From Thermodesulfobium sp. 4217-1 (lineage in GTDB: Bacteria; Thermodesulfobiota; Thermodesulfobiia; Thermodesulfobiales; Thermodesulfobiaceae), in NCBI RefSeq assembly GCF_039822205.1, contig NZ_JBAGBW010000005.1, positions 1-64,000 of the forward strand: a stretch of DNA of 64,000 nt, written 5' to 3'. How positions within the stretch are numbered: the first letter of the stretch is position 1; every line of letters starts with the position of its first letter. The notes below the pieces were generated by a model. It worked only from the letters and a program-made list of their open reading frames with translations, had not been told where the DNA came from and did not search any database. Positions 1 to 64,000 of the stretch are shown here, in pieces. The position numbers and the translations under genes are program-made.

Positions 1-64
1 CAGCACTATTTGTACTAGCAGCACTATTTGTACTAGCAGCACTATTTGTACTAGCAGCACTATT
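1..64. repeat. 18-bp in-frame tandem repeat, at least 3.5 copies
   Basis: The unit CAGCACTATTTGTACTAG occurs three times without change at 1-54, and the first ten bases of a fourth copy follow before the sequence diverges at 65. The array probably continues to the left of the window. The period is a multiple of three, so each copy adds six residues (N-S-A-A-S-T) to the secreted protein on the minus strand and copy-number change would not break the frame. The copies are identical, which points to recent expansion by slippage. Confidence 0.9.
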
Positions 65-286
65 GGATGACAGGGAATTTAGAAGAGCATCTACATTATT
101 GCTCCACTGCTGATAGTTAGAGCTGGTATTAGCTCCCGAAGCCGATGAGCTCTGCACCTGAGAGTCAGATTTTGAATTTTTAGAGCCAAATATTTGAGAA
201 AAAATCGAAGCAGAAGCGTAGTTAGCGGTAAATAAAACTAAAGAAAATGCACATAAAAGAGTTAGGACACTCTTAATTTTAAACAA
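1..286 (-). CDS. secreted Ser/Asn/Ala-rich repeat protein, C-terminus outside window
   Basis: The frame starts at a TTG (286) about nine bases after an AGGAGG-type ribosome site and runs off the left edge, so its C-terminus is unknown. About 95 residues are visible. Residues 1-26 look like a Sec signal peptide: a Lys-containing start, a hydrophobic core and a cleavage site after A-S-A. The mature part is rich in Ser, Asn, Ala and Gln and passes into a hexapeptide repeat N-S-A-A-S-T, coded by an 18-base tandem repeat. No enzyme domain is recognisable. An exported envelope or surface protein is as far as the sequence allows. It lies 92 bases downstream of an ABC permease gene on the same strand. 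Confidence 0.7.
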   Translation of the reverse strand, partial: MFKIKSVLTLLCAFSLVLFTANYASASIFSQIFGSKNSKSDSQVQSSSASGANTSSNYQQWSNNVDALLNSLSSNSAASTNSAASTNSAASTNSA

Positions 287-378
287 TTTGATATCTCCTC
301 CTTAATAAACAAACAATTTAAGTTTAGCCACATATAAAATGATTTTAACATATTTTATCTAATAAATACAAAAAAATT

Positions 379-1335
379 TTAATCTTCTATGACTCGCGGA
401 TCTAACAGTCTATTTAAAATATCAGCTAAAAGATTTGAAAGAATTACTAAAACTGATGAAAAGACCACTATACCCATTATAACAGGATAGTCTCTTGAAA
501 ATATAGCATTTACACCAAGTCTGCCCATACCTGGCCATGCAAATATTGTTTCTATAATAAAGGCTCCACCCAATACATCAGGAAGAGATAGCCCTAAGAG
601 AGTAATCAAAGGCATAACTGCAACCCTAAACACATGGTAAAGAATTCTTTTTTTTGAAAGACCCTTAGCAATTGCATACTGAATGTATTCTTCATGAAAT
701 ATCTCTATTGCCATATTTCTTTGATATCTGAGCACCGAACAAATTATTCCAAACGATATAGCAAAAACGGGCAAAAAGAGGTGTGCTATATGATTTGAAA
801 AAAACTGAAGACTTGGATAGGGAATGCCGACAGAAGAAAATCCTAGTACAGGAAACCATTTCAGGCTAACAGCGAAGACTCTTATCAAAATAAGCGCAAG
901 AAAAAATGATGGAATGGAAAGTCCAAAAAATGAAAATATACTAGAAATGAGATCAAACTTACCTTTAAAAAAAGCCGATAAAACGCCCCAAAGAATCCCA
1001 AGCGAAAACCCTATTGATATCGCAGAACCCATTAGCTCAAGTGTAGCAGGCAATCTTTCCATTATTAAATCAAACACGGGTCTCGAATCGACAAATGATC
1101 TTCCGAAGTTCAAGAACAAAACATTTTTAAACCATATTAGAAACTGTACATAAAGACTTTGGTTTAAGCCAAGATTATTTCTTATTCTTGCAAGATCTTC
1201 GGGTCTTACCTTTGGGTCGATCAACAAAACACTTGGATCCCCCGGAGCAAGGTGAATTATAAAAAAGCTTACAGCAGATATTATAAAAATAAGCGGAATA
1301 GCTGATAATAGTCTTTTGGTAATATACCAAACCAT
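379..1335 (-). CDS. DppB/OppB-type ABC transporter permease (orphan)
   Basis: This is an inner-membrane permease of the peptide/nickel ABC importer class. It has a hydrophobic first helix at about residues 6-26, then the periplasmic segment typical of DppB with H-L-A-P-G-D-P, then five further membrane spans. The EAA loop that contacts the ATPase is present near residues 215-240 (A-K-G-L-S), followed by the usual W-P-G-M-G-R motif. I start at ATG 1335, because a GGGGA site lies seven bases upstream; a GTG four codons earlier forms part of that site. The start overlaps the end of the DUF1385 gene. No DppC, ATPase or binding-protein gene lies beside it, so its partners must be elsewhere. Confidence 0.88.
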   Translation of the reverse strand: MVWYITKRLLSAIPLIFIISAVSFFIIHLAPGDPSVLLIDPKVRPEDLARIRNNLGLNQSLYVQFLIWFKNVLFLNFGRSFVDSRPVFDLIMERLPATLELMGSAISIGFSLGILWGVLSAFFKGKFDLISSIFSFFGLSIPSFFLALILIRVFAVSLKWFPVLGFSSVGIPYPSLQFFSNHIAHLFLPVFAISFGIICSVLRYQRNMAIEIFHEEYIQYAIAKGLSKKRILYHVFRVAVMPLITLLGLSLPDVLGGAFIIETIFAWPGMGRLGVNAIFSRDYPVIMGIVVFSSVLVILSNLLADILNRLLDPRVIED

Positions 1336-2408
1336 AATAATCCCCACGCAAGAAAATTAAGTGTTAAAATTGTAAAAAAATACCCACCTAAAATTTGAAA
1401 TATTCCTAAATTGTATATTTTTTTAAAAGGATCTAATCTCACATTGTTAATAGTAGCATTGTAATAATTTTTCATAAAATCTCTGCCTGCAAGGATAGCA
1501 TTCATTAAATCTTTTTCTTCTGGCTCTGTTGTAGTTATATAATATTGAACTTTATTTCCCAAGAATCTCCATATAAAGAGAGCAATTACTATTGCTAAAA
1601 TCGGATTTATATAGATAACCATAATTTGTAAAAGCAAAACCAATATCAAAAGATTTGTGCCGCATCTTTTGTGAACTCTTGAATATGAATTCGCTGAATA
1701 GGCCGAGAGAATATCTCCAGATTCTATTGCATGGGCTACCTTGTGTTCTGCACCATGTAATTTTGATAATCTTGTGAACTTTATCAAAATTAAAAAAATT
1801 GCTAATGGCAAAACAATTGCTAAAGCTGATGTCGTAAGATTTTCTGCATCTCCAAATAAATATTTTGCCACTTCAAAGAAAATATCTCCTGTTAAAAAAA
1901 TCAAAATAGCAAAAAAAGAAAACAAGCTCCCCGTCAAAAACAACTTTATATCACTTAGCCCACCTTTAGCAATGCCATTTGAGAAGAAGACTCCAAATGG
2001 GGTCGAGATACCAGATACCTTAGTGGGCATAGAATAGCCATTTAAGAATGCCATTGCGTTTTCATAATATAAAACCCCTAAAGGCATGTTGTTTGAACTG
2101 AGCACTACTACAGGCTTTTTATAAGATATAGAAAGTTGAAAAAACTTATCTATATTATCATCTTCAAAAACGCATATTGCAGGGGAAATATGTTTCTTTA
2201 ACAAGAGGTCGCTCACTCTGTCGTTCCAGTCAGATCCAATAACGTCATCTTTTGATATTGCAAAAAAGCCATTGGGCGTAGAAATTAAGAAAATTTCACA
2301 GCCATGAACTCTAAAAAATAAAATAAGCCTGCCCACAAGATCAAAATTTGAAATAAAATTGACTTTTTTGTAAGCAGGCCTTAGATCAGAAATCAAAAGG
2401 GTTTGCAT
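1281..2408 (-). CDS. DUF1385 family membrane protein
   Basis: The central motif H-G-A-E-H-K and, about 35 residues later, H-K-R-C-G-T are the family marks of DUF1385 proteins, which are multi-pass membrane proteins of unknown function. The C-terminal two thirds hold about five hydrophobic spans. The N-terminal 100 residues are hydrophilic and do not look like the glycine-rich opening usual in this family. The start is uncertain: I use ATG 2408, which overlaps the argH stop region by 23 bases, but neither it nor a TTG at 2456 has a clear ribosome site, so translational coupling to argH is likely. The 3' end overlaps the permease start by 55 bases. Confidence 0.75.
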   Translation of the reverse strand: MQTLLISDLRPAYKKVNFISNFDLVGRLILFFRVHGCEIFLISTPNGFFAISKDDVIGSDWNDRVSDLLLKKHISPAICVFEDDNIDKFFQLSISYKKPVVVLSSNNMPLGVLYYENAMAFLNGYSMPTKVSGISTPFGVFFSNGIAKGGLSDIKLFLTGSLFSFFAILIFLTGDIFFEVAKYLFGDAENLTTSALAIVLPLAIFLILIKFTRLSKLHGAEHKVAHAIESGDILSAYSANSYSRVHKRCGTNLLILVLLLQIMVIYINPILAIVIALFIWRFLGNKVQYYITTTEPEEKDLMNAILAGRDFMKNYYNATINNVRLDPFKKIYNLGIFQILGGYFFTILTLNFLAWGLLWFGILPKDYYQLFRLFL

Positions 2409-3846
2409 CGATAGCTTGATTATAAATATATGCTTCCTTTTTCTTTTGTGATTCAAAAAAGGAAACGAAATCTTTTTTTATCTCTACAAGCTGCTCTCTT
2501 TGGTGTTTTACAGAGCTACTTGCCGTGCCTCCATATATATTCCTTGCATTCACAGAAGAAACGAAATCAAAATTATTCCAAGCATCTAAATTGATATCTT
2601 TGAGGGTTTTCTGAACATCTTCAAAATTAAGTTCAAAAATTTTAACATTATTTTCTTCAGCAAGCCTTACCAAGGACCCTACCCTCGAATGAGCATCCCT
2701 AAAAGGCACACCTCTTTTTGCAAGATAGTCAGCAATATCGGTTGCAAGAAGATCCTGGTTAAGGCTTCCTCTAATCTTCTCAACGTTCAATGTTATTCCA
2801 GAGACAAAATCTGGCATCAGAGAAAGAATAGAAGAAACAATGTCAAGAGAGCTAAATACTGATGTCTTATCCCCCTGAAGATCTCTGTGATATCCTATTG
2901 AAAGGCCTTTCATAAGAGCTAACAAGGAAACAAGATTTCCTATGTTAATAGATGCCCTGCCTCTCACAAGCTCAAGAAAGTCAGGATTTTTTTTCTGAGG
3001 CATAATGGATGAACCAGTACAAAATTCATCAGGCAAACTCACAAAGCCATACTCAGATGTTGAAAATGTAATCAGATCCTGCGAAAAGCAGGAAAACTTA
3101 ATGCTCATTGATACCAAAGCATAAAGAAAATCTAATGCGAAATCCCTTGATGAAATGGTCTCTATACTGTTAAAAGTTGGCGCTTCAAAACCAAGCTTTT
3201 TTGACAGTCTAAATCTATCTATATCATAAGCGCTTCCAGCAATTGCAGCGGACCCCAATGGTAACATCTTACATGATTCATACACATCCATAAGCTTCTT
3301 GGTGCACTCGAACAAACCATATAAGTGTGCAAAAGCCCAATGGGAAAAAATAACTGGCTGAGCCTGCTGGGTATGGGTATAAGATGGCATTATTACTTCT
3401 TCATATTTTTGAGAAATGTCAAGCAAAGAATCAAACAAGTTATTTAATTTCGTCATAATATTTAATATTTCAATTCTGAGAAACATCTTGAAATCTGTAA
3501 TTACCTGGTCATTTCTACTTTTTCCAGCATGCATTTTAGAAGCGCTATCGCCTATTCGTTCAAATAACAATCTTTCGATAGCCATATGTATATCTTCGTC
3601 TTGATCAGAGAATTCAACATTTCCATTTACAAATTCCTTGACAAGACTCCCGATACCAGTCTTAATAACATCAAATTCTTGTTTTGAAATAAGTCCTATC
3701 TGAGATAACTCTTCAGAGTAAACAACGTTTAAGCAGGCATCTTGAAAGAAAAACCTCTTATCAAGATCCAAAGATGAGCTAAACGCTATAAGTTCACTTT
3801 TGGTATCTGGGAGTCTCCCCTGCCAGGCTCTAAATCTATTTGTCAT
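2386..3846 (-). CDS. argH: argininosuccinate lyase
   Basis: ArgH splits argininosuccinate into arginine and fumarate, the last step of arginine synthesis in the cytoplasm. The protein belongs to the fumarase/aspartase superfamily. The superfamily signature G-S-S-I-M-P-Q-K-K-N-P, which holds the catalytic serine loop, sits near residue 280, and the Y-T-H-T-Q-Q-A-Q-P motif with the catalytic histidine is near 155. At 486 residues it is slightly longer than the usual 455-470. The start ATG overlaps the end of argG by 11 bases, so both are translated from one message. The order argG-argH is the common one. Confidence 0.97.
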   Translation of the reverse strand: MTNRFRAWQGRLPDTKSELIAFSSSLDLDKRFFFQDACLNVVYSEELSQIGLISKQEFDVIKTGIGSLVKEFVNGNVEFSDQDEDIHMAIERLLFERIGDSASKMHAGKSRNDQVITDFKMFLRIEILNIMTKLNNLFDSLLDISQKYEEVIMPSYTHTQQAQPVIFSHWAFAHLYGLFECTKKLMDVYESCKMLPLGSAAIAGSAYDIDRFRLSKKLGFEAPTFNSIETISSRDFALDFLYALVSMSIKFSCFSQDLITFSTSEYGFVSLPDEFCTGSSIMPQKKNPDFLELVRGRASINIGNLVSLLALMKGLSIGYHRDLQGDKTSVFSSLDIVSSILSLMPDFVSGITLNVEKIRGSLNQDLLATDIADYLAKRGVPFRDAHSRVGSLVRLAEENNVKIFELNFEDVQKTLKDINLDAWNNFDFVSSVNARNIYGGTASSSVKHQREQLVEIKKDFVSFFESQKKKEAYIYNQAIDANPFDF

Positions 3847-5032
3847 GCTTTACCCTATGATAGACTCTATTTGGCAAACTAAATATGTCGATAAATCCTA
3901 TTGCGCTGTTATGTAAAAATGAGTCATTCTGACCATAAGTAGCTAAATCTTGCTGATACATACTAAATTCTGAATTTCTACCTACTACAGTAGCACTGCC
4001 CTTGTAAAGCTTCATCTTTACATTTCCAGTAACTCTCTCACTAAATGAGTCGATAAATGCATCAAGTGCGCTCTTTAATGGAGAGAACCAAAGACCATCA
4101 TATATTTGACAAGAATATTTTTCATCAATCATAGCCTTAAAATGAAACAGATCCCTAGGTAAGACCAAAGATTCCAGGTCTCTGTGGGCCTTTACCAAAA
4201 CAGTTGCCGCAGGGGCCTCATAAACCTCTCTTGTTTTTATGCCTACCAATCTGTTCTCAACCATATCAGAGCGTCCAACTCCATTAGAACCAGCAATTTT
4301 GTTTAACTTCTCCACGAGATCTTCTGGCTGCATTCTTACTGAGTTAAGACCCACAGGAACGTTGTTCTCAAATTCGATATCGACATATTCGGGTTTATTG
4401 GGAGCTTTTTCAGGGGAAACAATTAACGCAAAGGCTTCTTCGGGCGGCTCTTTTTCAATATTTTCTATTGGACCAGCTTCAATACTTCTGCCCCAAAGAT
4501 TTAAGTCAATTGAAAATGGGCTTTTCTTACCAACTGGAACTGATATGTTGTTTTTTTGTGCGTAATCGATCTCTTCTTCTCTGGTCATAACCCATTCTCT
4601 CATCGGTGCCCATATCGCAAGATTTTCTTTAAGAGTTTTTATTGTAAGGTCAAACCTAACCTGATCATTCCCTTTTGCAGTACAACCGTGAGATACTGCT
4701 GATGCGTTATTTTCCTTTGCAAGTTTTACCAAATAAGAAGCAATTAGTGGCCTGGAAAGCGCAGCAGAAAGATGATAATTGTATTCATAAGTACAATTGG
4801 CTTTAAGAGCTTTAAATGCATATTCATTTAAAAATTCGCGCCTTAAATCTAAAGCAATTGCCTTTATTGCTCCTACATTTCTGGCTTTCTCAACAATGGG
4901 CTCAATCTCTTCACCCTGTCCGATGTCCACTGTGAGAGTTATAACTTCAGAATCATATTTATCCTGCAACCATTTAATAGCTACAGAAGTATCAAGACCT
5001 CCAGAATAAGCTAATATTACCTTTTTCTTCAC
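3836..5032 (-). CDS. argG: argininosuccinate synthase
   Basis: ArgG joins citrulline and aspartate with ATP to give argininosuccinate. The N-terminal ATP pyrophosphatase loop A-Y-S-G-G-L-D-T-S is at residues 8-16, and H-G-C-T-A-K-G-N-D-Q-V-R-F near residue 115 is the citrulline/aspartate-binding signature. Length (398) is normal for the family. Translation starts at GTG 5032, five bases after a good AGGAGG site. It is the first gene of an argG-argH-DUF1385-permease run on the minus strand. The S1-domain gene ends only nine bases upstream, so these genes may be read through from the mazG block. No arginine-box operator was recognised. Confidence 0.97.
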   Translation of the reverse strand: MKKKVILAYSGGLDTSVAIKWLQDKYDSEVITLTVDIGQGEEIEPIVEKARNVGAIKAIALDLRREFLNEYAFKALKANCTYEYNYHLSAALSRPLIASYLVKLAKENNASAVSHGCTAKGNDQVRFDLTIKTLKENLAIWAPMREWVMTREEEIDYAQKNNISVPVGKKSPFSIDLNLWGRSIEAGPIENIEKEPPEEAFALIVSPEKAPNKPEYVDIEFENNVPVGLNSVRMQPEDLVEKLNKIAGSNGVGRSDMVENRLVGIKTREVYEAPAATVLVKAHRDLESLVLPRDLFHFKAMIDEKYSCQIYDGLWFSPLKSALDAFIDSFSERVTGNVKMKLYKGSATVVGRNSEFSMYQQDLATYGQNDSFLHNSAIGFIDIFSLPNRVYHRVKHDK

Positions 5033-5041
5033 GATAACCTC

Positions 5042-5383
5042 CTATTTTTGCTTTTTTCCTCCACGTTTTGATTCCAAACTTCTCTTTAAGTCAAGTAGTC
5101 TTTCTTCGCTTTGCTTCTTAAAAATACTCATCTTATCTTCGAAACTAATCGCAGCCTGTTTGATAGAAAGTTCAATTTTTCCGTCATTTTTAATAGTTAA
5201 AACCTTAACCCTTACCTTATCGCCCTTTTTTAGTACCGTATCAACCTCTTTTACATACTCTTCGGACACTTCAGAAATGTGAACAAGTCCTACTTCTCCC
5301 GAAGGAAGTTCAATAAAAGCTCCAAATTTTGCTGTCCCAATTACGACACCCTCATAGAATTCTCCGGGCATGATGTGAACCAT
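5042..5383 (-). CDS. S1-domain RNA-binding protein, YabR-like
   Basis: Residues 4-75 form a single S1 RNA-binding domain: G-x-V-x-x-x-x-x-F-G-A-F-I-E-L, then G-L-V-H-I-S-E, then V-K-V-L-x-I and a closing K-I-E-L-S-I-K. The rest is a short basic tail ending in R-G-G-K-K-Q-K. It is the size of Bacillus YabR (general stress protein 13 family), which lies directly after divIC, as here. It probably binds ribosome or structured RNA; its exact role is not known. Its start lies seven bases past the divIC stop, with a GGAGG somewhat far upstream. Confidence 0.88.
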   Translation of the reverse strand: MVHIMPGEFYEGVVIGTAKFGAFIELPSGEVGLVHISEVSEEYVKEVDTVLKKGDKVRVKVLTIKNDGKIELSIKQAAISFEDKMSIFKKQSEERLLDLKRSLESKRGGKKQK

Positions 5384-5389
5384 AAAATT

Positions 5390-5731
5390 TTAGCTACCTC
5401 CATCTTTTTTTATAATTATAAGCTTTTCATCTTTATGCAAAAAAGAGTAATTTTTTCTTAAGTAAAAGTCTAACCAAACTGGATCTTCAAATAACTTTAT
5501 TCTTCTATCAAGAACACTTATTTCATTTTCTAAATTTCTTTTCTTCTCTAAAAAGGAATTTTTTTCTTTGTTCAACAAAGATACTTTGTTTATACCATCT
5601 ACAACCCACAGAGCCAAAATAATCAACAAAATTATTAATATAAAAAACCATAAAGTCCTAAGCGGCCCATATTTATTGGGTCTAGACCTAGGACGAAATT
5701 TTGTATCCGCTGCCTCTTTTTGGTAATTCAT
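5390..5731 (-). CDS. divIC: septum formation initiator DivIC/FtsB family
   Basis: This is a bitopic membrane protein with the DivIC/FtsB plan: a basic cytoplasmic N-terminus of about 27 residues, one membrane helix (about 28-48, Ile/Leu-rich), then a coiled coil with regular Leu/Asn heptads and a closing D-P-x-W-L-D-F-Y-L-R-K-N-Y segment. DivIC/FtsB helps assemble and activate the septal peptidoglycan synthase with FtsL and FtsQ/DivIB. I place the start at ATG 5731; a TTG four codons earlier is possible. It overlaps the rqcP end by 44 bases, so the two genes are coupled. Identification rests on topology, family motif and position. Confidence 0.85.
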   Translation of the reverse strand: MNYQKEAADTKFRPRSRPNKYGPLRTLWFFILIILLIILALWVVDGINKVSLLNKEKNSFLEKKRNLENEISVLDRRIKLFEDPVWLDFYLRKNYSFLHKDEKLIIIKKDGGS

Positions 5732-5912
5732 CTTCAACCACAACAGTTAATGGTTTAGGGGAAGAAATTTCAATTTTATCTCCCATCTTTACATTATAAT
5801 CAGGTTTTCCAGCCTTACCGTTAATAGATACCAAACCAGAATCGCACATTTGTTTCGCTATTGTTCTTCTCTTTATCAAACCAGTAACTTTAAGCCATTT
5901 ATCTAGTCTCAA
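5688..5912 (-). CDS. rqcP: S4-domain RNA-binding protein RqcP
   Basis: A 74-residue protein made almost wholly of one S4 RNA-binding domain: it opens with M-R-L-D-K-W-L-K-V and continues with K-R-R-T-I-A-K-Q and G-x-V-x-I-N-G. Proteins of this size beside mazG and divIC are RqcP (YabO), which works with RqcH at stalled 50S subunits to add C-terminal alanine tails to nascent chains. It overlaps the end of mazG by 14 bases and the start of divIC by 44. No rqcH gene lies in the window. Confidence 0.88.
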   Translation of the reverse strand: MRLDKWLKVTGLIKRRTIAKQMCDSGLVSINGKAGKPDYNVKMGDKIEISSPKPLTVVVEDELPKRGSGYKISS

Positions 5913-6708
5913 TTTTTTTTGCTTTTTCCCAATAAAAATCTAATTTTTCAATGCCAAGTTCTGAAATTTGTAAATTTTCATCCCTAATGATCTTTTCCAT
6001 AACAGAAAACCTATTAATAAACTTCAATGTGGAATGTCTTAATGCGTCTTCTGGAATTATGTCGAAAAATCTCGATAAATTTACCACACTGAAAAATATA
6101 TCTCCCATTTCATTTATCATTTTATCTTTATTGTCTTCTTCTAAGGCAGCCTTGAACTCAGCAATTTCCTCTTTAATTTTATCAAAGATTTCGTCTGATC
6201 TATCCCAATCAAACCCAACGTTTTTTGCCTTTCTTTGGGCTTTGTATGCCAATATAAGAGCAGGAAGGGCTGTTGTAAAATGCGAAAAGATACCCTCTTC
6301 ATCAGTGTTTTTTTTAGATTTTAACTTTAAATCTTCCCATTTTTTTAACACTTCATCAGAATTTTTGACACAGGCATCCCCAAAAACATGGGGATGCCTG
6401 TAGATTAATTTTTTTACTAAGGAGTCTATAACGTCATCAACGTTAAAAACTGATCTCTCTGACTCCATCTGTGAGTGAAAGACTACTTGCAAAAGCACAT
6501 CGCCTAATTCTTCCTTCAGAGAAGACATATCATTTTTATCAATTGCATCTATTACCTCATAGACTTCTTCGATAAAGTTCGATTTTATGCTTTCGTGGTC
6601 TTGCTCCCTGTCCCAAGGGCAACCTTCATCTGATCTAAGAATATTCACAACCTCTATTAGATCAAGAAAATTGTAATGTTCTTTAGACAAGAAAAAATCT
6701 TTGTTCAA
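5899..6708 (-). CDS. mazG: nucleoside triphosphate pyrophosphohydrolase MazG
   Basis: MazG hydrolyses (d)NTPs to monophosphates and pyrophosphate, clearing aberrant nucleotides. Two MazG domains are present. The first opens with C-P-W-D-R-E-Q-D-H near residue 31, with the E-E-x-x-E and E-L-G-D metal-binding helices (E-E-V-Y-E, E-E-L-G-D). The second, near residues 165-215, has the matching E-E-I-A-E-F and N-E-M-G-D. The length of 269 is normal for the two-domain form. The start is a TTG at 6708, one base after the stop of the foldase gene, with a weak GGAAG site. The B. subtilis homologue yabN carries an extra N-terminal methylase domain that is absent here. Confidence 0.93.
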   Translation of the reverse strand: MNKDFFLSKEHYNFLDLIEVVNILRSDEGCPWDREQDHESIKSNFIEEVYEVIDAIDKNDMSSLKEELGDVLLQVVFHSQMESERSVFNVDDVIDSLVKKLIYRHPHVFGDACVKNSDEVLKKWEDLKLKSKKNTDEEGIFSHFTTALPALILAYKAQRKAKNVGFDWDRSDEIFDKIKEEIAEFKAALEEDNKDKMINEMGDIFFSVVNLSRFFDIIPEDALRHSTLKFINRFSVMEKIIRDENLQISELGIEKLDFYWEKAKKIETR

Positions 6709-6709
6709 T

Positions 6710-7924
6710 TTACTGACTTCCAGAGCTTTGTTGGCTTGGTGCTTGTTGCTGCGTTTGAGAGTTTGTATTAGGAGTATTTGTAGTAGGCTGCGGTCCTTGA
6801 ACTGGCTTTCCTTCTTTCGTCTTGTTCAACAACGAAACAAGCCAAATCTTGAACTTATACCATGAAGTGAGAATAGGATTATCCATTGGTGCAACAATAG
6901 GATTTGGTGTAATCTTTGACTGTTCTTTCTTCTCCTTAAACCACTTTTCCAAACTTTGAGCCTGTTTATTTCTAAGCAGTTGAGCAGTAAGAGTAGTTTT
7001 TACTTCATCAAAAGAAAGCTCTTTTGATGGCCTAGTCCCAAGCTTTTCTATTATATGATAGCCGAAAGGACTTTTTACTGGTTTGGAAAATTCATTATCT
7101 TTTAGAGCGTCAGCAGCTTTTGTCAAATCTGGTACCAAGCTTGCCTTTGAAATCCAGCCTAAATCACCACCCTTATCCTTGGTGGGCGTGTCTATAGAAT
7201 ATTCCTTTGCAAGGACAGAAAAATCCTTGCCCTCTTTAAGTTGATCATAAATATTGTTTGCCTCTTGCTCGGTCTTAACCAATATGTGCCTGAGATGGAT
7301 TTGTTCTGGCTGTACAAATTCCTTTTTGTGCTCGTCATAATAAGCTTTTACTTCAGCCTCTGAGATGGTCACGTTCGAAGTTAATTTCTTAAATAGAGCC
7401 TCAGCAGTAAGCTGCTGCTCAAGGATGTTTCTCAGCTCTCCCATAGAAATCTTCTGCTTTGCCAGAGCTTCGAAAAAGTCTTTCTCAGAAGGAAAACTTT
7501 TTTTTATCTCTTCTATTCTTGTATCTACGTCAGAAGGAGTAATTTTTATGTTCTCTTTTTTTGCCTCTTGTGTGATTATCTTGTTGTCTATCATATGACT
7601 CAATACTTGCTTTTTTAACTCAAGGAAAAAAGATGCCTCTTTCGGATCATAAAGATTTATACCATATTGCTGATAATAACTAATAGCATCGCCTAAGGTC
7701 TTTTCGTATTCATACCTTCTAATTGGATCACCATTTACAGTCGCCACAGGTTGAAATTCAAATAAAGTATAAGCGCCTGAGGCTATCAGAACAACGACTA
7801 ACAGACCTATCCAAAACTTTATGTTCTTGAAAATTCCAAAACCAAATCTTTTGCCTTTCTTCTCATTTTTTGACTCAACTTGTTCCACATTGGTAGTTTC
7901 TTTTTTCTTTCTAATAGAAAACAA
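6710..7924 (-). CDS. membrane-anchored PrsA/SurA-like peptidyl-prolyl isomerase
   Basis: A cytoplasmic, Lys-rich N-terminus of about 35 residues leads into a membrane helix at about 36-54, leaving the rest outside the cell membrane. Residues 60-200 resemble the SurA_N chaperone segment, with paired N-T-V-N-G-D-type and helix-rich parts. Residues 205-300 are a parvulin PPIC domain: I-H-L-R-H-I-L-V-K, then G-G-D-L-G-W-I-S, then S-P-F-G-Y-H-I-I. A Pro/Gln/Ser-rich tail closes the chain. Such proteins help fold exported proteins. The start is TTG 7924 after GAGGAGG. It heads the mazG-rqcP-divIC-yabR block, an arrangement known from Firmicutes. Confidence 0.9.
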   Translation of the reverse strand: MFSIRKKKETTNVEQVESKNEKKGKRFGFGIFKNIKFWIGLLVVVLIASGAYTLFEFQPVATVNGDPIRRYEYEKTLGDAISYYQQYGINLYDPKEASFFLELKKQVLSHMIDNKIITQEAKKENIKITPSDVDTRIEEIKKSFPSEKDFFEALAKQKISMGELRNILEQQLTAEALFKKLTSNVTISEAEVKAYYDEHKKEFVQPEQIHLRHILVKTEQEANNIYDQLKEGKDFSVLAKEYSIDTPTKDKGGDLGWISKASLVPDLTKAADALKDNEFSKPVKSPFGYHIIEKLGTRPSKELSFDEVKTTLTAQLLRNKQAQSLEKWFKEKKEQSKITPNPIVAPMDNPILTSWYKFKIWLVSLLNKTKEGKPVQGPQPTTNTPNTNSQTQQQAPSQQSSGSQ

Positions 7925-7972
7925 TTAAGTTATTACCTCCTCAAAAATTTGCATTAATTATAACAAAAATAT

Positions 7973-8014
7973 AAGAAAAAAAAATAAAACCCCCTTCAAC
8001 AATCGAGAAGGGGG
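7973..8014 (-). terminator. rho-independent terminator of ppaC
   Basis: On the minus strand an 8-bp perfect stem (7990-7997 with 8007-8014, five G-C pairs at the base) with a nine-base loop is followed by a run rich in T (7973-7989). It lies 20 bases after the pyrophosphatase stop codon and separates that gene from the foldase gene downstream. Confidence 0.9.
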
Positions 8015-8033
8015 AGAAATTTTAGGATATTTT

Positions 8034-8936
8034 TTAGGATACAAAAGCCTTTTCAAGAGGTGGAGCAATCTGCTTTTTCCTTGACATTACGCCTGGAAGC
8101 CACAAAGAATTTCCTTCTGGCTTCTTTCCGAATGCCTTCTCTATTATCGCAGCATCTCCTGCAAAGAACAATTCTGATCCCTCTTTCATAATATCTGTGG
8201 CAGCAAATGCGACCATAGCATATCCACCAGAATTCTTTAACTCTCCTATAAACTTGACTATCTCATCTTTTCTGTTATAGGCTTCATTGATATCAAGAAT
8301 CTCTGTTTGACCGATACCGACCTTTTTTCCGCCAAAATCAAAATCTTTGTAATCTTTCTTTACAACGCTATCAATCGGCTTGCCAATGATACTGCCCTGT
8401 ACCTTCTTAATCTCTATGCCAAAAGCATTTACATCATCTATACCTGCAATTTTTGCAAGCTCCTTAGCAATCACTCTATCTTCTTCTGTTGTTGTAGGAG
8501 ACTTAAAGATAACAGTGTCAGAAAGAAGAGCGCTCAATAGAAGACCTGCTAATTTTGGCTTGCTCTTAATTTTGTCCATGTGATGCTTGGCTATAATTGT
8601 GCAAGTTGAACCAAGCGGCTCGTTTAAGATGCTAATTGGCATGTTGTTTACAAAATTAAATTTGTGATGGTCGACAATCTCAATAACCATCGATGAATCT
8701 TCTCCACAAACTCTTTGTGAAGATTCGTTGTGATCTACTAAAACAAGACTCTTTCCTTCGACATTTTCCAAAAGCTCAGGTTCAGCAAAACCAAATTTGT
8801 TTAAGACAAACTTAGTCTCATCGTTTAGCTCGCCTGCTCTCGCGCTCTTATAACCCTTTAACTCAGCGTAAACAATTGCAGAGCAAACGCTGTCGGTATC
8901 TGGTGCCTTGTGACCAATTACAAAAACATCTGACAT
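8034..8936 (-). CDS. ppaC: manganese-dependent inorganic pyrophosphatase (family II)
   Basis: The enzyme hydrolyses pyrophosphate from biosynthesis and, in sulfate reducers, from sulfate activation by ATP sulfurylase. It has the DHH-family metal motifs: G-H-K-A-P-D-T-D-S near residues 8-16, V-D-H-N-E near 69 and V-D-H-H-K near 92, and the DHHA2 end with S-R-K-K-Q near 285. At 300 residues it matches the short form of family II without CBS/DRTGG regulatory inserts, so nucleotide control is not expected. The ATG follows an AGGGGGT ribosome site. It is monocistronic, ending at a strong terminator. Confidence 0.96.
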   Translation of the reverse strand: MSDVFVIGHKAPDTDSVCSAIVYAELKGYKSARAGELNDETKFVLNKFGFAEPELLENVEGKSLVLVDHNESSQRVCGEDSSMVIEIVDHHKFNFVNNMPISILNEPLGSTCTIIAKHHMDKIKSKPKLAGLLLSALLSDTVIFKSPTTTEEDRVIAKELAKIAGIDDVNAFGIEIKKVQGSIIGKPIDSVVKKDYKDFDFGGKKVGIGQTEILDINEAYNRKDEIVKFIGELKNSGGYAMVAFAATDIMKEGSELFFAGDAAIIEKAFGKKPEGNSLWLPGVMSRKKQIAPPLEKAFVS

Positions 8937-9118
8937 TAAAAATATACCCCCTTAAGATATAATTTTGACTTATGGTTAGTATAACAAAATTTATATCTAA
9001 ATTCAACAATCACCATAATATAAAATTTAAATAGAACTAACCTTGATAGTATCATAAAAAAATAGAATTCAATCTAACAAATTCTTATATATTAAACGAA
9101 CTTCCTTATCTATAATCT

Positions 9119-9316
9119 TTACAAATTTATCTCATTAAAAATGCTTTGCAATTCATCTTCCGTGTTCTTTAATTTGCTTTTACATAAGTTGACCAGAAAT
9201 AGAGCCCTTTTTACAATCTTTGTAAGATCGTCCATTTCAATATCTTCAGATTCGATCTTTTTTAAAATAGAATTTAGCTCTTCCAACGCTTCTTTGTAGC
9301 TTATTTCTTCGCTCAT
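9119..9316 (-). CDS. xseB: exodeoxyribonuclease VII small subunit
   Basis: A 65-residue helical protein with the XseB pattern: S-Y-K-E-A-L-E-E-L-N at the start, I-V-K-R-A-L-F-L-V in the middle, and acidic residues between. Several copies wrap each large subunit to form exonuclease VII, which degrades single-stranded DNA. The start ATG overlaps the end of xseA by four bases, the usual coupled arrangement. Length is typical for the family. Confidence 0.92.
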   Translation of the reverse strand: MSEEISYKEALEELNSILKKIESEDIEMDDLTKIVKRALFLVNLCKSKLKNTEDELQSIFNEINL

Positions 9317-10689
9317 TGTTTTTTTACCTTCCTTTCAACTACGCTATAAATATCAAAATTTAGCAAATGAGTAACAATTGTAGCCCCAACAGGAACATCT
9401 TCAAAATTTTTAATACTTTTCCCATTATAGTTTGTGATAGAAAATCCCTTTTTAAGAATTTCATCAGGATCTTGCAGCATTATTTCTTTCTCAATTTTCT
9501 CGATTATACTTGAATTTTTCTGTAAAGTGTTCCAGGCTATATTCTTAACATTGTATTCGATTTTATCAAAATAAGAATGCTCGGTCTTTAACTTATCCTT
9601 AAAAATTGAAAAAATATTAAAGCATATTTTATCTGTGCTTCTCTTTTCTTGATTAAGTCTATTAAGAAGCTCAGGAAAAATTCTATTTCCGATGGCATTA
9701 ATATCAGATCTTGATTCCTTTAAGCTTTCAAGACAGCCTTCTTTAACCTTAGAAGCTATTCTTTCTATCATCTTTAGTTCACTATCGATCTTTTCAGAAC
9801 TCACCCTTGAAATGCTATGTAAAACATTTTTAATCTCATTTTCAAAGTCATCGACTTTATTTATCAAAAAATGTGCTACAGCAGTGGGAGTTTTAAAACT
9901 TTCATAAGCTACATAATCTAAAACAGTCTTATCTCTGTCATGCCCTATGCCTACAAGTGCAGGAATTGTAAGTTGTGATATCTTTTTAGCTAAGTTGTAA
10001 TTGTTAAAACAATCAAGCTCGCCTACCGATCCGCCGCCCCTTACAATAACCACAACTTCAAAACCCTCATCCTCAATTATGGCATCCAGAGACTTTAAGA
10101 TTGAATTTTCTACATCCTTTCCTTGCATAACGGAAGGGAAAAGTTTCACATTGAAAAAGTAACTCTTTTCGTTATTTATGAGATGATTAACAAAGTCCTC
10201 ATATCCAGCAGCAGTTTTAGAGGTTATTAAAGCAATTTTTTGCGGAACAAGCGGAAAAGCGCAATTCTTGTTTAATTCCAGGGCGCCTTCTTTCTCAAGC
10301 CTATCAATAATTTGATTTTTCTTTAGTTGCATCTCTCCAATCGTATAAGAAGGATCTATATTTAAAATATTTAAAGTCACTCCGTAGGAAGGATGATATG
10401 AAAGCCTTATTTTTGCGAGGATCTTCATCCCAACTGATAATTTTTCTCCTAATATAGTCTCAAAGACTCCTAATATAAATTTTTTATCGCTCCATATTAC
10501 AGCTTTGTTTTTAGCAATTATCTCTTCATCTTTCTTTTCAATTAGCTCAATATTTACATAACCAGCTGCATTATAGGTAATCCTTGATACCTCAGCTATC
10601 AAAAAAACCTCATCATCAAAATTATTTTTGATAACCTTCTGTATTAATAAATTAAATTCGTATAAAGTTAAAAACTCTTTGCTGTTCAT
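9313..10689 (-). CDS. xseA: exodeoxyribonuclease VII large subunit
   Basis: The catalytic subunit of exonuclease VII (458 residues). Residues 1-100 are an OB-fold DNA-binding domain ending near V-T-L-N-I-L-N-I-D-P. The catalytic domain has the family motifs K-I-A-L-I-T-S near 150, V-V-I-V-R-G-G-G-S near 210, L-D-C-F-N-N-Y-N and P-A-L-V-G-I-G-H-D-R-D-K-T near 248. A long coiled coil follows (about 285-400) where XseB binds. It starts at ATG 10689 and is divergent from pckA, with only about 90 bases between. The enzyme trims single strands in repair and mismatch correction. Confidence 0.95.
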   Translation of the reverse strand: MNSKEFLTLYEFNLLIQKVIKNNFDDEVFLIAEVSRITYNAAGYVNIELIEKKDEEIIAKNKAVIWSDKKFILGVFETILGEKLSVGMKILAKIRLSYHPSYGVTLNILNIDPSYTIGEMQLKKNQIIDRLEKEGALELNKNCAFPLVPQKIALITSKTAAGYEDFVNHLINNEKSYFFNVKLFPSVMQGKDVENSILKSLDAIIEDEGFEVVVIVRGGGSVGELDCFNNYNLAKKISQLTIPALVGIGHDRDKTVLDYVAYESFKTPTAVAHFLINKVDDFENEIKNVLHSISRVSSEKIDSELKMIERIASKVKEGCLESLKESRSDINAIGNRIFPELLNRLNQEKRSTDKICFNIFSIFKDKLKTEHSYFDKIEYNVKNIAWNTLQKNSSIIEKIEKEIMLQDPDEILKKGFSITNYNGKSIKNFEDVPVGATIVTHLLNFDIYSVVERKVKKQ

Positions 10690-10728
10690 TAAAAAAACCT
10701 CACTATTTTTTTTATAATTCTATAACAT

Positions 10729-10757
10729 TTGTGCTAAAATTAAGTCGTTTATATAAA
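10729..10757 (+). promoter_or_regulatory. putative sigma-70 promoter of pckA
   Basis: TTGTGC (10729-10734) and TATAAA (10752-10757) are separated by 17 bases and lie just ahead of the GGGGTG ribosome site at 10764. The leader would be very short. This is a pattern match only; a second TATAAT at 10713-10718 could serve either direction. Confidence 0.4.
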
Positions 10758-10775
10758 CCATTGCGGGGTGACAAA

Positions 10776-12296
10776 TTGAAAACTATGTCAAATTTTATTC
10801 CAAAAAACGTTAAAAGGTTAAGTAAAAACCTAAACGTGCCAGAGTTAGTCGAGATAGCCATAAAGAATGGTGAGGGAGCTTTGACGAGTGATGGTTCGCT
10901 TTGTGTGAGAACTGGAAAATTTACAGGCAGATCACCAAACGATAGATTTATAGTTTACGATGAAATTTCAAAAAATACTGTCGATTGGGGAAAGGTAAAC
11001 CTTCCCATACCAGAAGAGAATTACAAAATTATTAAATCAAAAATCTATGCATATATGCAAAACAAAGAAATATTCGAATTTAGCGGTTGCGTAGGAGCAG
11101 ACCCAGATTATCAGGTTAATGTCAATGTCTTTTGCGAATATGCCTTTTCCGCTCTTTTTTCAAAATTTTTGTTCATAAACAATGAAAGCAAGATGAACAA
11201 GGATAACTTCAAGATGTATGTATTGCCTGGATTTTCAGTCGATCCAGAAACTGACAAAACTAATTCTGACGCAGCAATAATACTAAATTTAAAAGAAAAG
11301 ACGATCATAATATCAGGCAGTATGTACTGTGGAGAAATAAAAAAAGCAATTTTTACCTGCATGAACTACTTTCTCCCCGAAAAAGATGTATTGCCAATGC
11401 ATTGTAGCGCAAATATAGGTAAAAATAACGATGTAGCCCTATTTTTCGGCCTTTCGGGAACTGGAAAAACCACCCTTTCAAACGATCCTGAAAGAAAATT
11501 GATTGGAGACGACGAACATGGCTGGTCTGATAACGGCATCTTCAACTTTGAGGGAGGATGCTATGCAAAGTGTATAAATCTATCCAGCGAGAACGAACCT
11601 ATCATCTATAATTCAATTAAATTTGGCAGCCTACTGGAAAATGTCATACTTGACAAAGACAGATTGCCAGACTACACGGATTCTACAATAACAGAAAATA
11701 CAAGGGCAGCGTATCCAATGGAAGCAGTTAGCATTGCAAACGATAAGCTATACGGTCCTCATCCAAATTGCATTGTCTTTCTAACTGCAGATGCATTTGG
11801 CGTCATGCCACCTGTCGCAAAGCTAAATCCTGAAACTGCAAGAGACTTTTTTCTTTGTGGATATACTAGCAAATTGGCTGGAACAGAAAGAGGGATAATA
11901 GAGCCTCAAGCAACTTTTTCTTCGTGTTTTGGAGCACCATTTATGCCAAGAAGGCCAATCGAATATGCCAGTTTATTAGAAGAAAAGATAAAAAAACACA
12001 ATGTAAGAATATATCTTTTAAACACTGGTTGGATATCAGGACCATTTGGCATTGGCAAAAGAATTGATATAAAAGCCACAAGGATAATTGTAAAACATAT
12101 AATTGATGGCACAATTGAAAATTCAAAATTCGTAAAAGACAAATATTTCGGTCTTACCATACCCGAATACCTCGAAGGTGTCCCATCAGAAATTCTAAAT
12201 CCTATAAATTGCTGGGAAAACAAAGACGAGTATATCCAAAAAGCCAACGACCTTTCAAAAAAAATTGAACATCAGATCAAAAAGCACAAAGAATAG
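10776..12296 (+). CDS. pckA: phosphoenolpyruvate carboxykinase (ATP)
   Basis: PckA converts oxaloacetate and ATP to phosphoenolpyruvate, CO2 and ADP. The phosphate-binding loop G-L-S-G-T-G-K-T-T-L-S is near residue 228, followed by G-D-D-E-H-G-W-S-D with the metal-binding aspartate, and F-E-G-G-C-Y-A-K. The N-terminal substrate site R-T-G-K-F-T-G-R-S-P-N-D-R is present. I start at TTG 10776, six bases after GGGGTG; ATG 10785 is the alternative, and earlier in-frame codons lie inside the promoter region. In an autotroph or acetate user this enzyme links C4 acids to sugar synthesis. Its last 32 bases overlap the prepilin-like gene. Confidence 0.95.
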   Translation: MKTMSNFIPKNVKRLSKNLNVPELVEIAIKNGEGALTSDGSLCVRTGKFTGRSPNDRFIVYDEISKNTVDWGKVNLPIPEENYKIIKSKIYAYMQNKEIFEFSGCVGADPDYQVNVNVFCEYAFSALFSKFLFINNESKMNKDNFKMYVLPGFSVDPETDKTNSDAAIILNLKEKTIIISGSMYCGEIKKAIFTCMNYFLPEKDVLPMHCSANIGKNNDVALFFGLSGTGKTTLSNDPERKLIGDDEHGWSDNGIFNFEGGCYAKCINLSSENEPIIYNSIKFGSLLENVILDKDRLPDYTDSTITENTRAAYPMEAVSIANDKLYGPHPNCIVFLTADAFGVMPPVAKLNPETARDFFLCGYTSKLAGTERGIIEPQATFSSCFGAPFMPRRPIEYASLLEEKIKKHNVRIYLLNTGWISGPFGIGKRIDIKATRIIVKHIIDGTIENSKFVKDKYFGLTIPEYLEGVPSEILNPINCWENKDEYIQKANDLSKKIEHQIKKHKE

Positions 12297-12744
12297 TAAC
12301 GGCATAACCTTTTTTGAAATCATAATAACCATTGCCATATCTTCGATTTTCTTGTTTACAATAGCTCCTGCTTTTATGGAAAATATTATATTAAATTGGA
12401 AATTAGAAAATCAGGCAAACTTGATCGCCCAAAACCTCAGAATTTTAAGAAACTCAGCATTTAATGGGCAAACCAGAAATTCAATACTTTTCAATATTGG
12501 TCAAAACGCATACTATATCATCTCAGAAAATGGCAAAACCTACTCAAGATTTGATCTCCCAGATCAAATAACATTTAAGAACGCCTATTGCGGCATTTCA
12601 CAAAATTGCAGCTTTAGCATTCATGGAGCCCCAAATGAGGGTGGTGGAAAAATTTCACTTTTATGCAAAAAGATTAATAAAGAAATAGATATTGTTATCT
12701 CCACCGCTACAGGAAGAATATGGATCAATAAAAACGTTAATTAA
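12265..12744 (+). CDS. type IV prepilin / pseudopilin-like protein
   Basis: Residues 12-36 match a prepilin leader: a hydrophilic leader ending in glycine, then I-T-F-F-E-I-I-I-T-I-A-I and a hydrophobic helix, with the conserved glutamate at position +5 of the mature protein. The rest resembles GspH/FimT minor pseudopilins, with two cysteines about six residues apart (A-Y-C-G-I-S-Q-N-C) likely forming a disulfide. The only good start is TTG 12265, inside the pckA end, so expression probably depends on translational coupling. No other pilus or secretion gene lies nearby. It converges on the LptC-like gene with an eight-base overlap. Confidence 0.8.
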   Translation: MNIRSKSTKNSNGITFFEIIITIAISSIFLFTIAPAFMENIILNWKLENQANLIAQNLRILRNSAFNGQTRNSILFNIGQNAYYIISENGKTYSRFDLPDQITFKNAYCGISQNCSFSIHGAPNEGGGKISLLCKKINKEIDIVISTATGRIWINKNVN

Positions 12745-13324
12745 GCTCTATTGATATGGAAGGCAGCCACATAATAGGTATTTTCCAGATGTGAATTACC
12801 GAGTTATCAGATGATAGCTGCTTCGTATCTATGTTGTATGAAATTTTATCAGCAGTAAAGGGGCTTCCAAGTGCTACCCCATTTATATTTTGTAAATTCA
12901 AAGTAAGTCCTGCTGAAGTTCCTTCAAGACTAGCATCTTTCCCGGAAAAAAAGAAATCTCTGCCCTCTACAAGAACTTCACCTTTAGCAATACCTGTTTT
13001 CTCAAAAGGGTTGTATTCAACTTCTTTTGCATATAAATTAAAATCCTTTTCGCTAATGTGAACGTTTTTATCTAAAAGAACGCTTGTCTTTTTTAAAGAA
13101 AGCAAATCGCTTAAATTTATTTTCCCTAATCCCCCGCCCCCACTTTCAATCTTCATTCCGTTAACGCTAAAATCAAAGTTATTCTTTGGAGTTAGCCTTG
13201 CTTTCTCCAATTCAAAAGAATGCCTCTTATTGGAAACTTCAGCATTATTGGCATAAAAAACGCCAATAAATGCTGCAAAAAAAAGCGCTAATATGAGGAT
13301 AAAGTTTTTGTTTAAAATCCACAA
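12737..13324 (-). CDS. LptC-like protein (LPS export, periplasmic anchor)
   Basis: A single membrane helix at about residues 7-26 is followed by a periplasmic part of beta-strand character. The section N-L-Y-A-K-E-V-E-Y-N and G-I-A-K-G-E-V-L-V-E-G matches the LptC/OstA repeat that holds lipid A chains on their way to the outer membrane. Length (195) fits LptC. The start is TTG 13324, inside the end of the FmdB gene and about ten bases after a GGAGGAG. LptC presence implies an outer membrane with lipopolysaccharide. The other Lpt genes are not in this window, so the assignment rests on topology and weak motif similarity. Confidence 0.6.
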   Translation of the reverse strand: MWILNKNFILILALFFAAFIGVFYANNAEVSNKRHSFELEKARLTPKNNFDFSVNGMKIESGGGGLGKINLSDLLSLKKTSVLLDKNVHISEKDFNLYAKEVEYNPFEKTGIAKGEVLVEGRDFFFSGKDASLEGTSAGLTLNLQNINGVALGSPFTADKISYNIDTKQLSSDNSVIHIWKIPIMWLPSISIELN

Positions 13325-13566
13325 GAGCTACAATCTCCTCCAGAGCATCCTGCACAAGAAGAGGAGGATGTAGATGATTCAATGTCAATTAAACTATCAG
13401 CGCTGTTAGATGATTTCTGTCTCGAAACCATCGGCTTTGATATGACTCTTTTTATGTCAGATGAACCACACTTTGGGCAGTTTGCTTCATCATCTTTTTT
13501 GTCAACACTCCTTAATAGAGTAAACAAGTTTTTACAATCGTTACACTTATATTCATAAAAAGGCAT
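13312..13566 (-). CDS. FmdB-family zinc ribbon protein
   Basis: A small zinc-ribbon protein that opens with M-P-F-Y-E-Y-K-C and carries two pairs of cysteines (C-N-D-C and C-P-K-C) about 20 residues apart, the mark of the FmdB/YfgJ regulatory-protein family. The tail is Ser-rich and ends in a second Cys cluster, S-S-C-A-G-C-S-G-G-D-C-S-S-C-G-F, which is common in this family and may bind metal. The function of these proteins is not established; a regulatory or metal-handling role has been suggested. The ribosome site GGAGG is clear. Confidence 0.88.
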   Translation of the reverse strand: MPFYEYKCNDCKNLFTLLRSVDKKDDEANCPKCGSSDIKRVISKPMVSRQKSSNSADSLIDIESSTSSSSCAGCSGGDCSSCGF

Positions 13567-13581
13567 TGTTAGAACCTCCTA

Positions 13582-14427
13582 TTAAAATTTTTTATAAAAT
13601 TTGTTTCTTTCAACATCGAAAAACGAATTGTCAAATAGATCGACTGGACCAAAAAGCTTGCCATCTTGAATACTAAAGCCTACAGCCAATGATTTTGGAA
13701 AAGCCAAAAAATTTGAAGAGTCATAAAGGGTTGAGGGCAAAACTTTGTAAGTCAAGCCTTTTAAAATGTAATTTAAATTATAAAAGGGCTCTGAGACTCT
13801 CCACAGTGAAGCGGTATAACCTTCTATAGAGGCCATCATAAATTCATCTTTACAATCCTTGATAGATTCAATATAAAAGTCGGATTTCGATTTTTTTATG
13901 TCCTTAATAATTTTAAAAACATCCTTAAATTGGACATAGGATTTATGATGCCCCTTAAGACTCAAGTTGATGTTATAAAGTTTAGAAAGCTCAGTTTTAA
14001 AAAGATCGATATTAGAAAAGGGCTCCATAAACATTTTTAGAATATTAAAATTGTAATGCAAAACATTCTGGTTAAGAGATATAAAGATCAATATAGATTC
14101 GTGTTTTCTCTCAGAAAAGTAGATATTTTTAAAATGTTTTAGTCCAGATATATCGCGAGCAAAATTGTATTCACATTTTTTCAGATTATCCATTGCATTG
14201 TGAATAATTTGATCGATGTCGTCAGCGCCTTTAAGACTTTCAGAATTTGAGGAAATAAGCAAAAGTATAGTATTTGAAATTGCCAAAAGATTATAGTCGA
14301 GAATCTCATTATTCCTTACAAGTTCTGATAAAAAGCACTCAAGTCTTTCAATCACAGCAGGGTGTACGCTTGCGTTATCGACATAACCTGAGACTTCAAA
14401 TTTAGTTAGATCCAATCTAATTTTCAT
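13582..14427 (-). CDS. degenerate fructose-1,6-bisphosphate aldolase/phosphatase homologue
   Basis: The N-terminus follows the pattern of class V FBP aldolase/phosphatase (K-x-D-V-G-G-x-x-G-H-x-x-V-H-P becomes K-F-E-V-S-G-Y-V-D-N-A-S-V-H-P). Further matches are I-L-D-Y, N-I-L-K-M-F-M-E-P-F, and near the end A-V-G-F-S-I-Q-D-G-K-L-F-G-P-V-D-L-F-D. At 281 residues it is about 90-120 shorter than the true enzyme. Key metal and Schiff-base residues are gone: the H-V-G-D-D loop reads A-I-S-N-T, and F-M-A-D-K reads F-I-S-L-N. I infer a non-catalytic pseudoenzyme. Alignment is from memory of the family and needs a profile search. Confidence 0.65.
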   Translation of the reverse strand: MKIRLDLTKFEVSGYVDNASVHPAVIERLECFLSELVRNNEILDYNLLAISNTILLLISSNSESLKGADDIDQIIHNAMDNLKKCEYNFARDISGLKHFKNIYFSERKHESILIFISLNQNVLHYNFNILKMFMEPFSNIDLFKTELSKLYNINLSLKGHHKSYVQFKDVFKIIKDIKKSKSDFYIESIKDCKDEFMMASIEGYTASLWRVSEPFYNLNYILKGLTYKVLPSTLYDSSNFLAFPKSLAVGFSIQDGKLFGPVDLFDNSFFDVERNKFYKKF

Positions 14428-14474
14428 AACAAATCCTGCAAAAAATAGTTATTATGATCGTCTTCAATATAATA

Positions 14475-15812
14475 CTATTTTGCCACATTATATCTAGTTA
14501 TACCAGCAGGACCGCCAACCCATAGGGTATTTTCATACACCGCAAGTGCCCTAATATCGTTATCCAATAGTCCGTCAGCCTTCGTAATTTTCCCAAAATC
14601 ACCAGTTGCCTCATTGTAAGTCAATATTCCCTTTGGGCTCATCATATACACTTTGCCATCCTGGTATGAGAAACCTACAATAGAATCTGAATAAATCTTT
14701 GGAACGTAATAATCTTTAAACTTATTGCCCTTCCTGGTATATTGGACAACTCCATAGCCAGTTACAAGAGATGATTGGTCTTGAAAAACGCTAAACCATG
14801 CGCCGTCATCAGTTACAATACCATTTTCGATCCACGGGTAAGACGTGATACCAGGCGGATAGTCAGCAGGCAAATAATTTATCCACTTACCAGATTTTTT
14901 GTCAAAAATATTGATAGCAGACGATATATTTAGTCCCAACATATTTGCTTCTCTTGAAATAGCATAGATCTTATCCTTGTCACCCAAAATCAAAGTAAAT
15001 GCGCCCATTATTATATGATCTTTTTCAGAATATATAGTAATTTTATTTGTCTTAAGATCCATCTTGTACAGACCCTTTTCTGTCCCGACCCAAAGATCAT
15101 TGGAATCCCTATAAATGCTCATCACAGAGCTAAAAGCATGAAAGCTCTTCTCAGGGAAGGAAGCTACAAGTTTTGGCTCTCTAAGATTCCAGAGTTCAAT
15201 TCCATTTTTGCCACCAAGCCAAAAATTAGAATCTCCTTGATAATAAACGGTACTATAATCAAATTTAGAGTTTATACCTACCCACTTATTATCCTTTAAG
15301 TACATAATTTTTCTATCGTTATCACCCTTTTTGAAAAGAGCATAGACGTTGTTATTATCAAAATAAAACTTTTCTACTTCATATCCCAAAGGATAACCAT
15401 CGTTGTAAGGCACAACCTTGGATGCAGATTGGATCAAAAAAATGCCAAAACTCGTAGCAGCCCATACGTCTTTTTCATTTTGAACGCCAAGAGCCTTAAT
15501 ATCTTTTAATTTATCAAAAGTAATAACAGATCCAGGGGCCTGTTTCGTAAGAGAGACGAAATAGCCTATAACCCAACCCTCTGAATTGTCCTGAAATTTA
15601 ACCTTATACCAATCTGCCTGTTTTTCAACAGACTGAATTGGCGTAGTTTGATTAATTATTTTTATAATTTTGTAACTCGTGCTAGGACCCTCTCTCACAG
15701 GTATATTATTCCCTACAAGATTACCATCAGGGGTAAAGGCAGCAGCATATGCAGTGGAGAACAAAAGTCCCCAGAAAGCAATAAATAAAAGAACCCTCTT
15801 AAAATTATTCAT
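14475..15812 (-). CDS. exported SH3b plus beta-propeller sensor-like protein
   Basis: A Sec signal peptide (residues 1-24, ending A-Y-A-A-A) leads into a bacterial SH3 domain at about 28-90, with V-R-E-G-P-S-T-S-Y-K-I-I and D-W-Y-K-V-K-F-Q-D. The remaining 350 residues show repeated W-V/A-G/A-T and L-W-V-G-T-E-K-G-L-Y type blades, the pattern of a two-component-regulator-type propeller, ending in L-W-V-G-G-P-A-G-I-T-R-Y. SH3b domains often bind the cell wall. No kinase or transmitter follows, so it is a stand-alone periplasmic or wall-associated protein. Its ligand cannot be read from sequence. Confidence 0.75.
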   Translation of the reverse strand: MNNFKRVLLFIAFWGLLFSTAYAAAFTPDGNLVGNNIPVREGPSTSYKIIKIINQTTPIQSVEKQADWYKVKFQDNSEGWVIGYFVSLTKQAPGSVITFDKLKDIKALGVQNEKDVWAATSFGIFLIQSASKVVPYNDGYPLGYEVEKFYFDNNNVYALFKKGDNDRKIMYLKDNKWVGINSKFDYSTVYYQGDSNFWLGGKNGIELWNLREPKLVASFPEKSFHAFSSVMSIYRDSNDLWVGTEKGLYKMDLKTNKITIYSEKDHIIMGAFTLILGDKDKIYAISREANMLGLNISSAINIFDKKSGKWINYLPADYPPGITSYPWIENGIVTDDGAWFSVFQDQSSLVTGYGVVQYTRKGNKFKDYYVPKIYSDSIVGFSYQDGKVYMMSPKGILTYNEATGDFGKITKADGLLDNDIRALAVYENTLWVGGPAGITRYNVAK

Positions 15813-15815
15813 TTC

Positions 15816-16724
15816 TCATCCTTTCTTATTGCGTATTTCGTGTATAATCTCCAGAGCAGCGATAGCACCCTCTCCAACAGCAGTAGAAACCTGATATGGT
15901 TCTCCTGTGCAATCTCCTGCGGCATATATCCCTGGAATATTGGTCCTCATCGATTTATCAACTATAACAGCTTTTGACTTTTCGTTGATCTCAATGCCTA
16001 AAAACCTGGCTATATCAAGAGAGCCCATATTTCCCAAAGCAAAGAAAACCCCATCAGTAGCTATAATTTCATTGTTATCCATTAAAACACCGCTAACTTT
16101 TTCACTATCGCCAACTATCTCAAGGGCTTTGCCCGTAACTAGATCGGCATTGTTTAGTTTTAGCTTACTTAAAAAGTTCTCAGACATGTCAAACTTTTTT
16201 TCATGAGAAACTACTGTTATTTTTGATGCAAAGGGTACAAGATCAAGAGCCTCTTTAGCAGCCAGATCTTTATTACCTATCACGACCACAGGTCTGTCTT
16301 TATAAAAAAACCCATCACAAGTGCTGCAATATGAAACTCCCTTACCAATGTACTCTACTTCATTTTTAACACCAGAAGGCTTAACGCTCAAACCTAAAGC
16401 TAAGATTAGAAAATCAGCTTCGTAGCGATTTTCTTTACTGGTTTCCACATAAAAGCCACCATTTTCAGAATAATTGGAAGCAATTACTTCCTCTTCTGCT
16501 ATAACGGCTCCAAATTTTTTTGCTTGCGCAACCGATCTTTCTTTAAATTCTTTTCCAGAAATACCATCTGGAAAGCCAAGGTAATTCTCAATGTTATGTG
16601 CCCAAGACGCCCTGGAACCATCAGGCAAGCCTAAGACTAAGGTCGAAATATTTGCCCTCGCCATATAGACCGCAGCCGACAAGCCGGCAGGACCAGCCCC
16701 TAAAATAATCACATTATATTTCAA
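15816..16724 (-). CDS. thioredoxin reductase-like FAD-dependent oxidoreductase
   Basis: The protein has the two Rossmann modules of low-molecular-weight thioredoxin reductases: FAD loop G-A-G-P-A-G at residues 9-14, the redox pair C-S-T-C-D-G near 133-138, and the terminal G-I-Y-A-A-G-D-C-T-G FAD motif near 270. The NAD(P)H loop is unusual: where G-G-G-x-S/A-A is expected, it reads V-V-I-G-N-K-D-L-A, lacking the second glycine-rich step, so the cofactor may not be NADPH. Length (302) is normal. No thioredoxin gene is adjacent. It may instead take electrons from ferredoxin, as shown for some anaerobe homologues, but this is inference. Confidence 0.85.
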   Translation of the reverse strand: MKYNVIILGAGPAGLSAAVYMARANISTLVLGLPDGSRASWAHNIENYLGFPDGISGKEFKERSVAQAKKFGAVIAEEEVIASNYSENGGFYVETSKENRYEADFLILALGLSVKPSGVKNEVEYIGKGVSYCSTCDGFFYKDRPVVVIGNKDLAAKEALDLVPFASKITVVSHEKKFDMSENFLSKLKLNNADLVTGKALEIVGDSEKVSGVLMDNNEIIATDGVFFALGNMGSLDIARFLGIEINEKSKAVIVDKSMRTNIPGIYAAGDCTGEPYQVSTAVGEGAIAALEIIHEIRNKKG

Positions 16725-16790
16725 TTTTCAAACCTCCAAAAAATGACTAAATTATTATAAACCATTGTTGCATACAATAGAATTAGAAAG

Positions 16791-17795
16791 TTATCTAGGC
16801 AAGTAATTTAGAGGATTCATATATCTTCCGTCAACCTTCACTTCAAAGAGTACGTGTGGCCCGGTAGACCAACCAGTACTGCCAGCGTAAGCAATCACTT
16901 GACCCTGACTAACCCTTTGTCCAACAGACACTATTAAAGAGCTATTGTGAGAATATGATGTACTAATGCCATCACCATGGCTTATTGTGACAATCTCTCC
17001 ATAACCATGTTCCCAACCAGAATAAGTTACTATTCCCCTATCTGCTGCTCTCACAGGAGTACCATAGGGAACTCCTATGTCAATACCCGTATGAAATTCT
17101 GGAGTGCCAAAAATAGGATGAATCCTCCAACCAAAGCCAGATGTAATAGGCCCATCGACAGGCCATATAAAATCTCCAGGAAAGCCTCTACCCCTGTAAG
17201 CAAGGGCGACGCGAGTATAGCCGCTATTGCTATCTGTTGTCCACTTATTCACAACCTCAGATACCACATCAAGCCCTGGTATAAATATATTCTGACCTGC
17301 CTGGAGGAGTTGAGAATCTGGAATGTTATTTGCCTTTAAAATTCTTTCCTCGCCAACTCCATAAATGTTACAAATTTCACTAAGAGTATCTCCATCTTGC
17401 ACTGTATACATAACACCGTTCATGTTAGGAATATTTAATTTTTGTCCAATTTTAAGATATCCTTCATCATTAATGTTATTCAAAAGTTTAATAGTCTGAT
17501 AACTAACATTAAATTTCTGGGCAATACCATCAAGGGTATCTCCATCTTGCACTGTATATTGCTGAATCTGAATCTTTGAGTTGTTCAGAACCTTTTTGCT
17601 GCTATCTGCTGGTAGGCTCTGAATAGAAACCCTTGAAAAGCCAGCATTTTGTGAATGTGAATTGGCGTAATTAGTAAGAAACAACCCGATTACTAAAAGC
17701 GGAACAATTGGAAAAAAATAAAATATCTCCTTTTTATACTCTTTCAAAAAAGTCTTTATACTGCTAAAACTAAGATTCTTTAACCAATTAAGCAA
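16791..17795 (-). CDS. LysM-M23 peptidase family protein with altered zinc site
   Basis: A membrane helix near residues 25-45 anchors the protein. Two LysM domains follow (each opening Y-T-V-Q-D-G-D-T-L, near residues 80 and 130), then an M23/LytM domain with H-T-G-I-D-I-G and Y-S-H-N-S. LysM binds glycan strands and M23 domains cut peptide crossbridges or activate amidases. The final zinc motif, normally G-P-H-L-H-F-E, reads G-P-H-V-L-F-E (CAC GTA CTC), so the last zinc histidine is leucine. I infer a non-catalytic, EnvC/NlpD-like role. I start at TTG 17795, six bases after GAGGTGA; a GTG at 17804 lies inside that site. Confidence 0.88.
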
Positions 17796-17853
17796 TAAAA
17801 TCACCTCTCAAATTTAAATTTGATTTAAAAATTATGATATAATCAAATACGTT

Positions 17854-17930
17854 GTGCCCGTAGCTCAGTTGGATAGAGCGTTGGACTACGAATCCAAAGG
17901 TCACAGGTTCGAATCCTGTCGGGCACGCCA
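17854..17930 (+). tRNA. tRNA-Arg (anticodon ACG)
   Basis: A complete 77-base cloverleaf. The acceptor arm GTGCCCG pairs with CGGGCAC, the D-arm is AGCTCAGTTGGATAGAGC, the anticodon stem TTGGA/TCCAA holds loop CTACGAA with anticodon ACG, and the T-arm has GGTTCGAATCC. The CCA end is encoded. ACG (deaminated to ICG) reads CGU, CGC and CGA arginine codons. A TATAAT at 17838-17843 fits a -10 element. Confidence 0.97.
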
Positions 17931-18196
17931 TTTTAAGTTCCATTTACAGAAAAAAACCTCATTTATTGTTTACCTCCTGAAAAGCCATTGTTTCCCTTTG
18001 CCCCATTTAAGCAATTTCATCAGACAAAATAAATAATCTTCATTAGATTTAGATTAAGAATAAATCCAAGACAACTTTAAAAGTATAAATTTTTAAAAAG
18101 GATATGTCAAACATTATTAGCATAAAAACAATATTTTTAATTGTATTTTAATATAGAATGGATTATATATAGTTTTTTGAAATTAACACAAGTGTA
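17931..18196. other. intergenic gap before the Hdr/sulfur operon
   Basis: An AT-rich stretch between the tRNA and the promoter of the ArsR-led operon. I see no frame longer than a few dozen codons with a ribosome site, no strong hairpin and no tRNA. It may hold upstream regulatory sites, but none can be named from sequence. Confidence 0.6.
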
Positions 18197-18254
18197 TTGA
18201 CAAAATAAAAAAGATAATATAAACTTATCTTCGAATGTATGAATATAAGTTTAT
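18197..18254 (+). promoter_or_regulatory. promoter with ArsR-type inverted repeat for the Hdr/TusA/DsrE operon
   Basis: A consensus -35 TTGACA (18197-18202) lies 15-17 bases before TATAAA/TAAACT (18218-18225). Overlapping the -10 and running into the leader is an inverted repeat of ATAAACTTAT (18219-18228) and ATAAGTTTAT (18245-18254) with a 16-base spacer. The site sits just before the ArsR-family gene, as expected of an autoregulatory operator that blocks the promoter until the inducer binds the repressor. Confidence 0.65.
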
Positions 18255-18260
18255 GAGGAG

Positions 18261-18647
18261 GTGAAAGAAATTAATTTGTTACAGCTCTTTGAAGCTCATG
18301 CAGAACTTTGCAAAAGCCTTTCTAGTCCAAAAAGGTTGATGATAATAGCTATGCTTTCCGAAGGAGAGGCTAACGTAACTGAAATATCAAAAACAATTGA
18401 TGCCAGACCATCTACGGTTAGCCAGCACTTAGCTATACTTAGATCGCACAATTTAGTTGATACCAGAAAAGAAGGCAAAACTATATTCTATTCACTTTCA
18501 GACAAAAGGTTAGGTGATGCTTGTAGCATTATAAGACAAATCCTTTATGAAACGATGAAAAAACAAGGAAATTTTGCAAAAGAGATGAGTATAGAAAGCA
18601 ATTTCTTATGTTTTAAAACAAAAAATAATCTTAGGAGGCTACCATGA
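18261..18647 (+). CDS. ArsR-family transcriptional regulator of the sulfur operon
   Basis: A winged helix protein: L-S-S-P-K-R-L-M-I-I-A-M-L at the start of the DNA-binding fold, the recognition helix region with R-P-S-T-V-S-Q-H-L-A-I-L, and wing K-E-G-K-T-I-F-Y-S-L. It lacks the ELCVCDL metal-binding motif of arsenic and cadmium sensors. It has cysteines near residues 17 and 88, one each in the first and the late helices, recalling persulfide-sensing ArsR members (BigR, SqrR, sHdrR), though the exact positions differ. It starts at GTG 18261 next to GAGGAG and overlaps tusA by four bases, so it is the first gene of the operon it probably controls. Confidence 0.85.
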   Translation: MKEINLLQLFEAHAELCKSLSSPKRLMIIAMLSEGEANVTEISKTIDARPSTVSQHLAILRSHNLVDTRKEGKTIFYSLSDKRLGDACSIIRQILYETMKKQGNFAKEMSIESNFLCFKTKNNLRRLP

Positions 18648-18895
18648 GTTTAGATTTAAAAAGCTTAAAAGTTGATACATCAGTCGATGCAAGAGGAAGC
18701 GCCTGTCCAGGACCATTACTTGCAGCCAAAAGACAAATCGTCTCTATACCTATTGGAGGAATTATGGAAGTTTTGTCATCCGATGAGGGCACGAATGAGG
18801 ATCTACCTTTATGGGCAGAAAAGGTTGGACATGAATTTTTAGGTGACGTTGAAGAAGCTGGATACTGGAAGCTTTATGTAAAAAGAGGAAAATAA
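18644..18895 (+). CDS. tusA: TusA-family sulfur carrier protein
   Basis: TusA proteins carry sulfur as a cysteine persulfide between enzymes in the cytoplasm. Here the active site V-D-A-R-G-S-A-C-P-G-P-L-L lies near residues 14-26, with the reactive cysteine in the C-P-x-P-like motif C-P-G-P. The rest of the 83-residue chain fits the two-layer alpha/beta fold, including the G-G-I-M-E-V-L strand and a K-L-Y-V-K-R end. Its place in front of Hdr and DsrE genes argues for sulfur trafficking in energy metabolism rather than tRNA thiolation. The start overlaps the ArsR gene by four bases after an AGGAGG site. Confidence 0.95.
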   Translation: MSLDLKSLKVDTSVDARGSACPGPLLAAKRQIVSIPIGGIMEVLSSDEGTNEDLPLWAEKVGHEFLGDVEEAGYWKLYVKRGK

Positions 18896-18896
18896 A

Positions 18897-19286
18897 TTGT
18901 CAAATCCAAAAATCTTAGTTTTTTCAACAAATAATATTTCAGATCCTGGCATTGATCTTGCAGGGGCATCTCACATGGACTATCCAGAATCAGTAAAGAT
19001 CATCACAGTTCCTTGCTCTAGTGGCATAAGTCCAAAATGGATTTTAAATGCCATAAAAGGTGGTTTTGATGGAGTATTTGTAGCTGCTGATGGTACAGAC
19101 TGCCCATATTTAACTGATTGCACTGATAGAACTGCAAAAATAGTTGAAAAGTCTCAAGAACTCCTTAAAGCAAATAATTTAGATCCCAGAAGGATAAAAA
19201 TGGCTGCAATATGCTCAGTTTGTGCCGAATCATTTGTCTCACATATTAAAAAGTTTCACAAAGCATTAAGTGAGTTAAATAACTAA
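18897..19286 (+). CDS. MvhD/FlpD-like iron-sulfur electron-transfer subunit
   Basis: The fold pattern matches the MvhD delta subunit, which passes electrons between a hydrogenase or dehydrogenase and HdrA through a [2Fe-2S] cluster: V-P-C-S-S-G-I-S-P near residue 39, G-G-F-D-G-V-F-V-A near 58, T-D-C-P-Y near 68, and L-D-P-R-R-I-K near 100. The cysteines differ from the usual set: the G-C-x-x-G-D-C-H-Y loop is A-D-G-T-D-C-P-Y-L-T-D-C, and the S-A-A-E end is I-C-S-V-C-A-E. Five cysteines remain, so a cluster is possible but rearranged. The start is TTG 18897 after AGAGGA, two bases past tusA. Confidence 0.82.
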   Translation: MSNPKILVFSTNNISDPGIDLAGASHMDYPESVKIITVPCSSGISPKWILNAIKGGFDGVFVAADGTDCPYLTDCTDRTAKIVEKSQELLKANNLDPRRIKMAAICSVCAESFVSHIKKFHKALSELNN

Positions 19287-19299
19287 CTATAAGGAGCAA

Positions 19300-21888
19300 A
19301 TGGTGAGTGACTATAAAAAATTCGATGCATTAGTTGTAGGTGGGGGAATTGCAGGGATGGAATCATCCATCTTGCTTGGCGACATGGGTTTTAAAGTGCT
19401 TCTTGTAGAAAAAGAATCCAGTATTGGCGGCAAGATGATATTACTTAGCAAAGTATTTCCTACCCTTGACTGTTCAAGCTGCATATCTACGCCAAAAATG
19501 GCTGCTACTGCTGCTCATAATAATATTACCGTGTTAAATTATAGCGAGGTAGAGGAAATAAAGAAAAAAGAGGATTCGTTTACTGCTAAAATTCTTAAAA
19601 AAGCGTCTTTTGTAGATCCTGCTAAATGCACTGGCTGCGGCCAGTGCGAGCTTGCATGCACTGTTCCCCTGCTCGATCAATTTAATTGCGACTTGATTCC
19701 CAGGAGAGCAGCATACATTGCATTTCCTCAAGCAGTTCCAAAAAAAGCTGTAATAGAAAAATTTGGAACATCTCCTTGTACTTTTGTATGCCCTGTTGGC
19801 GTAAAGGCTCACGGATTGGTTTCACTGTCAAGATCTGGAAAATTTGAAGAAGCATATAGCTTGCATCTTGAAGATTCGCCGATGGTCGGAACTCTCAGTA
19901 GAATCTGTTCTGCGCCATGCGAAAAGAGATGCACAAGAAACCAGTTAGAAGGTTCTATTCCTATTCGAAACATAAAAAGATACATAGCAGACAAGCACTT
20001 TGAAAGCTTCCCTACACCTCAGAAAAAAGAACCAAAGAATATATTAGATAAGAAAATTGCAATTGTAGGCTCTGGTCCATCAGGATTGAGCGCAGCGTAT
20101 TATCTTACCAAAAAAGGTTACAAAGTAACTATCTTCGAATCCTCTGATAAATTAGGCGGAAAGCTTCAACTAATACCAGACTATCTACTGCCAAAATATC
20201 TCTTAGACAGAGATATCGAAGAGATAACTTCATATCAAAATATCGAAGTAAAACTAAATACTACAGTATCTTCCTTAGGGAAACTAAAAGATGATGGATT
20301 TGAAGCAGTTTTATTATCGACTGGAACCTGCTATGACAAGGGTGAATATCCTGATGTCCTAAAGCAAAAAAATGCTATAGATGCAATATCATTTTTGCAA
20401 AACAAAGAAAACCATGAATCTCTTAATTCTAAAAACGTAGTTGTATTTGGTGGAAACAATATTGCTATGCACTGTGCCAGAATAGCGCTCAGACACAAGG
20501 CAAATGTTTCAATACATTTTGAAAAAGACAGGATTGATATGAGCGCTTCAAAGAAAGAAATTGACGATACTGTAAACGAAGGGGCAAAATTAGTCCTAAA
20601 TTCACAGCTCGACAAGTTAGAGAATGCAGATTTCATAATTTACTCAATCGATCCAAAGCCTGACTTGTCTATCTTAAAGGGGTCTGAATTAGAGTCAAGC
20701 TCATTGAAGGTAAACGAATTCCAACAAACTCAAATTCCGTGGATATTTGCTTGTGGAGATGTAACAAGCGGACACTCAAACATTCTTAAAGCTATTTCAA
20801 CATCTAAAAAGGCTGCATTTTATGTAGATCTATTTTTAAATAATACAGATCTACATTCGGAGAAATTTGATGACAGACTCCCCGCCGTAAAACCAAATGA
20901 GATAAAAGAACGTTACAATTCAAGTTTCCCAAAACATATGCAATTTTTACCACATCTGAGACCAGACAAGCTCAGTCTTGAAGAAATAGAGCAAACCATA
21001 TCTGAAGAAGAGGTAAAAAAGTACGCCACAGGCTGCTTAGATTGTGGTGGATGCAGCGAATGTCACCAATGCGTAAACATTTGCCCTGCAAACGCTATAG
21101 ATTTCTCGATTAGACCTGTAAACTACGAAATAGAAGTGGATACCGTAATTGTATCCACAGGATTCAAGCTGTTTGACGCAAGCAAAAAAGAAATATTTGG
21201 ATTCGGTAGATTTCCAAACGTCATAGATGCAATGCAGATAGACAGAATACTCGCCCCAACCAGGCCGTATAACGCTGTTATAAGGCCATCAGACGGTAAG
21301 GTTCCCTCAAATATTGCTATGATACTGTGCGTAGGCTCTCGTGATAAAAAGGTAAACAACAATATTTGCTCCAGAGTTTGTTGTATGTATTCGCTAAAAC
21401 AGGCCCAGCTTATTATGGGAGCGCTACCTGTTGCCGATCTGACAATATATTACATTGATATAAGAGCTTTCGGCAAGGGATATGAAGAATTTTATCATCA
21501 GGCCAAAGAAATGGGCATCAGATTTGTAAAGGGGAAGGTTGCAAGAATTGAAGAAGATGAAGAGAGCAATCTAAATCTATTTTACGAGGATATCGAGGAA
21601 GATGGTCAGGTAAAAATTGCAAATCACGATATGGTAATATTATCAGTCGGCTTACTGTCAAACACATCAGCTTTTGAGCCATTCAAGGATTTAAAACTAG
21701 ACTCAGACGAACATATGTTTGTAAAAGAAGTGGACGAAAACATAGAACCAGCAAAAACCTCGATAGATGGAATATTTGTCGCAGGAACATCAACCGCTAT
21801 AAAAGATATCCCCGATTCGGTCCTTCATGCCGGAGCTGCTGCGGCACAAGCAGCCGGATATATTTCAAAAAAGAGGAGGGGGCTATGA
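19300..21888 (+). CDS. HdrA fused to a GltD/NfnB-like NAD(P)H-binding module
   Basis: An 862-residue flavoprotein of composite design. Residues 1-122 are HdrA: FAD loop G-G-G-I-A-G at 14-19, D-C-S-S-C-I-S-T-P-K-M near 58, and cluster cysteines C-T-G-C-G-Q-C near 110. Residues about 155-540 are an inserted GltD-type unit: C-P-V-G-V, I-C-S-A-P-C-E, then a second dinucleotide loop G-S-G-P-S-G at 257-262 and a closing A-C-G-D-V. Residues 560-862 return to HdrA, with C-L-D-C-G-G-C-S-E-C near 579, C-V-G-S-R-D and C-S-R-V-C-C. GltD modules bind NAD(P)H and FAD, so the protein should link the Hdr complex to pyridine nucleotides. ATG 19300 follows AAGGAG. Confidence 0.92.
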   Translation: MVSDYKKFDALVVGGGIAGMESSILLGDMGFKVLLVEKESSIGGKMILLSKVFPTLDCSSCISTPKMAATAAHNNITVLNYSEVEEIKKKEDSFTAKILKKASFVDPAKCTGCGQCELACTVPLLDQFNCDLIPRRAAYIAFPQAVPKKAVIEKFGTSPCTFVCPVGVKAHGLVSLSRSGKFEEAYSLHLEDSPMVGTLSRICSAPCEKRCTRNQLEGSIPIRNIKRYIADKHFESFPTPQKKEPKNILDKKIAIVGSGPSGLSAAYYLTKKGYKVTIFESSDKLGGKLQLIPDYLLPKYLLDRDIEEITSYQNIEVKLNTTVSSLGKLKDDGFEAVLLSTGTCYDKGEYPDVLKQKNAIDAISFLQNKENHESLNSKNVVVFGGNNIAMHCARIALRHKANVSIHFEKDRIDMSASKKEIDDTVNEGAKLVLNSQLDKLENADFIIYSIDPKPDLSILKGSELESSSLKVNEFQQTQIPWIFACGDVTSGHSNILKAISTSKKAAFYVDLFLNNTDLHSEKFDDRLPAVKPNEIKERYNSSFPKHMQFLPHLRPDKLSLEEIEQTISEEEVKKYATGCLDCGGCSECHQCVNICPANAIDFSIRPVNYEIEVDTVIVSTGFKLFDASKKEIFGFGRFPNVIDAMQIDRILAPTRPYNAVIRPSDGKVPSNIAMILCVGSRDKKVNNNICSRVCCMYSLKQAQLIMGALPVADLTIYYIDIRAFGKGYEEFYHQAKEMGIRFVKGKVARIEEDEESNLNLFYEDIEEDGQVKIANHDMVILSVGLLSNTSAFEPFKDLKLDSDEHMFVKEVDENIEPAKTSIDGIFVAGTSTAIKDIPDSVLHAGAAAAQAAGYISKKRRGL

Positions 21889-23612
21889 GCGATAAAATTG
21901 GCGTTTTTGTTTGTTATTGCGGAGGAAATATATCTGACTTTGTGGATGTAGAAAAGGTAAAGGATACAATTTCGGGTGAAGAAGGCGTAGCATTCGCTAA
22001 AACGAATATGTTCACCTGTTCTGATAGCGCTCAAACAGAAATGATAAACGCTATAAAAGAAAAGAATCTTGATGGAATTGTAATAGCATCATGCTCGCCA
22101 AAACTACACTTAAAAACATTTCAAAATATGGCACAAAGAGCAGGACTTAACCCATATCAGTATACTCAGGTAAATATCAGAGAGCAATGCTCATGGGCAC
22201 ACACCCACAACAAAGAAGCTGCCACTGAAAAAGCAATAGATTTAGTCAGAGCAGGTATAGCGAAGACCAGAAACTCAATCCCCCTTACTCCGTTAAGAGT
22301 AAATACTGTAAATCAAGCCCTAATAATAGGAGGCGGCATATCTGGACTAAGGTGTGCTTTAGCGCTATCTGAAATGGGAATTTTTGCTCACGTAGTAGAG
22401 AAAGAATCGAAAATAGGCGGAAATCTAAACGATATAGGAATGGTCTTCCCAGACAAGAAAAACGGTTATGAGCTAATAGACGCCCTTGCAAAAGAAATTA
22501 AAAAGAGAGACAACATAAACATTTACACAAATGCAAAATTAACAAAAAAACAAGGCAGTGTTGGTAATTTTGAATGCGATATAGTTTCTGGAAACGAGAA
22601 ATTAACTCTAAATGTTGGTTCAATAATTTTGACAACTGGATTTAAACCTTATACTCCAGAACCCAATGAGTTTGGTTATGGACATCCTAATGTAATAACA
22701 TTGGTGGATTTTAAGAAATTATTATCAAATAATTCTAAAAAAGGCGAATTAATCTTTAACGGTCAAAGAGTTAGAGAGATAGCCTATGTTTACTGTGTTG
22801 GGTCGAGGGAAAGCACTAAGGAAGATGGAAATAAGTATTGCTCCAGATATTGCTGCAGCGCTGCCAATTATACGTCTCTTTTAGCTTTTGATATCGATCC
22901 TAAATTGAAGCAATACCACATTTATAGAGATATTAGAACCTATGGCAAATACGAGGAATATTATGAAGAAAACCTTAGGCGCGGCGCATTATTCTTTAAA
23001 TATGATGAAGAAAGTCCGCCAGATATCAGCTCCAAAGGTGAAAGAATAAAGATATTGGTAAAAGATAGGCTTATAGCAAAAGATGATATTCTAATCCCCT
23101 GCGACTTGTTAGTTTTAGTAAATGGCATGGTAGCGAATGAAAACGCAGAGCTAAACAATATTCTAAAAACTCCAATTGGTAAAGATAAATTTTATAATGA
23201 AATACATCCAAAATTAAGACCAGTGGAAACTGTAATAGACGGTATATTCATAGCAGGAACGTCACAGGGACCGAAAAATATCTCAGAAAGCGTAGCAAGC
23301 TCGATGGCTGCTGCATCAAAAACAGCATCTCTTCTCATTAAGGGCTATGTAGACATTGAACCAACAATTGCACATGTAATAGAAGAAAAATGCACAGGTT
23401 GCAAACTTTGTGAACACTCATGCCCATACGAAGCAATATCTTTTGTAAGCAAAAACGATAAAGCAATTGCAGATATAAACCCAGCTATTTGTAAAGGATG
23501 CGGTGGCTGTGTTCCAGATTGCCCCGAAGACGCTCTCGAAGTTCTTGGCTACACACACTCTCAAATAAATTCTATGATAGATTCTATGCTTTTGGAGGCA
23601 AAAGAATGCTAA
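21885..23612 (+). CDS. hdrA: HdrA-like FAD/iron-sulfur protein
   Basis: A 575-residue HdrA of the canonical kind. The N-terminal domain opens with V-F-V-C-Y-C-G-G-N-I and includes S-C-S-P-K-L-H near 70. The FAD loop I-I-G-G-G-I-S-G is near residue 147, with C-V-G-S-R-E and Y-C-S-R-Y-C-C near 305-325, and a G-I-F-I-A-G-T end motif. The C-terminus has two ferredoxin clusters, C-T-G-C-K-L-C-E-H-S-C-P and C-K-G-C-G-G-C-V-P-D-C-P. HdrA carries the bifurcating flavin in heterodisulfide reductase complexes. It overlaps the HdrA-GltD gene by four bases (ATGA), so the two HdrA forms are made together. Confidence 0.93.
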   Translation: MSDKIGVFVCYCGGNISDFVDVEKVKDTISGEEGVAFAKTNMFTCSDSAQTEMINAIKEKNLDGIVIASCSPKLHLKTFQNMAQRAGLNPYQYTQVNIREQCSWAHTHNKEAATEKAIDLVRAGIAKTRNSIPLTPLRVNTVNQALIIGGGISGLRCALALSEMGIFAHVVEKESKIGGNLNDIGMVFPDKKNGYELIDALAKEIKKRDNINIYTNAKLTKKQGSVGNFECDIVSGNEKLTLNVGSIILTTGFKPYTPEPNEFGYGHPNVITLVDFKKLLSNNSKKGELIFNGQRVREIAYVYCVGSRESTKEDGNKYCSRYCCSAANYTSLLAFDIDPKLKQYHIYRDIRTYGKYEEYYEENLRRGALFFKYDEESPPDISSKGERIKILVKDRLIAKDDILIPCDLLVLVNGMVANENAELNNILKTPIGKDKFYNEIHPKLRPVETVIDGIFIAGTSQGPKNISESVASSMAAASKTASLLIKGYVDIEPTIAHVIEEKCTGCKLCEHSCPYEAISFVSKNDKAIADINPAICKGCGGCVPDCPEDALEVLGYTHSQINSMIDSMLLEAKEC

Positions 23613-23848
23613 AAAAATTTATTAGGCCACCATTACAAGTTATCAAGAGCGAAATGTATTTTCATGAAAAAATAGCCTCTTTACTTAAAAATGAGCCCAA
23701 AACAATCCCAGAACTCTCACAAGAGCTAAATGTACCCAGCTACGAAGTCACTATGCACCTAATGGCAATGAGAAGATACAATCTTGTGGAAGAGCTTCCG
23801 AAAAAGAGACGAGATGATTACTATAAATACGCTCTCAAGGAGAAATAA
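23606..23848 (+). CDS. small winged-helix DNA-binding-like protein
   Basis: An 80-residue protein with a helix-turn-helix core: I-A-S-L-L-K-N-E-P-K-T-I-P-E-L-S-Q-E-L, then V-P-S-Y-E-V-T-M-H-L-M-A-M as recognition helix, and a short basic wing P-K-K-R-R-D-D-Y-Y-K-Y. It starts at ATG 23606, seven bases inside the end of hdrA, with GGAGG upstream. Its place between hdrA and hdrC, tightly coupled, argues for a role tied to the complex. It may be a second regulator or a structural subunit that borrowed the fold. I do not recognise a named family. Confidence 0.75.
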   Translation: MLKKFIRPPLQVIKSEMYFHEKIASLLKNEPKTIPELSQELNVPSYEVTMHLMAMRRYNLVEELPKKRRDDYYKYALKEK

Positions 23849-23849
23849 T

Positions 23850-24152
23850 ATGATAAAAGTCAATTCTGGATTAATAGATAAAATTAAAATAGATGAAAAT
23901 TTTAACGCATCGGCATGTTTTAATTGCGGGACTTGCTCGGCACTGTGCCCAGTAGGTTTTGATATTTTACCCAGAAAACTCTTTAGATATGTTCTTTTGG
24001 GCGATGAAGAGAAAATTCTTGAGAGCACAGATCAGATATTTTCATGCCTTTTGTGTAGGATGTGTGAAGAGCAGTGCCCCCATGAAGTAAACATAACAGA
24101 AAATATAAGGCTAATCAGAAGCTATCTTGCTAAAAGCAAGCTGGGAGTGTGA
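23850..24152 (+). CDS. hdrC: HdrC-like iron-sulfur subunit
   Basis: A 100-residue protein with two [4Fe-4S] ligand sets of the HdrC type: C-F-N-C-G-T-C-S-A-L-C-P near residue 24 and C-L-L-C-R-M-C-E-E-Q-C-P near 66. HdrC relays electrons between HdrA and HdrB in the cytoplasm. The start ATG 23850 is one base after the stop of the winged-helix gene; an earlier in-frame codon inside that gene has no ribosome site. The hdrB-like gene follows after four bases. Confidence 0.9.
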   Translation: MIKVNSGLIDKIKIDENFNASACFNCGTCSALCPVGFDILPRKLFRYVLLGDEEKILESTDQIFSCLLCRMCEEQCPHEVNITENIRLIRSYLAKSKLGV

Positions 24153-24156
24153 AAAA

Positions 24157-25119
24157 ATGAGCAAAGTAGGAGCTGTCTTAGGAATTTTAAATGATAACTT
24201 TGAAAAGAGAAAAACCGTATTTAGCGTTTCTAAAGAAAGTCTAACCTCATGGGCAAAAGATTTAAACATAAAGAAGGGCACAGAAACAATAATCTACACA
24301 GGTCACATGTATCAACTGATGCCTATCACAAAGTCTGCAACTTCTATATATGAAAACTTTGAAGAATCATCCCTGATGAACTTTGCACCAGTAGGCAGAT
24401 TTATTAACAAATTTGTTGACCTCTCTTCAATGTCAAAATATGCAGCAAAGCCCGAGAAGAAAGAAGAAGAAAGATTTAACAAGTGCCTACAAAATATTTA
24501 TCAACTTTTAAAGTATGCTGGAGTAGAAGCAGGATATCTATATGAAGATGAGCTCTATGTCGGGACCCTTCTATATGACAACGGCATAGATGAACCGCTG
24601 ATCAATCAAGCTAAAATACTAAATAAAATTCTTAAAAATAACTTCGTTAAAAATATTATTACAGTTGACCCGCATACCACACACATGCTAAGAAAAGTTT
24701 ATAAAAAAATTCTGCCAGAATTTGATTATAACGTAAAAAATTATATTGAAGTATTATTCGAGAAGAAAATTAAACCACAAAACAAGCTAAATATGACATT
24801 AGCTATCCACGATTCGTGTGTATTGGCCAGATATGAAGAGGTTATCGAGGAGCCAAGAAATCTTTTAAAAAATGCAGGAGTAGACTGTGTAGAGCCAGAA
24901 CTTTCAAGAAAGCTCACCCACTGTTGCGGTGGCCCAATTGAGTCCCTCTTTCCAAAAAAGGCAAAAGAAATTGCGTCAAAAAGAGCAAACGATTTGCTAT
25001 CCTGTTCAAACGTAGTAACTACGATGTGTCCAATTTGCTTATTAAACCTAAAAGAAAGCACTCCTGCAAAGGATAATTTCCTGGATCTGTCTGAAATCTT
25101 AGTGAAGGCCTATCTATAG
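24157..25119 (+). CDS. HdrB-like CCG-domain protein with one degenerate CCG domain
   Basis: HdrB-type proteins hold catalytic iron-sulfur clusters between two cysteine-rich CCG domains. Here the second domain is intact: D-S-C near residue 219, T-H-C-C-G-G-P near 252, and T-M-C-P-I-C near 292. The first domain keeps the shape (Y-T-G-H-M-Y near 46, D-E-L-Y-V-G-T-L-L near 130, V-D-P-H-T-T near 170), but each cysteine expected there is replaced. Thus only one cluster of the non-cubane type should form. The start ATG 24157 is four bases after hdrC. At 320 residues it is near normal length. The substrate is unknown; a sulfur-carrier persulfide is an attractive guess. Confidence 0.82.
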   Translation: MSKVGAVLGILNDNFEKRKTVFSVSKESLTSWAKDLNIKKGTETIIYTGHMYQLMPITKSATSIYENFEESSLMNFAPVGRFINKFVDLSSMSKYAAKPEKKEEERFNKCLQNIYQLLKYAGVEAGYLYEDELYVGTLLYDNGIDEPLINQAKILNKILKNNFVKNIITVDPHTTHMLRKVYKKILPEFDYNVKNYIEVLFEKKIKPQNKLNMTLAIHDSCVLARYEEVIEEPRNLLKNAGVDCVEPELSRKLTHCCGGPIESLFPKKAKEIASKRANDLLSCSNVVTTMCPICLLNLKESTPAKDNFLDLSEILVKAYL

Positions 25120-25142
25120 AAATCATAAAATGGAGGGGAAAA

Positions 25143-25505
25143 ATGGCTAAAAAGGCGTTCATTACCCTTACGTCGGGTCCTGATAATCCTGAGAAAGTTA
25201 TAGGTGCTTTCATTATGTCAAACGCTGCTTTTGCAATGGACTATGAAGTTACTATGTGGCTCCAAAGCGGAGGAGTTTTTACAGCAGTCAAGGGTATGTT
25301 TGAAAGGATTATGTATAAAGATTATGATCCATTAGAAATTTATGTAAAAAATTTTATAGAACAAGGCGGTAAATTTTATTTATGTGTTTGTGCAAGTAAA
25401 GCCAGAAACATAACTGAAAAAGATCTTGTTAGTAATGCACAAATAGTTGGAGCAGGAAGAGCAATGTTAGACATATCAGAGTCAGACTTAGTAATGTTTT
25501 ATTGA
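25143..25505 (+). CDS. DsrE-family protein (divergent copy)
   Basis: A 120-residue DsrE/DsrF-like protein: an N-terminal strand then T-S-G-P-D-N-P-E-K, the helix M-S-N-A-A-F-A-M-D, and a C-terminal segment F-Y-L-C-V-C-A-S-K-A-R-N-I. DsrE proteins bind persulfide sulfur at a cysteine near residue 80 and swap it with TusA. This copy has C-V-C-A where its two neighbours have C-I-P-C-C, and is the most different of the three. It follows the hdrB-like gene by 23 bases, with GGAGGG upstream of ATG. Confidence 0.88.
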   Translation: MAKKAFITLTSGPDNPEKVIGAFIMSNAAFAMDYEVTMWLQSGGVFTAVKGMFERIMYKDYDPLEIYVKNFIEQGGKFYLCVCASKARNITEKDLVSNAQIVGAGRAMLDISESDLVMFY

Positions 25506-25537
25506 TTGTCAATCCAAAAATTTAATCGGAGGAAGAA

Positions 25538-25900
25538 ATGAGTGAAAAACTTGTAATTACCCTATCTTCTGGACCAGAAAATCCCGAAAAAGCTACACTC
25601 GCTTATGTAATGGCCAATGCAGCCCTTGCGATGGACGCTGAGGTATTAATGGTTCTCCAATCAAACGGTGTATACACTGTAACGAAGGGCACATACGAAC
25701 ACATAAAAGCTCCAGGACACGATCCGATAAAAAAGCACGTAGAAACCTTTCTTTCGAATGGCGGGAAATTCTATGTTTGCATCCCTTGTTGCCAAGAAAG
25801 AGATATCTCTCAAGATCAAATACTTGAAGGGTGCGAAATGGCAAAGTCCGGCAAGGCAGTAAAAGCTATATTGGAAGCAAAAACCACATTAAACTACTAA
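25538..25900 (+). CDS. DsrE-family protein, copy 2
   Basis: A 120-residue DsrE-like protein with the motif C-I-P-C-C-Q-E-R-D-I near residue 80, three cysteines in five residues that could hold persulfide. The opening S-S-G-P-E-N-P-E-K and the helix A-N-A-A-L-A-M-D are as in its neighbours. It is about three-quarters identical to copy 3 by eye, including a 57-base stretch with no change, which suggests recent duplication or gene conversion. Its ribosome site is GGAGG ahead of ATG 25538. Confidence 0.9.
   Translation: MSEKLVITLSSGPENPEKATLAYVMANAALAMDAEVLMVLQSNGVYTVTKGTYEHIKAPGHDPIKKHVETFLSNGGKFYVCIPCCQERDISQDQILEGCEMAKSGKAVKAILEAKTTLNY
25592..25648 (+). repeat. 57-bp stretch identical to 26014-26070 in the next dsrE copy
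   Basis: Bases 25592-25648 and 26014-26070 are identical, starting GCTACACTCGC and ending GGTATTA, at an offset of 422 bases. A second conserved block, K-A-P-G-H-D-P-I-K-K-H-V-E-T-F, follows with only a few silent changes. The pattern fits recent tandem duplication or ongoing gene conversion. Confidence 0.9.
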
Positions 25901-25959
25901 AATCTAAAATAATATTTTCATAACAAGATTCGAAATTAAATTAAGGAGAAAAATTCAAA

Positions 25960-26322
25960 ATGAGCGAAAAATTGATAGTTGTATCAACAACGGGACCAGA
26001 AGATCCTGAAAAGGCTACACTCGCTTATGTAATGGCCAATGCAGCCCTTGCGATGGACGCTGAGGTATTAGTTTGCCTTCAGGCAAGTGGAGTATACACT
26101 GTAACAAAGGGCACATACGAACACATAAAAGCTCCAGGACACGATCCAATAAAAAAGCACGTGGAGACCTTTCTTTCGAATGGCGGAAAGATATTCCTTT
26201 GTATACCTTGTTGCGAGGAGAGAAATATTACAAAAGAAATGATAGTTGATGGCTGCGAGCTCACAAAAGCAGGGAAAGCCATTAAAGAAATATTGGAAGC
26301 AAATTCAGTATTAAATTATTAA
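25960..26322 (+). CDS. DsrE-family protein, copy 3
   Basis: The third 120-residue DsrE-like protein, with C-I-P-C-C-E-E-R-N-I near residue 80. It differs from copy 2 mainly at residues 32-38, where M-V-L-Q-S-N-G becomes V-C-L-Q-A-S-G and gains a cysteine, and in the last 30 residues. It is the last gene of the operon and ends seven bases before a strong terminator. DsrE proteins usually act as multimers; the two close copies could form mixed assemblies with the divergent first copy, much as DsrE, DsrF and DsrH do. That is inference. Confidence 0.9.
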   Translation: MSEKLIVVSTTGPEDPEKATLAYVMANAALAMDAEVLVCLQASGVYTVTKGTYEHIKAPGHDPIKKHVETFLSNGGKIFLCIPCCEERNITKEMIVDGCELTKAGKAIKEILEANSVLNY

Positions 26323-26328
26323 CTTATA

Positions 26329-26371
26329 GAGCCCCGTATCTAAAAAATAATTTTAGATACGGGGCTCTTTT
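26329..26371 (+). terminator. strong rho-independent terminator of the Hdr/DsrE operon
   Basis: A perfect 17-bp stem (26329-26345 with 26351-26367) and a five-base loop AATAA, followed by TTTT. It ends the plus-strand operon and sits between convergent genes, so it may also stop transcription from the Fe-ADH gene on the minus strand, though the T-run on that side is weak. Confidence 0.95.
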
Positions 26372-26376
26372 AAATT

Positions 26377-27546
26377 CTACAAACACATCCTATATATCTT
26401 CTCGATATCTTCTTCAGTCAACGGTTTAAACCCGCTCAATACCCCGCCCCTACAAGCCTTGTGTGCCATAGTCTTGAAATTCTTGTCATCGATGCCAATT
26501 TCATGAAGGGTGCTTTTAAGATTTATTTTATTGAACAAGAAATCACTTAATGAAGATATTGCTTTTCTTGCAATCTCCATATCGGGCAGTTTAGGATCGA
26601 TGCCAAAGACATTAATCCCAAATTTTTTAAACTGTAAGACATTTGATTCATCCAAAATATATTCCATCCAACGAGGCGTAAGTATAGCAAGACCTAAGCC
26701 GTGAGTAATATCATAAAAGGCAGAAAGTTCATGCTCCATTGCATGACAGGGAGCATGAAATTCACCGCCTGTTTGCAAGAAGCCATTTAAAGCCCAGGTT
26801 GATGCCCACATTAGATTTGCCCTTGCCTGGTAGTTCGTCGGTTCTTGGATAGCAATTGGAGTATATTTTATAACAGTCTTTATAACATCTTCTGTAACGC
26901 GTTCTATCATGTCTATTTTTTCTGATTTGTTAAAGTAAAATATATCGAAAATATGAGACAGAATATCTGCGCTGCCGCAAGCAGTCTGATATGGGCTTAC
27001 AGAAAAAGTATTTGTAGGATCAAGAAAAGAAACCTTCGGCAAAAGGAGAGGGTGCATAAGGCCGTATTTCTCATTTGTTTGTAGATTACTGATAACTGCT
27101 CCCGAATCCATTTCCGATCCTGTTGCTGACAGGGTTAAGACTGTGCAAATAGGCAAAGTTTTTGCAACAGGAGCTTTGTGCGTCACAAGATCCCAACTGT
27201 CACCATCATAAAAGGTTGTCGCTGAAATTACCTTTGTACAATCTATTGTAGAACCTCCCCCGACAGCAAGCAGCACATCAATTTTTTCTTTTTTACAGAT
27301 ATCTGCGCCTTTGTTGACAGTTGTATGTCTGGGGTTGGGCTCTATGCCAGACAACTCAAAAACTGTAAGATTAGCTTTTTTCAGTTCATCAATAACCTTG
27401 TCATAAAGACCAATCTTTTTAATTGTGCCTCCTCCATAGGTAAGAAGCACCCTTGTCCCAAACTGCTTTACTTCCTCTCCAAGGTGAGAGAGCTGATTGT
27501 CCCCAAAATAAACTTTTGTTGTGTTTTGAAATACAAAATTGTACAC
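26377..27546 (-). CDS. iron-containing alcohol dehydrogenase (YqhD/BdhA type)
   Basis: A 389-residue group III alcohol dehydrogenase that reduces aldehydes with NAD(P)H. The nucleotide loop G-G-G-S-T-I-D near residue 96 is present. The iron ligands are all seen: D and H in G-S-A-D-I-L-S-H near 192-199, and two histidines in P-C-H-A-M-E-H-E-L and I-T-H-G-L-G-L-A near 264-278. Length and motifs match butanol dehydrogenase/YqhD. It starts at GTG 27546, after a clear AGGAGG. The cupin and flavoprotein genes upstream, on the same strand with 60-base gaps, probably share its promoter, suggesting aldehyde or quinone detoxification. Confidence 0.93.
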   Translation of the reverse strand: MYNFVFQNTTKVYFGDNQLSHLGEEVKQFGTRVLLTYGGGTIKKIGLYDKVIDELKKANLTVFELSGIEPNPRHTTVNKGADICKKEKIDVLLAVGGGSTIDCTKVISATTFYDGDSWDLVTHKAPVAKTLPICTVLTLSATGSEMDSGAVISNLQTNEKYGLMHPLLLPKVSFLDPTNTFSVSPYQTACGSADILSHIFDIFYFNKSEKIDMIERVTEDVIKTVIKYTPIAIQEPTNYQARANLMWASTWALNGFLQTGGEFHAPCHAMEHELSAFYDITHGLGLAILTPRWMEYILDESNVLQFKKFGINVFGIDPKLPDMEIARKAISSLSDFLFNKINLKSTLHEIGIDDKNFKTMAHKACRGGVLSGFKPLTEEDIEKIYRMCL

Positions 27547-27610
27547 AGCTAAAACCTCCTATTGTTTAGAGTTAATTTATATTATCTTTAATGCCAAGAA
27601 CAAATATGCC

Positions 27611-28015
27611 CTAAATCAATTTGTTATAAAATTCATCATCGACTGGTTCAAGCCATTCAATAGATGAACCGTCAGCAGGAATTTCCATAGCCAAATGAGA
27701 AAACAAGCTGTTTTTGGCTGCACCATGCCAGTGTTTTACTTCAGGTAAAATTTCTACTACATCGCCCTGATTCAATTGATGAGGCTCTTCTCCCCAAATC
27801 TGATACCATCCACGCCCTTGTGTACAAAGGAGTATTTGTCCACTTTTGTGATGAATGTGCCAATTGTTTCTTGAACCTGGTTCAAAAGTTACATTTGTAA
27901 TTGGACCTCCTTTGTCTGTAAGCTTCTGTAGATAAACTCTACCAATAAAATATTTTGAAAGATTCTCGGGCAGTAGATTGCCTTTGCTAAAAATCTGATT
28001 TTCATTATTGCTCAT
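27611..28015 (-). CDS. cupin-domain protein
   Basis: A 134-residue single cupin. The first motif, G-S-R-N-N-W-H-I-H-H near residue 46, and the second, P-E-V-K-H-W-H-G-A near 91, supply the histidines that bind a metal. Small cupins of this shape are often found with carboxymuconolactone-decarboxylase-like proteins, flavodoxins and aldo-keto reductases in MerR-controlled clusters. Its reaction is unknown. The RBS TTAAGGAGGT is well placed. Confidence 0.9.
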   Translation of the reverse strand: MSNNENQIFSKGNLLPENLSKYFIGRVYLQKLTDKGGPITNVTFEPGSRNNWHIHHKSGQILLCTQGRGWYQIWGEEPHQLNQGDVVEILPEVKHWHGAAKNSLFSHLAMEIPADGSSIEWLEPVDDEFYNKLI

Positions 28016-28071
28016 TTTTAACCTCCTTAATATTTGATAAACATATTTATTAGTAACTGAACATTAAACCC

Positions 28072-28704
28072 TTATCTAATAAAGTTTGTTGCAACAAACT
28101 CTTCTTGCTCAGGCAATTCAATGCCTGCTTTTATTCCTGCCTCTTTACACCTTAAGAACCATGCCATATTTCTTGCCAATGTGCGCATTGTTTGTAATCC
28201 TTCCAGGTCCTTGGCTACATCATCAGGATTCGCACCATGCACCATATTCCAGTATTGTGAAGTAATAATAGGCATTTGCATAATTCCAAAATATTTATTC
28301 AATTGATCAAAGGTAGCTGTAGTGCCCGCACGCCTTGCTGATACTATGGCAGCTGCGGGTTTTAAGTAAAAAGATTTTAATCCAGCACACAAATCAGTAT
28401 AAAATACTCTATCTAAAAAAGATGTTATTGCACCGCTTGCCGATGCAAAATGAACTGGAGACCCAAAAATAAAACCATCAAATTCTTTAGAAATATTTAG
28501 AAACTCATTAACCCAATCGTCAAAAATACATTTTTTATTCTCCACACACGTCTTACATGCTATACAACCAGATATTGGCTTATTGCCTATCCAAAAAAAG
28601 TCGCTCTCTAAAGCTTCTTTTTCTAAGACATTTGATATTTCTCTAAGGGCTGTATAGGTACAGCCATACTCATGAGGACTGCCATTTACCAGTAACACTT
28701 TCAT
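28072..28704 (-). CDS. iron-sulfur flavoprotein (flavodoxin-like fold, Isf type)
   Basis: The N-terminus V-L-L-V-N-G-S-P-H is a flavodoxin-type FMN loop. Residues 50-63 hold C-I-A-C-K-T-C-V-E-N-K-K-C, a compact C-x2-C-x2-C-x5-C motif that binds a [4Fe-4S] cluster in Isf proteins. The region G-S-P-V-H-F-A-S-A-S-G near 85 completes the FMN site. These proteins move electrons in anaerobes, often in oxidative-stress defence or quinone reduction. I start at ATG 28704, six bases after AGAGGTG; a GTG at 28713 is part of that site. It is the first gene behind a MerR-type promoter. Confidence 0.9.
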   Translation of the reverse strand: MKVLLVNGSPHEYGCTYTALREISNVLEKEALESDFFWIGNKPISGCIACKTCVENKKCIFDDWVNEFLNISKEFDGFIFGSPVHFASASGAITSFLDRVFYTDLCAGLKSFYLKPAAAIVSARRAGTTATFDQLNKYFGIMQMPIITSQYWNMVHGANPDDVAKDLEGLQTMRTLARNMAWFLRCKEAGIKAGIELPEQEEFVATNFIR

Positions 28705-28761
28705 AATATTCACCTCTTTAAATTTTTATTGCCAAAATTGTAAACATTGCTCTATAAAATT

Positions 28762-28792
28762 AATATATCACCTGGAGTCTACTCAAAGTAAA
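28762..28792 (-). promoter_or_regulatory. MerR-family operator/promoter with 19-bp spacer
   Basis: Read on the minus strand, TTTACT (-35) and TATATT (-10) are 19 bases apart, two more than usual. The spacer holds a GAGT-N2-ACTC inverted repeat (GAGTAGACTC) in the centre. Long spacers with such a dyad are the mark of promoters activated by MerR-family regulators, which twist the DNA to realign the two boxes. It drives the flavoprotein, cupin and perhaps Fe-ADH genes. No merR gene lies in the window. Confidence 0.65.
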
Positions 28793-29073
28793 TGGGTTAA
28801 AATGTCTTGGAAAAATAAAATTAATAAATATGAATTTAGATCGGGCTCATTTAATAGCACTATACACTACGAAGATGAAAAACTAATGATATATTGACAT
28901 TATAATTATTGTATATCCAAAGGTTAATAGACAATCAAATTAAGTACTTAAATTAAACTTTTTAGTCCACATAAAATATAATGATTTTTTAAAAAATCTT
29001 TAATTCTAATTTAACTTTTAGGATGTATCATTTCTACTAAAGTGTATTTAATCCCCTACCAAGGCGTTTAAAT
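28793..29073. other. intergenic gap, no gene seen
   Basis: AT-rich region between divergent genes. It contains a TTGACA at about 28896 without a well-spaced -10 box, and a perfect 12-bp palindrome TTAAGTACTTAA near 28938. I see no credible coding frame, RNA gene or terminator. Confidence 0.55.
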
Positions 29074-29844
29074 GTGAGTAAAAATATAACAAATTTGCTT
29101 ATTAATGAAGACAATCTTTTAAAAGTTCCAAAAATAACAATTTATTTTTGGATAGCAAAACTTCTCTCTACTGCTATGGGAGAAGCTACTTCAGATTATT
29201 TGGTTTTTCATACAAACCCATATTTAGCTGTAATAACATGCGGCCTAATCTTTGCAGCTTCAATATGGCTACAAATGAAAAGTAATAGATATTTTGCACA
29301 TTATTACTGGTTTGCAGTAATAATGGTTAGTATATTTGGAACGCAGATAGCTGATGTAATACATGTAGTTTTGGGAGTTCCATACAGCTTTTCCACTCTA
29401 TTTTTTCTCATATCTCTAATTCTAACTTTAGCAGCCTGGAAATCCAAAGAGAAGACTCTTTCTATACATAGCATATATACTCCACAACGCGAGGCATTTT
29501 ACTGGACGACCATAGTCATAACATTTGCTCTTGGAACAGCAGCCGGAGATATGACTGCTTTCACGCTCAATCTTGGGTATTTTGAATCAGGCTTGCTTTT
29601 TGCAGTAATATTTTCTATTCCGATAATCGCATATTTTATGTTTGATCTGAACGAAATAGCTGCATTCTGGATTGCATATATAATGACTAGACCCCTTGGA
29701 GCTTCTTTTGCTGACTGGGCAGACAAGCCGACAAAATTTGGCGGCCTTGGTTTTGGCTCTTTTACAGTTAGTTTGGTGCTAACCGCAGCCATTCTTATGG
29801 TAATGATATTTTTAATTGTCTATAAGATTGACGATCCTGGTTAA
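29074..29844 (+). CDS. COG4705-type integral membrane protein with two-fold internal repeat
   Basis: A 256-residue membrane protein with about eight hydrophobic spans. The two halves are related: the first has A-M-G-E-A-T-S-D-Y-L and later G-T-Q-I-A-D-V, the second G-T-A-A-G-D-M-T-A and later R-P-L-G-A-S-F-A-D-W. Acidic residues in both membrane motifs suggest ion or small-solute binding. This matches the uncharacterised COG4705 family (membrane-anchored protein of unknown function). The start is GTG 29074; no strong ribosome site is seen, so the start is tentative. It stands alone, divergent from the flavoprotein cluster. Confidence 0.75.
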   Translation: MSKNITNLLINEDNLLKVPKITIYFWIAKLLSTAMGEATSDYLVFHTNPYLAVITCGLIFAASIWLQMKSNRYFAHYYWFAVIMVSIFGTQIADVIHVVLGVPYSFSTLFFLISLILTLAAWKSKEKTLSIHSIYTPQREAFYWTTIVITFALGTAAGDMTAFTLNLGYFESGLLFAVIFSIPIIAYFMFDLNEIAAFWIAYIMTRPLGASFADWADKPTKFGGLGFGSFTVSLVLTAAILMVMIFLIVYKIDDPG

Positions 29845-29869
29845 ATTTTTTATTTATTTTAAATATCAT

Positions 29870-30967
29870 TTATTCATGGATAAACTTTAACAGCTTGTCT
29901 TTAAACGCAAACAATATAATCAAGAGAAAAAATTTCATAACAAGTCTAAATCTTGTACCAAAAATAAGATTTCTGTATGTCTTTCTTTTGCTTAAATTAG
30001 AAACAATATTTTGAGCTGACAAATTGTAGTTAATCTCAGCAAAAAGTTTATTTTTCTCTGACATCAAAATTGCATCAGCTGCCATCTGGCCAGTCTTAAT
30101 AGCGTAGTATATCCCCTCACCTGTAATAGGGTCTACGAATCCTCCAGCATCACCAACCAACAATATATTGTCGCACCCCAATCTATCTGGAATCCAGCCT
30201 GTAGGAATTAAATGGGCACCAGAGTTGGCTGGCCCCTCAACCTTAATTAAATTTAAGAAATTTTTAAACTGTTTTTTTATCAAGCCTCTATTTTTGCTTA
30301 TTAGCGCGCCAATACCGACTAAAGTTCTTTCTTTATTAGGAAAAATCCATCCATAGCCGAATTTTGTAAATCCAAAGTAGATAGATGCCCGATCGGTTGT
30401 CAATTTATAGTCATAAAATTCCATAGCAAGGGTTAAGTTTTCTTTGTATCCACCATCATCTAAAATGCCATTCTTTATCAAGCAGCCCCTAACAACACTG
30501 TTTACCCCTTCGGCATCAACAATATATTTTCCCTTAAATATATTGTTGTTTGTAAAGACCGACATATTTTTAATGTCTATATCAATTACTTTTGTTTTGT
30601 TAAAAAAATAGGCTCGAAAACCCAAAGCCCTTTGTAAAATAGCAAAATCAAATTTTTTCCTGTTAACATAGATAAATAGTTTTTTTGAAAGTGCTGATAA
30701 AACCTTTAATTTTCCATAAAAAATTTCAAATTTACTTGAAGAAAATTCTATCAAGTCAGGCTCGAAAAAATCACTTCCAAATATAGACTCAATCAGCTTA
30801 TAAGACTTTTCAGTTAATAGTCCCCCGCAAAGTTTATCCCTAGGGAAATCCTCTTTATCAATTAATGCTACCTTCAAGCCATTTTTTGCTAACAAAGCGG
30901 CAGCCGTAGCCCCAGCGGGCCCTGAACCACATATAACCACATCAAATTCTAAAATTTTTTTATTCAT
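29870..30967 (-). CDS. geranylgeranyl reductase-like FAD-dependent oxidoreductase
   Basis: A 365-residue flavoprotein of the group 2 monooxygenase/GGR fold. The FAD loop is V-I-C-G-S-G-P-A-G-A-T-A-A near residues 11-23, followed by D-K-E-D-F-P-R-D-K-L-C-G-G, the GGR family signature. The second FAD motif is V-G-D-A-G-G-F-V-D-P-I-T-G-E-G-I near 270. Family members reduce double bonds in isoprenoid chains of lipids or quinones; the substrate here cannot be told. The C-terminal 25 residues are hydrophobic, which suggests membrane attachment. It is transcribed alone toward the COG4705 gene. Confidence 0.88.
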   Translation of the reverse strand: MNKKILEFDVVICGSGPAGATAAALLAKNGLKVALIDKEDFPRDKLCGGLLTEKSYKLIESIFGSDFFEPDLIEFSSSKFEIFYGKLKVLSALSKKLFIYVNRKKFDFAILQRALGFRAYFFNKTKVIDIDIKNMSVFTNNNIFKGKYIVDAEGVNSVVRGCLIKNGILDDGGYKENLTLAMEFYDYKLTTDRASIYFGFTKFGYGWIFPNKERTLVGIGALISKNRGLIKKQFKNFLNLIKVEGPANSGAHLIPTGWIPDRLGCDNILLVGDAGGFVDPITGEGIYYAIKTGQMAADAILMSEKNKLFAEINYNLSAQNIVSNLSKRKTYRNLIFGTRFRLVMKFFLLIILFAFKDKLLKFIHE

Positions 30968-31042
30968 ATGAATTATGATTATAAGATAAAAGCTAAGAGA
31001 GTCAAAATCTTTTTTGGAAATACATTAAATTTTTATTTTATT

Positions 31043-31103
31043 ATAAGTTTTACTTATCAAAATGTATAATTGTTAATAAGAAGAAAATTTTAAAAAGTAT
31101 AAT
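31043..31103 (+). promoter_or_regulatory. candidate promoter/operator region of the rubredoxin-rubrerythrin operon
   Basis: A palindrome ATAAGT-TTT-ACTTAT lies at 31043-31057, and a TATAAT at 31098-31103 is a likely -10 box, 35 bases before the rubredoxin start. No good -35 box is at the right distance, so an activator or poor -35 use is possible. The palindrome does not match the classic PerR box well enough to name the regulator. Confidence 0.35.
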
Positions 31104-31138
31104 ATAATAATAGAAATTACTTATAGGAGGTATTAATT

Positions 31139-31300
31139 ATGGATAAATACGTTTGTACAGTTTGCGGCTATGTATATGACCCAGCAGTTGGCGATCCAGA
31201 TGGAGGAATAGAGCCAAATACGCCATTTGAGAAAATACCTGATGATTGGCAGTGTCCAGTCTGTGGAGCTTCAAAATCTGATTTCAAAAAACAAGATTAG
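31139..31300 (+). CDS. rubredoxin
   Basis: A 53-residue rubredoxin. The iron is held by four cysteines in the two knuckles C-T-V-C-G-Y and C-P-V-C-G-A, with the conserved Y-D-P and P-D-D-W between. It carries electrons to rubrerythrin in peroxide and oxygen defence. The start ATG 31139 follows a strong AGGAGG, and rubrerythrin follows after 12 bases on the same message. No other start fits, and the length is exactly that of typical rubredoxins. Confidence 0.98.
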
Positions 31301-31312
31301 GAGGGAAACTGT

Positions 31313-31885
31313 ATGAGTGTAAAGGGTACCCAGACAGAGAAAAATTTGCTTGCCTCATTCGCAGGCGAATCCCAAGCAAGGACTAGATATACCTTTTTTG
31401 CTTCAAAAGCAAAAAAAGAGGGTTACGAACAGATTAGTGCACTGTTCTTAGAAACTGCAGAAAATGAAAAAGAGCACGCTAAGAGATTTTTTAGCTTTCT
31501 TGAGGGCGGAGATGTTGAAATTGCTGCATCATACCCAGCTGGTGTGGTAGGAAGCACGCTTGAAAATCTAAAAGCTGCAGCAGAAGGAGAACACTTAGAA
31601 CATACCGTATTATACCCTCAAGCAGCAGAAGTTGCAGAGAAAGAGGGCTTTCCAGAAATTGCTACGCTATTTAGAAATATAGCAAAGGTCGAAACAGCCC
31701 ACGAAAAGAGATATAGAAAACTATATACAAATCTACAAACTAATGAAGTATTTAAAAAGTCCCAAAAAACCGTATGGAAATGTAGAAATTGCGGTTATAT
31801 TCATGAAGGCAATGAAGCCCCTCAGGCTTGCCCAAGCTGCCTTCATCCACAAGCTTATTTCGAGCTTTTTTCGGAACCATATTAA
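31313..31885 (+). CDS. rubrerythrin
   Basis: A 190-residue rubrerythrin that reduces hydrogen peroxide to water. The ferritin-like di-iron domain has E-S-Q-A-R-T-R-Y near 19, E-T-A-E-N-E-K-E-H near 48, and further ligand helices E-G-E-H and E-T-A-H-E-K. The C-terminal rubredoxin-like iron site is formed by C-R-N-C-G-Y and C-P-S-C-L-H-P. Co-transcribed with rubredoxin, its likely electron donor. It ends in front of a hairpin shared with the convergent GGDEF gene. Confidence 0.96.
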   Translation: MSVKGTQTEKNLLASFAGESQARTRYTFFASKAKKEGYEQISALFLETAENEKEHAKRFFSFLEGGDVEIAASYPAGVVGSTLENLKAAAEGEHLEHTVLYPQAAEVAEKEGFPEIATLFRNIAKVETAHEKRYRKLYTNLQTNEVFKKSQKTVWKCRNCGYIHEGNEAPQACPSCLHPQAYFELFSEPY

Positions 31886-31892
31886 ATTAAAT

Positions 31893-31923
31893 TTTCTAAG
31901 GCGCCTATGTGGCGCCTTAGAAA
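31893..31923. terminator. bidirectional hairpin between convergent genes
   Basis: A 13-bp perfect stem (31893-31905 with 31911-31923) with loop TATGT, with GGCGCC at the core. It includes the stop codon of the minus-strand GGDEF gene. Flanking T-runs are short on both sides, so it may stop transcription only partly or protect 3' ends. Confidence 0.75.
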
Positions 31924-33191
31924 TTAATCGGAACGAGGATGGCTTCTACGTTTTTTTCTTTGCTTTGCTTTGACTTAGTCCACGCTTCTATTGACCTTTG
32001 AACGAAGGCATCATTATCTTCTTGAGGCTGATATTGAGTAACCCCTAAAGTACAATCTAAATTTTCTCCATGAGAATAGGTCTGGGTTGTTATCATCGAT
32101 CGAATTCTTTTTGCAACGAAAATAGCGCCAAATATATCTGTTTCAGGGCATAAAATAACAAATTTATTTTTTGAATAACTGCAAAAGAGGTCAAGATTTC
32201 TTATAGAATCGTTTATTCTATCACAAAATTCCCTTAAGACTTTGTGAGCTATTTCTTTGCCATATTTTGAATAGATATTGTTGTAATTATCGTTAGATAA
32301 GAAAATCAAACTAAGCGGTCTTTTATATCTGAAAGACCTCTGGGCTTCCTTTTTTAACTCTTCCAAAAAGACCTTCTTGTCATACAAATTTGTAATAGGA
32401 TTTCTAACTCTTTTAATAATTTTAAAATTTTTATACTTGTCTAAATTAGAAAGCCTAAACAAAGAAATGATAGCTATATCAAGATCTTTTACTTCCGAAT
32501 AGTCCATCCAGAATGGCTCAACAGAAAATTCTTTAGATAAGACACTATTTTTTAAAAAAATCACATTTTCATTCTTCTTTATGTCTTTAATTTTCTCAAG
32601 CCATTCCTTTAAAGCTTCTCCTTTATATAGACTTTTTTCGCTTGGATAGAAAAAGTCATAAATATCGAGATTTTTCTTGTTAAACTCATCAAGACTAGAA
32701 AGCCCAAAATAATTTAAGAAGCTATTGTTTATAAAGACAATTTCATCATATTGGCAAGCAAAAAACATGTTTTGTACATTTAAGCAAATATCTTTGTAAA
32801 AATTTACATCAGAGGCCGTCTTTTTTTGGTCGTTAATCTCCTTAACGAGATTAAGAAAAAAGTCTAAAAAAGTGAGCTGATTAAAATTTTCGTCCAGATA
32901 ATAAAAACTAATACAATGTCCAGACTTTAAATTAGTACCCTTGCCAAGCAACATCAAAATAAATGTATCAGGAAACTCTTTTTTAATTTTATTTAGAATA
33001 ATTGGCAGTTCAGAGTTATTTTTTGATCTAAACATTATAAGATCTGGTTGAATTTCACTTATTTTTAAAAATATTTCCTCAGACTTCATACACACCGTAA
33101 GAGACTCTACATTATTTTTTACCAAATTAAATATTTGGGTGTGAAAATATTTAGTTAAATCAATATAAAGAACTTTTAATGGCAGCAACAT
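31917..33191 (-). CDS. pseudo-receiver/GGDEF protein with degenerate active site
   Basis: The N-terminal 100 residues look like a receiver domain (L-K-V-L-Y-I-D near 6, P-D-L-I-M-F-R near 50) in which the phosphorylated aspartate is replaced by arginine. A PAS-like middle follows, with N-S-F-L-N-Y-F-G-L-S. The C-terminal GGDEF fold starts at D/N-P-I-T-N-L-Y-D-K-K near 265, but the catalytic G-G-D/E-E-F is S-K-N-K-F. It should not make cyclic di-GMP, but could bind a nucleotide or partner. The hemerythrin gene, 15 bases upstream on the same strand, is probably co-expressed. Confidence 0.8.
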   Translation of the reverse strand: MLLPLKVLYIDLTKYFHTQIFNLVKNNVESLTVCMKSEEIFLKISEIQPDLIMFRSKNNSELPIILNKIKKEFPDTFILMLLGKGTNLKSGHCISFYYLDENFNQLTFLDFFLNLVKEINDQKKTASDVNFYKDICLNVQNMFFACQYDEIVFINNSFLNYFGLSSLDEFNKKNLDIYDFFYPSEKSLYKGEALKEWLEKIKDIKKNENVIFLKNSVLSKEFSVEPFWMDYSEVKDLDIAIISLFRLSNLDKYKNFKIIKRVRNPITNLYDKKVFLEELKKEAQRSFRYKRPLSLIFLSNDNYNNIYSKYGKEIAHKVLREFCDRINDSIRNLDLFCSYSKNKFVILCPETDIFGAIFVAKRIRSMITTQTYSHGENLDCTLGVTQYQPQEDNDAFVQRSIEAWTKSKQSKEKNVEAILVPINF

Positions 33192-33206
33192 AATTAATCA
33201 CATACT

Positions 33207-33638
33207 CTAACTATTTACAATCTCTGGAAATCTCATTAGAAAAACCCCCAACCTCTTATCTTCTCCACCTATGTGATACTTTAACCAATCAATAACAAAG
33301 TGCTTTATTAGCATAAGAAAGCTATCGCTAATACCATTTTTCAAAAACTCTCTTTTAAGCCCATTCATATCTATAATAAACCTATCATGAAGCATTCTGT
33401 GCTGATAATAATTAGTATATCTATATTTAATCATAAGATCTTCTTCTGTTCCAAAGTGAAATATTACATATTGCTCCAAGAAGTCAAAAATTTTAATTAC
33501 TCCTTCTTTGGCCTCGCCTTTCTCACAAGAGTCCAAAAGATCATTGATATTCTCGAACAATTTCATGTGCTGAGTATCAATAATATCTATACCTGTTTCA
33601 AAATCAGGGGTCCACTTCACTTTCAAATCTGAATCCAT
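33207..33638 (-). CDS. bacteriohemerythrin
   Basis: An oxygen- or NO-binding di-iron protein. All seven iron ligands are seen: D-T-Q-H near residue 22, H-F-G-T-E-E near 65, H-R-M-L-H near 84, and H-I-G-G-E-D near 126, plus the W-x-P opening. I use ATG 33638, six bases after AGGGGTG, which gives 143 residues; an ATG six codons upstream lies before that site and has none of its own. In anaerobes hemerythrin may carry or scavenge oxygen. It pairs with the downstream GGDEF-like protein, suggesting oxygen signalling, as inference. Confidence 0.93.
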   Translation of the reverse strand: MDSDLKVKWTPDFETGIDIIDTQHMKLFENINDLLDSCEKGEAKEGVIKIFDFLEQYVIFHFGTEEDLMIKYRYTNYYQHRMLHDRFIIDMNGLKREFLKNGISDSFLMLIKHFVIDWLKYHIGGEDKRLGVFLMRFPEIVNS

Positions 33639-33766
33639 CCAAACACCCCTTTTCATTAGAATTCAATATTAAAGATATTTTAAGCTTTTTGATATTTTTC
33701 GTAAATTTTATTATAATATAAATCTCATAATAATACTAAAATTAATTTCACAAAAGGAGAGTTTAG

Positions 33767-35050
33767 ATGAGAAAGATCATTTTAGATGAGAAAGAAATGC
33801 CAGATTTTTACCACAATATTCAGACAGACCTACCAGAACCGCTTCTTCCACCACTACACCCTGTAACTAAAGAGCCAATTAAAATGGAAGATTTAAGACC
33901 AATTTTTCCAGAATCTTTAATTAAACAAGAAATTAGCCAGGAAAAAGAGATAGAAATTCCTAAGGAAGTAAGAAAAAGATATCTTAGCTATCGACCTACA
34001 CCTTTAATAAGAGCTTTAGCACTTGAAGAATACCTCGATACCCCTGCAAGAATATATTATAAGCACGAAGGAACATCCCCAGCAGGTAGTCACAAGCTAA
34101 ATACTGCCATACCTCAAGCTTACTTTAATTCAATTGAAGGGATAAAATCTCTTACCACAGAAACTGGAGCAGGCCAATGGGGAAGCGCTCTTTCGATGGC
34201 TTGTTCATTTTTTAATCTAAATTGTAAAGTTTTTATGGTTAGAGCAAGCTTTGAACAAAAACCATACAGAAGAATATTGATGGAAGTGTTTGACGCACAA
34301 GTTTTACCAAGCCCATCAAACACCACAGAGTCGGGAAGAAAATCTATTGAGCTTGATCCAGATTCTCCCGGCAGTTTAGGGATTGCAATATCTGAGGCTG
34401 TCGAAGAATCTGTAAAAAAATCTGACACAAACTATGCGCTCGGATCAGTGTTAAATCACGTTCTTTTACATCAATCCATAATCGGCTTAGAGGTAAAAAA
34501 ACAATTAAAGTTAGCCGAGGAAAAGCCAGAAATTTTAATTGGCTGTGTTGGTGGAGGTTCTAATTTTGGCGGTTTAATAGCCCCCTTTGTCAGTAAAAAA
34601 GTTAAAGGCAAAGAAATAAGGTTGGTAGCTGTCGAGCCCTCTGTTGCTGCATCCCTTACAAAGGGCACATTTGAATATGATTACGGAGACACTATGGGGC
34701 TCACCCCATTACTTGCTATGTACACTTTGGGGCATGACTTTGTGCCGCCGCCAATCCATGCAGGCGGATTACGATATCACGGTATGGCTCCAATAATCAG
34801 CAACTTATACAAAAATAAAATAATTGAAGCGTGTAGTTACGATCAGAAGGATATATTTGCAGCAGCAAGGATATTCGCTAGGGCTGAAGGGATAATTCCC
34901 GCACCAGAATCTGCTCATGCTATAAAAAAAGCTATAGATGAGGCGCTAATAGCAAAAGAAGAGAAGAGAGAAAGAACCATTGTGTTTCTACTGTCAGGAC
35001 ACGGTTATTTAGACCTAAGTGCCTATGAAAAAAATAGACCGATAAGCTAA
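33767..35050 (+). CDS. trpB: tryptophan synthase beta-like protein TrpB2
   Basis: A PLP enzyme of the TrpB2 type that makes tryptophan from indole and serine without a standard alpha-subunit interface. PLP lysine is in A-G-S-H-K-L-N-T-A near residue 112, the phosphate loop is [11 protein letters not shown] near 260, and the TrpB2-specific N-terminal extension (about 60 residues, with P-L-H-P-V-T-K-E-P) is present. T-E-T-G-A-G-Q-W-G near 128 matches the indole/serine site. At 427 residues it is full length. It stands alone, without trpA or other trp genes, which is usual for TrpB2. ATG 33767 has an AAAGGAG site. Confidence 0.93.
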
Positions 35051-35060
35051 CCAGAATATT

Positions 35061-35114
35061 TCAACGTGTAACCTGTTCGTTTAAATCCAAAAAACAGCTA
35101 AGGTTACACGTTGA
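35061..35114. terminator. 14-bp inverted repeat between convergent trpB2 and WalJ-like genes
   Basis: TCAACGTGTAACCT (35061-35074) and AGGTTACACGTTGA (35101-35114) are perfect reverse complements with a 26-base loop. The right arm contains the stop codon of the minus-strand gene. There is no U-run directly after either arm, so a bidirectional terminator is plausible but not certain. Confidence 0.6.
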
Positions 35115-35877
35115 GCTTTATACCAACTATTTCCCTCGGCTTGGCAATTTTTATCTTAAATGGCAATTTCGACTTTCCCAAAATTTCTTTATATGTTTTT
35201 TTTAATAAATCAATACAATTATTCTTTTCACTCAGGTGAGCAAGAATTATATCCCTCTTCCTGATTTTAGAGTTTAGAAGTGCAAACGCTGCATCTTTAT
35301 TTGAAAGGTGACCATTCGCAGAAAGGATTCTTTTTTTAAGATAATACGGATAGGAACCATTTTTAAGCATTTCAACATCGTGATTTGACTCCAGCACCAG
35401 TAGATCAGAGTTATCAATTACATATCTCACATCAGACGTAACTTCTCCCAGATCGGTAACATAAGAAAAACAAAAATCCCTGTATGAAAACCTATACCCT
35501 ACTGGGTCTATTGCATCATGAGGGGTTGAAAAAAAAGAAACGCAAACATCTTTAAACTTTATATCATCAGTCAATATTTGAAAACAATCTTGTCTTAAAA
35601 CTTTTTTCGAAACAACATCAAAGCATTTCTCTTTGATGAAAATAGGAATATTATGATTTCTCGTAAAGACGTCTAAGCCCTTAACGTGGTCAATGTGCTC
35701 ATGAGTAATAAAAACCGCATCTATATCTCCAATATCCATCATTAAGGAGCTCAAAGAGTTTTTAAGATACAGACAACTAACCCCTATATCTATCAAGAAA
35801 TTATACCCACCAATTCTTAATAAAGTAGAATTGCCAGAACTCGAGCTTGCAAGTATGTTTAAATCAACATTTTTCAA
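35104..35877 (-). CDS. WalJ/YycJ-like metallo-beta-lactamase-fold hydrolase
   Basis: A 257-residue MBL-fold enzyme with the metal motif T-H-E-H-I-D-H near residue 60 and further ligands S-T-P-H-D-A near 120 and E-S-N-H-D near 160. The N-terminal L-A-S-S-S-S-G-N-S is typical of the YycJ/WalJ group, which has been linked to coordination of cell wall synthesis and DNA repair. The start is TTG 35877, inside the end of rnhC, after AAAGGAT. The substrate is unknown. Confidence 0.87.
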   Translation of the reverse strand: MKNVDLNILASSSSGNSTLLRIGGYNFLIDIGVSCLYLKNSLSSLMMDIGDIDAVFITHEHIDHVKGLDVFTRNHNIPIFIKEKCFDVVSKKVLRQDCFQILTDDIKFKDVCVSFFSTPHDAIDPVGYRFSYRDFCFSYVTDLGEVTSDVRYVIDNSDLLVLESNHDVEMLKNGSYPYYLKKRILSANGHLSNKDAAFALLNSKIRKRDIILAHLSEKNNCIDLLKKTYKEILGKSKLPFKIKIAKPREIVGIKLNV

Positions 35878-36793
35878 ATTTTATATCCTTTGTGATTTTA
35901 AAATGTATTTTCGCAACCCTTTTTAATCCCTCAAAACCATTCGCGTCAACAATTTGTTGCGCAAGAGGGGCGACATTTACGCTCCCCCTTTTTAGCACAA
36001 ATCCAATTTCTTTAGAAAGCCTTTTCAACTCTCTCAAGAATTTTGCACGCGCTAAAATTGAAGCCGCAGCCACATATAAAAATTTGCTTTCTGATCTCTC
36101 TACTTCAAGAAATTTTACGTTTTTAAAACTTGCAAACATATTATCCATACCACTGTTAATAGAAAATTTATCAACAACAATCTTGAACTTATCGCTGGCA
36201 TTTAAGAAAGACCTGTCTACTTCACAATGAGCTTTAGCAAGAATATCGTTTAAATTAGTATTTTGTAATAAACAGTCTGTATAAATCTTGTTATACCTCT
36301 CAGGCAGTAAAGTTATCCTTTTATAAGGAATTTTTGAATTAATTATTTCTGATTCAAGATAAAAAATCTTATCTTCTTTCAGCAACTTGCTATCTTTAAT
36401 GCCTAAATTCTCTAAATAGCATAAATTTTCATTAGATACCATTACGCCCGCAACCACCAGCGGCCCAAAATAGTCTCCTTTTCCACTTTCATCAGAACCA
36501 ATATAAAAATCAAATTTGTCATCAAAATTTTGCAATAGAGAAGGCTTAGCATTTAATCTTTTGTTCTCTACCTCTAAGCAGGCTTTAACTTTATTTATTA
36601 AATTAGAACCTTTTATTAAAGAGGTATCAATTTTTATACCTGTTTTTTTATTCTCAAAAATCCTTATGATTCCTTCTTCTTCTCCAAAAATAGCCTTGAA
36701 TTGTAATCCATATTGAATCTTCTTAACATCATTCAACGAAAAACCACAGGCTATCAGCCTGCGTTTGACCTTATCAAACTCCTCATCTAACAT
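35864..36793 (-). CDS. rnhC: ribonuclease HIII
   Basis: RNase HIII cuts RNA in RNA-DNA hybrids. The catalytic motif G-S-D-E-S-G-K-G-D-Y-F-G-P-L near residue 98 and I-K-D-S-K-L-L near 132 carry the active-site acids. The N-terminal 85 residues, with the TBP-like substrate-binding fold, are what set HIII apart from HII. Length (309) is normal. The ATG at 36793 overlaps the stop of the V4R gene (TGATG). HIII is found mostly in Firmicutes-related and Aquifex-type bacteria. Confidence 0.93.
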   Translation of the reverse strand: MLDEEFDKVKRRLIACGFSLNDVKKIQYGLQFKAIFGEEEGIIRIFENKKTGIKIDTSLIKGSNLINKVKACLEVENKRLNAKPSLLQNFDDKFDFYIGSDESGKGDYFGPLVVAGVMVSNENLCYLENLGIKDSKLLKEDKIFYLESEIINSKIPYKRITLLPERYNKIYTDCLLQNTNLNDILAKAHCEVDRSFLNASDKFKIVVDKFSINSGMDNMFASFKNVKFLEVERSESKFLYVAAASILARAKFLRELKRLSKEIGFVLKRGSVNVAPLAQQIVDANGFEGLKRVAKIHFKITKDIKFEKC

Positions 36794-37332
36794 CAAGAAG
36801 GCTTTTTCGTCTTTTTGGGCTTTATTTCAAAAATGCACTTAGGAATTTCGCTAGTCCACGATTCAAGTTCTTTTGCCTCAAGAATTCTTTTGAAGTAAAA
36901 GCTAAATATTCCCGATAAAAATCCCTCGCACATACTGCACACATATCGCCCCTCATGCTGGGCACCAGAACAGTCAACATCTTCAGAAATGCTAACCTCA
37001 AAATATAAAGAATTTAAGTCCATGTTTTCCAACTGTAAAATTCCAATTCTTTGTTCTTTAAATGACGTTTGCAACGAAACTAAAAAATTTTTAATATCGT
37101 TTTCATATGAAACAAAGTTTTCACAGAATTCATTTCCTGCTAAAAATCCAGCATCATATAAAATTTTCTCTGTTTCAAGCTGGCCAAATTTTTCTTTAAG
37201 TTTTTCTTGAATAGACAAAAAGAAAAATCTAAACATAAACACGGGCATCAAAAGCCCAAGGTTTGGTCTTCCAGAGTCAAGATTTCCAATTTTATCAATT
37301 ATGCGTTGTTCAACATTTTCATTATCGTTCAT
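36793..37332 (-). CDS. V4R-domain protein
   Basis: A 179-residue protein whose second half shows the 4-vinyl-reductase (V4R) pattern: a spaced set of cysteines and glycines, D-V-D-C-S-G-A, Y-V-C-S-M-C-E-G-F-L-S-G-I, and a closing C-I-F-E-I. V4R domains bind small hydrophobic ligands and are found in hydrocarbon-binding, activator and bacteriochlorophyll-synthesis proteins. No catalytic part is attached, so it may be a ligand sensor or adaptor. RBS GGAGG precedes the ATG. It overlaps rnhC by one base pair of codons and probably belongs to the panD-NERD-V4R-rnhC-WalJ run. Confidence 0.78.
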   Translation of the reverse strand: MNDNENVEQRIIDKIGNLDSGRPNLGLLMPVFMFRFFFLSIQEKLKEKFGQLETEKILYDAGFLAGNEFCENFVSYENDIKNFLVSLQTSFKEQRIGILQLENMDLNSLYFEVSISEDVDCSGAQHEGRYVCSMCEGFLSGIFSFYFKRILEAKELESWTSEIPKCIFEIKPKKTKKPS

Positions 37333-37337
37333 CTTAT

Positions 37338-38048
37338 TTATACCTCCAGGCTATATTTTTCTCTAAGCTTCCTTAGTAACTTCGAAAGATCTTTCATGCT
37401 TATCTTAATATCTCTTTTTATATTTAAGAAATCTGAAAGACTACCTCTATTCATTAAATATACATTATTTATTTCTAAAATACCATTAATATCAGAATTG
37501 ACAAAAACAATTACTGAAAAGACATTGATCTCTTCTTTAAAAGAATTCCTAATTTCATTCTCCAACCAAACTTTATTCTTTAATGCCCTTGTTAGCAGAT
37601 CTCTTTTAGGCTTGACACTATCTAACAATATTTCATTGTTTACAATAGAAAAAGAACCCTGAGTGTAGCACACGTTTACAATAAAGATACCGCTACCCTG
37701 AACAACAAGTAAGTACAAGATATCTCCATATCTGCCCGGGTAATGAATATAGACCAAAGAATCAGATGCAATTGTCTCCAACTCCTTGCCAAGCTCTTCA
37801 GAAACACTATATGAGCCAATATTAAATCTTTCGTAAATAAAATTTTTACTTCTAATATTAAAAGCCCTTGCTAAAATTAATAATATAACCAATAAAGAAA
37901 GAGTTAACATAATCAGCTTGAACATTGGACCCTGATTCAGATAATCCGACAATACTATAATCAAAGTAAAAAATACAGAAGTTATAGCTATCAGAATCGA
38001 ATTTTTACGTATAACCTTTTTTAGTTCTTGCTGATCTATTTCATTCAT
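37338..38048 (-). CDS. membrane protein with NERD-like domain
   Basis: Two membrane helices at about residues 18-35 and 42-60 are followed by a cytoplasmic domain of about 170 residues. The segment [19 protein letters not shown] resembles the core of NERD (nuclease-related) domains, where D and a later E/Q-x-K make a nuclease-like site; the lysine strand is not clear here, so catalysis is doubtful. The start ATG overlaps the panD stop by four bases. A role cannot be assigned. Confidence 0.6.
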
Positions 38049-38392
38049 ACAACCCTATTCTTGCTATCTACATGAACTATTTTTGTAGCAAATTTTTCAA
38101 TCTCTTTTTCTTCAACCCAAGAATATGCAGCAATAATAATCAGATCTCCAGGCTCTGCAAGCCTAGCTGCGGCTCCGTTTAGGCCTATCATGCCAGAATT
38201 CTTTTCCCCCTCAATCACATAGGTTTCAAATCGCTCGCCATTATTTATATTAAAAATATTTACAGCCTGATTGCGCACAATTTTCGCCTTATCCATCAAA
38301 TCCTTGTCTATAGAAATACTTCCTTCGTAGTTAAGGTTTGTATCGGTTACTGTTGCTCTGTGAATCTTTGATTTAAGCATCTTAATAAACAT
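38045..38392 (-). CDS. panD: aspartate 1-decarboxylase
   Basis: PanD makes beta-alanine from aspartate for pantothenate and coenzyme A. It is made as an inactive chain and cleaves itself at a Gly-Ser bond; the site Y-E-G-S-I-S-I is seen near residues 23-29, and [10 protein letters not shown] opens the enzyme. G-L-N-G-A-A-A-R-L near 73 is conserved. Length (115) is right. The start ATG 38392 follows AGAGGTG; a second ATG four codons on is less likely. No other pan genes are nearby. Confidence 0.95.
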
Positions 38393-38449
38393 TATTCACC
38401 TCTATATTTTATAGCTAAGCTACTAATATTTTTTATTATATAACTAATG

Positions 38450-40756
38450 TTAATCGAAAAGAAGATTGTTTTTGTCATTTTCTAAAATTAACTTATTGTG
38501 TTTGTAAGAAATCTTCCTCTGGAACACTCCAGAAAAAATCCTAGAGATAGATGGAACTAATAAATTCTTAAGATAATATTCTGTGTCTAAATCTTCAATT
38601 GTCAAAGAAAAATAAGGCAAAGCCCTTGAATTAATCGGACCTTGTCCTTTTGCTATAGCATAGCCAAACACATTGTCAGACTTAAGTTTAAATCCCATTT
38701 GAATATACTTTTTTGCAGCTTCTACATGAGGAGCTTTTATTTCATAAGAACTTATCTTTTTATTAACAGACTTATATATAACAAATGACAACAATGGATA
38801 TTCCTTACTTTTTATTTTATTTACCTCATCTTGCAAGGCATTCATAACAAGGTCAAAATCTTCAAAATTCAAAATAGACTTCAGTACCCTTTCCTGCACG
38901 ATCTTAACTATTTCTGGAATATCACCGTGTACGCCCTCAAGTCCAACCAAAACCAGATCATTTTTATCGTTGATTCCAGCATATTTCTTTTTCGCCTCAG
39001 TAAAAAGAATTGATTTAAAAATTTCATCAATTTTGATATCTTCACCTCTATGTTTTAATTCAGTGAGGAGTTTGTCAATATTTTCGCTATCCTTTATAAA
39101 AAGACTATCTGTATCGCCATATATAACCTCCAAACCAAAACTTGCAGCTAATTCAATCGCATCGGTAAGTGTCTTTCTGCCCCATTCAGAAGTAGCTTCT
39201 GCAACCTCTTTTTTGAACCATCTGGCACTTTGCCATCCAGCATAGCCATAACAAGCATTTGTAATTATTTTCAAAGTTTTCTGTTTAGCATTTAGAAAAA
39301 TATATTCCTTTGAAGATTTTTGAAAAACTTCCATATTCTTCTTTATTTTTTCTCTCTCAGAAATCAGATCTTGTAAAATTCTTTTATAAAAACCATCAGG
39401 TTCTTTTCTAAACCTATAGGAATTTTGTGGTGATTCAAAGAATTCTGAATCAAAATCTGTATCTACAAGAGTATCAAACGAAATGTTGTACTTAATCATA
39501 ATAGATGGAAGCATGCTCTTGAAGTCAAGAACCACCACATTTTTATAGAGCCCAGGCAGCGTCTTAAGGACCATACCGCCTTCATAAGAATTGCTAACAT
39601 GACGTTTTTTAGGCAATATAATCATATTTTGTAAAAAACTTTTTTTCATAAAAAGCTGCTCTACCCTAAATCCGGTAGGAGCAAATATTACAATATCAAG
39701 AGGCAAAAAAGTAATTTGAGATAATGAAAAATATAACTGGTGAGTCAATTCTCCAAGATCAAAAATTGATTTTGCACAAGCCCTGCAATGATTTATCAGT
39801 TTTTCATCAAGCGACAATTCAATAGCCTTAACTAATTCAATTTGGCTGAGAACAAGCTCTTCCTGATACAAGATGTTCAAAAATTCTAAAACTTTTTTTA
39901 ATTCCTTTTGTTTTAATTCATATAGACTTTCTGCATATAGGAAAAGATCTATTATAACTGCACCATCGAATTGGACTGAGCCAAATAAACCTTTAGTGGG
40001 CAAACTATCCCCAAACTTAAGACTCATTCCAAAACTTTTCGCTCTATTAAACAAAAAATCAAAATCATCCTGTCCTGTGTTAAAGGTATATATTATATTT
40101 GGTTTATACTTTTTGATATAAGATAAAAATTTTTCAAAAATACTTCTTTCATCACCATCAAAAACTATTTCTCCCTCGTTACAAAAAATAGATATATAAA
40201 TAACCTTGTTCAATTTAGGATCTGGGTTTAAGACTTTGCTATCAGTCAAAAAGTAAAAAGACATAGATCTATTGATTGGATAGTCATAACTATATAAATA
40301 GAAATCACCATCTATATAATATCCTGCTTCAAAAGAATTATAAGCCTCCACTTCATTAAAAGCGCAAAAAGTTATATTTTTCTCTATAACGTATTGCATT
40401 GTAGGCCTTAAATCGTGATGAAAAACAGAAAACTCTTTAAATTTCTTAAAAAATTTAAAACTTTGGACATCTTTGTCCTCATCAAAGGCATAAAACAACC
40501 TATAAAATTTTTTAAGTTGACCTAAATAAAATTTATCTTCTATATTAAATCCGACAATCTCTTCATCTAAAGATAAGTTTATAGCTTTTTCTATCTCTTC
40601 AATATTTCCTTCAGCAAGTATATAAAAGCTTGGTTTAAAAGTTTTATCAAATAATCTTACATTTTTCCCATTATCATCTAAACAATTTATAGATATTAGA
40701 GATTGATTGTCTTTGTCTAAAACAAGAATTTGGTAAGGACATATTTTAATTCTCAT
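38450..40756 (-). CDS. family B DNA polymerase with inactivated exonuclease domain
   Basis: A 768-residue archaeal-type family B DNA polymerase. Polymerase motif A is V-V-L-D-F-K-S-M-L-P-S-I near residue 408, motif B is K-I-I-T-N-A-C-Y-G-Y near 494, and motif C is V-I-Y-G-D-T-D-S-L near 542, so the polymerase site is complete. The proofreading site is not: Exo I (normally F-D-I-E) reads F-Y-F-L, and Exo III (normally Y-x-x-x-D) reads H-C-R-A-C, though Exo II keeps D-D-F-D. It should therefore lack 3'-5' proofreading. The start ATG overlaps the hydrolase end by four bases. Confidence 0.88.
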   Translation of the reverse strand: MRIKICPYQILVLDKDNQSLISINCLDDNGKNVRLFDKTFKPSFYILAEGNIEEIEKAINLSLDEEIVGFNIEDKFYLGQLKKFYRLFYAFDEDKDVQSFKFFKKFKEFSVFHHDLRPTMQYVIEKNITFCAFNEVEAYNSFEAGYYIDGDFYLYSYDYPINRSMSFYFLTDSKVLNPDPKLNKVIYISIFCNEGEIVFDGDERSIFEKFLSYIKKYKPNIIYTFNTGQDDFDFLFNRAKSFGMSLKFGDSLPTKGLFGSVQFDGAVIIDLFLYAESLYELKQKELKKVLEFLNILYQEELVLSQIELVKAIELSLDEKLINHCRACAKSIFDLGELTHQLYFSLSQITFLPLDIVIFAPTGFRVEQLFMKKSFLQNMIILPKKRHVSNSYEGGMVLKTLPGLYKNVVVLDFKSMLPSIMIKYNISFDTLVDTDFDSEFFESPQNSYRFRKEPDGFYKRILQDLISEREKIKKNMEVFQKSSKEYIFLNAKQKTLKIITNACYGYAGWQSARWFKKEVAEATSEWGRKTLTDAIELAASFGLEVIYGDTDSLFIKDSENIDKLLTELKHRGEDIKIDEIFKSILFTEAKKKYAGINDKNDLVLVGLEGVHGDIPEIVKIVQERVLKSILNFEDFDLVMNALQDEVNKIKSKEYPLLSFVIYKSVNKKISSYEIKAPHVEAAKKYIQMGFKLKSDNVFGYAIAKGQGPINSRALPYFSLTIEDLDTEYYLKNLLVPSISRIFSGVFQRKISYKHNKLILENDKNNLLFD

Positions 40757-41490
40757 GTTTTTATGTTAAAGAAATTCAATATAAGGCTTGATGTAAAATT
40801 CGGCTTTGAAATAGGAAAACTGTGATCAGAATTGGGGATAATTGCAAGATTAGAATTTTTAATTCCCCTGAACATCGAAATAGTATGTTCTAACCTTATA
40901 AGATCTCTGTCAGCGCTAACTATCAAGGCAGGAGTTATTATCTTCTTAAGCTCTGTATAGTCAATATTTGGACTTGCCAACCACAACACAATTATCTTAT
41001 TTAGAAACTTTTGAAAACTAACATTGTATTTGTTTATCTTTTCATATTCTATTTTTTCTTTCTCAAAAAACTTTTCTACATTATCCGATTTTAAAGCCTT
41101 AACAAAATATGGCTCAAGACCATCAAAGTGAAACTGACCTCCTAAGAGAGCTATTTTTTTGAAAAGCTTCGGATATTTAATAGATAAAAGCAAAAGAATT
41201 ATTGCGCCGTCGCTATAGCCAACTGCACAACAGCCTTCTAATTTAAAAGTTTTTATAAATTCATAAGTATCTTTAGAGAACTGGTCATAGGAAAATTGGT
41301 CATCTGTATCCTGAGTCCTGCCATGTCCTCTTCTTTCGGGCAAGTATATTTTGTAATCATTTGACAGATTGCTTGCCAACTGATTCATGCTGTTAATATT
41401 TTCAGTGCCACCGTGTAATATAAGACAGGGATTTCCCTTTCCAGATATCTCATAATAAGTTTCAAGGTTATTTAATTTTACATAAGCCAT
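40753..41490 (-). CDS. alpha/beta hydrolase
   Basis: A 245-residue alpha/beta hydrolase. The oxyanion region L-H-G-G-T-E near 27, nucleophile G-Y-S-D-G near 93, acid in S-A-D-R-D near 192, and histidine in N-S-D-H-S-F-P near 222 form a complete triad. R-R-G-H-G-R-T near 54 is the usual loop. Esterase, lactonase or C-C hydrolase activity is possible; the substrate is not readable. It sits directly after the MFS transporter gene (TGA then ATG) and overlaps polB, so the three are co-transcribed. Confidence 0.9.
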   Translation of the reverse strand: MAYVKLNNLETYYEISGKGNPCLILHGGTENINSMNQLASNLSNDYKIYLPERRGHGRTQDTDDQFSYDQFSKDTYEFIKTFKLEGCCAVGYSDGAIILLLLSIKYPKLFKKIALLGGQFHFDGLEPYFVKALKSDNVEKFFEKEKIEYEKINKYNVSFQKFLNKIIVLWLASPNIDYTELKKIITPALIVSADRDLIRLEHTISMFRGIKNSNLAIIPNSDHSFPISKPNFTSSLILNFFNIKT

Positions 41491-42867
41491 TCAAATCTCC
41501 TTTTTCCTTTTTTCAAAAGCAAGAAAAGAAAAGATTGTTACAATTATGCTCAAAAAAACTCCAAAAGCAGATGCATTGTGAAAGCCTTTCTCTAAAAGAT
41601 CCACAGAATAAGACATATCTATTTTCCCATAAAAATTGCTAAAAAGGTATATACCAATTAAAGCTCCAAGATTTTGGACTACTTGAATGAAAGAAGAAAC
41701 AAAACCGCTCTGAGATTTTTTTACGTGACCCAGGATAAGAGAAGGACTTGCCACAAAGAAACCAACCAGACCAACCCCTGCAAAGACGATGGCAATTACA
41801 AAATAAAGCATAAAGCTAAAGTTCTGTATAAAAAAGAATAGGGCACAAGATATGAATAAATTTAATGAAGAAAAAATGCACATTTTCCTATATCCAAACT
41901 TATCAGACAACAGTCCAATCATTGGCACGGTAAAGATTGTTATTAGGCTTGAAATCCCAATTAAAATTCCTGTTAATTCCTGGCTAAAATGCATAGCTCC
42001 AATAGCAAAAAACGGTATCACAAAATTAAACCCATCAAACAAGAAAACTATAAAAAAACTCGATATTAGAGCGAAAGATATATTCTTGTTTTTGAAGATT
42101 GAAAAATCAATCGTTGGATTTTTATTATTTTTTTCATAATATATAAACAAAGCAAGAAGCAAAAGCCAAGCAAACCATATAGAAAAAAGCAAACCTTTTT
42201 CGGTAACTGTTCTTTGTAGATTTAGTATAATTATCAGAAGAGATATTACAGTAAAAATCAGAAAGTATCCTATAAGATCAAATTTATTCTTAAGCTTCGT
42301 TTCATCAACTTTTGAAAGCGAAAGTAAAGTAAAGAGAAAAACCAAAAGGCCTATGGGCACGTTAATCAAAAAAATAGAATGCCATCCAAATTTTTCAATC
42401 AAAAAAGATCCAATTGGAGGCCCAAATGCAAATCCAATTCCCCCAAGTCCAGTAACTGCCGCAAAAGATCTTCCGATATACTCTTTAGGCAAACGTTGCA
42501 AGATCAATGCGCCCGTGGTAGCAGAAATCATACTTGACGCCACTCCCTGAAAAAATCTTCCGATCAAGATGACATGAAAAGTGCCAGAAATTGCGCAAAA
42601 AAGAGATGTAAAAGAGAACAATATAGACCCTGATAGAAATACCTTGGATGCACCAATAGAATCAGAAATTTTTCCAAAAATAATAAGCATTGAACAAAGC
42701 GATAAAAGATAGAATATCGCTAAATTTGATATATTTTCTATGCTAACGCCAAAGAATCTACTTAAATATGGGTATGAGATGTTAACTATGCTAACGTCCA
42801 AGCTAACCATAAAGCTTGCCACACACATACAACACAACAAAATTACATTTTTTTGCAACTTAAGCAT
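41491..42867 (-). CDS. MFS multidrug transporter, DHA2/EmrB type
   Basis: A 458-residue transporter with about 14 membrane spans. The N-terminus has L-D-V-S-I-V-N-I-S (family motif near residue 25), then G-K-I-S-D-S-I-G near 68, R-F-F-Q-G-V-A-S near 108, and L-S-D-K-F-G-Y-R-K in the second half. This is the DHA2 (14-TM) drug:H+ antiporter pattern. Drug or lipid export is likely. It is the first gene of a short minus-strand run with the hydrolase and DNA polymerase. Confidence 0.92.
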   Translation of the reverse strand: MLKLQKNVILLCCMCVASFMVSLDVSIVNISYPYLSRFFGVSIENISNLAIFYLLSLCSMLIIFGKISDSIGASKVFLSGSILFSFTSLFCAISGTFHVILIGRFFQGVASSMISATTGALILQRLPKEYIGRSFAAVTGLGGIGFAFGPPIGSFLIEKFGWHSIFLINVPIGLLVFLFTLLSLSKVDETKLKNKFDLIGYFLIFTVISLLIIILNLQRTVTEKGLLFSIWFAWLLLLALFIYYEKNNKNPTIDFSIFKNKNISFALISSFFIVFLFDGFNFVIPFFAIGAMHFSQELTGILIGISSLITIFTVPMIGLLSDKFGYRKMCIFSSLNLFISCALFFFIQNFSFMLYFVIAIVFAGVGLVGFFVASPSLILGHVKKSQSGFVSSFIQVVQNLGALIGIYLFSNFYGKIDMSYSVDLLEKGFHNASAFGVFLSIIVTIFSFLAFEKRKKEI

Positions 42868-42892
42868 AAATTGTCCTAACCGAAATAAGTTT

Positions 42893-42954
42893 TAGTAAAA
42901 AATTAATAATCTGGAAGAACTATGTATAAAAGGATCTTCCTTCTCCAGATTATT
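42893..42954 (-). terminator. rho-independent terminator of the YdbC gene
   Basis: AATAATCTGG (42905-42914) pairs with CCAGATTATT (42945-42954); inside, a further partial stem can form. On the minus strand it is followed by a T-rich run (42893-42904). It lies 30 bases after the YdbC stop and before the MFS gene. Confidence 0.75.
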
Positions 42955-42985
42955 AAAAATTATGCTGAAAGATTAAAATTCGAAT

Positions 42986-43207
42986 TTATAAATCAATATT
43001 TTTCAAGACATCTCTAAGGGCTTTCAGTTCTTCTTTTGTGAAGGTTAAACCTTTGCCCATTCTATCATAATTAGGAGACCACTCTCTAATATCATATTTT
43101 GTATCCTTATCGTTCCAACTAACTAGTTTTAACTCTTTTTTCCAGCCTTTTGGACTTTCAGAAATAACTCCAAAAGTTTCTAAAATATCAAATTTTATTT
43201 CTGCCAT
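42986..43207 (-). CDS. YdbC/PC4-like single-stranded DNA-binding protein
   Basis: A 73-residue protein of the YdbC/PC4 family: E-I-K-F-D-I-L-E-T-F-G-V-I-S near the start, G-W-K-K-E-L-K-L-V-S-W-N near 20, and K-Y-D-I-R-E-W-S-P then M-G-K-G-L-T-F-T near 50. PC4 folds bind single-stranded DNA as dimers. Length and motifs fit the bacterial YdbC group exactly. RBS GGAGG is strong. It ends in its own terminator. Confidence 0.92.
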   Translation of the reverse strand: MAEIKFDILETFGVISESPKGWKKELKLVSWNDKDTKYDIREWSPNYDRMGKGLTFTKEELKALRDVLKNIDL

Positions 43208-43404
43208 AAAACCTCCAAAATGATTTTTAAGTATATTTTAACATGCTTGTTTTCCAAGCATTCTAAAATTCTTAATCGCACTTAAATATCATGGTTAATA
43301 TTGAATTTGCTGATACATTATATTTTCCAACATCTTAGTCAATTAAGGCTGATATATAATTTTTGACTTCTAAAAAATGCCCTGTAAAAGCAATATAATA
43401 TCAT

Positions 43405-43432
43405 TTGACAAAGAATAATACAGTATTATAAT
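43405..43432 (+). promoter_or_regulatory. consensus sigma-70 promoter of the copper operon
   Basis: TTGACA (43405-43410) and TATAAT (43427-43432), both perfect, are separated by 16 bases. The start of transcription should be near 43439, right beside the CsoR-like operator. This is the best promoter in the window and should be strong unless repressed. Confidence 0.85.
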
Positions 43433-43440
43433 AGGATATA

Positions 43441-43465
43441 TATCCACCCCCTATGGGGTGGGATA
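43441..43465. promoter_or_regulatory. CsoR-like copper operator
   Basis: CCACCCC (43444-43450) and GGGGTGG (43455-43461) form an inverted repeat with a CTAT spacer, flanked by TATC and GATA. G/C tracts facing each other are the recognition signature of CsoR-family repressors. It lies just after the -10 box and before the copA ribosome site, so bound repressor would block transcription. A csoR gene is the last gene of the operon. Confidence 0.8.
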
Positions 43466-43480
43466 GGAGGTTATAGATAG

Positions 43481-45913
43481 ATGCAAAAAGTAATTTTAAA
43501 AATAAATGGTATGAGTTGCGCATCATGTGCTATGAACGTAGAGAAGGCCCTAAAAAAGGTCGAGGGAGTAAAGAGTGCAGTAGTAAACCTTGTGACTGAA
43601 AAGGCCGTAGTTGAGGGAGATAATTTAGATCCAGAAAAATTATCCAGTTCAGTTGAAAAAGCTGGATATTCCTCCACTCTTGATCAGTTTGAAAAAGGTG
43701 ACGTTCAAAGCAAAACCTATAAAATTGAAGGTATGAGCTGCGCCTCATGTGCTATGAACGTAGAGAAGGCCCTAAAAAAGGTCGAGGGAGTAAAGAGTGC
43801 AGTAGTAAACCTTACTACTGAAAAAGCTCTGGTAACCTTTGATCCCTTAAATTTCAGGGAAAGAAGTATTTTTGAAGCTGTAGAAAAAGCTGGATATAAA
43901 GCTATAAATGAAAAGAGAGAGTCAAAAGATGAGGCAGATGATTTTGCTGAAAAGTTAAGAAAGGCAAAGTTAAAAATGATTTACGCATGGGTAATTACTG
44001 CCCCATTGAGTTTAATTATGTTTTTAAATATGTTTTTTGGAATTGAATTTAAATATAACATGTTAATTAATATTGTTTTTTCTTTTCCCGTAATCTTCAT
44101 AATAGGTATCGATCCTATAAAAAGTGCAATAAAGGCATTGATTCATAGAAATACAAATATGGATGTATTGATATTCTTTGGAGTTACATCATCTTATTTG
44201 ACAGGTTTGTTAAATATTTTTGGTCAGAAAATAGCTGATTACTCAGCAGTGGGCGCTATGATTACTGGATTTTACCTTATTGGCCAATATCTCGAAAGTA
44301 AGGCAAAAGGAAAAGCCTCAGAAGAGGTAAAAAAATTACTAAATTTAAGCCCTAAAACAGCAAATCTTGTAAAAGAAGATGGTTCAATAGAAAAAATAGA
44401 TGCAGACGACATTGCAATATCAGACATTCTTCTAGTGAAGCCCTCAGAACAAATCCCTTCAGACTCAATAGTTGTTGAAGGCGATACCGCCGTAGACGAA
44501 TCAATGATTACAGGAGAAAGTTTGCCCGTGCCAAAGTCAACTGGAGATACCGTTATTGGCGGAACCATAAATCAGCTCGGTACCATAAAGGTTAAGGTGT
44601 CTCAGGTAGGAGAGAATACCGTCTTATCTAAAATTGCAAAATTAGTAGAAGACGCACAAAGCACTAAGGTACCAGTTCAGGCTTTTGCGGACAAGGTCAT
44701 ATCGGTATTCGTTCCTACAATTATAACCATAGCAATAGCAACCTTCCTAATCTGGTTCTTATTTCCATCATCATTGCATAAAATAGATCTTTGGGCAAAA
44801 GATTTTCTTCCATGGGTAAATCCCAATCTCAATTCAATTTCAGCCGCAATATACGCATCAGTCGCAACTCTTGTAATAGCCTGTCCTTGTGCATTAGGAC
44901 TGGCCACTCCAACTGCCCTAATGGTAGGATTGGGTCTTGGAGCCTCTAAAGGTATATTAATCAGATCGGGTGAAGCGCTCGAGAGAGCAAAAGACATAGA
45001 TGTGGTTGTGTTTGACAAGACAGGAACAATTACAGATAAAGAATTATACGTAACCGATATTTCTTCAAATATTGACAAAGATGAATTTATAAAGGTTGTC
45101 GCCTCACTTGAGAGTTACAGTGAGCACCCAATAGGTATTGCAATAAATAAATACGCAAAAGATAACAATATTATAAAAATAGACTTTCAGGGCGTAAAAG
45201 TAATTCCTGGATTGGGAGTAGAAGGCTATTTAAATAATAGAAAAATTAGCGTGGGAAGCCCTAAATTTATTGAAGGTATAGCCTCGATGGCAGATATAAA
45301 TAAATCCAAATTTATGGGCAAAACCTTAGCAATAGCCTATGAAGAAGAAAGAGGTTTGTTGGGAATTATTGCCTTGTCCTTCAATATTAAAGCCAATGCA
45401 AAAGAGGCAATTGAACAAATTAAAAATATGGGCATTAAAACTATAATGCTGACAGGCGACAACGAAGAAACTGCAAAATATGTGGCAGACTCAGTTGGCA
45501 TTGACGAGTATTTTGCAGATTTATTGCCTCAAGATAAGATATCGCATATTAAAAAACTCCAAGATATGGGACATATTGTAGCAATGGTTGGCGATGGCAT
45601 AAATGACGCCCCATCTCTGAAACAATCTGATATAGGAATATCTATTGGAACTGGAACAGATATAGCTAAAGAAGCGAGCGATATTACGTTGATGACAGAT
45701 GACCTGACAAATGTAACCAGGTCAATAAGATTATCGGTAGCAACGTTTAAAAAGATTAAACAAAATCTATTCTGGGCTTTTTTCTACAATATAATTGCAA
45801 TTCCGTTTGCAGCTCTGGGAATGCTTCATCCTGTCATAGCTGAAGCAGCAATGGCTACAAGCTCAGTGTTTGTAGTCACAAACTCTATTAGGCTTAGAAA
45901 TTTTAAGATATAA
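43481..45913 (+). CDS. copA: copper-translocating P1B-type ATPase with two HMA domains
   Basis: CopA exports Cu(I) from the cytoplasm with ATP. Two N-terminal metal-binding domains, each with G-M-S-C-A-S-C, are at about residues 10-65 and 80-145; they are nearly identical. The transporter core has the membrane motif C-P-C in I-A-C-P-C-A-L-G near 468, the phosphorylation site D-K-T-G-T near 513, S-E-H-P-I-G near 547 and G-D-G-I-N-D-A near 704. Length 810. It heads the operon behind a perfect promoter and CsoR-like site. In a strict anaerobe, Cu(I) is the main toxic form, so this system is plausible without oxygen. Confidence 0.97.
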   Translation: MQKVILKINGMSCASCAMNVEKALKKVEGVKSAVVNLVTEKAVVEGDNLDPEKLSSSVEKAGYSSTLDQFEKGDVQSKTYKIEGMSCASCAMNVEKALKKVEGVKSAVVNLTTEKALVTFDPLNFRERSIFEAVEKAGYKAINEKRESKDEADDFAEKLRKAKLKMIYAWVITAPLSLIMFLNMFFGIEFKYNMLINIVFSFPVIFIIGIDPIKSAIKALIHRNTNMDVLIFFGVTSSYLTGLLNIFGQKIADYSAVGAMITGFYLIGQYLESKAKGKASEEVKKLLNLSPKTANLVKEDGSIEKIDADDIAISDILLVKPSEQIPSDSIVVEGDTAVDESMITGESLPVPKSTGDTVIGGTINQLGTIKVKVSQVGENTVLSKIAKLVEDAQSTKVPVQAFADKVISVFVPTIITIAIATFLIWFLFPSSLHKIDLWAKDFLPWVNPNLNSISAAIYASVATLVIACPCALGLATPTALMVGLGLGASKGILIRSGEALERAKDIDVVVFDKTGTITDKELYVTDISSNIDKDEFIKVVASLESYSEHPIGIAINKYAKDNNIIKIDFQGVKVIPGLGVEGYLNNRKISVGSPKFIEGIASMADINKSKFMGKTLAIAYEEERGLLGIIALSFNIKANAKEAIEQIKNMGIKTIMLTGDNEETAKYVADSVGIDEYFADLLPQDKISHIKKLQDMGHIVAMVGDGINDAPSLKQSDIGISIGTGTDIAKEASDITLMTDDLTNVTRSIRLSVATFKKIKQNLFWAFFYNIIAIPFAALGMLHPVIAEAAMATSSVFVVTNSIRLRNFKI
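43523..43813 (+). repeat. two identical 69-bp segments in the copA metal-binding domains
   Basis: Bases 43523-43591 and 43745-43813 are identical, at 222 bases distance, and code the start of each HMA domain from the second metal-binding motif on. The rest of the two domains has drifted. This points to gene conversion or a recent in-frame duplication of a domain. Confidence 0.9.
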
Positions 45914-45934
45914 ATTCTATTTAGGAGGTTAAAA

Positions 45935-46639
45935 ATGTTTAAAAAGAATTTCGTAAAACCGATCATCTTTATTTTGGCATTAGCATCTCTGTTAGTTTTT
46001 GGATATGCTTATAGCAATGGGTTTTGTGCATACGGAAACGGATATGGTCCTGGTATGATGAATGGAAACGGAAATGGTTCGGGAAATGGATATGGACCCG
46101 GGAATGGATACGGTCCTGGGATGATGAATGGCTATAACAATGGTCAGAGTAGCTATCAAACCATACCTACAAGTCAGTTAAAGAGTTTTTCAGATCTTAT
46201 TGGCAACGTAACAGTTGACGATAAGAACAATTCAATCACCTTCAACGATCAAAACGCTGTTATACCCATAGTAGCCTCTCCAAATGACAACGCAATGTAT
46301 TCGTTCGGAGTTGGAAACCTAATAAATCCAACTATTATTGTTAGAAAAAATGCCAATATAACTCTGAAACTCGTAAACAATGATGATGATATGTATCATG
46401 GAATAATAATTACAAATACCGCACCTCCATATCCATATACAGTCATGATGAATATATCTTTAGCTTTCCAGTATTCTGCAATCAGACCCTTGTCTTATGA
46501 AGACAAACAAAATAAACTTTTGGCAACTGGATCTACAGAATTTAGTGCAAATACACCCGGAACATATTATTATGTATGTCAGGTACCAGGGCATGCTCAG
46601 CAAGGCATGTATGGAAAATTTATAATCTTAGATAAGTAG
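45935..46639 (+). CDS. exported cupredoxin-like copper protein with Gly/Asn repeat
   Basis: A Sec signal peptide or anchor (residues 1-27) precedes a glycine/asparagine-rich stretch with repeats of G-N-G-Y-G-P-G-M-M-N-G up to about residue 70. The C-terminal domain is a cupredoxin: ligands H in D-M-Y-H-G near 154, then C and H in Y-V-C-Q-V-P-G-H near 216-221, and M in Q-Q-G-M-Y. This set (His, Cys, His, Met) makes a type 1 copper centre, as in sulfocyanin. It is unusual in a strict anaerobe; in the operon it may bind or buffer copper outside the membrane. The repeat might bind metal or glycan. Confidence 0.85.
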   Translation: MFKKNFVKPIIFILALASLLVFGYAYSNGFCAYGNGYGPGMMNGNGNGSGNGYGPGNGYGPGMMNGYNNGQSSYQTIPTSQLKSFSDLIGNVTVDDKNNSITFNDQNAVIPIVASPNDNAMYSFGVGNLINPTIIVRKNANITLKLVNNDDDMYHGIIITNTAPPYPYTVMMNISLAFQYSAIRPLSYEDKQNKLLATGSTEFSANTPGTYYYVCQVPGHAQQGMYGKFIILDK

Positions 46640-46669
46640 GTTAACAAATAAATTTAAAGGAGCAAAAAA

Positions 46670-46924
46670 ATGACAGATAAAGTTATTATCTACACATCGC
46701 CAGGATGTCCCGACTGCGCTTCTGTGAAGAATTGGCTCAAAAAAAATGACATACAGTATTCTGAGATTGACATCACCGCTCCAGGCAAGGCAGATGAAGC
46801 TTTTGAAAAGTTCGGTGTCAGAATAGCTCCGATTACAGTAGTTAAAGATCAATTTTTTTATGGAACGTTTAAGGATCAAAAACCAAATTTAGAAAAAATA
46901 TTTAAAAATTCTCGAGGTGAGTAA
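46670..46924 (+). CDS. glutaredoxin-like protein
   Basis: An 84-residue glutaredoxin fold with the redox motif S-P-G-C-P-D-C near residues 10-16 and the cis-proline in I-A-P-I-T-V-V near 50-56. Glutaredoxin-like proteins reduce disulfides or bind metal. Between a cupredoxin and CopZ, it may handle thiol stress from copper or move copper itself. The start has GGAGC upstream. The copZ gene follows two bases after its stop. Confidence 0.88.
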   Translation: MTDKVIIYTSPGCPDCASVKNWLKKNDIQYSEIDITAPGKADEAFEKFGVRIAPITVVKDQFFYGTFKDQKPNLEKIFKNSRGE

Positions 46925-46925
46925 G

Positions 46926-47129
46926 ATGAAAGTATATGTATCAGGTATGACATGCATGCATTGTAAGATGACAGTTGAAAGGTTATTTTCTCAAATAGAC
47001 TCGGTAGAGAAAGTTGAAGTGGATTTATCAACAGGCATAGTCGATGTTAAGAGCAGCAAAAAAATTAGCAAAGAAGAATTGGAAAAATCCTTAGAAGATA
47101 CAGCTTATAAGGTAGAGAAAGTTGAATAA
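46926..47129 (+). CDS. copZ: CopZ-like copper chaperone
   Basis: A 67-residue HMA-domain protein with the Cu(I) site G-M-T-C-M-H-C near residues 7-13. It carries copper to CopA and to CsoR. The start ATG 46926 is five bases after GAGGTGA; a GTG at 46917 lies inside that ribosome site. The end overlaps csoR by eight bases, giving tight coupling. Confidence 0.92.
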   Translation: MKVYVSGMTCMHCKMTVERLFSQIDSVEKVEVDLSTGIVDVKSSKKISKEELEKSLEDTAYKVEKVE

Positions 47130-47409
47130 TAGCAGCAAACCAGAGCCTTTTCATAAAGATGCCTTAAAGTTGCTAAAAACAGCCAGGGGCCACATCGATG
47201 GCGTAATAAAGATGATTGAAGAAGAAAGATATTGTATAGATATATCAAATCAAATTCTGGCAATTATTGCTATTTTAAAAAAATCTAACACATCTGTCTT
47301 AAACAAGCACATAGACAGATGTGTTAGGAACGCAGTAAGCAGTAACGAAGTAGATGAAAAGATTATAGAGCTTCAAAATATTATGAAATATATAGAAAAA
47401 ACCAAATAA
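47122..47409 (+). CDS. csoR: CsoR-family copper-sensing repressor
   Basis: A 95-residue all-helical repressor of the CsoR/RcnR family. The copper ligands are seen in the right order: cysteine in R-Y-C-I-D-I-S near 38, and histidine and cysteine in N-K-H-I-D-R-C-V near 63 and 67. The N-terminal helix holds H-K-D-A-L-K-L-L-K-T-A-R-G-H. Copper binding lowers DNA affinity and releases the copA promoter. It starts at TTG 47122, inside the copZ end. Because it closes the operon it senses for, the loop is autoregulated. Confidence 0.92.
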   Translation: MNNSSKPEPFHKDALKLLKTARGHIDGVIKMIEEERYCIDISNQILAIIAILKKSNTSVLNKHIDRCVRNAVSSNEVDEKIIELQNIMKYIEKTK

Positions 47410-47410
47410 A

Positions 47411-47791
47411 CTAATCTATATCGACTTCCTCATACCAGTTATCGCTCCATTCTGATGGTTCTGATAGGAGTTCTTGGATTATTTCAAGGTTGACCATAAG
47501 GTTTCCATAACTTTCATCAAACTCATCTTCAGAATAGGCATCTAATTCATCAAAATACCTGTCGCGCCATATCCCGATAAAGTCAAAAACCTGAGGCAAA
47601 AATGAAAAATTAACTTCAGAAACCCAAGGTTCATTTTCGTCGTTTAATTCATAATAAATGCTGATATCGGGTTCTTCTTCTCTATCAGAATCAAGAAGCC
47701 AGATTTTAACTTCCTTTTCTACGTCATCTACAAAATATGAGCCAAAATCACTTTCAAAATTTTCAATATAATCAAGATCGTTATTTTCCAC
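47411..47791 (-). CDS. acidic protein of unknown function
   Basis: A 126-residue protein with about one third acidic residues (very low predicted pI), several tryptophans and no signal peptide or membrane helix. It shows no motif I recognise. It is coupled to the GH18 gene, whose last 11 bases it overlaps, with GTG start after AGGAGG. Its acidity is unlike its neighbours. It may be a cytoplasmic partner or a small regulator; no function can be named. Confidence 0.7.
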   Translation of the reverse strand: MENNDLDYIENFESDFGSYFVDDVEKEVKIWLLDSDREEEPDISIYYELNDENEPWVSEVNFSFLPQVFDFIGIWRDRYFDELDAYSEDEFDESYGNLMVNLEIIQELLSEPSEWSDNWYEEVDID

Positions 47792-49184
47792 TTTTTATGC
47801 CTCCTATATTTATTAATTTATCGCCAAACAAGTCAGAAAAAGAGCTCCAAATACCTTCGTCACCTGATTCCAGCTTCCATATTGCAAAACCGCCAAGATT
47901 GTATCTATGAATAAGTTTAAGTTTATTTGTCATTGTAACATTATTGTCAAACCACATTTCATGTTTTAAATTATACCTGTAAAAGCTAACATGATAAAGA
48001 CCATATTTATCGTCAAATTGCGGCGTCAAGTTATTAGTCTCAAGATATCCCTTTATTTTTTGACTGTCAATAGGCTTTACCTTAACGATATTGCCTGAGG
48101 TGTTCTCAATCCACTCTCTTGTGTAAAAAGGAATGCCCAATAATATCTTATTAGAATTTACATCCTTCAAGGTATCCCTCAAACCCTTCTCCATCCAAGG
48201 AATAGACGCAGTAGGTCCAGCATGTTCAGAGCCATTTGAAAATTCGTCATAGGTCATCAGAACAAGGTAATCGCTATATTCTGATATCGTTTTTCTATCA
48301 TAGCACAAAGACCATGAAGAGTTATTATCAGGTACAGTAACATCTACAGACAATGCTATATCTGAGTTTTTTAACATATTATTTAATTTTTCAACAAAAT
48401 GGTTAAAATTTTTGATGTCAGACTTATCCATATTTTCAAAATCAACATTAACTCCATCTAAATGGTACATCAAGGCGTATGTAAAAATTTGATTAATAGC
48501 ATTGTCTATACCATATTCGCTTTCGAACAACTTATGTGTCAGGTTAGGGTTAAACTTATTATTAAATAGGCCCCAAACTCTATATCCCTTTTCATGAAGA
48601 TAGTTTACGACACCAATATCAGCATTATTATTAAAGTTCCCAAAACTGTCTTCCAGAGAAAACCAGGTAAAACAAACTGTATTAATGTTTGAATTTAAAT
48701 CAAATCTTTTAAGATCTGAAAAATTTTTTGCCACGCTAAACCCTAAACCAACCATTCCGTTATACTTCTTTTCTTTAGAAGGCAGGGGCAATCCTTTGTC
48801 GTGTTCTAAAAGATAGTAATCCCCATTATCTTTAATATTAAAATTAAACAAGCTTGAAAGGGAGAGAATGTCTATATAATAATTGCCATTTATATTCTCT
48901 AAGGGAAAATTCATTGACTCAAGCGATAGATTATCTTTATTTATTAAATTTAACTTAACATCAAAAATATATATTCTTTTTTCTTTTGGATTTATCAAAA
49001 AGTTTTTGTTAGTGATTAATTTAATATTATTAGCCATCATAAAGAGCCCATCGTTATTTTTTATTAAGACTCCTGCTGGCTTGTCAGGATACTTATCTAC
49101 ATACAGTTGTTTATCAAAAGCACAGATTTGCCCAAAGGCAGCAAAAACAAAAATGAATATAGTTGAAAGAATTAGTTTATACAT
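47781..49184 (-). CDS. exported GH18-family glycoside hydrolase with CuAO-N-like domain
   Basis: A signal peptide (residues 1-22) leads into a copper-amine-oxidase-N-like beta domain at about 30-130, then a GH18 barrel from about 140. The catalytic motif D-G-V-N-V-D-F-E-N-M near residue 240 has the general acid glutamate and the preceding aspartate. V-L-M-T-Y-D-E near 305 and G-I-P-F-Y-T-R-E-W near 350 are typical of YaaH/SleL-like enzymes, which act on cell wall cortex or peptidoglycan. No LysM is present. In this non-sporulation setting a wall-remodelling or glycan-cutting role is likely. Confidence 0.85.
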   Translation of the reverse strand: MYKLILSTIFIFVFAAFGQICAFDKQLYVDKYPDKPAGVLIKNNDGLFMMANNIKLITNKNFLINPKEKRIYIFDVKLNLINKDNLSLESMNFPLENINGNYYIDILSLSSLFNFNIKDNGDYYLLEHDKGLPLPSKEKKYNGMVGLGFSVAKNFSDLKRFDLNSNINTVCFTWFSLEDSFGNFNNNADIGVVNYLHEKGYRVWGLFNNKFNPNLTHKLFESEYGIDNAINQIFTYALMYHLDGVNVDFENMDKSDIKNFNHFVEKLNNMLKNSDIALSVDVTVPDNNSSWSLCYDRKTISEYSDYLVLMTYDEFSNGSEHAGPTASIPWMEKGLRDTLKDVNSNKILLGIPFYTREWIENTSGNIVKVKPIDSQKIKGYLETNNLTPQFDDKYGLYHVSFYRYNLKHEMWFDNNVTMTNKLKLIHRYNLGGFAIWKLESGDEGIWSSFSDLFGDKLINIGGIKSGK

Positions 49185-49315
49185 TTGTAGAATAGAATAG
49201 CAAAATGGGTGAAAATTTTCAATAATATTATTTAGCTTTCCAAAAAAATTATTATAAAAAAATTTGACAATATTTTCTGATATAATTTGTTAAAACATTA
49301 CTTGGGAGGAATACC

Positions 49316-49822
49316 ATGATAATCTGGCAATATTATCCAAAATTTTCAAATTTACCAGAATTTATCGATCAGGTTTTGCAGGCTTTTGTGTTTAATGAAG
49401 ACAAGATAGACTCATCACAAAAGCATCTATCACATCAAGATATCTTTGGTTTGGTAGAAAATGAACTTAGAGAGCTCGGGTTTGAAATAAAAACAAAAAA
49501 TGGTGATACTGAGGGAGAAATTGAGATTCCAGTTAACTATGGATTAAATGGCAAACCAGAATTATCATTTTTTACAGAATGTTATCAAGAAGATTACAAA
49601 TGCATAATTGACGTTAATGGAAACGATAATAAATCAATAAATAGATGTTACAGGGTACTGCTCCAATCATCAATAATTCCAGGGGTGGAATATCTTATAA
49701 TGGTTCTTCCGAATGAACCATCGAATCCATCCCAATTTTTTAAGATAAAAGAATTTCTTGACGTACTATATAGTTCAAAGCAGGGCATAAACTTAAAGGG
49801 ACTACTAATAATCGGCTATTAA
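49316..49822 (+). CDS. protein of unknown function, possible PD-(D/E)XK-like fold
   Basis: A 168-residue cytoplasmic protein with alternating strands and helices. The centre has F-F-T-E-C-Y-Q-E-D-Y-K-C-I-I-D-V-N and later V-L-L-Q-S-S-I-I-P-G-V-E-Y-L-I-M-V, a pattern that loosely resembles PD-(D/E)XK nucleases, but I see no clear E-x-K pair, so this is speculative. The ribosome site GGGAGG is strong. It converges on the small membrane protein with a four-base overlap. Confidence 0.6.
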   Translation: MIIWQYYPKFSNLPEFIDQVLQAFVFNEDKIDSSQKHLSHQDIFGLVENELRELGFEIKTKNGDTEGEIEIPVNYGLNGKPELSFFTECYQEDYKCIIDVNGNDNKSINRCYRVLLQSSIIPGVEYLIMVLPNEPSNPSQFFKIKEFLDVLYSSKQGINLKGLLIIGY

Positions 49823-50232
49823 AACTTAAAAAATAGAGATATAAAGCTGGCTATTATATAAAAAAAGGAGCTAAATATAAGATAAAAAATTGAGAAGATT
49901 GAAATAGTAAAATAGTAAATTGAAAAAAGTGCAATTGTAAAAAATTTGTTTATTTTACAGTATTTGTTATATAAAAAAATTACAAGCGATATAGCTAATG
50001 ACCAAGCCCAAATAGCTGGCAAAAAACCGCTTTTTATGACTGAAAACAGGCTCAATATCAGCGGCATAAAGTACAAAATTAGGAGTTCAATTATAAACAG
50101 CTTTATCTTGCCATTTAACTGATTGACTACCACATATCTAAAATTAAATCTGCCGTAGTCATCCTGATATTGAAATTCTTCAATCTTTTTTAATCTGTTA
50201 TCGTCTTTATCAGACGGATATATATCGTTCAC
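49819..50232 (-). CDS. small integral membrane protein, unknown
   Basis: A 137-residue protein with a hydrophilic, charged N-terminus of about 45 residues and three or four hydrophobic spans, rich in Phe, Ile and Tyr. The C-terminus ends in a run of F, S and I. No known motif is seen. It has a good GGAGG site at the start, and overlaps the convergent gene by four bases. Function unknown. Confidence 0.65.
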   Translation of the reverse strand: MNDIYPSDKDDNRLKKIEEFQYQDDYGRFNFRYVVVNQLNGKIKLFIIELLILYFMPLILSLFSVIKSGFLPAIWAWSLAISLVIFLYNKYCKINKFFTIALFSIYYFTISIFSIFYLIFSSFFYIIASFISLFFKF

Positions 50233-50319
50233 AATATTACCTCCAGTTTAACTACTTTAGAAAATTAACTTATAATAGAACAATACATTATATTATGAGT
50301 TTTATGAAAGGAGCAATTA

Positions 50320-50913
50320 ATGAAGGCACTTGCTATCAGCGGAAGCGCAAAAAAGGGTGGAAACACTGCTTTCATGCTAAAGACGGTTTTAGAAGGACTT
50401 GAAAAAGATGGCATACAAACCGAGCTCATAGAACTTGCAGACGAGGAAATAAAATCCTGCACTGCTTGTTATAAGTGCTTTAAAAATAGAGATAAGAAAT
50501 GCGTAATAAAGGATGACAATCTAAATCATTATATCCAAAAATTGATAGAATCAGATATTATAATTCTTGGTTCCCCAGTATATCTGGTGGACATCACTCC
50601 AAAGCTTATTGCGTTTATGGAGAGATGCGGTATGGTTTCAATAGCAAACAAATATCTGTTAAAAAGAAAAATTGGTGCAGGCATAGTAGTAAGATATAGA
50701 AGAGCAGGAGCAATTCATGGTCTTGATTCGATAAACCATTTCTTTTTAGTAGAACAGATGATTGTTGTTGGCTCAAATTACCTAAACATTGGAGTCGGAA
50801 GGGGCTCGGAAGCGACTATTCTTGCAGATAGTGAGATTGATGAAGAGGGCATAAAAACAATGATTGATCTAGCTCGTAATATTTCATGGCTTGTTAAAGA
50901 AAAATATCAATAA
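50320..50913 (+). CDS. iron-sulfur flavoprotein, tandem copy 1
   Basis: A 197-residue flavodoxin-fold protein with FMN loop I-S-G-S-A-K-K-G-G-N-T near residue 5 and the cluster motif C-T-A-C-Y-K-C-F-K-N-R-D-K-K-C near 47 (C-x2-C-x2-C-x7-C). G-S-P-V-Y-L-V-D near 87 forms the second FMN loop. This is the Isf family, which moves electrons from ferredoxin to acceptors in anaerobes. It is about half identical to the next gene. Ribosome site AAAGGAG. Confidence 0.9.
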   Translation: MKALAISGSAKKGGNTAFMLKTVLEGLEKDGIQTELIELADEEIKSCTACYKCFKNRDKKCVIKDDNLNHYIQKLIESDIIILGSPVYLVDITPKLIAFMERCGMVSIANKYLLKRKIGAGIVVRYRRAGAIHGLDSINHFFLVEQMIVVGSNYLNIGVGRGSEATILADSEIDEEGIKTMIDLARNISWLVKEKYQ

Positions 50914-50936
50914 CATATTTAGGAGGTTAGTAAATT

Positions 50937-51509
50937 ATGAAGGCTTTAGCTATCAACTCAAGTGCAAGAAAAGACTCGAATACTGCAATAATGCTAAATA
51001 CAGTGTTGGGCGAATTATCAAAGGACGGGATTGAAACAGAGCTATACCAAATGGCTGGAAAGAACATTCATGGTTGCACAGCATGTTATAAGTGTATTGC
51101 AAACAAAGATAAGCGTTGTGCCGTGGACGATGATATATTCAACGAGTGCTTTGAAAAGATGATCAGCTCTGATATTATTCTGCTTGGCTCCCCTATCTAC
51201 TTTGCAGACATTACTCCCGAATTAAAATGTTTAATAGATAGGGCTGGAATGGTAGGCAGAGCCAATGACTTCCTCTTCAAAAGAAAACTCGGTGCTGCAA
51301 TAATAGCCAACAGGAGAGCTGGTGGAATTCACGGCTTTGATAGCGTCAATCACTTTTTCTTAATCGAACAAATGATTGTTGTTGGGTCAAGTTATTGGAA
51401 TATAGGCATTGGCAAAAACAAGGGAGAAGTAGAAAAAGATGAAGAGGGCATAAAAACCTTGATAGACTTAGCTCACAATATTAGTTGGCTTGCTAAGAAG
51501 CTGATATAG
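50937..51509 (+). CDS. iron-sulfur flavoprotein, tandem copy 2
   Basis: A 190-residue paralogue of the preceding gene, with I-N-S-S-A-R-K-D-S-N-T near residue 5, C-T-A-C-Y-K-C-I-A-N-K-D-K-R-C near 47 and G-S-P-I-Y-F-A-D near 87. Both share the R-R-A-G and N-H-F-F-L-I/V-E-Q-M-I-V-V-G-S segments of this subfamily. The gap from copy 1 is 23 bases with a perfect AGGAGG, so they form one transcript. A third family member lies at 28072 in this window. The two may form a heterodimer or respond to different electron acceptors. Confidence 0.9.
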   Translation: MKALAINSSARKDSNTAIMLNTVLGELSKDGIETELYQMAGKNIHGCTACYKCIANKDKRCAVDDDIFNECFEKMISSDIILLGSPIYFADITPELKCLIDRAGMVGRANDFLFKRKLGAAIIANRRAGGIHGFDSVNHFFLIEQMIVVGSSYWNIGIGKNKGEVEKDEEGIKTLIDLAHNISWLAKKLI

Positions 51510-52380
51510 TAATAGTCAAAGTTCTCGCTTTGCTCCAATTATATCCTTCAGGAACAAGGGTGATGATGGTAGCTCCCTGCTTTTCTGCCTGAAAAAGGCC
51601 ATTACCCTTGTAGGATATATTTCCAAAGCTGTATATAATTCTGCAAGTAGAGTCTTCTAACGGATTTAGCCTTCTTAACAACATTTTTTGACCAACCTTT
51701 AATCTAACCTCATCGTTAGAAAGCCATGATATTTCATTTTTGTCAACCCTATATGTTACCAGAAAAGCATTTTGATCAATCGAGTTTTCATTTGCAGCGA
51801 AATTATCAGGATAGCTAAGAGAGTCGCCCTCTAAACTTTTTTCAAATTTTTCTCCATCCCAAACGTAAAACCACCTCTTATCAGAAGATGTCAGTTCATA
51901 ACCCCCATCAAAAGTCTTGATACTTCCCTGGAACAAAGATTCTCCTTCTGCTATATCGACAAGCCTGCCATCCTTTACCAAAAATATTTTATAGTTAAGA
52001 AACGCTCCGCTTCCTTCCCTATCCCAGACTAATAGTGCGCTTGGATTATTGTTATCAAGAGGAAAAACTTTAAAGGTTGGATTTTGATAATTTAAAACAA
52101 GGCGATCTAAATTTTTAAATATTATTCCCTCACCCACAGTAGAAAAAAGATCAAGATCGGTAAGATTGTTCTCATCGATAGATACCACAATCCAGCACTT
52201 ATTGCCATCGCTATTGTTAACAGGATATACATTCAAGATTTTGTTAAGAGGCAGATAAAGAGATAACCTATTCGATATGTCGCTTTGAGCATGCACGGCG
52301 GCTTCGTTTGCAAAAGAGATATCGCTTGAAAAGAGCAAAAATAATAAGCAGATCAAATATAAAGAAATAACTTTATTCAC
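51493..52380 (-). CDS. exported beta-rich protein of unknown function
   Basis: Starting at GTG 52380, seven bases after AGGAGA, a signal peptide of about 24 residues (V-I-S-L-Y-L-I-C-L-L-F-L-L-F) ends near A-N-E. The rest is strand-rich, with many aromatics and asparagines; the last 80 residues resemble an Ig-like domain (V-G-Q-K-M-L-L-R, then K-Q-G-A-T-I-I-T-L). No catalytic residues are apparent. An ATG farther upstream lacks a ribosome site. It converges on the flavoprotein pair with a 17-base overlap. Confidence 0.7.
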   Translation of the reverse strand: MNKVISLYLICLLFLLFSSDISFANEAAVHAQSDISNRLSLYLPLNKILNVYPVNNSDGNKCWIVVSIDENNLTDLDLFSTVGEGIIFKNLDRLVLNYQNPTFKVFPLDNNNPSALLVWDREGSGAFLNYKIFLVKDGRLVDIAEGESLFQGSIKTFDGGYELTSSDKRWFYVWDGEKFEKSLEGDSLSYPDNFAANENSIDQNAFLVTYRVDKNEISWLSNDEVRLKVGQKMLLRRLNPLEDSTCRIIYSFGNISYKGNGLFQAEKQGATIITLVPEGYNWSKARTLTITISAS

Positions 52381-52433
52381 AATAAAATCTCCTAAGTTAG
52401 TATTAACTAATTCTACTATAAAACTACATAACA

Positions 52434-52486
52434 TAAAAAGCTGCCTGAAAGAATCAGATCAAAACCTTTTTTCTCTCAGACAGCTT
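52434..52486 (-). terminator. rho-independent terminator of the molybdoenzyme operon
   Basis: Two 16-base arms (52438-52453 and 52471-52486) pair with two G-U wobbles on the minus-strand RNA. They are followed by a TTTTTA run toward 52434. It lies 14 bases after the TorD gene stop and ends the four-gene operon. Confidence 0.8.
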
Positions 52487-52499
52487 AAAACTTATAACA

Positions 52500-53138
52500 T
52501 TAAGATAGGGTGCTAAAAAAAGTTTTTTCCTTTTCTAAGAATCTTTTACACAATGTGGCAAAGTGTTTATAAAAAGATTCTTCCAACTTACGAGATATTT
52601 CTTCAAAAAATATATGAGCCCAATTTAAAATAAATCTGTTAAAAAAGTTTTTTTCATAAAGCAGAGCACTATTTTTATCCTTACTTTCTGAGACAATTAA
52701 AATAGACATAAATGCGCAGATTATAGAAATATGGTCGCTTCTATGAATGCTAGAAAAATCTATCCCATAATTACCATATATAGTGTTCAGCTCCTCTGGC
52801 AATGAGTAAAATTCGTTATTATCCCGAAATTCCTTATAACTAATATAAGCGCTTGCAAAGGGTGGAATAAAATAATTCGCAACAGGTATCACAAAAGACA
52901 TTTCGAATATCTGATTTAATCTCGACATTTCTTTTTCGTCACCCAGAGCAAGCAATATGTGATTCATACATTTCTCAGAAGTATTTTTATCTTCTAAATA
53001 CTCTCCAAGAAAATCCCATAACTCTAAACTTGATAGTCTGTTACAAAGTTCTTTATCAGGATTAAGTATAAAAATATCAGAGATAATATTGTATATAGTT
53101 TTTCTTTCAAGGTTAAAGTCATCGAGGTTGTTTATCAA
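52500..53138 (-). CDS. TorD/DmsD-family molybdoenzyme chaperone
   Basis: A 212-residue all-helical protein. TorD-family proteins bind the Tat signal and the unfolded catalytic subunit until the molybdenum cofactor is inserted. Seen here are the weakly conserved N-terminal R-K-T-I-Y-N-I-I-S-D-I-F, P-F-A-S-A-Y-I-S near 105 (the family has a P-P-D-H/Y-x-S-x-E type loop here), and F-I-L-N-W-A-H-I-F-F near 170. Its place four bases after the catalytic subunit is what makes the call firm. Sequence identity within this family is always low. Confidence 0.82.
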   Translation of the reverse strand: MINNLDDFNLERKTIYNIISDIFILNPDKELCNRLSSLELWDFLGEYLEDKNTSEKCMNHILLALGDEKEMSRLNQIFEMSFVIPVANYFIPPFASAYISYKEFRDNNEFYSLPEELNTIYGNYGIDFSSIHRSDHISIICAFMSILIVSESKDKNSALLYEKNFFNRFILNWAHIFFEEISRKLEESFYKHFATLCKRFLEKEKTFFSTLS

Positions 53139-53142
53139 TTAC

Positions 53143-56100
53143 TTATACCTTTTCAATCTTTACAGGAGTATCATAATAAACCATACCGCCCGCAACATCG
53201 CTTTGAAGTACCGTGGTCCATCCATCTTTTGCCGCTATAGAAGGATCTAAGAGCATCAAGTGGTTTGGATGAATGCCTGCATTTCTTGCCGGATCTCCAA
53301 CATATTTTTTACCGTCGATATACCATTCTCCAGAACCATAAAGCCATCTTCCAAAAGCTTGAGAATAAGTAATTACTCCCGGCCTAAGTGCAAATTTTAT
53401 TCTCACCCTGCAAACAATACCCTTTGAGTAGGAAGGAGAGATCAGTCTTACGGTATCTCCATTATCTAATTTTAATTTTTTTGCGTCAACCTCACTTATC
53501 TCAAGGAAGTTTCCAGGCAACAGCTCTAACAACCACGGATCTGAAATAGTCCTCGACTTTGAATGTATAGGAACCTTGTAAGTAGAAAGCATAAATGGAT
53601 ATTCTTTCCTTGAGTAAATCTCATATATAGGCTGTCCCATCATATTCTTTGGCGGCTCAAGTCTCACACATCCATCGAATCGTTCTCCAGTAATAGCGTT
53701 GTGTGTAACCGCGACCGTTTCGTTGTAGAGTTCAATGACATTTTTGCTGTTGCCCAGCCTGTGTGTTACCCATTCGGGTTCACCAAATGGCAGATATCCA
53801 ACATCATAATCTTCATAGCGTCCGCCTCTGGCTAATACATAAGCAGCCTTTTTCCATTCATTTCCCTTCAAAGCATTTGGATATTTTTTCATATATTCTT
53901 CAACGCTTTTCATATCATAGGCATCCCCATCAGGAACGGGTCCTTGTTTTACAATCTTGTTACCATCAAGCTTTAATAGGGTCTTGTCATCCATTCCTAT
54001 GTTTACCAACATCTTTAAATAATACTCTTCACGAATAGTCAGCTGAGAACCGTCCAAAAAGGCGTTCTTACCAAAGCCTGGCAAACCAATTTTTATCGCA
54101 AGATCTATTAAGAAGTTTTCCATTGTAATAGGCTTACCATCTTTGGTCTTCTCTGTTATGGGCTCAATTACAGGCTGTCTTACAGATATTCTTGAAGTAG
54201 GATATGTTGGAAATCCTGGCAGCATACCCCATGTTTCCAAATACGTTGCATCAGGAATTATGTAATCGGCATAGCTAGAGCTCTCAGCTATGACAATATC
54301 GCTTGCAATAAACAATGGTACTTTATTTAAATCTTTTATCATCCTTATCCACATCAAAGACTCATCATCAGCTCCGCCCATACCTGGCTGTGCCCATGCA
54401 GGGTTTGCCATGTGCTGAAAGAGTATCTTTACAGGGTATGGATACTGGAAATAAGTTCCACCCCATATCTCATGCCATATCCCAAATCCGAATGGAAACC
54501 ATGGTCTTTCAGCAGGAAAGGGATTGCCGCCATTTTCAGACCTCTTCTTGTATTCACTCGTTTTCTCGTAAAAGCTGCCCTCTCTCGAAATTTTTACGCC
54601 CTTTGGCGCAACAAAATTCGGCCATTTCGCAAGGTCGTATGGGCCATTCATATAATTTGCTGAAGGAGCGCCATTGATATAGCCTCCCTTCCAGTCAATG
54701 TTCCCTATCAGGACATTTAGAAGCATGACAGCCCTTGCATTGTAATAGCCATTTGCATGCATTGCTGCACCCCTATATATATCAGCAACAGCCTTTCTTC
54801 CATGTGAAGTAAATTCATCTGCAAGTTTTATAAAGGTCTCTTTTGAAATGCCGCATTCTTTTTGATATTCATCATAACTGTGTGATGAAACTTCTTGCCA
54901 TAGATATTGCATAGCCGTCATACACTGCACACCATTTACCGTCACAGGTTCAAGAGACAAATATCCTGTAGGCCACAAGTTAGCTTTCGTGCAATCAGAT
55001 GCCTTAGTTGGAGAGCCAGATTGTTTATCTATGACCATACCCTTGTCTACAAAAGCACCATAATTTGGATTGCCCTTATCAACTATGACCAAATAACTTG
55101 AATTAGAAAAGTTTGGTTCTCCCTGCTTTGTGGCTGCATCAAAATTAGGAACTTCTAAGTATTTTTCGTTATACCTTTTATTTTCTATAATCCATCTAAT
55201 CATCCCCATTGCAAAAGCACCGTCGCCGCCAGGTTTTATAGGCACAAAATCAGCATGTGATATTTGATTACCTCCTGTTGGGTCAATATATACTACCTTT
55301 TTCCCGCTTGACGTGGCCTCAGCAGATCTTCTTGCCAGAGTTTGCATCGGAAAGTTAGCCTGATAATAATTAGAGCCAAAAACTAAAACCAACTCACAAT
55401 TTGGCTGATCAGGCTTTAGCATGTTAGAGGGAACTACTGAATGGGTCGCCACATGGTGCGTCAGCTCACAAACAGCAACGTGAGGCAGGGAGTTTACAGA
55501 CCCAAAGGCATTTGCGAACCTGGTAATGAAGTTATTTTGCCCGCCTTCAGCCCTACCCCAATAGGCCACAAATTGATTAGTTTTTGGACCAAAATCAGGA
55601 TATTGTTCATTTGCTGGCACAAATCTATTTTTACCATCGTTCCAGAGCTGTTTAAAACCTTCCACAAATCTATTCTCTTCACCTGGGACATCTTTAAACA
55701 GATAGCCGCCATTGTAAATTTCATCAAGCAATTGTTCATAAGATATTGTTTTAAATTTTTTTGAACCCCTTGGTCCAACTCTTTTCAATGGTTTGTATAT
55801 CCTATAAGGATCGTAAACAGTCTGCCTGCCAGCCTGTCCTCTTGCACACAGCGAGTGCGAGCCGTTTGCATAAGGTTTAGATGTGTCAAAGGTAGAACCC
55901 ACATACATAATAGCCTCTTTTGGTGAATCAGAGTATTTAATTTGAGGTTCTGTATCGTGAATGTCATAAGGGCTACCGTCTAACTTTAATATTGTACCCT
56001 TATACACTCTTGCCATCAGAGCACAATCGCTGTGACACTGTTTACATGTTGAGAACTTTACCTCAACTCCTGGCCAATTCTCTACTCGACCCGGATAAAT

Positions 56101-56220
56101 CAGCTTACCATCATACCCAAAATATCTAGGCAGATCTTGCTGACTCGCTCCCACACCGACTCCAGCAGCACAAACTCCAAATGTCAAATACTTTAAGAAA
56201 TCTCTTCTATTCATGTTCAT
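53143..56220 (-). CDS. Tat-exported molybdopterin oxidoreductase, tetrathionate/polysulfide reductase-like
   Basis: A 1025-residue catalytic subunit of the DMSO reductase family. The Tat signal N-R-R-D-F-L-K opens the chain. A [4Fe-4S] cluster is bound by C-K-Q-C-H-S-D-C near 58 and C-A-R-G-Q near 125. The metal ligand is probably the cysteine in V-A-V-C-E-L-T-H-H near 254. The length, Cys ligand and neighbours fit tetrathionate reductase TtrA or related sulfur/arsenate reductases; the exact substrate (tetrathionate, thiosulfate, polysulfide or arsenate) cannot be told. The enzyme faces the periplasm and takes electrons from the FeS and NrfD subunits. Start ATG 56220 follows AGGTGG. Confidence 0.88.
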   Translation of the reverse strand: MNMNRRDFLKYLTFGVCAAGVGVGASQQDLPRYFGYDGKLIYPGRVENWPGVEVKFSTCKQCHSDCALMARVYKGTILKLDGSPYDIHDTEPQIKYSDSPKEAIMYVGSTFDTSKPYANGSHSLCARGQAGRQTVYDPYRIYKPLKRVGPRGSKKFKTISYEQLLDEIYNGGYLFKDVPGEENRFVEGFKQLWNDGKNRFVPANEQYPDFGPKTNQFVAYWGRAEGGQNNFITRFANAFGSVNSLPHVAVCELTHHVATHSVVPSNMLKPDQPNCELVLVFGSNYYQANFPMQTLARRSAEATSSGKKVVYIDPTGGNQISHADFVPIKPGGDGAFAMGMIRWIIENKRYNEKYLEVPNFDAATKQGEPNFSNSSYLVIVDKGNPNYGAFVDKGMVIDKQSGSPTKASDCTKANLWPTGYLSLEPVTVNGVQCMTAMQYLWQEVSSHSYDEYQKECGISKETFIKLADEFTSHGRKAVADIYRGAAMHANGYYNARAVMLLNVLIGNIDWKGGYINGAPSANYMNGPYDLAKWPNFVAPKGVKISREGSFYEKTSEYKKRSENGGNPFPAERPWFPFGFGIWHEIWGGTYFQYPYPVKILFQHMANPAWAQPGMGGADDESLMWIRMIKDLNKVPLFIASDIVIAESSSYADYIIPDATYLETWGMLPGFPTYPTSRISVRQPVIEPITEKTKDGKPITMENFLIDLAIKIGLPGFGKNAFLDGSQLTIREEYYLKMLVNIGMDDKTLLKLDGNKIVKQGPVPDGDAYDMKSVEEYMKKYPNALKGNEWKKAAYVLARGGRYEDYDVGYLPFGEPEWVTHRLGNSKNVIELYNETVAVTHNAITGERFDGCVRLEPPKNMMGQPIYEIYSRKEYPFMLSTYKVPIHSKSRTISDPWLLELLPGNFLEISEVDAKKLKLDNGDTVRLISPSYSKGIVCRVRIKFALRPGVITYSQAFGRWLYGSGEWYIDGKKYVGDPARNAGIHPNHLMLLDPSIAAKDGWTTVLQSDVAGGMVYYDTPVKIEKV

Positions 56221-56232
56221 ATTAAACCACCT

Positions 56233-57411
56233 TTAATTGTCTACTGAATTTGTTTGATTTTCAAAGCCATTCTTATTCGAATCTTCCCAACCAAACAGCC
56301 ATCCAAGGATAAAAAATATTACTATTGACAAACAAATCAAGCCAATTGAAGATAATATTCCATCAAAACCAAGCCATGGAAATTCAGGAATAATGGTACC
56401 TTGAGAAATCTTCGGTAGTAGCTGTCCGCCTATGACTGTATTGAACCTCATTGCGAAAACTCCTACCTGAACAAATATTGAGATTATTACCATCATAAGC
56501 TTAGACGTCCTTACGGGTTTAAATATCAACAAGATAAGCGGTATTATTAGACCAAGAAGTATTTGAACGACAAAGTAATTAAAGAACAAAACACCACCTG
56601 CATTATAAACCAAAGTCCAACCGTGGAATACGTCTGCTTCGGTGTATGCCCTAAATGAATAAAGTTTATCAATAAAATCTAAAAACAAATCAAATGCAAT
56701 TGCAAATATCATAAATATTCCCAAGGCATTTAGCGTTTCTATATTTACAACGTTTTTCTTAGAGTAATATGAATATCCAATGACATAAAGCAAGGTAACA
56801 AGAGCTGCGCCTGAGACAATGGCAGAGGTTATAAACATAAGCATCATAACAGAACTTGTCCACAAAGCCCTGGCTTTTATAGCGCCAAATACAAAACCAA
56901 TGTATCCGTGAAAAGCGAATGCGAGAGGAACGCCTATTGCAGAGATTATAAAAAGAGCCTTTCTGTCTTTTAACAGAGATTCTTTTGAAATATTATTGTT
57001 GCCAAAAGTCAAAAACCTTGCTATAGACCCCCTAATACCGCTTAGCTTGGATTTCTCAATATTTTCGACCCTATAGTCAAAGTACATTTCAAAAAACATT
57101 AATATTACATACAGTGTCCATATTATTATAAACACACTCAGTGGAGAATATGGAAAGTGATCTCTAAAATAAAGTTCCAATGGCGCTTTTGCTGGTTGCA
57201 AACTATCTACCAATGGGGCAAGAGCAGCTATCAAAACCATAGCAAAGCTTGAGGTAGCAGCTAACTTCGCAACTGGCTCAAACTGTTTAAACCCAAATAG
57301 GTGGGCAAGAGAGTCAATTACAAAGGCCCCAGCCATCAAACCCGACAAAAATGGGTAGATAACTATTGGCAGTCCCCAAATTGCAGTTTCTAAAAATTGT
57401 CCTCCTAGCAT
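56233..57411 (-). CDS. NrfD/PsrC-type membrane quinol subunit
   Basis: A 392-residue integral membrane protein with about nine spans, of the NrfD/PsrC/TtrC kind, which oxidises menaquinol and passes electrons to the FeS subunit. Y-P-F-L-S-G-L-M-A-G-A-F-V near residue 20 and the acidic and histidine residues in the middle spans (H-G-Y-I-G-F near 170, D-V-F-H-G-W near 260) match the family. The start ATG has AGGAGG. Gene order FeS-NrfD-catalytic-TorD is the standard one for tetrathionate and related reductases. Confidence 0.9.
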   Translation of the reverse strand: MLGGQFLETAIWGLPIVIYPFLSGLMAGAFVIDSLAHLFGFKQFEPVAKLAATSSFAMVLIAALAPLVDSLQPAKAPLELYFRDHFPYSPLSVFIIIWTLYVILMFFEMYFDYRVENIEKSKLSGIRGSIARFLTFGNNNISKESLLKDRKALFIISAIGVPLAFAFHGYIGFVFGAIKARALWTSSVMMLMFITSAIVSGAALVTLLYVIGYSYYSKKNVVNIETLNALGIFMIFAIAFDLFLDFIDKLYSFRAYTEADVFHGWTLVYNAGGVLFFNYFVVQILLGLIIPLILLIFKPVRTSKLMMVIISIFVQVGVFAMRFNTVIGGQLLPKISQGTIIPEFPWLGFDGILSSIGLICLSIVIFFILGWLFGWEDSNKNGFENQTNSVDN

Positions 57412-57420
57412 AACTTCCTC

Positions 57421-58506
57421 CTATTTTTCGAATTCTTTAAACGGATTCTTGTGCTCTTCAATTTTTGGCAAATCAACTTCACCGCCAAGCTTTTTATAAG
57501 CTGTAGTATTAAAACCTATAGTGTATGTATATTCCATAAAAACCTTGTCCATACTCGTATTACCCTCAAGATTTCCGTTCAGATCAATATAAAAGACTTG
57601 AGGCTCTGTCCCCTGAGACATTTTTAATCTGGCAGTAGGGTACTGGCTAATAAGCCTGGACACTTCGCTCTTTGGATCGTTTAAATCACCAAAAATTCTT
57701 GCCCTGCCCACGCAGCTGGTAACGCATGCCGGCTCAAGACCTGCATCAATTCTATGAACGCACAAAGTACACTTATCAGCAGTTTTTGTAACAGGATTAA
57801 AAAATCTCATATTATATGGACATGCCTCTATACAAGTGCCGCACCCAATACACTTTTCATAGTCTACTAGAACTATTCCGTCTTGCCTCTTAAAAGTTGC
57901 TTTTACAGGACAGGCCTCCACACAGGGTGGTTCATCACAGTGATTGCAAAGCCTAGGGAGCATAAATTTCTTAACATTAGGTTCATAGTTTCCATCATCT
58001 GTAACAACCATACCGTTTGGGGAGCTTTCCATTGAACCAGTTTCCATTACTTGCACAACCGTCCTGAACACCCCTAATGGGACGTTGTTCTCACTCTTAC
58101 AAGCAATTACACAGGCCTGGCAACCCACGCACTTTCTAGTATCAATTACCATTACCCAGTGGTGTTTTGGTTTAGTTTTGTCAATTTCGTGAAAATTGTC
58201 ATACCAAACAGGTAAATTTTTGGGATTTAATAACTTATCCCAATCATTCCAGCCATCTTTGTCATCAAGAACGGGATTTTCCCATCCCATCCATCTGTGA
58301 TTATTAATTGGACCGGTAGGCAAATTAGCATTATTTTTTTCTGCAGCATCTGCGCTATCTGATGAATTGAGTATACTTAAAGCAAATAGACCACCCAGAC
58401 CCAATGCGATGCTTTTGACCAACCAAGACATAAAATTAGCTGATAGACGTTCTTGGTTAGCATCGTCATCTGCTTCTTTTAACGAAAAATCGCTGCGGTA
58501 GCTCAC
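57421..58506 (-). CDS. four-cluster ferredoxin subunit with N-terminal membrane anchor
   Basis: A 361-residue electron-transfer subunit of the TtrB/DmsB type. Four [4Fe-4S] ligand sets are seen: C-V-G-C-Q-A-C near 128, C-N-H-C-D-E-P-P-C near 185, C-I-G-C-G-T-C near 217, and C-T-L-C-V-H-R near 244. An N-terminal hydrophobic helix at about 26-46 without twin arginines likely anchors it to the periplasmic face. I use GTG 58506, six bases after GGGAGGTG; a TTG at 58521 lies before that site. First gene of the operon. Confidence 0.88.
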   Translation of the reverse strand: MSYRSDFSLKEADDDANQERLSANFMSWLVKSIALGLGGLFALSILNSSDSADAAEKNNANLPTGPINNHRWMGWENPVLDDKDGWNDWDKLLNPKNLPVWYDNFHEIDKTKPKHHWVMVIDTRKCVGCQACVIACKSENNVPLGVFRTVVQVMETGSMESSPNGMVVTDDGNYEPNVKKFMLPRLCNHCDEPPCVEACPVKATFKRQDGIVLVDYEKCIGCGTCIEACPYNMRFFNPVTKTADKCTLCVHRIDAGLEPACVTSCVGRARIFGDLNDPKSEVSRLISQYPTARLKMSQGTEPQVFYIDLNGNLEGNTSMDKVFMEYTYTIGFNTTAYKKLGGEVDLPKIEEHKNPFKEFEK

Positions 58507-58556
58507 ATAAACACCTCCCAATAAAAATTAATAGAAAATGAAAAGTTCATAATTAT

Positions 58557-58584
58557 ATAATATCTTAATTAAATAATATGTAAA
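58557..58584 (-). promoter_or_regulatory. putative promoter of the molybdoenzyme operon
   Basis: On the minus strand TTTACA (-35, 58579-58584) and TATTAT (-10, 58557-58562) are 16 bases apart, about 50 bases before the GTG start. The next 30 bases upstream hold three phased AATATTC repeats that could bind an activator. Confidence 0.5.
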
Positions 58585-58588
58585 ATTA

Positions 58589-58616
58589 GAATATTTTATG
58601 AATATTATAGAATATT
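58589..58616 (-). repeat. three AATATTC direct repeats in helical phase upstream of the promoter
   Basis: On the minus strand, the 7-base unit AATATTC occurs at 58610-58616, 58600-58606 and 58589-58595, with 10- and 11-base spacing, that is once per helical turn, just before the -35 box. In an AT-rich region this may be chance, but the phase and the position are those of activator-binding sites, for example for a response regulator. Confidence 0.45.
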
Positions 58617-58815
58617 GCTTATATGATTAATAAAGTATTTATTTTTAAAATTAAAAAATATTTAGCTGCATGAATTTTTTCTTGTAATCATTTATGCCCT
58701 TAAAATAAGTAATTGCCCCTACATAAGGACTATTTATTCCTGACTTTCATTATTTTTATCGTCTAATTACAATTTATACATATAAAGATATGCTCAATAC
58801 TAAGGAGGGATTAAA
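58617..58815. other. divergent intergenic region, no gene seen
   Basis: Bases 58507-58815 separate the molybdoenzyme operon from the stress protein gene. Beyond the promoter and repeats listed, this part is very AT-rich and holds no good frame, hairpin or RNA gene. A possible -10 (TATACA-like) near 58776 could serve the stress protein. Confidence 0.5.
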
Positions 58816-59229
58816 ATGGCAAAAACAATTTTGGCAGCTATAAGGGATAGTGTATCTGACAGGAGCGTCTTAAATATGGCTATAGATCTGGCAAGAGATG
58901 AGGAAGCAAAACTTGTAATCTGTCACGTAATAAACAGATCTGAAGATCTGGGAGTTTTTAACCCAATAGCAGAAGCCAAGATCGTTTGTAAGGCAGAAAA
59001 GACACTCTCAGTTGCAGCTGACATAGCAAAGCAAAGGGGATTGGATGCTACAAAAATCGTAAAAATAGGAAAGCCGTCTGAAAGAATAGCTGAGTTAGCA
59101 AAACAATTAAATGCCACAAATATAGTTCTTGGCAATAGGAAGCTAAGAGGGCTAAGACAGTGGCTATTTTCAGAATTTAGCACAGGTTTTAATTTGGAAA
59201 ATGCTACTCTTGTGCCCGTTGAAAAATAA
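58816..59229 (+). CDS. universal stress protein family (UspA)
   Basis: A 137-residue UspA-like protein: I-L-A-A-I-R-D-S-V-S at the start, H-V-I-N-R-S near 35 and the ATP loop region V-L-G-N-R-K-L-R-G-L near 105, where the usual G-x2-G-x9-G is weak, so nucleotide binding is uncertain. Stress proteins of this kind are induced by starvation and redox stress. The ATG 58816 follows AAGGAGG. It lies divergent from the molybdoenzyme operon and ends at a shared hairpin. Confidence 0.85.
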   Translation: MAKTILAAIRDSVSDRSVLNMAIDLARDEEAKLVICHVINRSEDLGVFNPIAEAKIVCKAEKTLSVAADIAKQRGLDATKIVKIGKPSERIAELAKQLNATNIVLGNRKLRGLRQWLFSEFSTGFNLENATLVPVEK

Positions 59230-59272
59230 GAGCTATCCAAACTATTTACTACATATTATGGGTAGCTCTTAT
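59221..59272 (-). terminator. terminator of the sulfite-reductase operon
   Basis: ATAAGAGCTATCC (59226-59238) pairs with GGGTAGCTCTTAT (59260-59272) with one wobble. On the minus strand it is followed by ATTTTTC, a proper T-run. It also includes the last bases of the stress protein gene on the plus strand, where it could act as a weak bidirectional stop. Confidence 0.8.
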
Positions 59273-59281
59273 AAAATTAAT

Positions 59282-59959
59282 CTATGCTAATATTTCATTT
59301 TTGATGGCATCTATACCTAGTCTCTCTACGAATCGGGCGACTCGCTCGCTCATACCATATCTTCCTTCTACTTTATAATCGCCTTTTTCTTTGTAGAGGT
59401 TTAGGAATTTTTTTATGATGTCCAGAACTTGATCGTCGCTAAGCTCGTCTGCTACAATATCTCCAATTCTGGGTTTTCTGCCAGAGTTTCCGCCAATTAC
59501 CAAAACCCAACCTTTTCCTCCCGAGAAGACTCCTATGTCTCTAATAAAAGCCTCGCCGCAATTTAGAGTACATCCTGATATACCAATTTTTAATTTTGCA
59601 GGAACTTTTTCAAAATATACAAGGTCTTCAATCTTCTTCCCCAGACTAAGGCTGTCAAGAGTCCCATATTTGCAAGTAGTGTTGCCAACACATGCCTGAA
59701 CGTAGTGAAGTGAAGGCTCTACGTTGAAGCCCATATCGTTTGTAAGCTCTTCTATTATCTTGTTCACGTTTTCTGGTTGAATCCCAATCAAGAAAAATCT
59801 CTGACCAGTTAAGATCTTTAACTGGCGTACATTGTATTTCTTTGCAATTTTTGCAACTTCTTCTAAATACTCAGGCGTAACCAGCCCAGTCGTAGACTTT
59901 AATTTTATAGCATAACTGCCGTCTCTTTGCTCTATCGCTCTTGGATGTATCTGTCCCAT
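59282..59959 (-). CDS. low-molecular-weight siroheme sulfite/nitrite reductase-like protein
   Basis: A 225-residue protein with a single copy of the sulfite/nitrite reductase ferredoxin-like half domain and the siroheme-[4Fe-4S] ligands: C-V-G-N-T-T-C-K-Y-G near residue 91 and S-G-C-T-L-N-C-G-E-A near 130. L-T-G-Q-R-F-F-L-I-G near 50 matches substrate-side strands. Size and single-domain form fit the small assimilatory-type sulfite reductase of Desulfovibrio (aSir). No extra ferredoxin domain is present. It probably reduces sulfite or nitrite, with electrons from ferredoxin; which one cannot be told. AGGAGG lies upstream. Confidence 0.88.
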   Translation of the reverse strand: MGQIHPRAIEQRDGSYAIKLKSTTGLVTPEYLEEVAKIAKKYNVRQLKILTGQRFFLIGIQPENVNKIIEELTNDMGFNVEPSLHYVQACVGNTTCKYGTLDSLSLGKKIEDLVYFEKVPAKLKIGISGCTLNCGEAFIRDIGVFSGGKGWVLVIGGNSGRKPRIGDIVADELSDDQVLDIIKKFLNLYKEKGDYKVEGRYGMSERVARFVERLGIDAIKNEILA

Positions 59960-59967
59960 AAAACCTC

Positions 59968-60315
59968 CTAACTAAATATGATACAGGCTAAAAATTCTAT
60001 ATCCACATTGCCAGTATTTTTTAAAGCATGGTTTTCACCGTCGTAAGTAATCAAAACATCGCCCTTTGAAACCAGAACGTCTTCACCGTTATCTACAAAT
60101 ATTCCCTCGCCATTTAATATGTAATATATTTCAAAGTCTCCCGTATGAGTATGAAGGCCTATAGAAGAACCTGGTTTCAAAAAATTGTGTGCGAACATCC
60201 TCCCTTTTCCTTTAAAATCATCAGGCTGTAAAAGGGCAATGCTCTCTAATTCTCCCTTGCCTCCTATAGGATCAAGGCGCTTTACCTTTTCCAAAGTGCT
60301 AGACTTCCTGACCAT
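59968..60315 (-). CDS. cupin-domain protein
   Basis: A 115-residue single-cupin protein. The metal motif H-T-H-T-G-D-F-E near residues 53-60 and the second histidine in D-G-E-N-H-A near 97 form the binding site. Small cupins without other domains may act as enzymes or sensors. It lies between the membrane protein and the sulfite-reductase-like gene, with a strong AGGAGG site, and so belongs to that operon. A role in sulfite or nitrite handling is only inferred from context. Confidence 0.88.
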   Translation of the reverse strand: MVRKSSTLEKVKRLDPIGGKGELESIALLQPDDFKGKGRMFAHNFLKPGSSIGLHTHTGDFEIYYILNGEGIFVDNGEDVLVSKGDVLITYDGENHALKNTGNVDIEFLACIIFS

Positions 60316-60361
60316 AAAATCCTCCTAAATTTAGTATTTTAGACTTCAGTTATTAAAAACG

Positions 60362-61228
60362 CTATCTGTATTGAAATCTATAATAAAGATATTCATAAAA
60401 TAAGCTTAGAACTCCTACGACAAATACGGAGAAGACGACAAGCAAAAAACCAAGATCATATTTTGTTATGTTTAAAAAAGGTGGATTATAAAATATATCA
60501 AAAAGCCCTATCAGACCAACGACGAAAAATGCTCCACCGCCAAAGATCAATGTCCTTGCAGCCGTTCTTTGTGCCGCAAAACGGGCAGCCTCTATAGGAA
60601 ATCCAATTTTTGTTGTAATAAAACCAAAAAATGCTCCCAAAATAATCTGTGTTACCATGGTGCCAAAACCAAAGAATGCTCCTGGAACCCAGCCCAAAAG
60701 ATGCGACGGCATTGCGGGGGCTAACACGGTATATATTACCAATGCAAAAGCGCCGAAACCCCACCCCGCAATAAAACCGTGCAAAAGCGCAATCTTTACT
60801 GAAAGTTTGTGTTCTCTATCAATAGAACCCTTAACTGCCATCCTATGATGTTCGCTATCGATCTTACCAAAGTGAATATGAAATACATTTTTAGTTCTAA
60901 AAACGTAATAGCCTCCAAATATCATAGCAAGGCCAACTAAAATATATGTGCCGTATTCAAATAAATCGGAAGATGCCAAAGGGAAAAGAGCTAAATTGGC
61001 CAGCTCACTTGCCAGTGCCCTTTGAACAGTAAAGGCAAAGGAAAAGGCAAAACCTATGATAAGACCCTTTTTTGCAGAATAGCTGCCAACCGCATAGCTA
61101 AAAGTAATTGGCCATGTATGCTCATCAGGAGTATAGCCATGAATGACGCCAAGCAAGAAAGAGAGGGCTATTATCATGGGGACGGTGAGTTCTATATGAC
61201 TGTGAAGCAAATAGCTAACAATATCCAT
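60362..61228 (-). CDS. multi-pass membrane protein with HX4(D)H-like motif, possible metal transporter
   Basis: A 288-residue protein with about seven spans. The second span holds G-V-I-H-G-Y-T-P-D-E-H-T-W-P, resembling the H-x4-D-H signature of nickel/cobalt permeases, and a later span has L-L-H-G-F-I-A-G-W-G-F-G, the second histidine motif. A loop at about 118-142 is rich in His (H-I-H-F-G-K, E-H-H-R). I suspect a NicO/RcnA- or HupE-like metal transporter, though sulfite export cannot be excluded. Siroheme enzymes do not need nickel, so the link to the operon is unclear. No clear ribosome site precedes the ATG; a terminator hairpin ends 17 bases upstream. Confidence 0.65.
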   Translation of the reverse strand: MDIVSYLLHSHIELTVPMIIALSFLLGVIHGYTPDEHTWPITFSYAVGSYSAKKGLIIGFAFSFAFTVQRALASELANLALFPLASSDLFEYGTYILVGLAMIFGGYYVFRTKNVFHIHFGKIDSEHHRMAVKGSIDREHKLSVKIALLHGFIAGWGFGAFALVIYTVLAPAMPSHLLGWVPGAFFGFGTMVTQIILGAFFGFITTKIGFPIEAARFAAQRTAARTLIFGGGAFFVVGLIGLFDIFYNPPFLNITKYDLGFLLVVFSVFVVGVLSLFYEYLYYRFQYR

Positions 61229-61244
61229 AATTTATTATTATAAC

Positions 61245-61279
61245 AAAAATCCCGCAGTAAGTTTAACTGCGGGATTTTT
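61245..61279 (-). terminator. rho-independent terminator of the SurA-N gene
   Basis: A 14-bp perfect stem (61245-61258 with 61266-61279) with CCCGCAGT in the core and a seven-base loop. It has T-runs on the minus-strand side and also on the plus-strand side. It stands between the SurA-N gene and the membrane-protein gene, 17 bases before the latter's start, so it could also act as a leader attenuator for that operon. Confidence 0.9.
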
Positions 61280-61301
61280 TATCAAGAAGAGGTTAAATTA
61301 T

Positions 61302-61838
61302 CTACTTGTTTATTACTATATTATCTTGCTTCTTCAAGGAATCAACATAAGTCTGAGCTGCTTGTTGTTCTTTTTGGTTTTTAAGATATTGTTTAATGTA
61401 GTCTTTTACTTTGTCTATAGGCACAAGATTGCCATTTTTATCTTTAAACTTATCAGAGTTCTGATTATAAAAATTTGTAACATCGGCATCAGTTATGTCA
61501 AAGCTTTGCCCGGCAAGTTGCTTTTGCAAAAGGAAACTAACCAAAATCTGGTTCTTAGCATTGTCGATAGCCTGTATTACCTTTGGATCACTTTCCAAAC
61601 CTTCTTTTTTTGCCTCATTCAAGAGAACAACATCATCTATCAAATTATTTAAGACCGCTGTCTTAACATCAGGATTAGTTTTGTCTACGTTAGCAGGCAA
61701 ACTGTTAAGAAATGCATCAAACTGGCTCTGGGTGATATTGGTACCGTCAACGGTTGCCAAAACTTTGTCATCGGCAAAGCTAGGGTTTACCAGAACTACA
61801 AATAACAAAAGAGAAAACAAAAGAAAAATACGCTTCAT
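61302..61838 (-). CDS. exported SurA-N-like chaperone without PPIase domain
   Basis: A signal peptide of about 22 residues (ending S-F-A) leads to a SurA N-terminal chaperone domain: V-L-A-T-V-D-G-T-N-I-T-Q-S-Q-F near 26-40 and a long helical part, I-D-D-V-V-L-L-N-E-A near 66. The PPIC rotamase domain that normally follows is missing; a short helical tail ends the chain at residue 178. SurA_N alone can hold unfolded outer-membrane or secreted proteins. GGAGG precedes the ATG. It is monocistronic. Confidence 0.85.
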   Translation of the reverse strand: MKRIFLLFSLLLFVVLVNPSFADDKVLATVDGTNITQSQFDAFLNSLPANVDKTNPDVKTAVLNNLIDDVVLLNEAKKEGLESDPKVIQAIDNAKNQILVSFLLQKQLAGQSFDITDADVTNFYNQNSDKFKDKNGNLVPIDKVKDYIKQYLKNQKEQQAAQTYVDSLKKQDNIVINK

Positions 61839-61914
61839 TAAAAACCTCCAAATATTTAATTTCCTCTTTATAACTTTATGACTATTTAGTCACGATGTCA
61901 ATAGTTATTTTAAG

Positions 61915-62952
61915 CTAAAACGGGAACCAATGTTTAGTCCTATTACAGACTCCACATATAGATAGCATTACAGGAACCTCCACGAGAACGCCTACTACAG
62001 TAGCAAGAGTCGCACCAGACTGCAAGCCAAACAAAGAAATAGTCACAGCTACCGCTAATTCAAAAAAATTGCTCGCTCCTATCAAGGCTGCAGGTGAAGC
62101 TATATTGTGAGGAATTTTTAAAATTCTTGCAAGATTATACGTTAGCATAGAGTTAAAATAAACCTGAATGAGTATAGGTATTGCGATGAGTATTATAACA
62201 AACCAATTTTCTAAAATTACATCGCCCTGAAATGCAAATATAATGATAAGAGTAGCAAGAAGCGCTAAGATTGTAACTGGCTTAAAAAAATTAAGATACT
62301 TTGTGTAGAACCAATCTTCTCCAAACGATCTTATCAAGATACTCCTTGAAATATATCCTGCTACTAAAGGGATAACTATATACAGCAATACAGATACTAT
62401 CAAAACATCGTCAGGAACGATTATATTTGATACGCCGAGAAGGAACATTACAATTGGTGCAAAGAGAACCAGCATTAAGAGATCGTTTACTGCTACTTGA
62501 ACCAATGTGTATGCAGGATCCCCATCTGTAAGATAGCTCCATACAAAGACCATTGCAGTGCAGGGCGCAGCAGCTAAAATTATCGTGCCAGCCAAAAACT
62601 CATTGGCCATTATCGGACCAATGAAACCTATAAAGATATGCTTAAAAAATAACCAGCCAAGAAATGCCATTGAAAAAGGCTTTACCATCCAGTTTACAAA
62701 TAAGGTCAATAAAAGACCTTTTGGCTTATTGCCTATCTTCAATACTGCAGAAAAGTCGATTTTCAGCATCATCGGGTATATCATCAGCCAAATTAATATT
62801 GCAATAGGCAAATTTACATGGCTAATTTCAAGTGAACTTAATCTACCGAATAATTCAGGAAATGCCTTACCAAGAAAAATCCCTATAAAAATACAAGCAA
62901 AAACCCAAACTGTAAGATATTTTTCAAAAAAGTCCATTCTTTTTTCTTTCAC
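61915..62952 (-). CDS. acr3: Acr3 arsenite efflux transporter
   Basis: A ten-span transporter of 345 residues that exports arsenite. The key cysteine lies in A-A-P-C-T-A-M-V near residue 130 in span 4, and the span-9 glutamate in N-F-F-E-L-A-V near 310; both are required in the family. I start at GTG 62952, five bases after AAGGAGGT; an earlier TTG/ATG-like frame start precedes that site. No arsC, arsM or arsR is adjacent. It likely protects against arsenite made in sulfidic, geothermal water. Confidence 0.93.
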   Translation of the reverse strand: MKEKRMDFFEKYLTVWVFACIFIGIFLGKAFPELFGRLSSLEISHVNLPIAILIWLMIYPMMLKIDFSAVLKIGNKPKGLLLTLFVNWMVKPFSMAFLGWLFFKHIFIGFIGPIMANEFLAGTIILAAAPCTAMVFVWSYLTDGDPAYTLVQVAVNDLLMLVLFAPIVMFLLGVSNIIVPDDVLIVSVLLYIVIPLVAGYISRSILIRSFGEDWFYTKYLNFFKPVTILALLATLIIIFAFQGDVILENWFVIILIAIPILIQVYFNSMLTYNLARILKIPHNIASPAALIGASNFFELAVAVTISLFGLQSGATLATVVGVLVEVPVMLSICGVCNRTKHWFPF

Positions 62953-62976
62953 GGAAGACCTCCTTAAATTCAAAAC

Positions 62977-63033
62977 TATACTATATTTATTTAGTATATA
63001 ATTTATTCTATTAGTTTATTATAATTTAGTCAA
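62977..63033 (-). promoter_or_regulatory. acr3 promoter with operator-like inverted repeat
   Basis: On the minus strand TTGACT (63028-63033) and TAGAAT (63005-63010) are 17 bases apart. A 7-bp inverted repeat TATACTA-N8-TAGTATA (62977-62998) sits just after the -10 box, where transcription should begin, as for an ArsR-type repressor. The AT-rich base makes the repeat only moderately significant. Confidence 0.55.
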
Positions 63034-63295
63034 GTATTGAAAACTATTTTGTTCTATCTAATTTTGGGCAGAATTAAATTAAATTTAACAAAGATTGATC
63101 AATGCATTATTCAATAGAAGAAGGTCTAAAAACAAAAGGTCAAATTGTATTTTTTATTTGTAACAGTCAACATTATATCGCTATGAGTACAATATAACGT
63201 TTTAATGCCAAAAAGCGGCAGCTAAATGCGCTGAACTAAAATCACAAATACACGCAGAAGCATCATTGATTTAAGAAGAAAAAACAGAAGAAAAA
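63034..63295. other. intergenic gap between acr3 and tRNA-Met
   Basis: Beyond the acr3 promoter I see no coding frame with a ribosome site, no RNA gene and no strong hairpin in this AT-rich stretch. Confidence 0.55.
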
Positions 63296-63372
63296 TGGTT
63301 GCGGGGGGAGGATTTGAACCTCCGACCTTCGGGTTATGAGCCCGACGAGCTTCCAAACTGCTCTACCCCGCG
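63296..63372 (-). tRNA. initiator tRNA-Met (anticodon CAT)
   Basis: A 77-base cloverleaf with encoded CCA. It starts CGCGGGG, and the first base C faces A at position 72, the mismatch that marks initiator tRNA. The anticodon stem TCGGG/CCCGA has three G-C pairs next to the loop (CTCATAA), also an initiator mark. The T-arm reads GGAGGTTCAAATCCTCC. Confidence 0.97.
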
Positions 63373-63541
63373 TCAACACATTACTATTTAAACACAAAAA
63401 ATTACAATTTGCAAGTGTTATCTAAACATTGGATTATAAAAAAATTATATTTTTTCCTTTTTATGCATTAATAAAGATTTATCTGTAATTAATTGCCACT
63501 AAAAAAATGCCAAAATGAAATAATATAAATATTAACTAAAA

Positions 63542-63579
63542 TTGTTAAGATTAACTTATCGTATTATAAGCTAATCTTA
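63542..63579 (+). promoter_or_regulatory. promoter with 13/14-bp inverted repeat upstream of MFS gene
   Basis: TTGTTA (63542-63547) and TATAAG (63565-63570) are 17 bases apart. A near-perfect inverted repeat, AAGATTAACTTAT (63547-63559) and ATAAGCTAATCTT (63566-63578), one mismatch, fills the spacer and covers the -10, the typical place of a repressor site. The rest of the 273 bases before the gene shows nothing else. Confidence 0.55.
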
Positions 63580-63645
63580 TTTTATAAATTAACGCACAAA
63601 ATATATAATTAAAATGCTACAGAATTTTATTAGTTAGGGGGAAAT

Positions 63646-64000
63646 ATGGACAAGATCTTAGAAAACAAAAGCAGTTACTTGTATTTAGTACTTATCGCTG
63701 CTTGGCTGGGATGGGTTTTCGACGGAATGGATGCAATGCTTTACAACATCGTTATGTTCCCAGCGATTCATGAACTCTTAGGTGCAAGCGCTACAAGAGC
63801 AGAAATCGGGTATTTCGGCGGACTGGTAATGTCCTGTACACTGTTAGGTGCAGCTTTGGGGGGTATTTTATTTGGCATACTTGCCGACTATATTGGAAGG
63901 GTAAAGGTGCTACTACTTACCATACTCACATACTCTTTGATGACAGGCCTTTCAGGATTCGCACACAGCTGGCAAGAATTAGCGGTTTACAGAGGACTTA
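63646..64000 (+). CDS. MFS transporter, N-terminal part (cut by window end)
   Basis: About 118 residues are visible. The N-terminus L-G-W-V-F-D-G-M-D in the first span, and G-I-L-A-D-Y-I-G-R-V-K-V between the second and third spans, are the marks of the major facilitator family, of the sialic-acid/aromatic-acid/sugar:H+ symporter branch. Start ATG 63646 follows TAGGGGG. The substrate is not readable, and the rest lies beyond the window. Confidence 0.88.
   Translation, partial: MDKILENKSSYLYLVLIAAWLGWVFDGMDAMLYNIVMFPAIHELLGASATRAEIGYFGGLVMSCTLLGAALGGILFGILADYIGRVKVLLLTILTYSLMTGLSGFAHSWQELAVYRGL

Follow-up and report, generated by a model that had tools for sequence, protein, structure and literature searches.

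Genes for the sulfur carriers TusA and DsrE that stand in one row with genes for Hdr-type proteins raise the question of which sulfur-handling system they encode, and whether it belongs to a known type. Such a row lies in a 64,000-nt window (the whole stretch of DNA analyzed) of Thermodesulfobium sp. 4217-1. Judged from its sequence, it appears to be a self-standing and so far undescribed system that handles sulfur bound to proteins, because unrelated anaerobes without the sulfite reductase of sulfate reducers have the block in the same order. For many anaerobes that reduce elemental sulfur, no cytoplasmic enzyme acting on protein-bound sulfur is known to us, and a conserved, Dsr-free module of TusA/DsrE and Hdr proteins would offer a specific gene marker and an enzyme that can be tested.

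The host is a sulfate-reducing hot-spring bacterium with a genome of 2.0 Mb. It has three relatives in its genus and, beyond the genus, none nearer than the same domain; Thermodesulfobium represents a distinct phylum-level lineage (PMC8539903). Cultivated Thermodesulfobium reportedly uses sulfate or thiosulfate, and use of elemental sulfur is not stated in that source (PMC8539903).

An eleven-gene locus and its flanking elements

The initial annotation had described eleven genes in one direction between a consensus promoter and a perfect 17-bp terminator. All eleven genes were confirmed on the + strand (18261-26322), with intergenic gaps of -7 to +59 bases, and so was the terminator (Table 1). 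Pfam and NCBIfam searches assigned the proteins, in gene order, to ArsR, TusA, FlpD/MvhD (an MvhD-like protein), HdrA with an inserted GltD (matches to HdrA, to GltD as PRK12771 and Fer4_20, and again to HdrA), HdrA, a winged-helix (wHTH) protein, HdrC, a CCG protein (single-CCG HdrB), and DsrE; the third DsrE protein was recognized by its similarity to DsrE2. These data support the view that sulfur carriers and an Hdr-type complex are encoded as one operon. The promoter stood only in part. The site is present and conserved within the genus, but promoter-like sites at the 10/12 threshold were not enriched in this AT-rich DNA (26 found vs. 26.7 in shuffles). Genus conservation is the better promoter evidence, because matches at this score are common by chance in AT-rich DNA.

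Table 1. Features of the operon and its borders, with positions in the window.
Feature	Position	Strand	Basis or remark
sigma-70-like promoter TTGACA-17-TAAACT	18197-18225	+	score 10/12; aligned and kept in other species of the genus
candidate ArsR operator ATAAACTTATcTTC-N8-GAAtATAAGTTTAT	18219-18254	.	inverted repeat, arms matching 13/14
ArsR/SmtB-family regulator, 128 aa, GTG start	18261-18647	+	Pfam/NCBIfam
TusA sulfur carrier, 83 aa, intact CPGP motif	18644-18895	+	Pfam/NCBIfam and alignment
variant MvhD/FlpD, 129 aa, TTG start	18897-19286	+	domain search and alignment
HdrA with inserted GltD, 862 aa	19300-21888	+	domain search; short HdrL-like protein
HdrA, 575 aa	21885-23612	+	N-terminal domain, FAD domain and two C-terminal [4Fe-4S]
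winged-helix domain protein, 80 aa	23606-23848	+	domain search and alignment
HdrC-like 2[4Fe-4S] protein, 100 aa	23850-24152	+	domain search and alignment
HdrB-like protein, 320 aa	24157-25119	+	domain search and alignment
DsrE1, 120 aa, Cys at active-site position (YLCVC)	25143-25505	+	domain search and alignment
DsrE2, 120 aa, Cys at active-site position (YVCIPCC)	25538-25900	+	domain search and alignment
DsrE3, 120 aa, Cys at active-site position (FLCIPCC)	25960-26322	+	similarity to DsrE2
intrinsic terminator, perfect 17-bp stem	26328-26368	+	sequence

The candidate operator contains exact 10-bp arms at 18219 and 18245, overlaps the -10 element, and extends just downstream of it. Its core TTCGAATGTnnGAAT is retained in the sister species, the repeat is partly conserved in the genus, and the promoter/operator region as such is conserved within the genus. 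It is plausible that ArsR binds here as its operator. The solved structures nearest to the operon ArsR are 6o8l and related entries, which we take to be SqrR. A persulfide sensor of the kind that uses the SqrR/BigR dithiol pair was considered and rejected, as the operon protein carries Ala at the position of the SqrR-type first Cys, though three other Cys are present and conserved within the genus.

The carrier cysteines are intact in both TusA and the DsrE proteins. DsrE2 and DsrE3 are near-duplicates with common converted segments. The three DsrE genes described initially are present in the window and in three species of the genus altogether, but the fourth species has two and lacks DsrE1; across all clusters the copy number is 1-3. 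The DsrEFH sulfurtransferase is a heteromer of DsrE, DsrF, and DsrH with one active Cys; assignment to such a trio was rejected on this variable copy number, on the near-duplication, and on the Cys kept in all copies. The other TusA gene of the host adjoins a cysteine desulfurase-like gene.

Redox subunits and their distribution across phyla

The MvhD variant has lost the usual N-terminal CxxC and gained C75 and an ICSVC pair (C106, C109), which is invariant in all six sequences compared. The neighboring 862-aa protein had been annotated as an HdrA-GltD fusion. Both parts are indeed in one protein, but GltD (residues ~154-510) is inserted inside HdrA (~1-150 and 579-862), between the two Fe-S motifs of the latter, and the protein starts at the FAD domain. 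Its AlphaFold2 model was of too low confidence for use (pLDDT 59.8, pTM 0.40). While the Fe-S and FAD motifs of GltD are retained in the genus, the NAD(P) motif reads GGNNIA in 4/4 species, so that the third G of GGGNxA is lost; YRR is absent as well, and the NAD(P) domain has lost ~28 residues. The Bacteroidota proteins, in contrast, keep GGGNTA and YRR, of which the latter is associated with the use of NADPH by DsrL-2 (PMC7596348). Because the NAD(P) motifs are degenerate in the one case and kept in the other, the NAD(P)H link through GltD that had been proposed for this organism is doubtful for the genus and likely for the Bacteroidota relatives. That the site is degenerate in one genus suggests an evolutionary switch of electron donor.

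In the HdrB-like protein, the second CCG site is intact (C221, C256-C257, C291, C294) and the cysteines of the first site are absent. One intact CCG site was found in all five HdrB-like proteins aligned. The AlphaFold2 model of the operon protein was of too low confidence for use (pLDDT 33). The wHTH protein is homologous, by alignment, to the C-terminal domain of the partner HdrA in Bacteroidota and a spirochaete. A separate DNA-binding regulator, as which it might have been read, was rejected, since the domain is fused to HdrA in other phyla; because of this homology its role is most likely structural, within the Hdr complex.

Each of the four species in the genus has the operon. Strong HdrA/GltD matches were obtained in 6 of 386 genomes sampled across bacteria, namely those four and two genomes of unrelated families (G123 and G289), and the MvhD variant profile matched strongly in the same six, with two further, far weaker matches. 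A check for co-occurrence and gene order, proposed with the initial annotation, gave a positive result: G123 and G289 both carry DsrE-TusA-MvhD-HdrA/GltD-HdrA-wHTH-HdrC-HdrB in this order at ~50% identity, and an ArsR gene lies upstream of the cluster in G289. The fusion occurs in 4/7 genomes of the family of G123, where a second genus has the same order apart from a single additional gene. Among named genomes, a scan detected the core, at ~44% identity, in Petrimonas, Proteiniphilum, other Bacteroidota, and a spirochaete metagenome-assembled genome; 9 of 101 genomes of the family of Petrimonas contain it. Here the order is TusA-MvhD-HdrA/GltD-HdrA, with wHTH fused to HdrA and HdrC/HdrB replaced by one QmoC-like protein that combines an HdrC-like Fe-S part with a membrane part. 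As every usable locus from beyond the genus shows TusA-MvhD-HdrA/GltD-HdrA again, the order of the cluster, in terms of the loci compared, exceeds chance.

In a tree with few references, all HdrA/GltD fusions formed one clade and all partner HdrA another. Both clades show the same Bacteroidota-spirochaete split, and these matching splits suggest that the two proteins have been inherited jointly. HdrL-like proteins were the sister group of the fusions in this small tree.

Proposed function and rival explanations

We propose that the product of the operon is an Hdr-type complex of the cytoplasm that is devoted to sulfane sulfur bound to proteins. Its conserved core, built like QmoAB/HdrL, would consist of the MvhD variant, HdrA/GltD, and HdrA together with the winged-helix part of the latter, and would receive persulfide on TusA, passed on by or to the DsrE proteins. 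An exchangeable arm would join the core to the electron pool of the cell, namely HdrC with single-CCG HdrB in the genus Thermodesulfobium and two other families, and a QmoC-like membrane cytochrome in Bacteroidota and the spirochaete. Qmo systems likewise have either HdrCB or QmoC as the arm, with QmoAB-HdrCB listed among the known arrangements (PMC6397845). Because the two arms replace each other, the arm probably serves to exchange electrons, and the shared MvhD/HdrA core is the likelier seat of the sulfur site; the natural swap thus helps to locate this site. The likeliest net reaction would be the reduction of persulfide sulfur to sulfide. Electrons might come from NADPH or from quinol as the reduced carrier in Bacteroidota; in Thermodesulfobium the source would not obviously be NAD(P)H, and perhaps ferredoxin or a dithiol donates through HdrCB. 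ArsR would probably repress the operon until a ligand appears.

All four species of the genus possess dsrA, located on another contig (C2) in the host. This, together with the delivery of sulfur to DsrC by DsrE and TusA in other bacteria (PMC13293266), would agree with a cluster that assists sulfate or thiosulfate reduction by providing DsrC/DsrAB with sulfur or electrons. We consider such a role very unlikely: the host dsrA is remote from the cluster, and the cluster is kept in genomes without dsrA. Outside the genus, the gene was missing from each of the 13 genomes tested. The module is present in 11 of these 13, which include the complete genome of Petrimonas sp. IBARAKI; several of the others are incomplete drafts. 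Because these carriers lack dsrA, the module, as far as gene content tells, is independent of DsrAB and not in need of it, and its product would not be routed through DsrAB there. Petrimonas is an S0-reducing fermenter (PMC9695182); the cluster is connected with S0 reduction through this one genus. A persulfide reductase is favored because the module is Dsr-free and Petrimonas reduces S0.

The main rival is an sHdr-like oxidation, in which TusA/DsrE persulfide is converted to sulfite with quinone, NAD(P)+, or a disulfide as the electron acceptor, as might occur in thiosulfate or sulfur disproportionation. Oxidative sHdr clusters, too, typically have TusA, DsrE3A-type proteins, and ArsR regulators, which counts against the reductive reading, as do the degenerate NAD(P) site of the genus and the sulfate or thiosulfate use reported for its cultivated members. 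The operon does have an ArsR regulator, TusA and DsrE3A-type proteins adjoin the Hdr genes in Bacteroidota, and Hdr-TusA clusters of Cloacimonadota have been interpreted as oxidative (PMC8542988). Nevertheless, oxidation appears rather unlikely, as the HdrC1B1A-Hyp-C2B2 set is absent, no LbpA-like gene lies by the cluster (the sole GcvH gene is elsewhere in the genome), the carriers include anaerobic fermenters without dsrA, and the NADPH-type YRR of Bacteroidota suits a donor role better. CCG proteins cleave disulfides in Hdr systems, and with the CCG site intact in all five proteins aligned this speaks for another course of reduction, with DsrE/TusA persulfide docking on HdrB at the CCG cluster and HdrA/GltD bringing electrons from NAD(P)H. 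That course is unlikely in our view, given the degenerate NAD(P) pocket in the genus and the lack of HdrB in the Bacteroidota and spirochaete clusters. Having a QmoC-like subunit instead, these versions argue against the initially proposed persulfide chemistry at the HdrB-like site as a general mechanism.

Beyond the observed gene set, conserved order, motifs, and Dsr independence in relatives, we infer that the subunits form a single physical complex, that TusA and DsrE carry its substrate, that the MvhD/HdrA core is where the sulfur chemistry takes place, and that the direction is reductive. That a Qmo/HdrL-like complex exchanges electrons with TusA/DsrE persulfide, likeliest toward sulfide, has in our judgment an even chance of being correct. 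A more specific version is put forward tentatively, with the balance somewhat against it: a Dsr-independent sulfane-sulfur reductase of an undescribed kind, that is, a flavin-based, possibly electron-bifurcating HdrL-HdrA-MvhD complex with TusA/DsrE persulfide as the substrate and an interchangeable HdrCB/QmoC arm, which anaerobes of several phyla would use to respire or dispose of elemental sulfur.

Comparison with known Hdr-type and sulfur-transfer systems

The gene set had been presented as new. No description of the full set, and no paper with HdrA, GltD, and TusA together, was found in the open-access literature; the set itself exists in other genomes, however, and the name HdrL was given to HdrA/GltD fusions in 2009, in the company of MvhD and DsrABC or FdhAB (PMC2702500), with a further report in 2025 (PMC12142623). 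HdrL of Desulfobacterium autotrophicum and Desulfurivibrio dismutans likewise has a GltD module within HdrA and an adjacent MvhD (PMC2702500; PMC12142623). HdrL-like relatives comprise 1132-1145 aa and possess the HdrA N-terminal domain and C-terminal ferredoxins, both missing from the operon protein, and HdrL is described beside DsrABC or FdhAB without TusA/DsrE, whereas the operon fusion stands beside TusA, a second HdrA, and DsrE. This second HdrA lacks the inserted ferredoxin of methanogen HdrA.

QmoABC and QmoAB-HdrCB resemble the operon in two HdrA-type subunits, a QmoC-like arm or HdrCB, and an MvhD domain, but their partner genes are AprAB/Sat instead of TusA/DsrE. In the host, a separate, complete QmoABC adjoins Sat/AprBA on contig C12, and HdrABC-MvhDGA is encoded elsewhere in the genome. 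Because the host has these separately, the operon is not needed for their roles, and a function as the electron donor of Apr was rejected. The host's own QmoA and QmoB also fall outside both operon HdrA clades (few references, moderate support). DsrL, too, is a GltD-family Fe-S flavoprotein of sulfur metabolism and shares YRR with the Bacteroidota copies, but the operon GltD is inserted in HdrA, has no DsrAB partner, and has a degenerate NAD(P) site in Thermodesulfobium. The YTD cluster and type II DsrEFH combine TusA and DsrE genes in sulfur-cycle anaerobes. The former has a yedE-type transporter and no Hdr (PMC12998232; PMC13293266), where the operon has Hdr genes and no yedE; the latter is a fixed trio, unlike the variable DsrE number of operon-type clusters.

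Hdr proteins, an ArsR regulator, and sulfur carriers of the TusA and DsrE types are common to sHdr and the operon. The operon differs by the GltD insertion and by a single HdrB with one CCG site: against hdrC1-B1-A-hyp-C2-B2 it has one HdrC, one HdrB, two HdrA, and no hyp, and against the adjacent LbpA of sHdr the only GcvH-family gene of the genome lies on contig C14. The operon thus lacks two features that define sHdr, and linkage and the tree set it apart from Qmo; the early view of a relative of both that matches neither is borne out by gene set, linkage, and tree. The operon works like the HdrL, Qmo, and sHdr systems, is identical to none of them, and is best called a new variant.

Sequence sharing between dsrE2 and dsrE3

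The common segments of dsrE2 and dsrE3, the last two genes of the operon, were 92-100% identical within the same species in both of the two species compared. Between these species, the same segments diverged by 5-22%. Because the segments are near-identical inside each species, yet divergent across species, their sequences point to a likely ongoing gene conversion between dsrE2 and dsrE3.

Sulfur-related genes elsewhere in the genome

The molybdoenzyme operon, which likely encodes a tetrathionate or thiosulfate reductase, lies ~26 kb away from the TusA/Hdr operon. Short open frames resembling the siroheme reductase-like protein of the window were also observed on contigs C8 and C2 of the same genome, and they are present in its relatives, too. 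The second TusA is probably this genome's housekeeping sulfur carrier, since its gene directly precedes a cysteine desulfurase-like gene.

Location of the features discussed (L035, locus in the window's own genome; L042, L058, and L060, loci in the genomes G289, G386, and G123)
Feature	Coordinates	Remarks
dsrE2	window 25538-25900	
dsrE3	window 25960-26322	
TtrA/PhsA-like molybdoenzyme, NrfD-type membrane protein, Fe-S subunit, TorD-like chaperone	window 52506-58521	operon
Siroheme sulfite/nitrite reductase-like protein	window 59288-59959	224 aa; small, stand-alone, NirB-related
Second TusA, cysteine desulfurase-like	L035:2474-3875	immediately consecutive
NuoF-, NuoE-, NuoG-like	L042:1005-5058	continuous with cluster
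Extra gene	L058:4712-5263	184 aa; between HdrA/GltD and HdrA
Second HdrA/GltD protein	L060:5338-8733	long, HdrL-like, ~1140 aa

Cluster surroundings in other genomes

The NuoG-like protein of G289 contains a GcvH domain, which seems to lack the lipoyl lysine. The extra gene of G386 had no Pfam match. In the G123 family, MvhD-like and NuoG/NuoF-like genes are located near the gene of the second HdrA/GltD protein, which is present in addition to the cluster's own fusion and resembles HdrL, the known long form.
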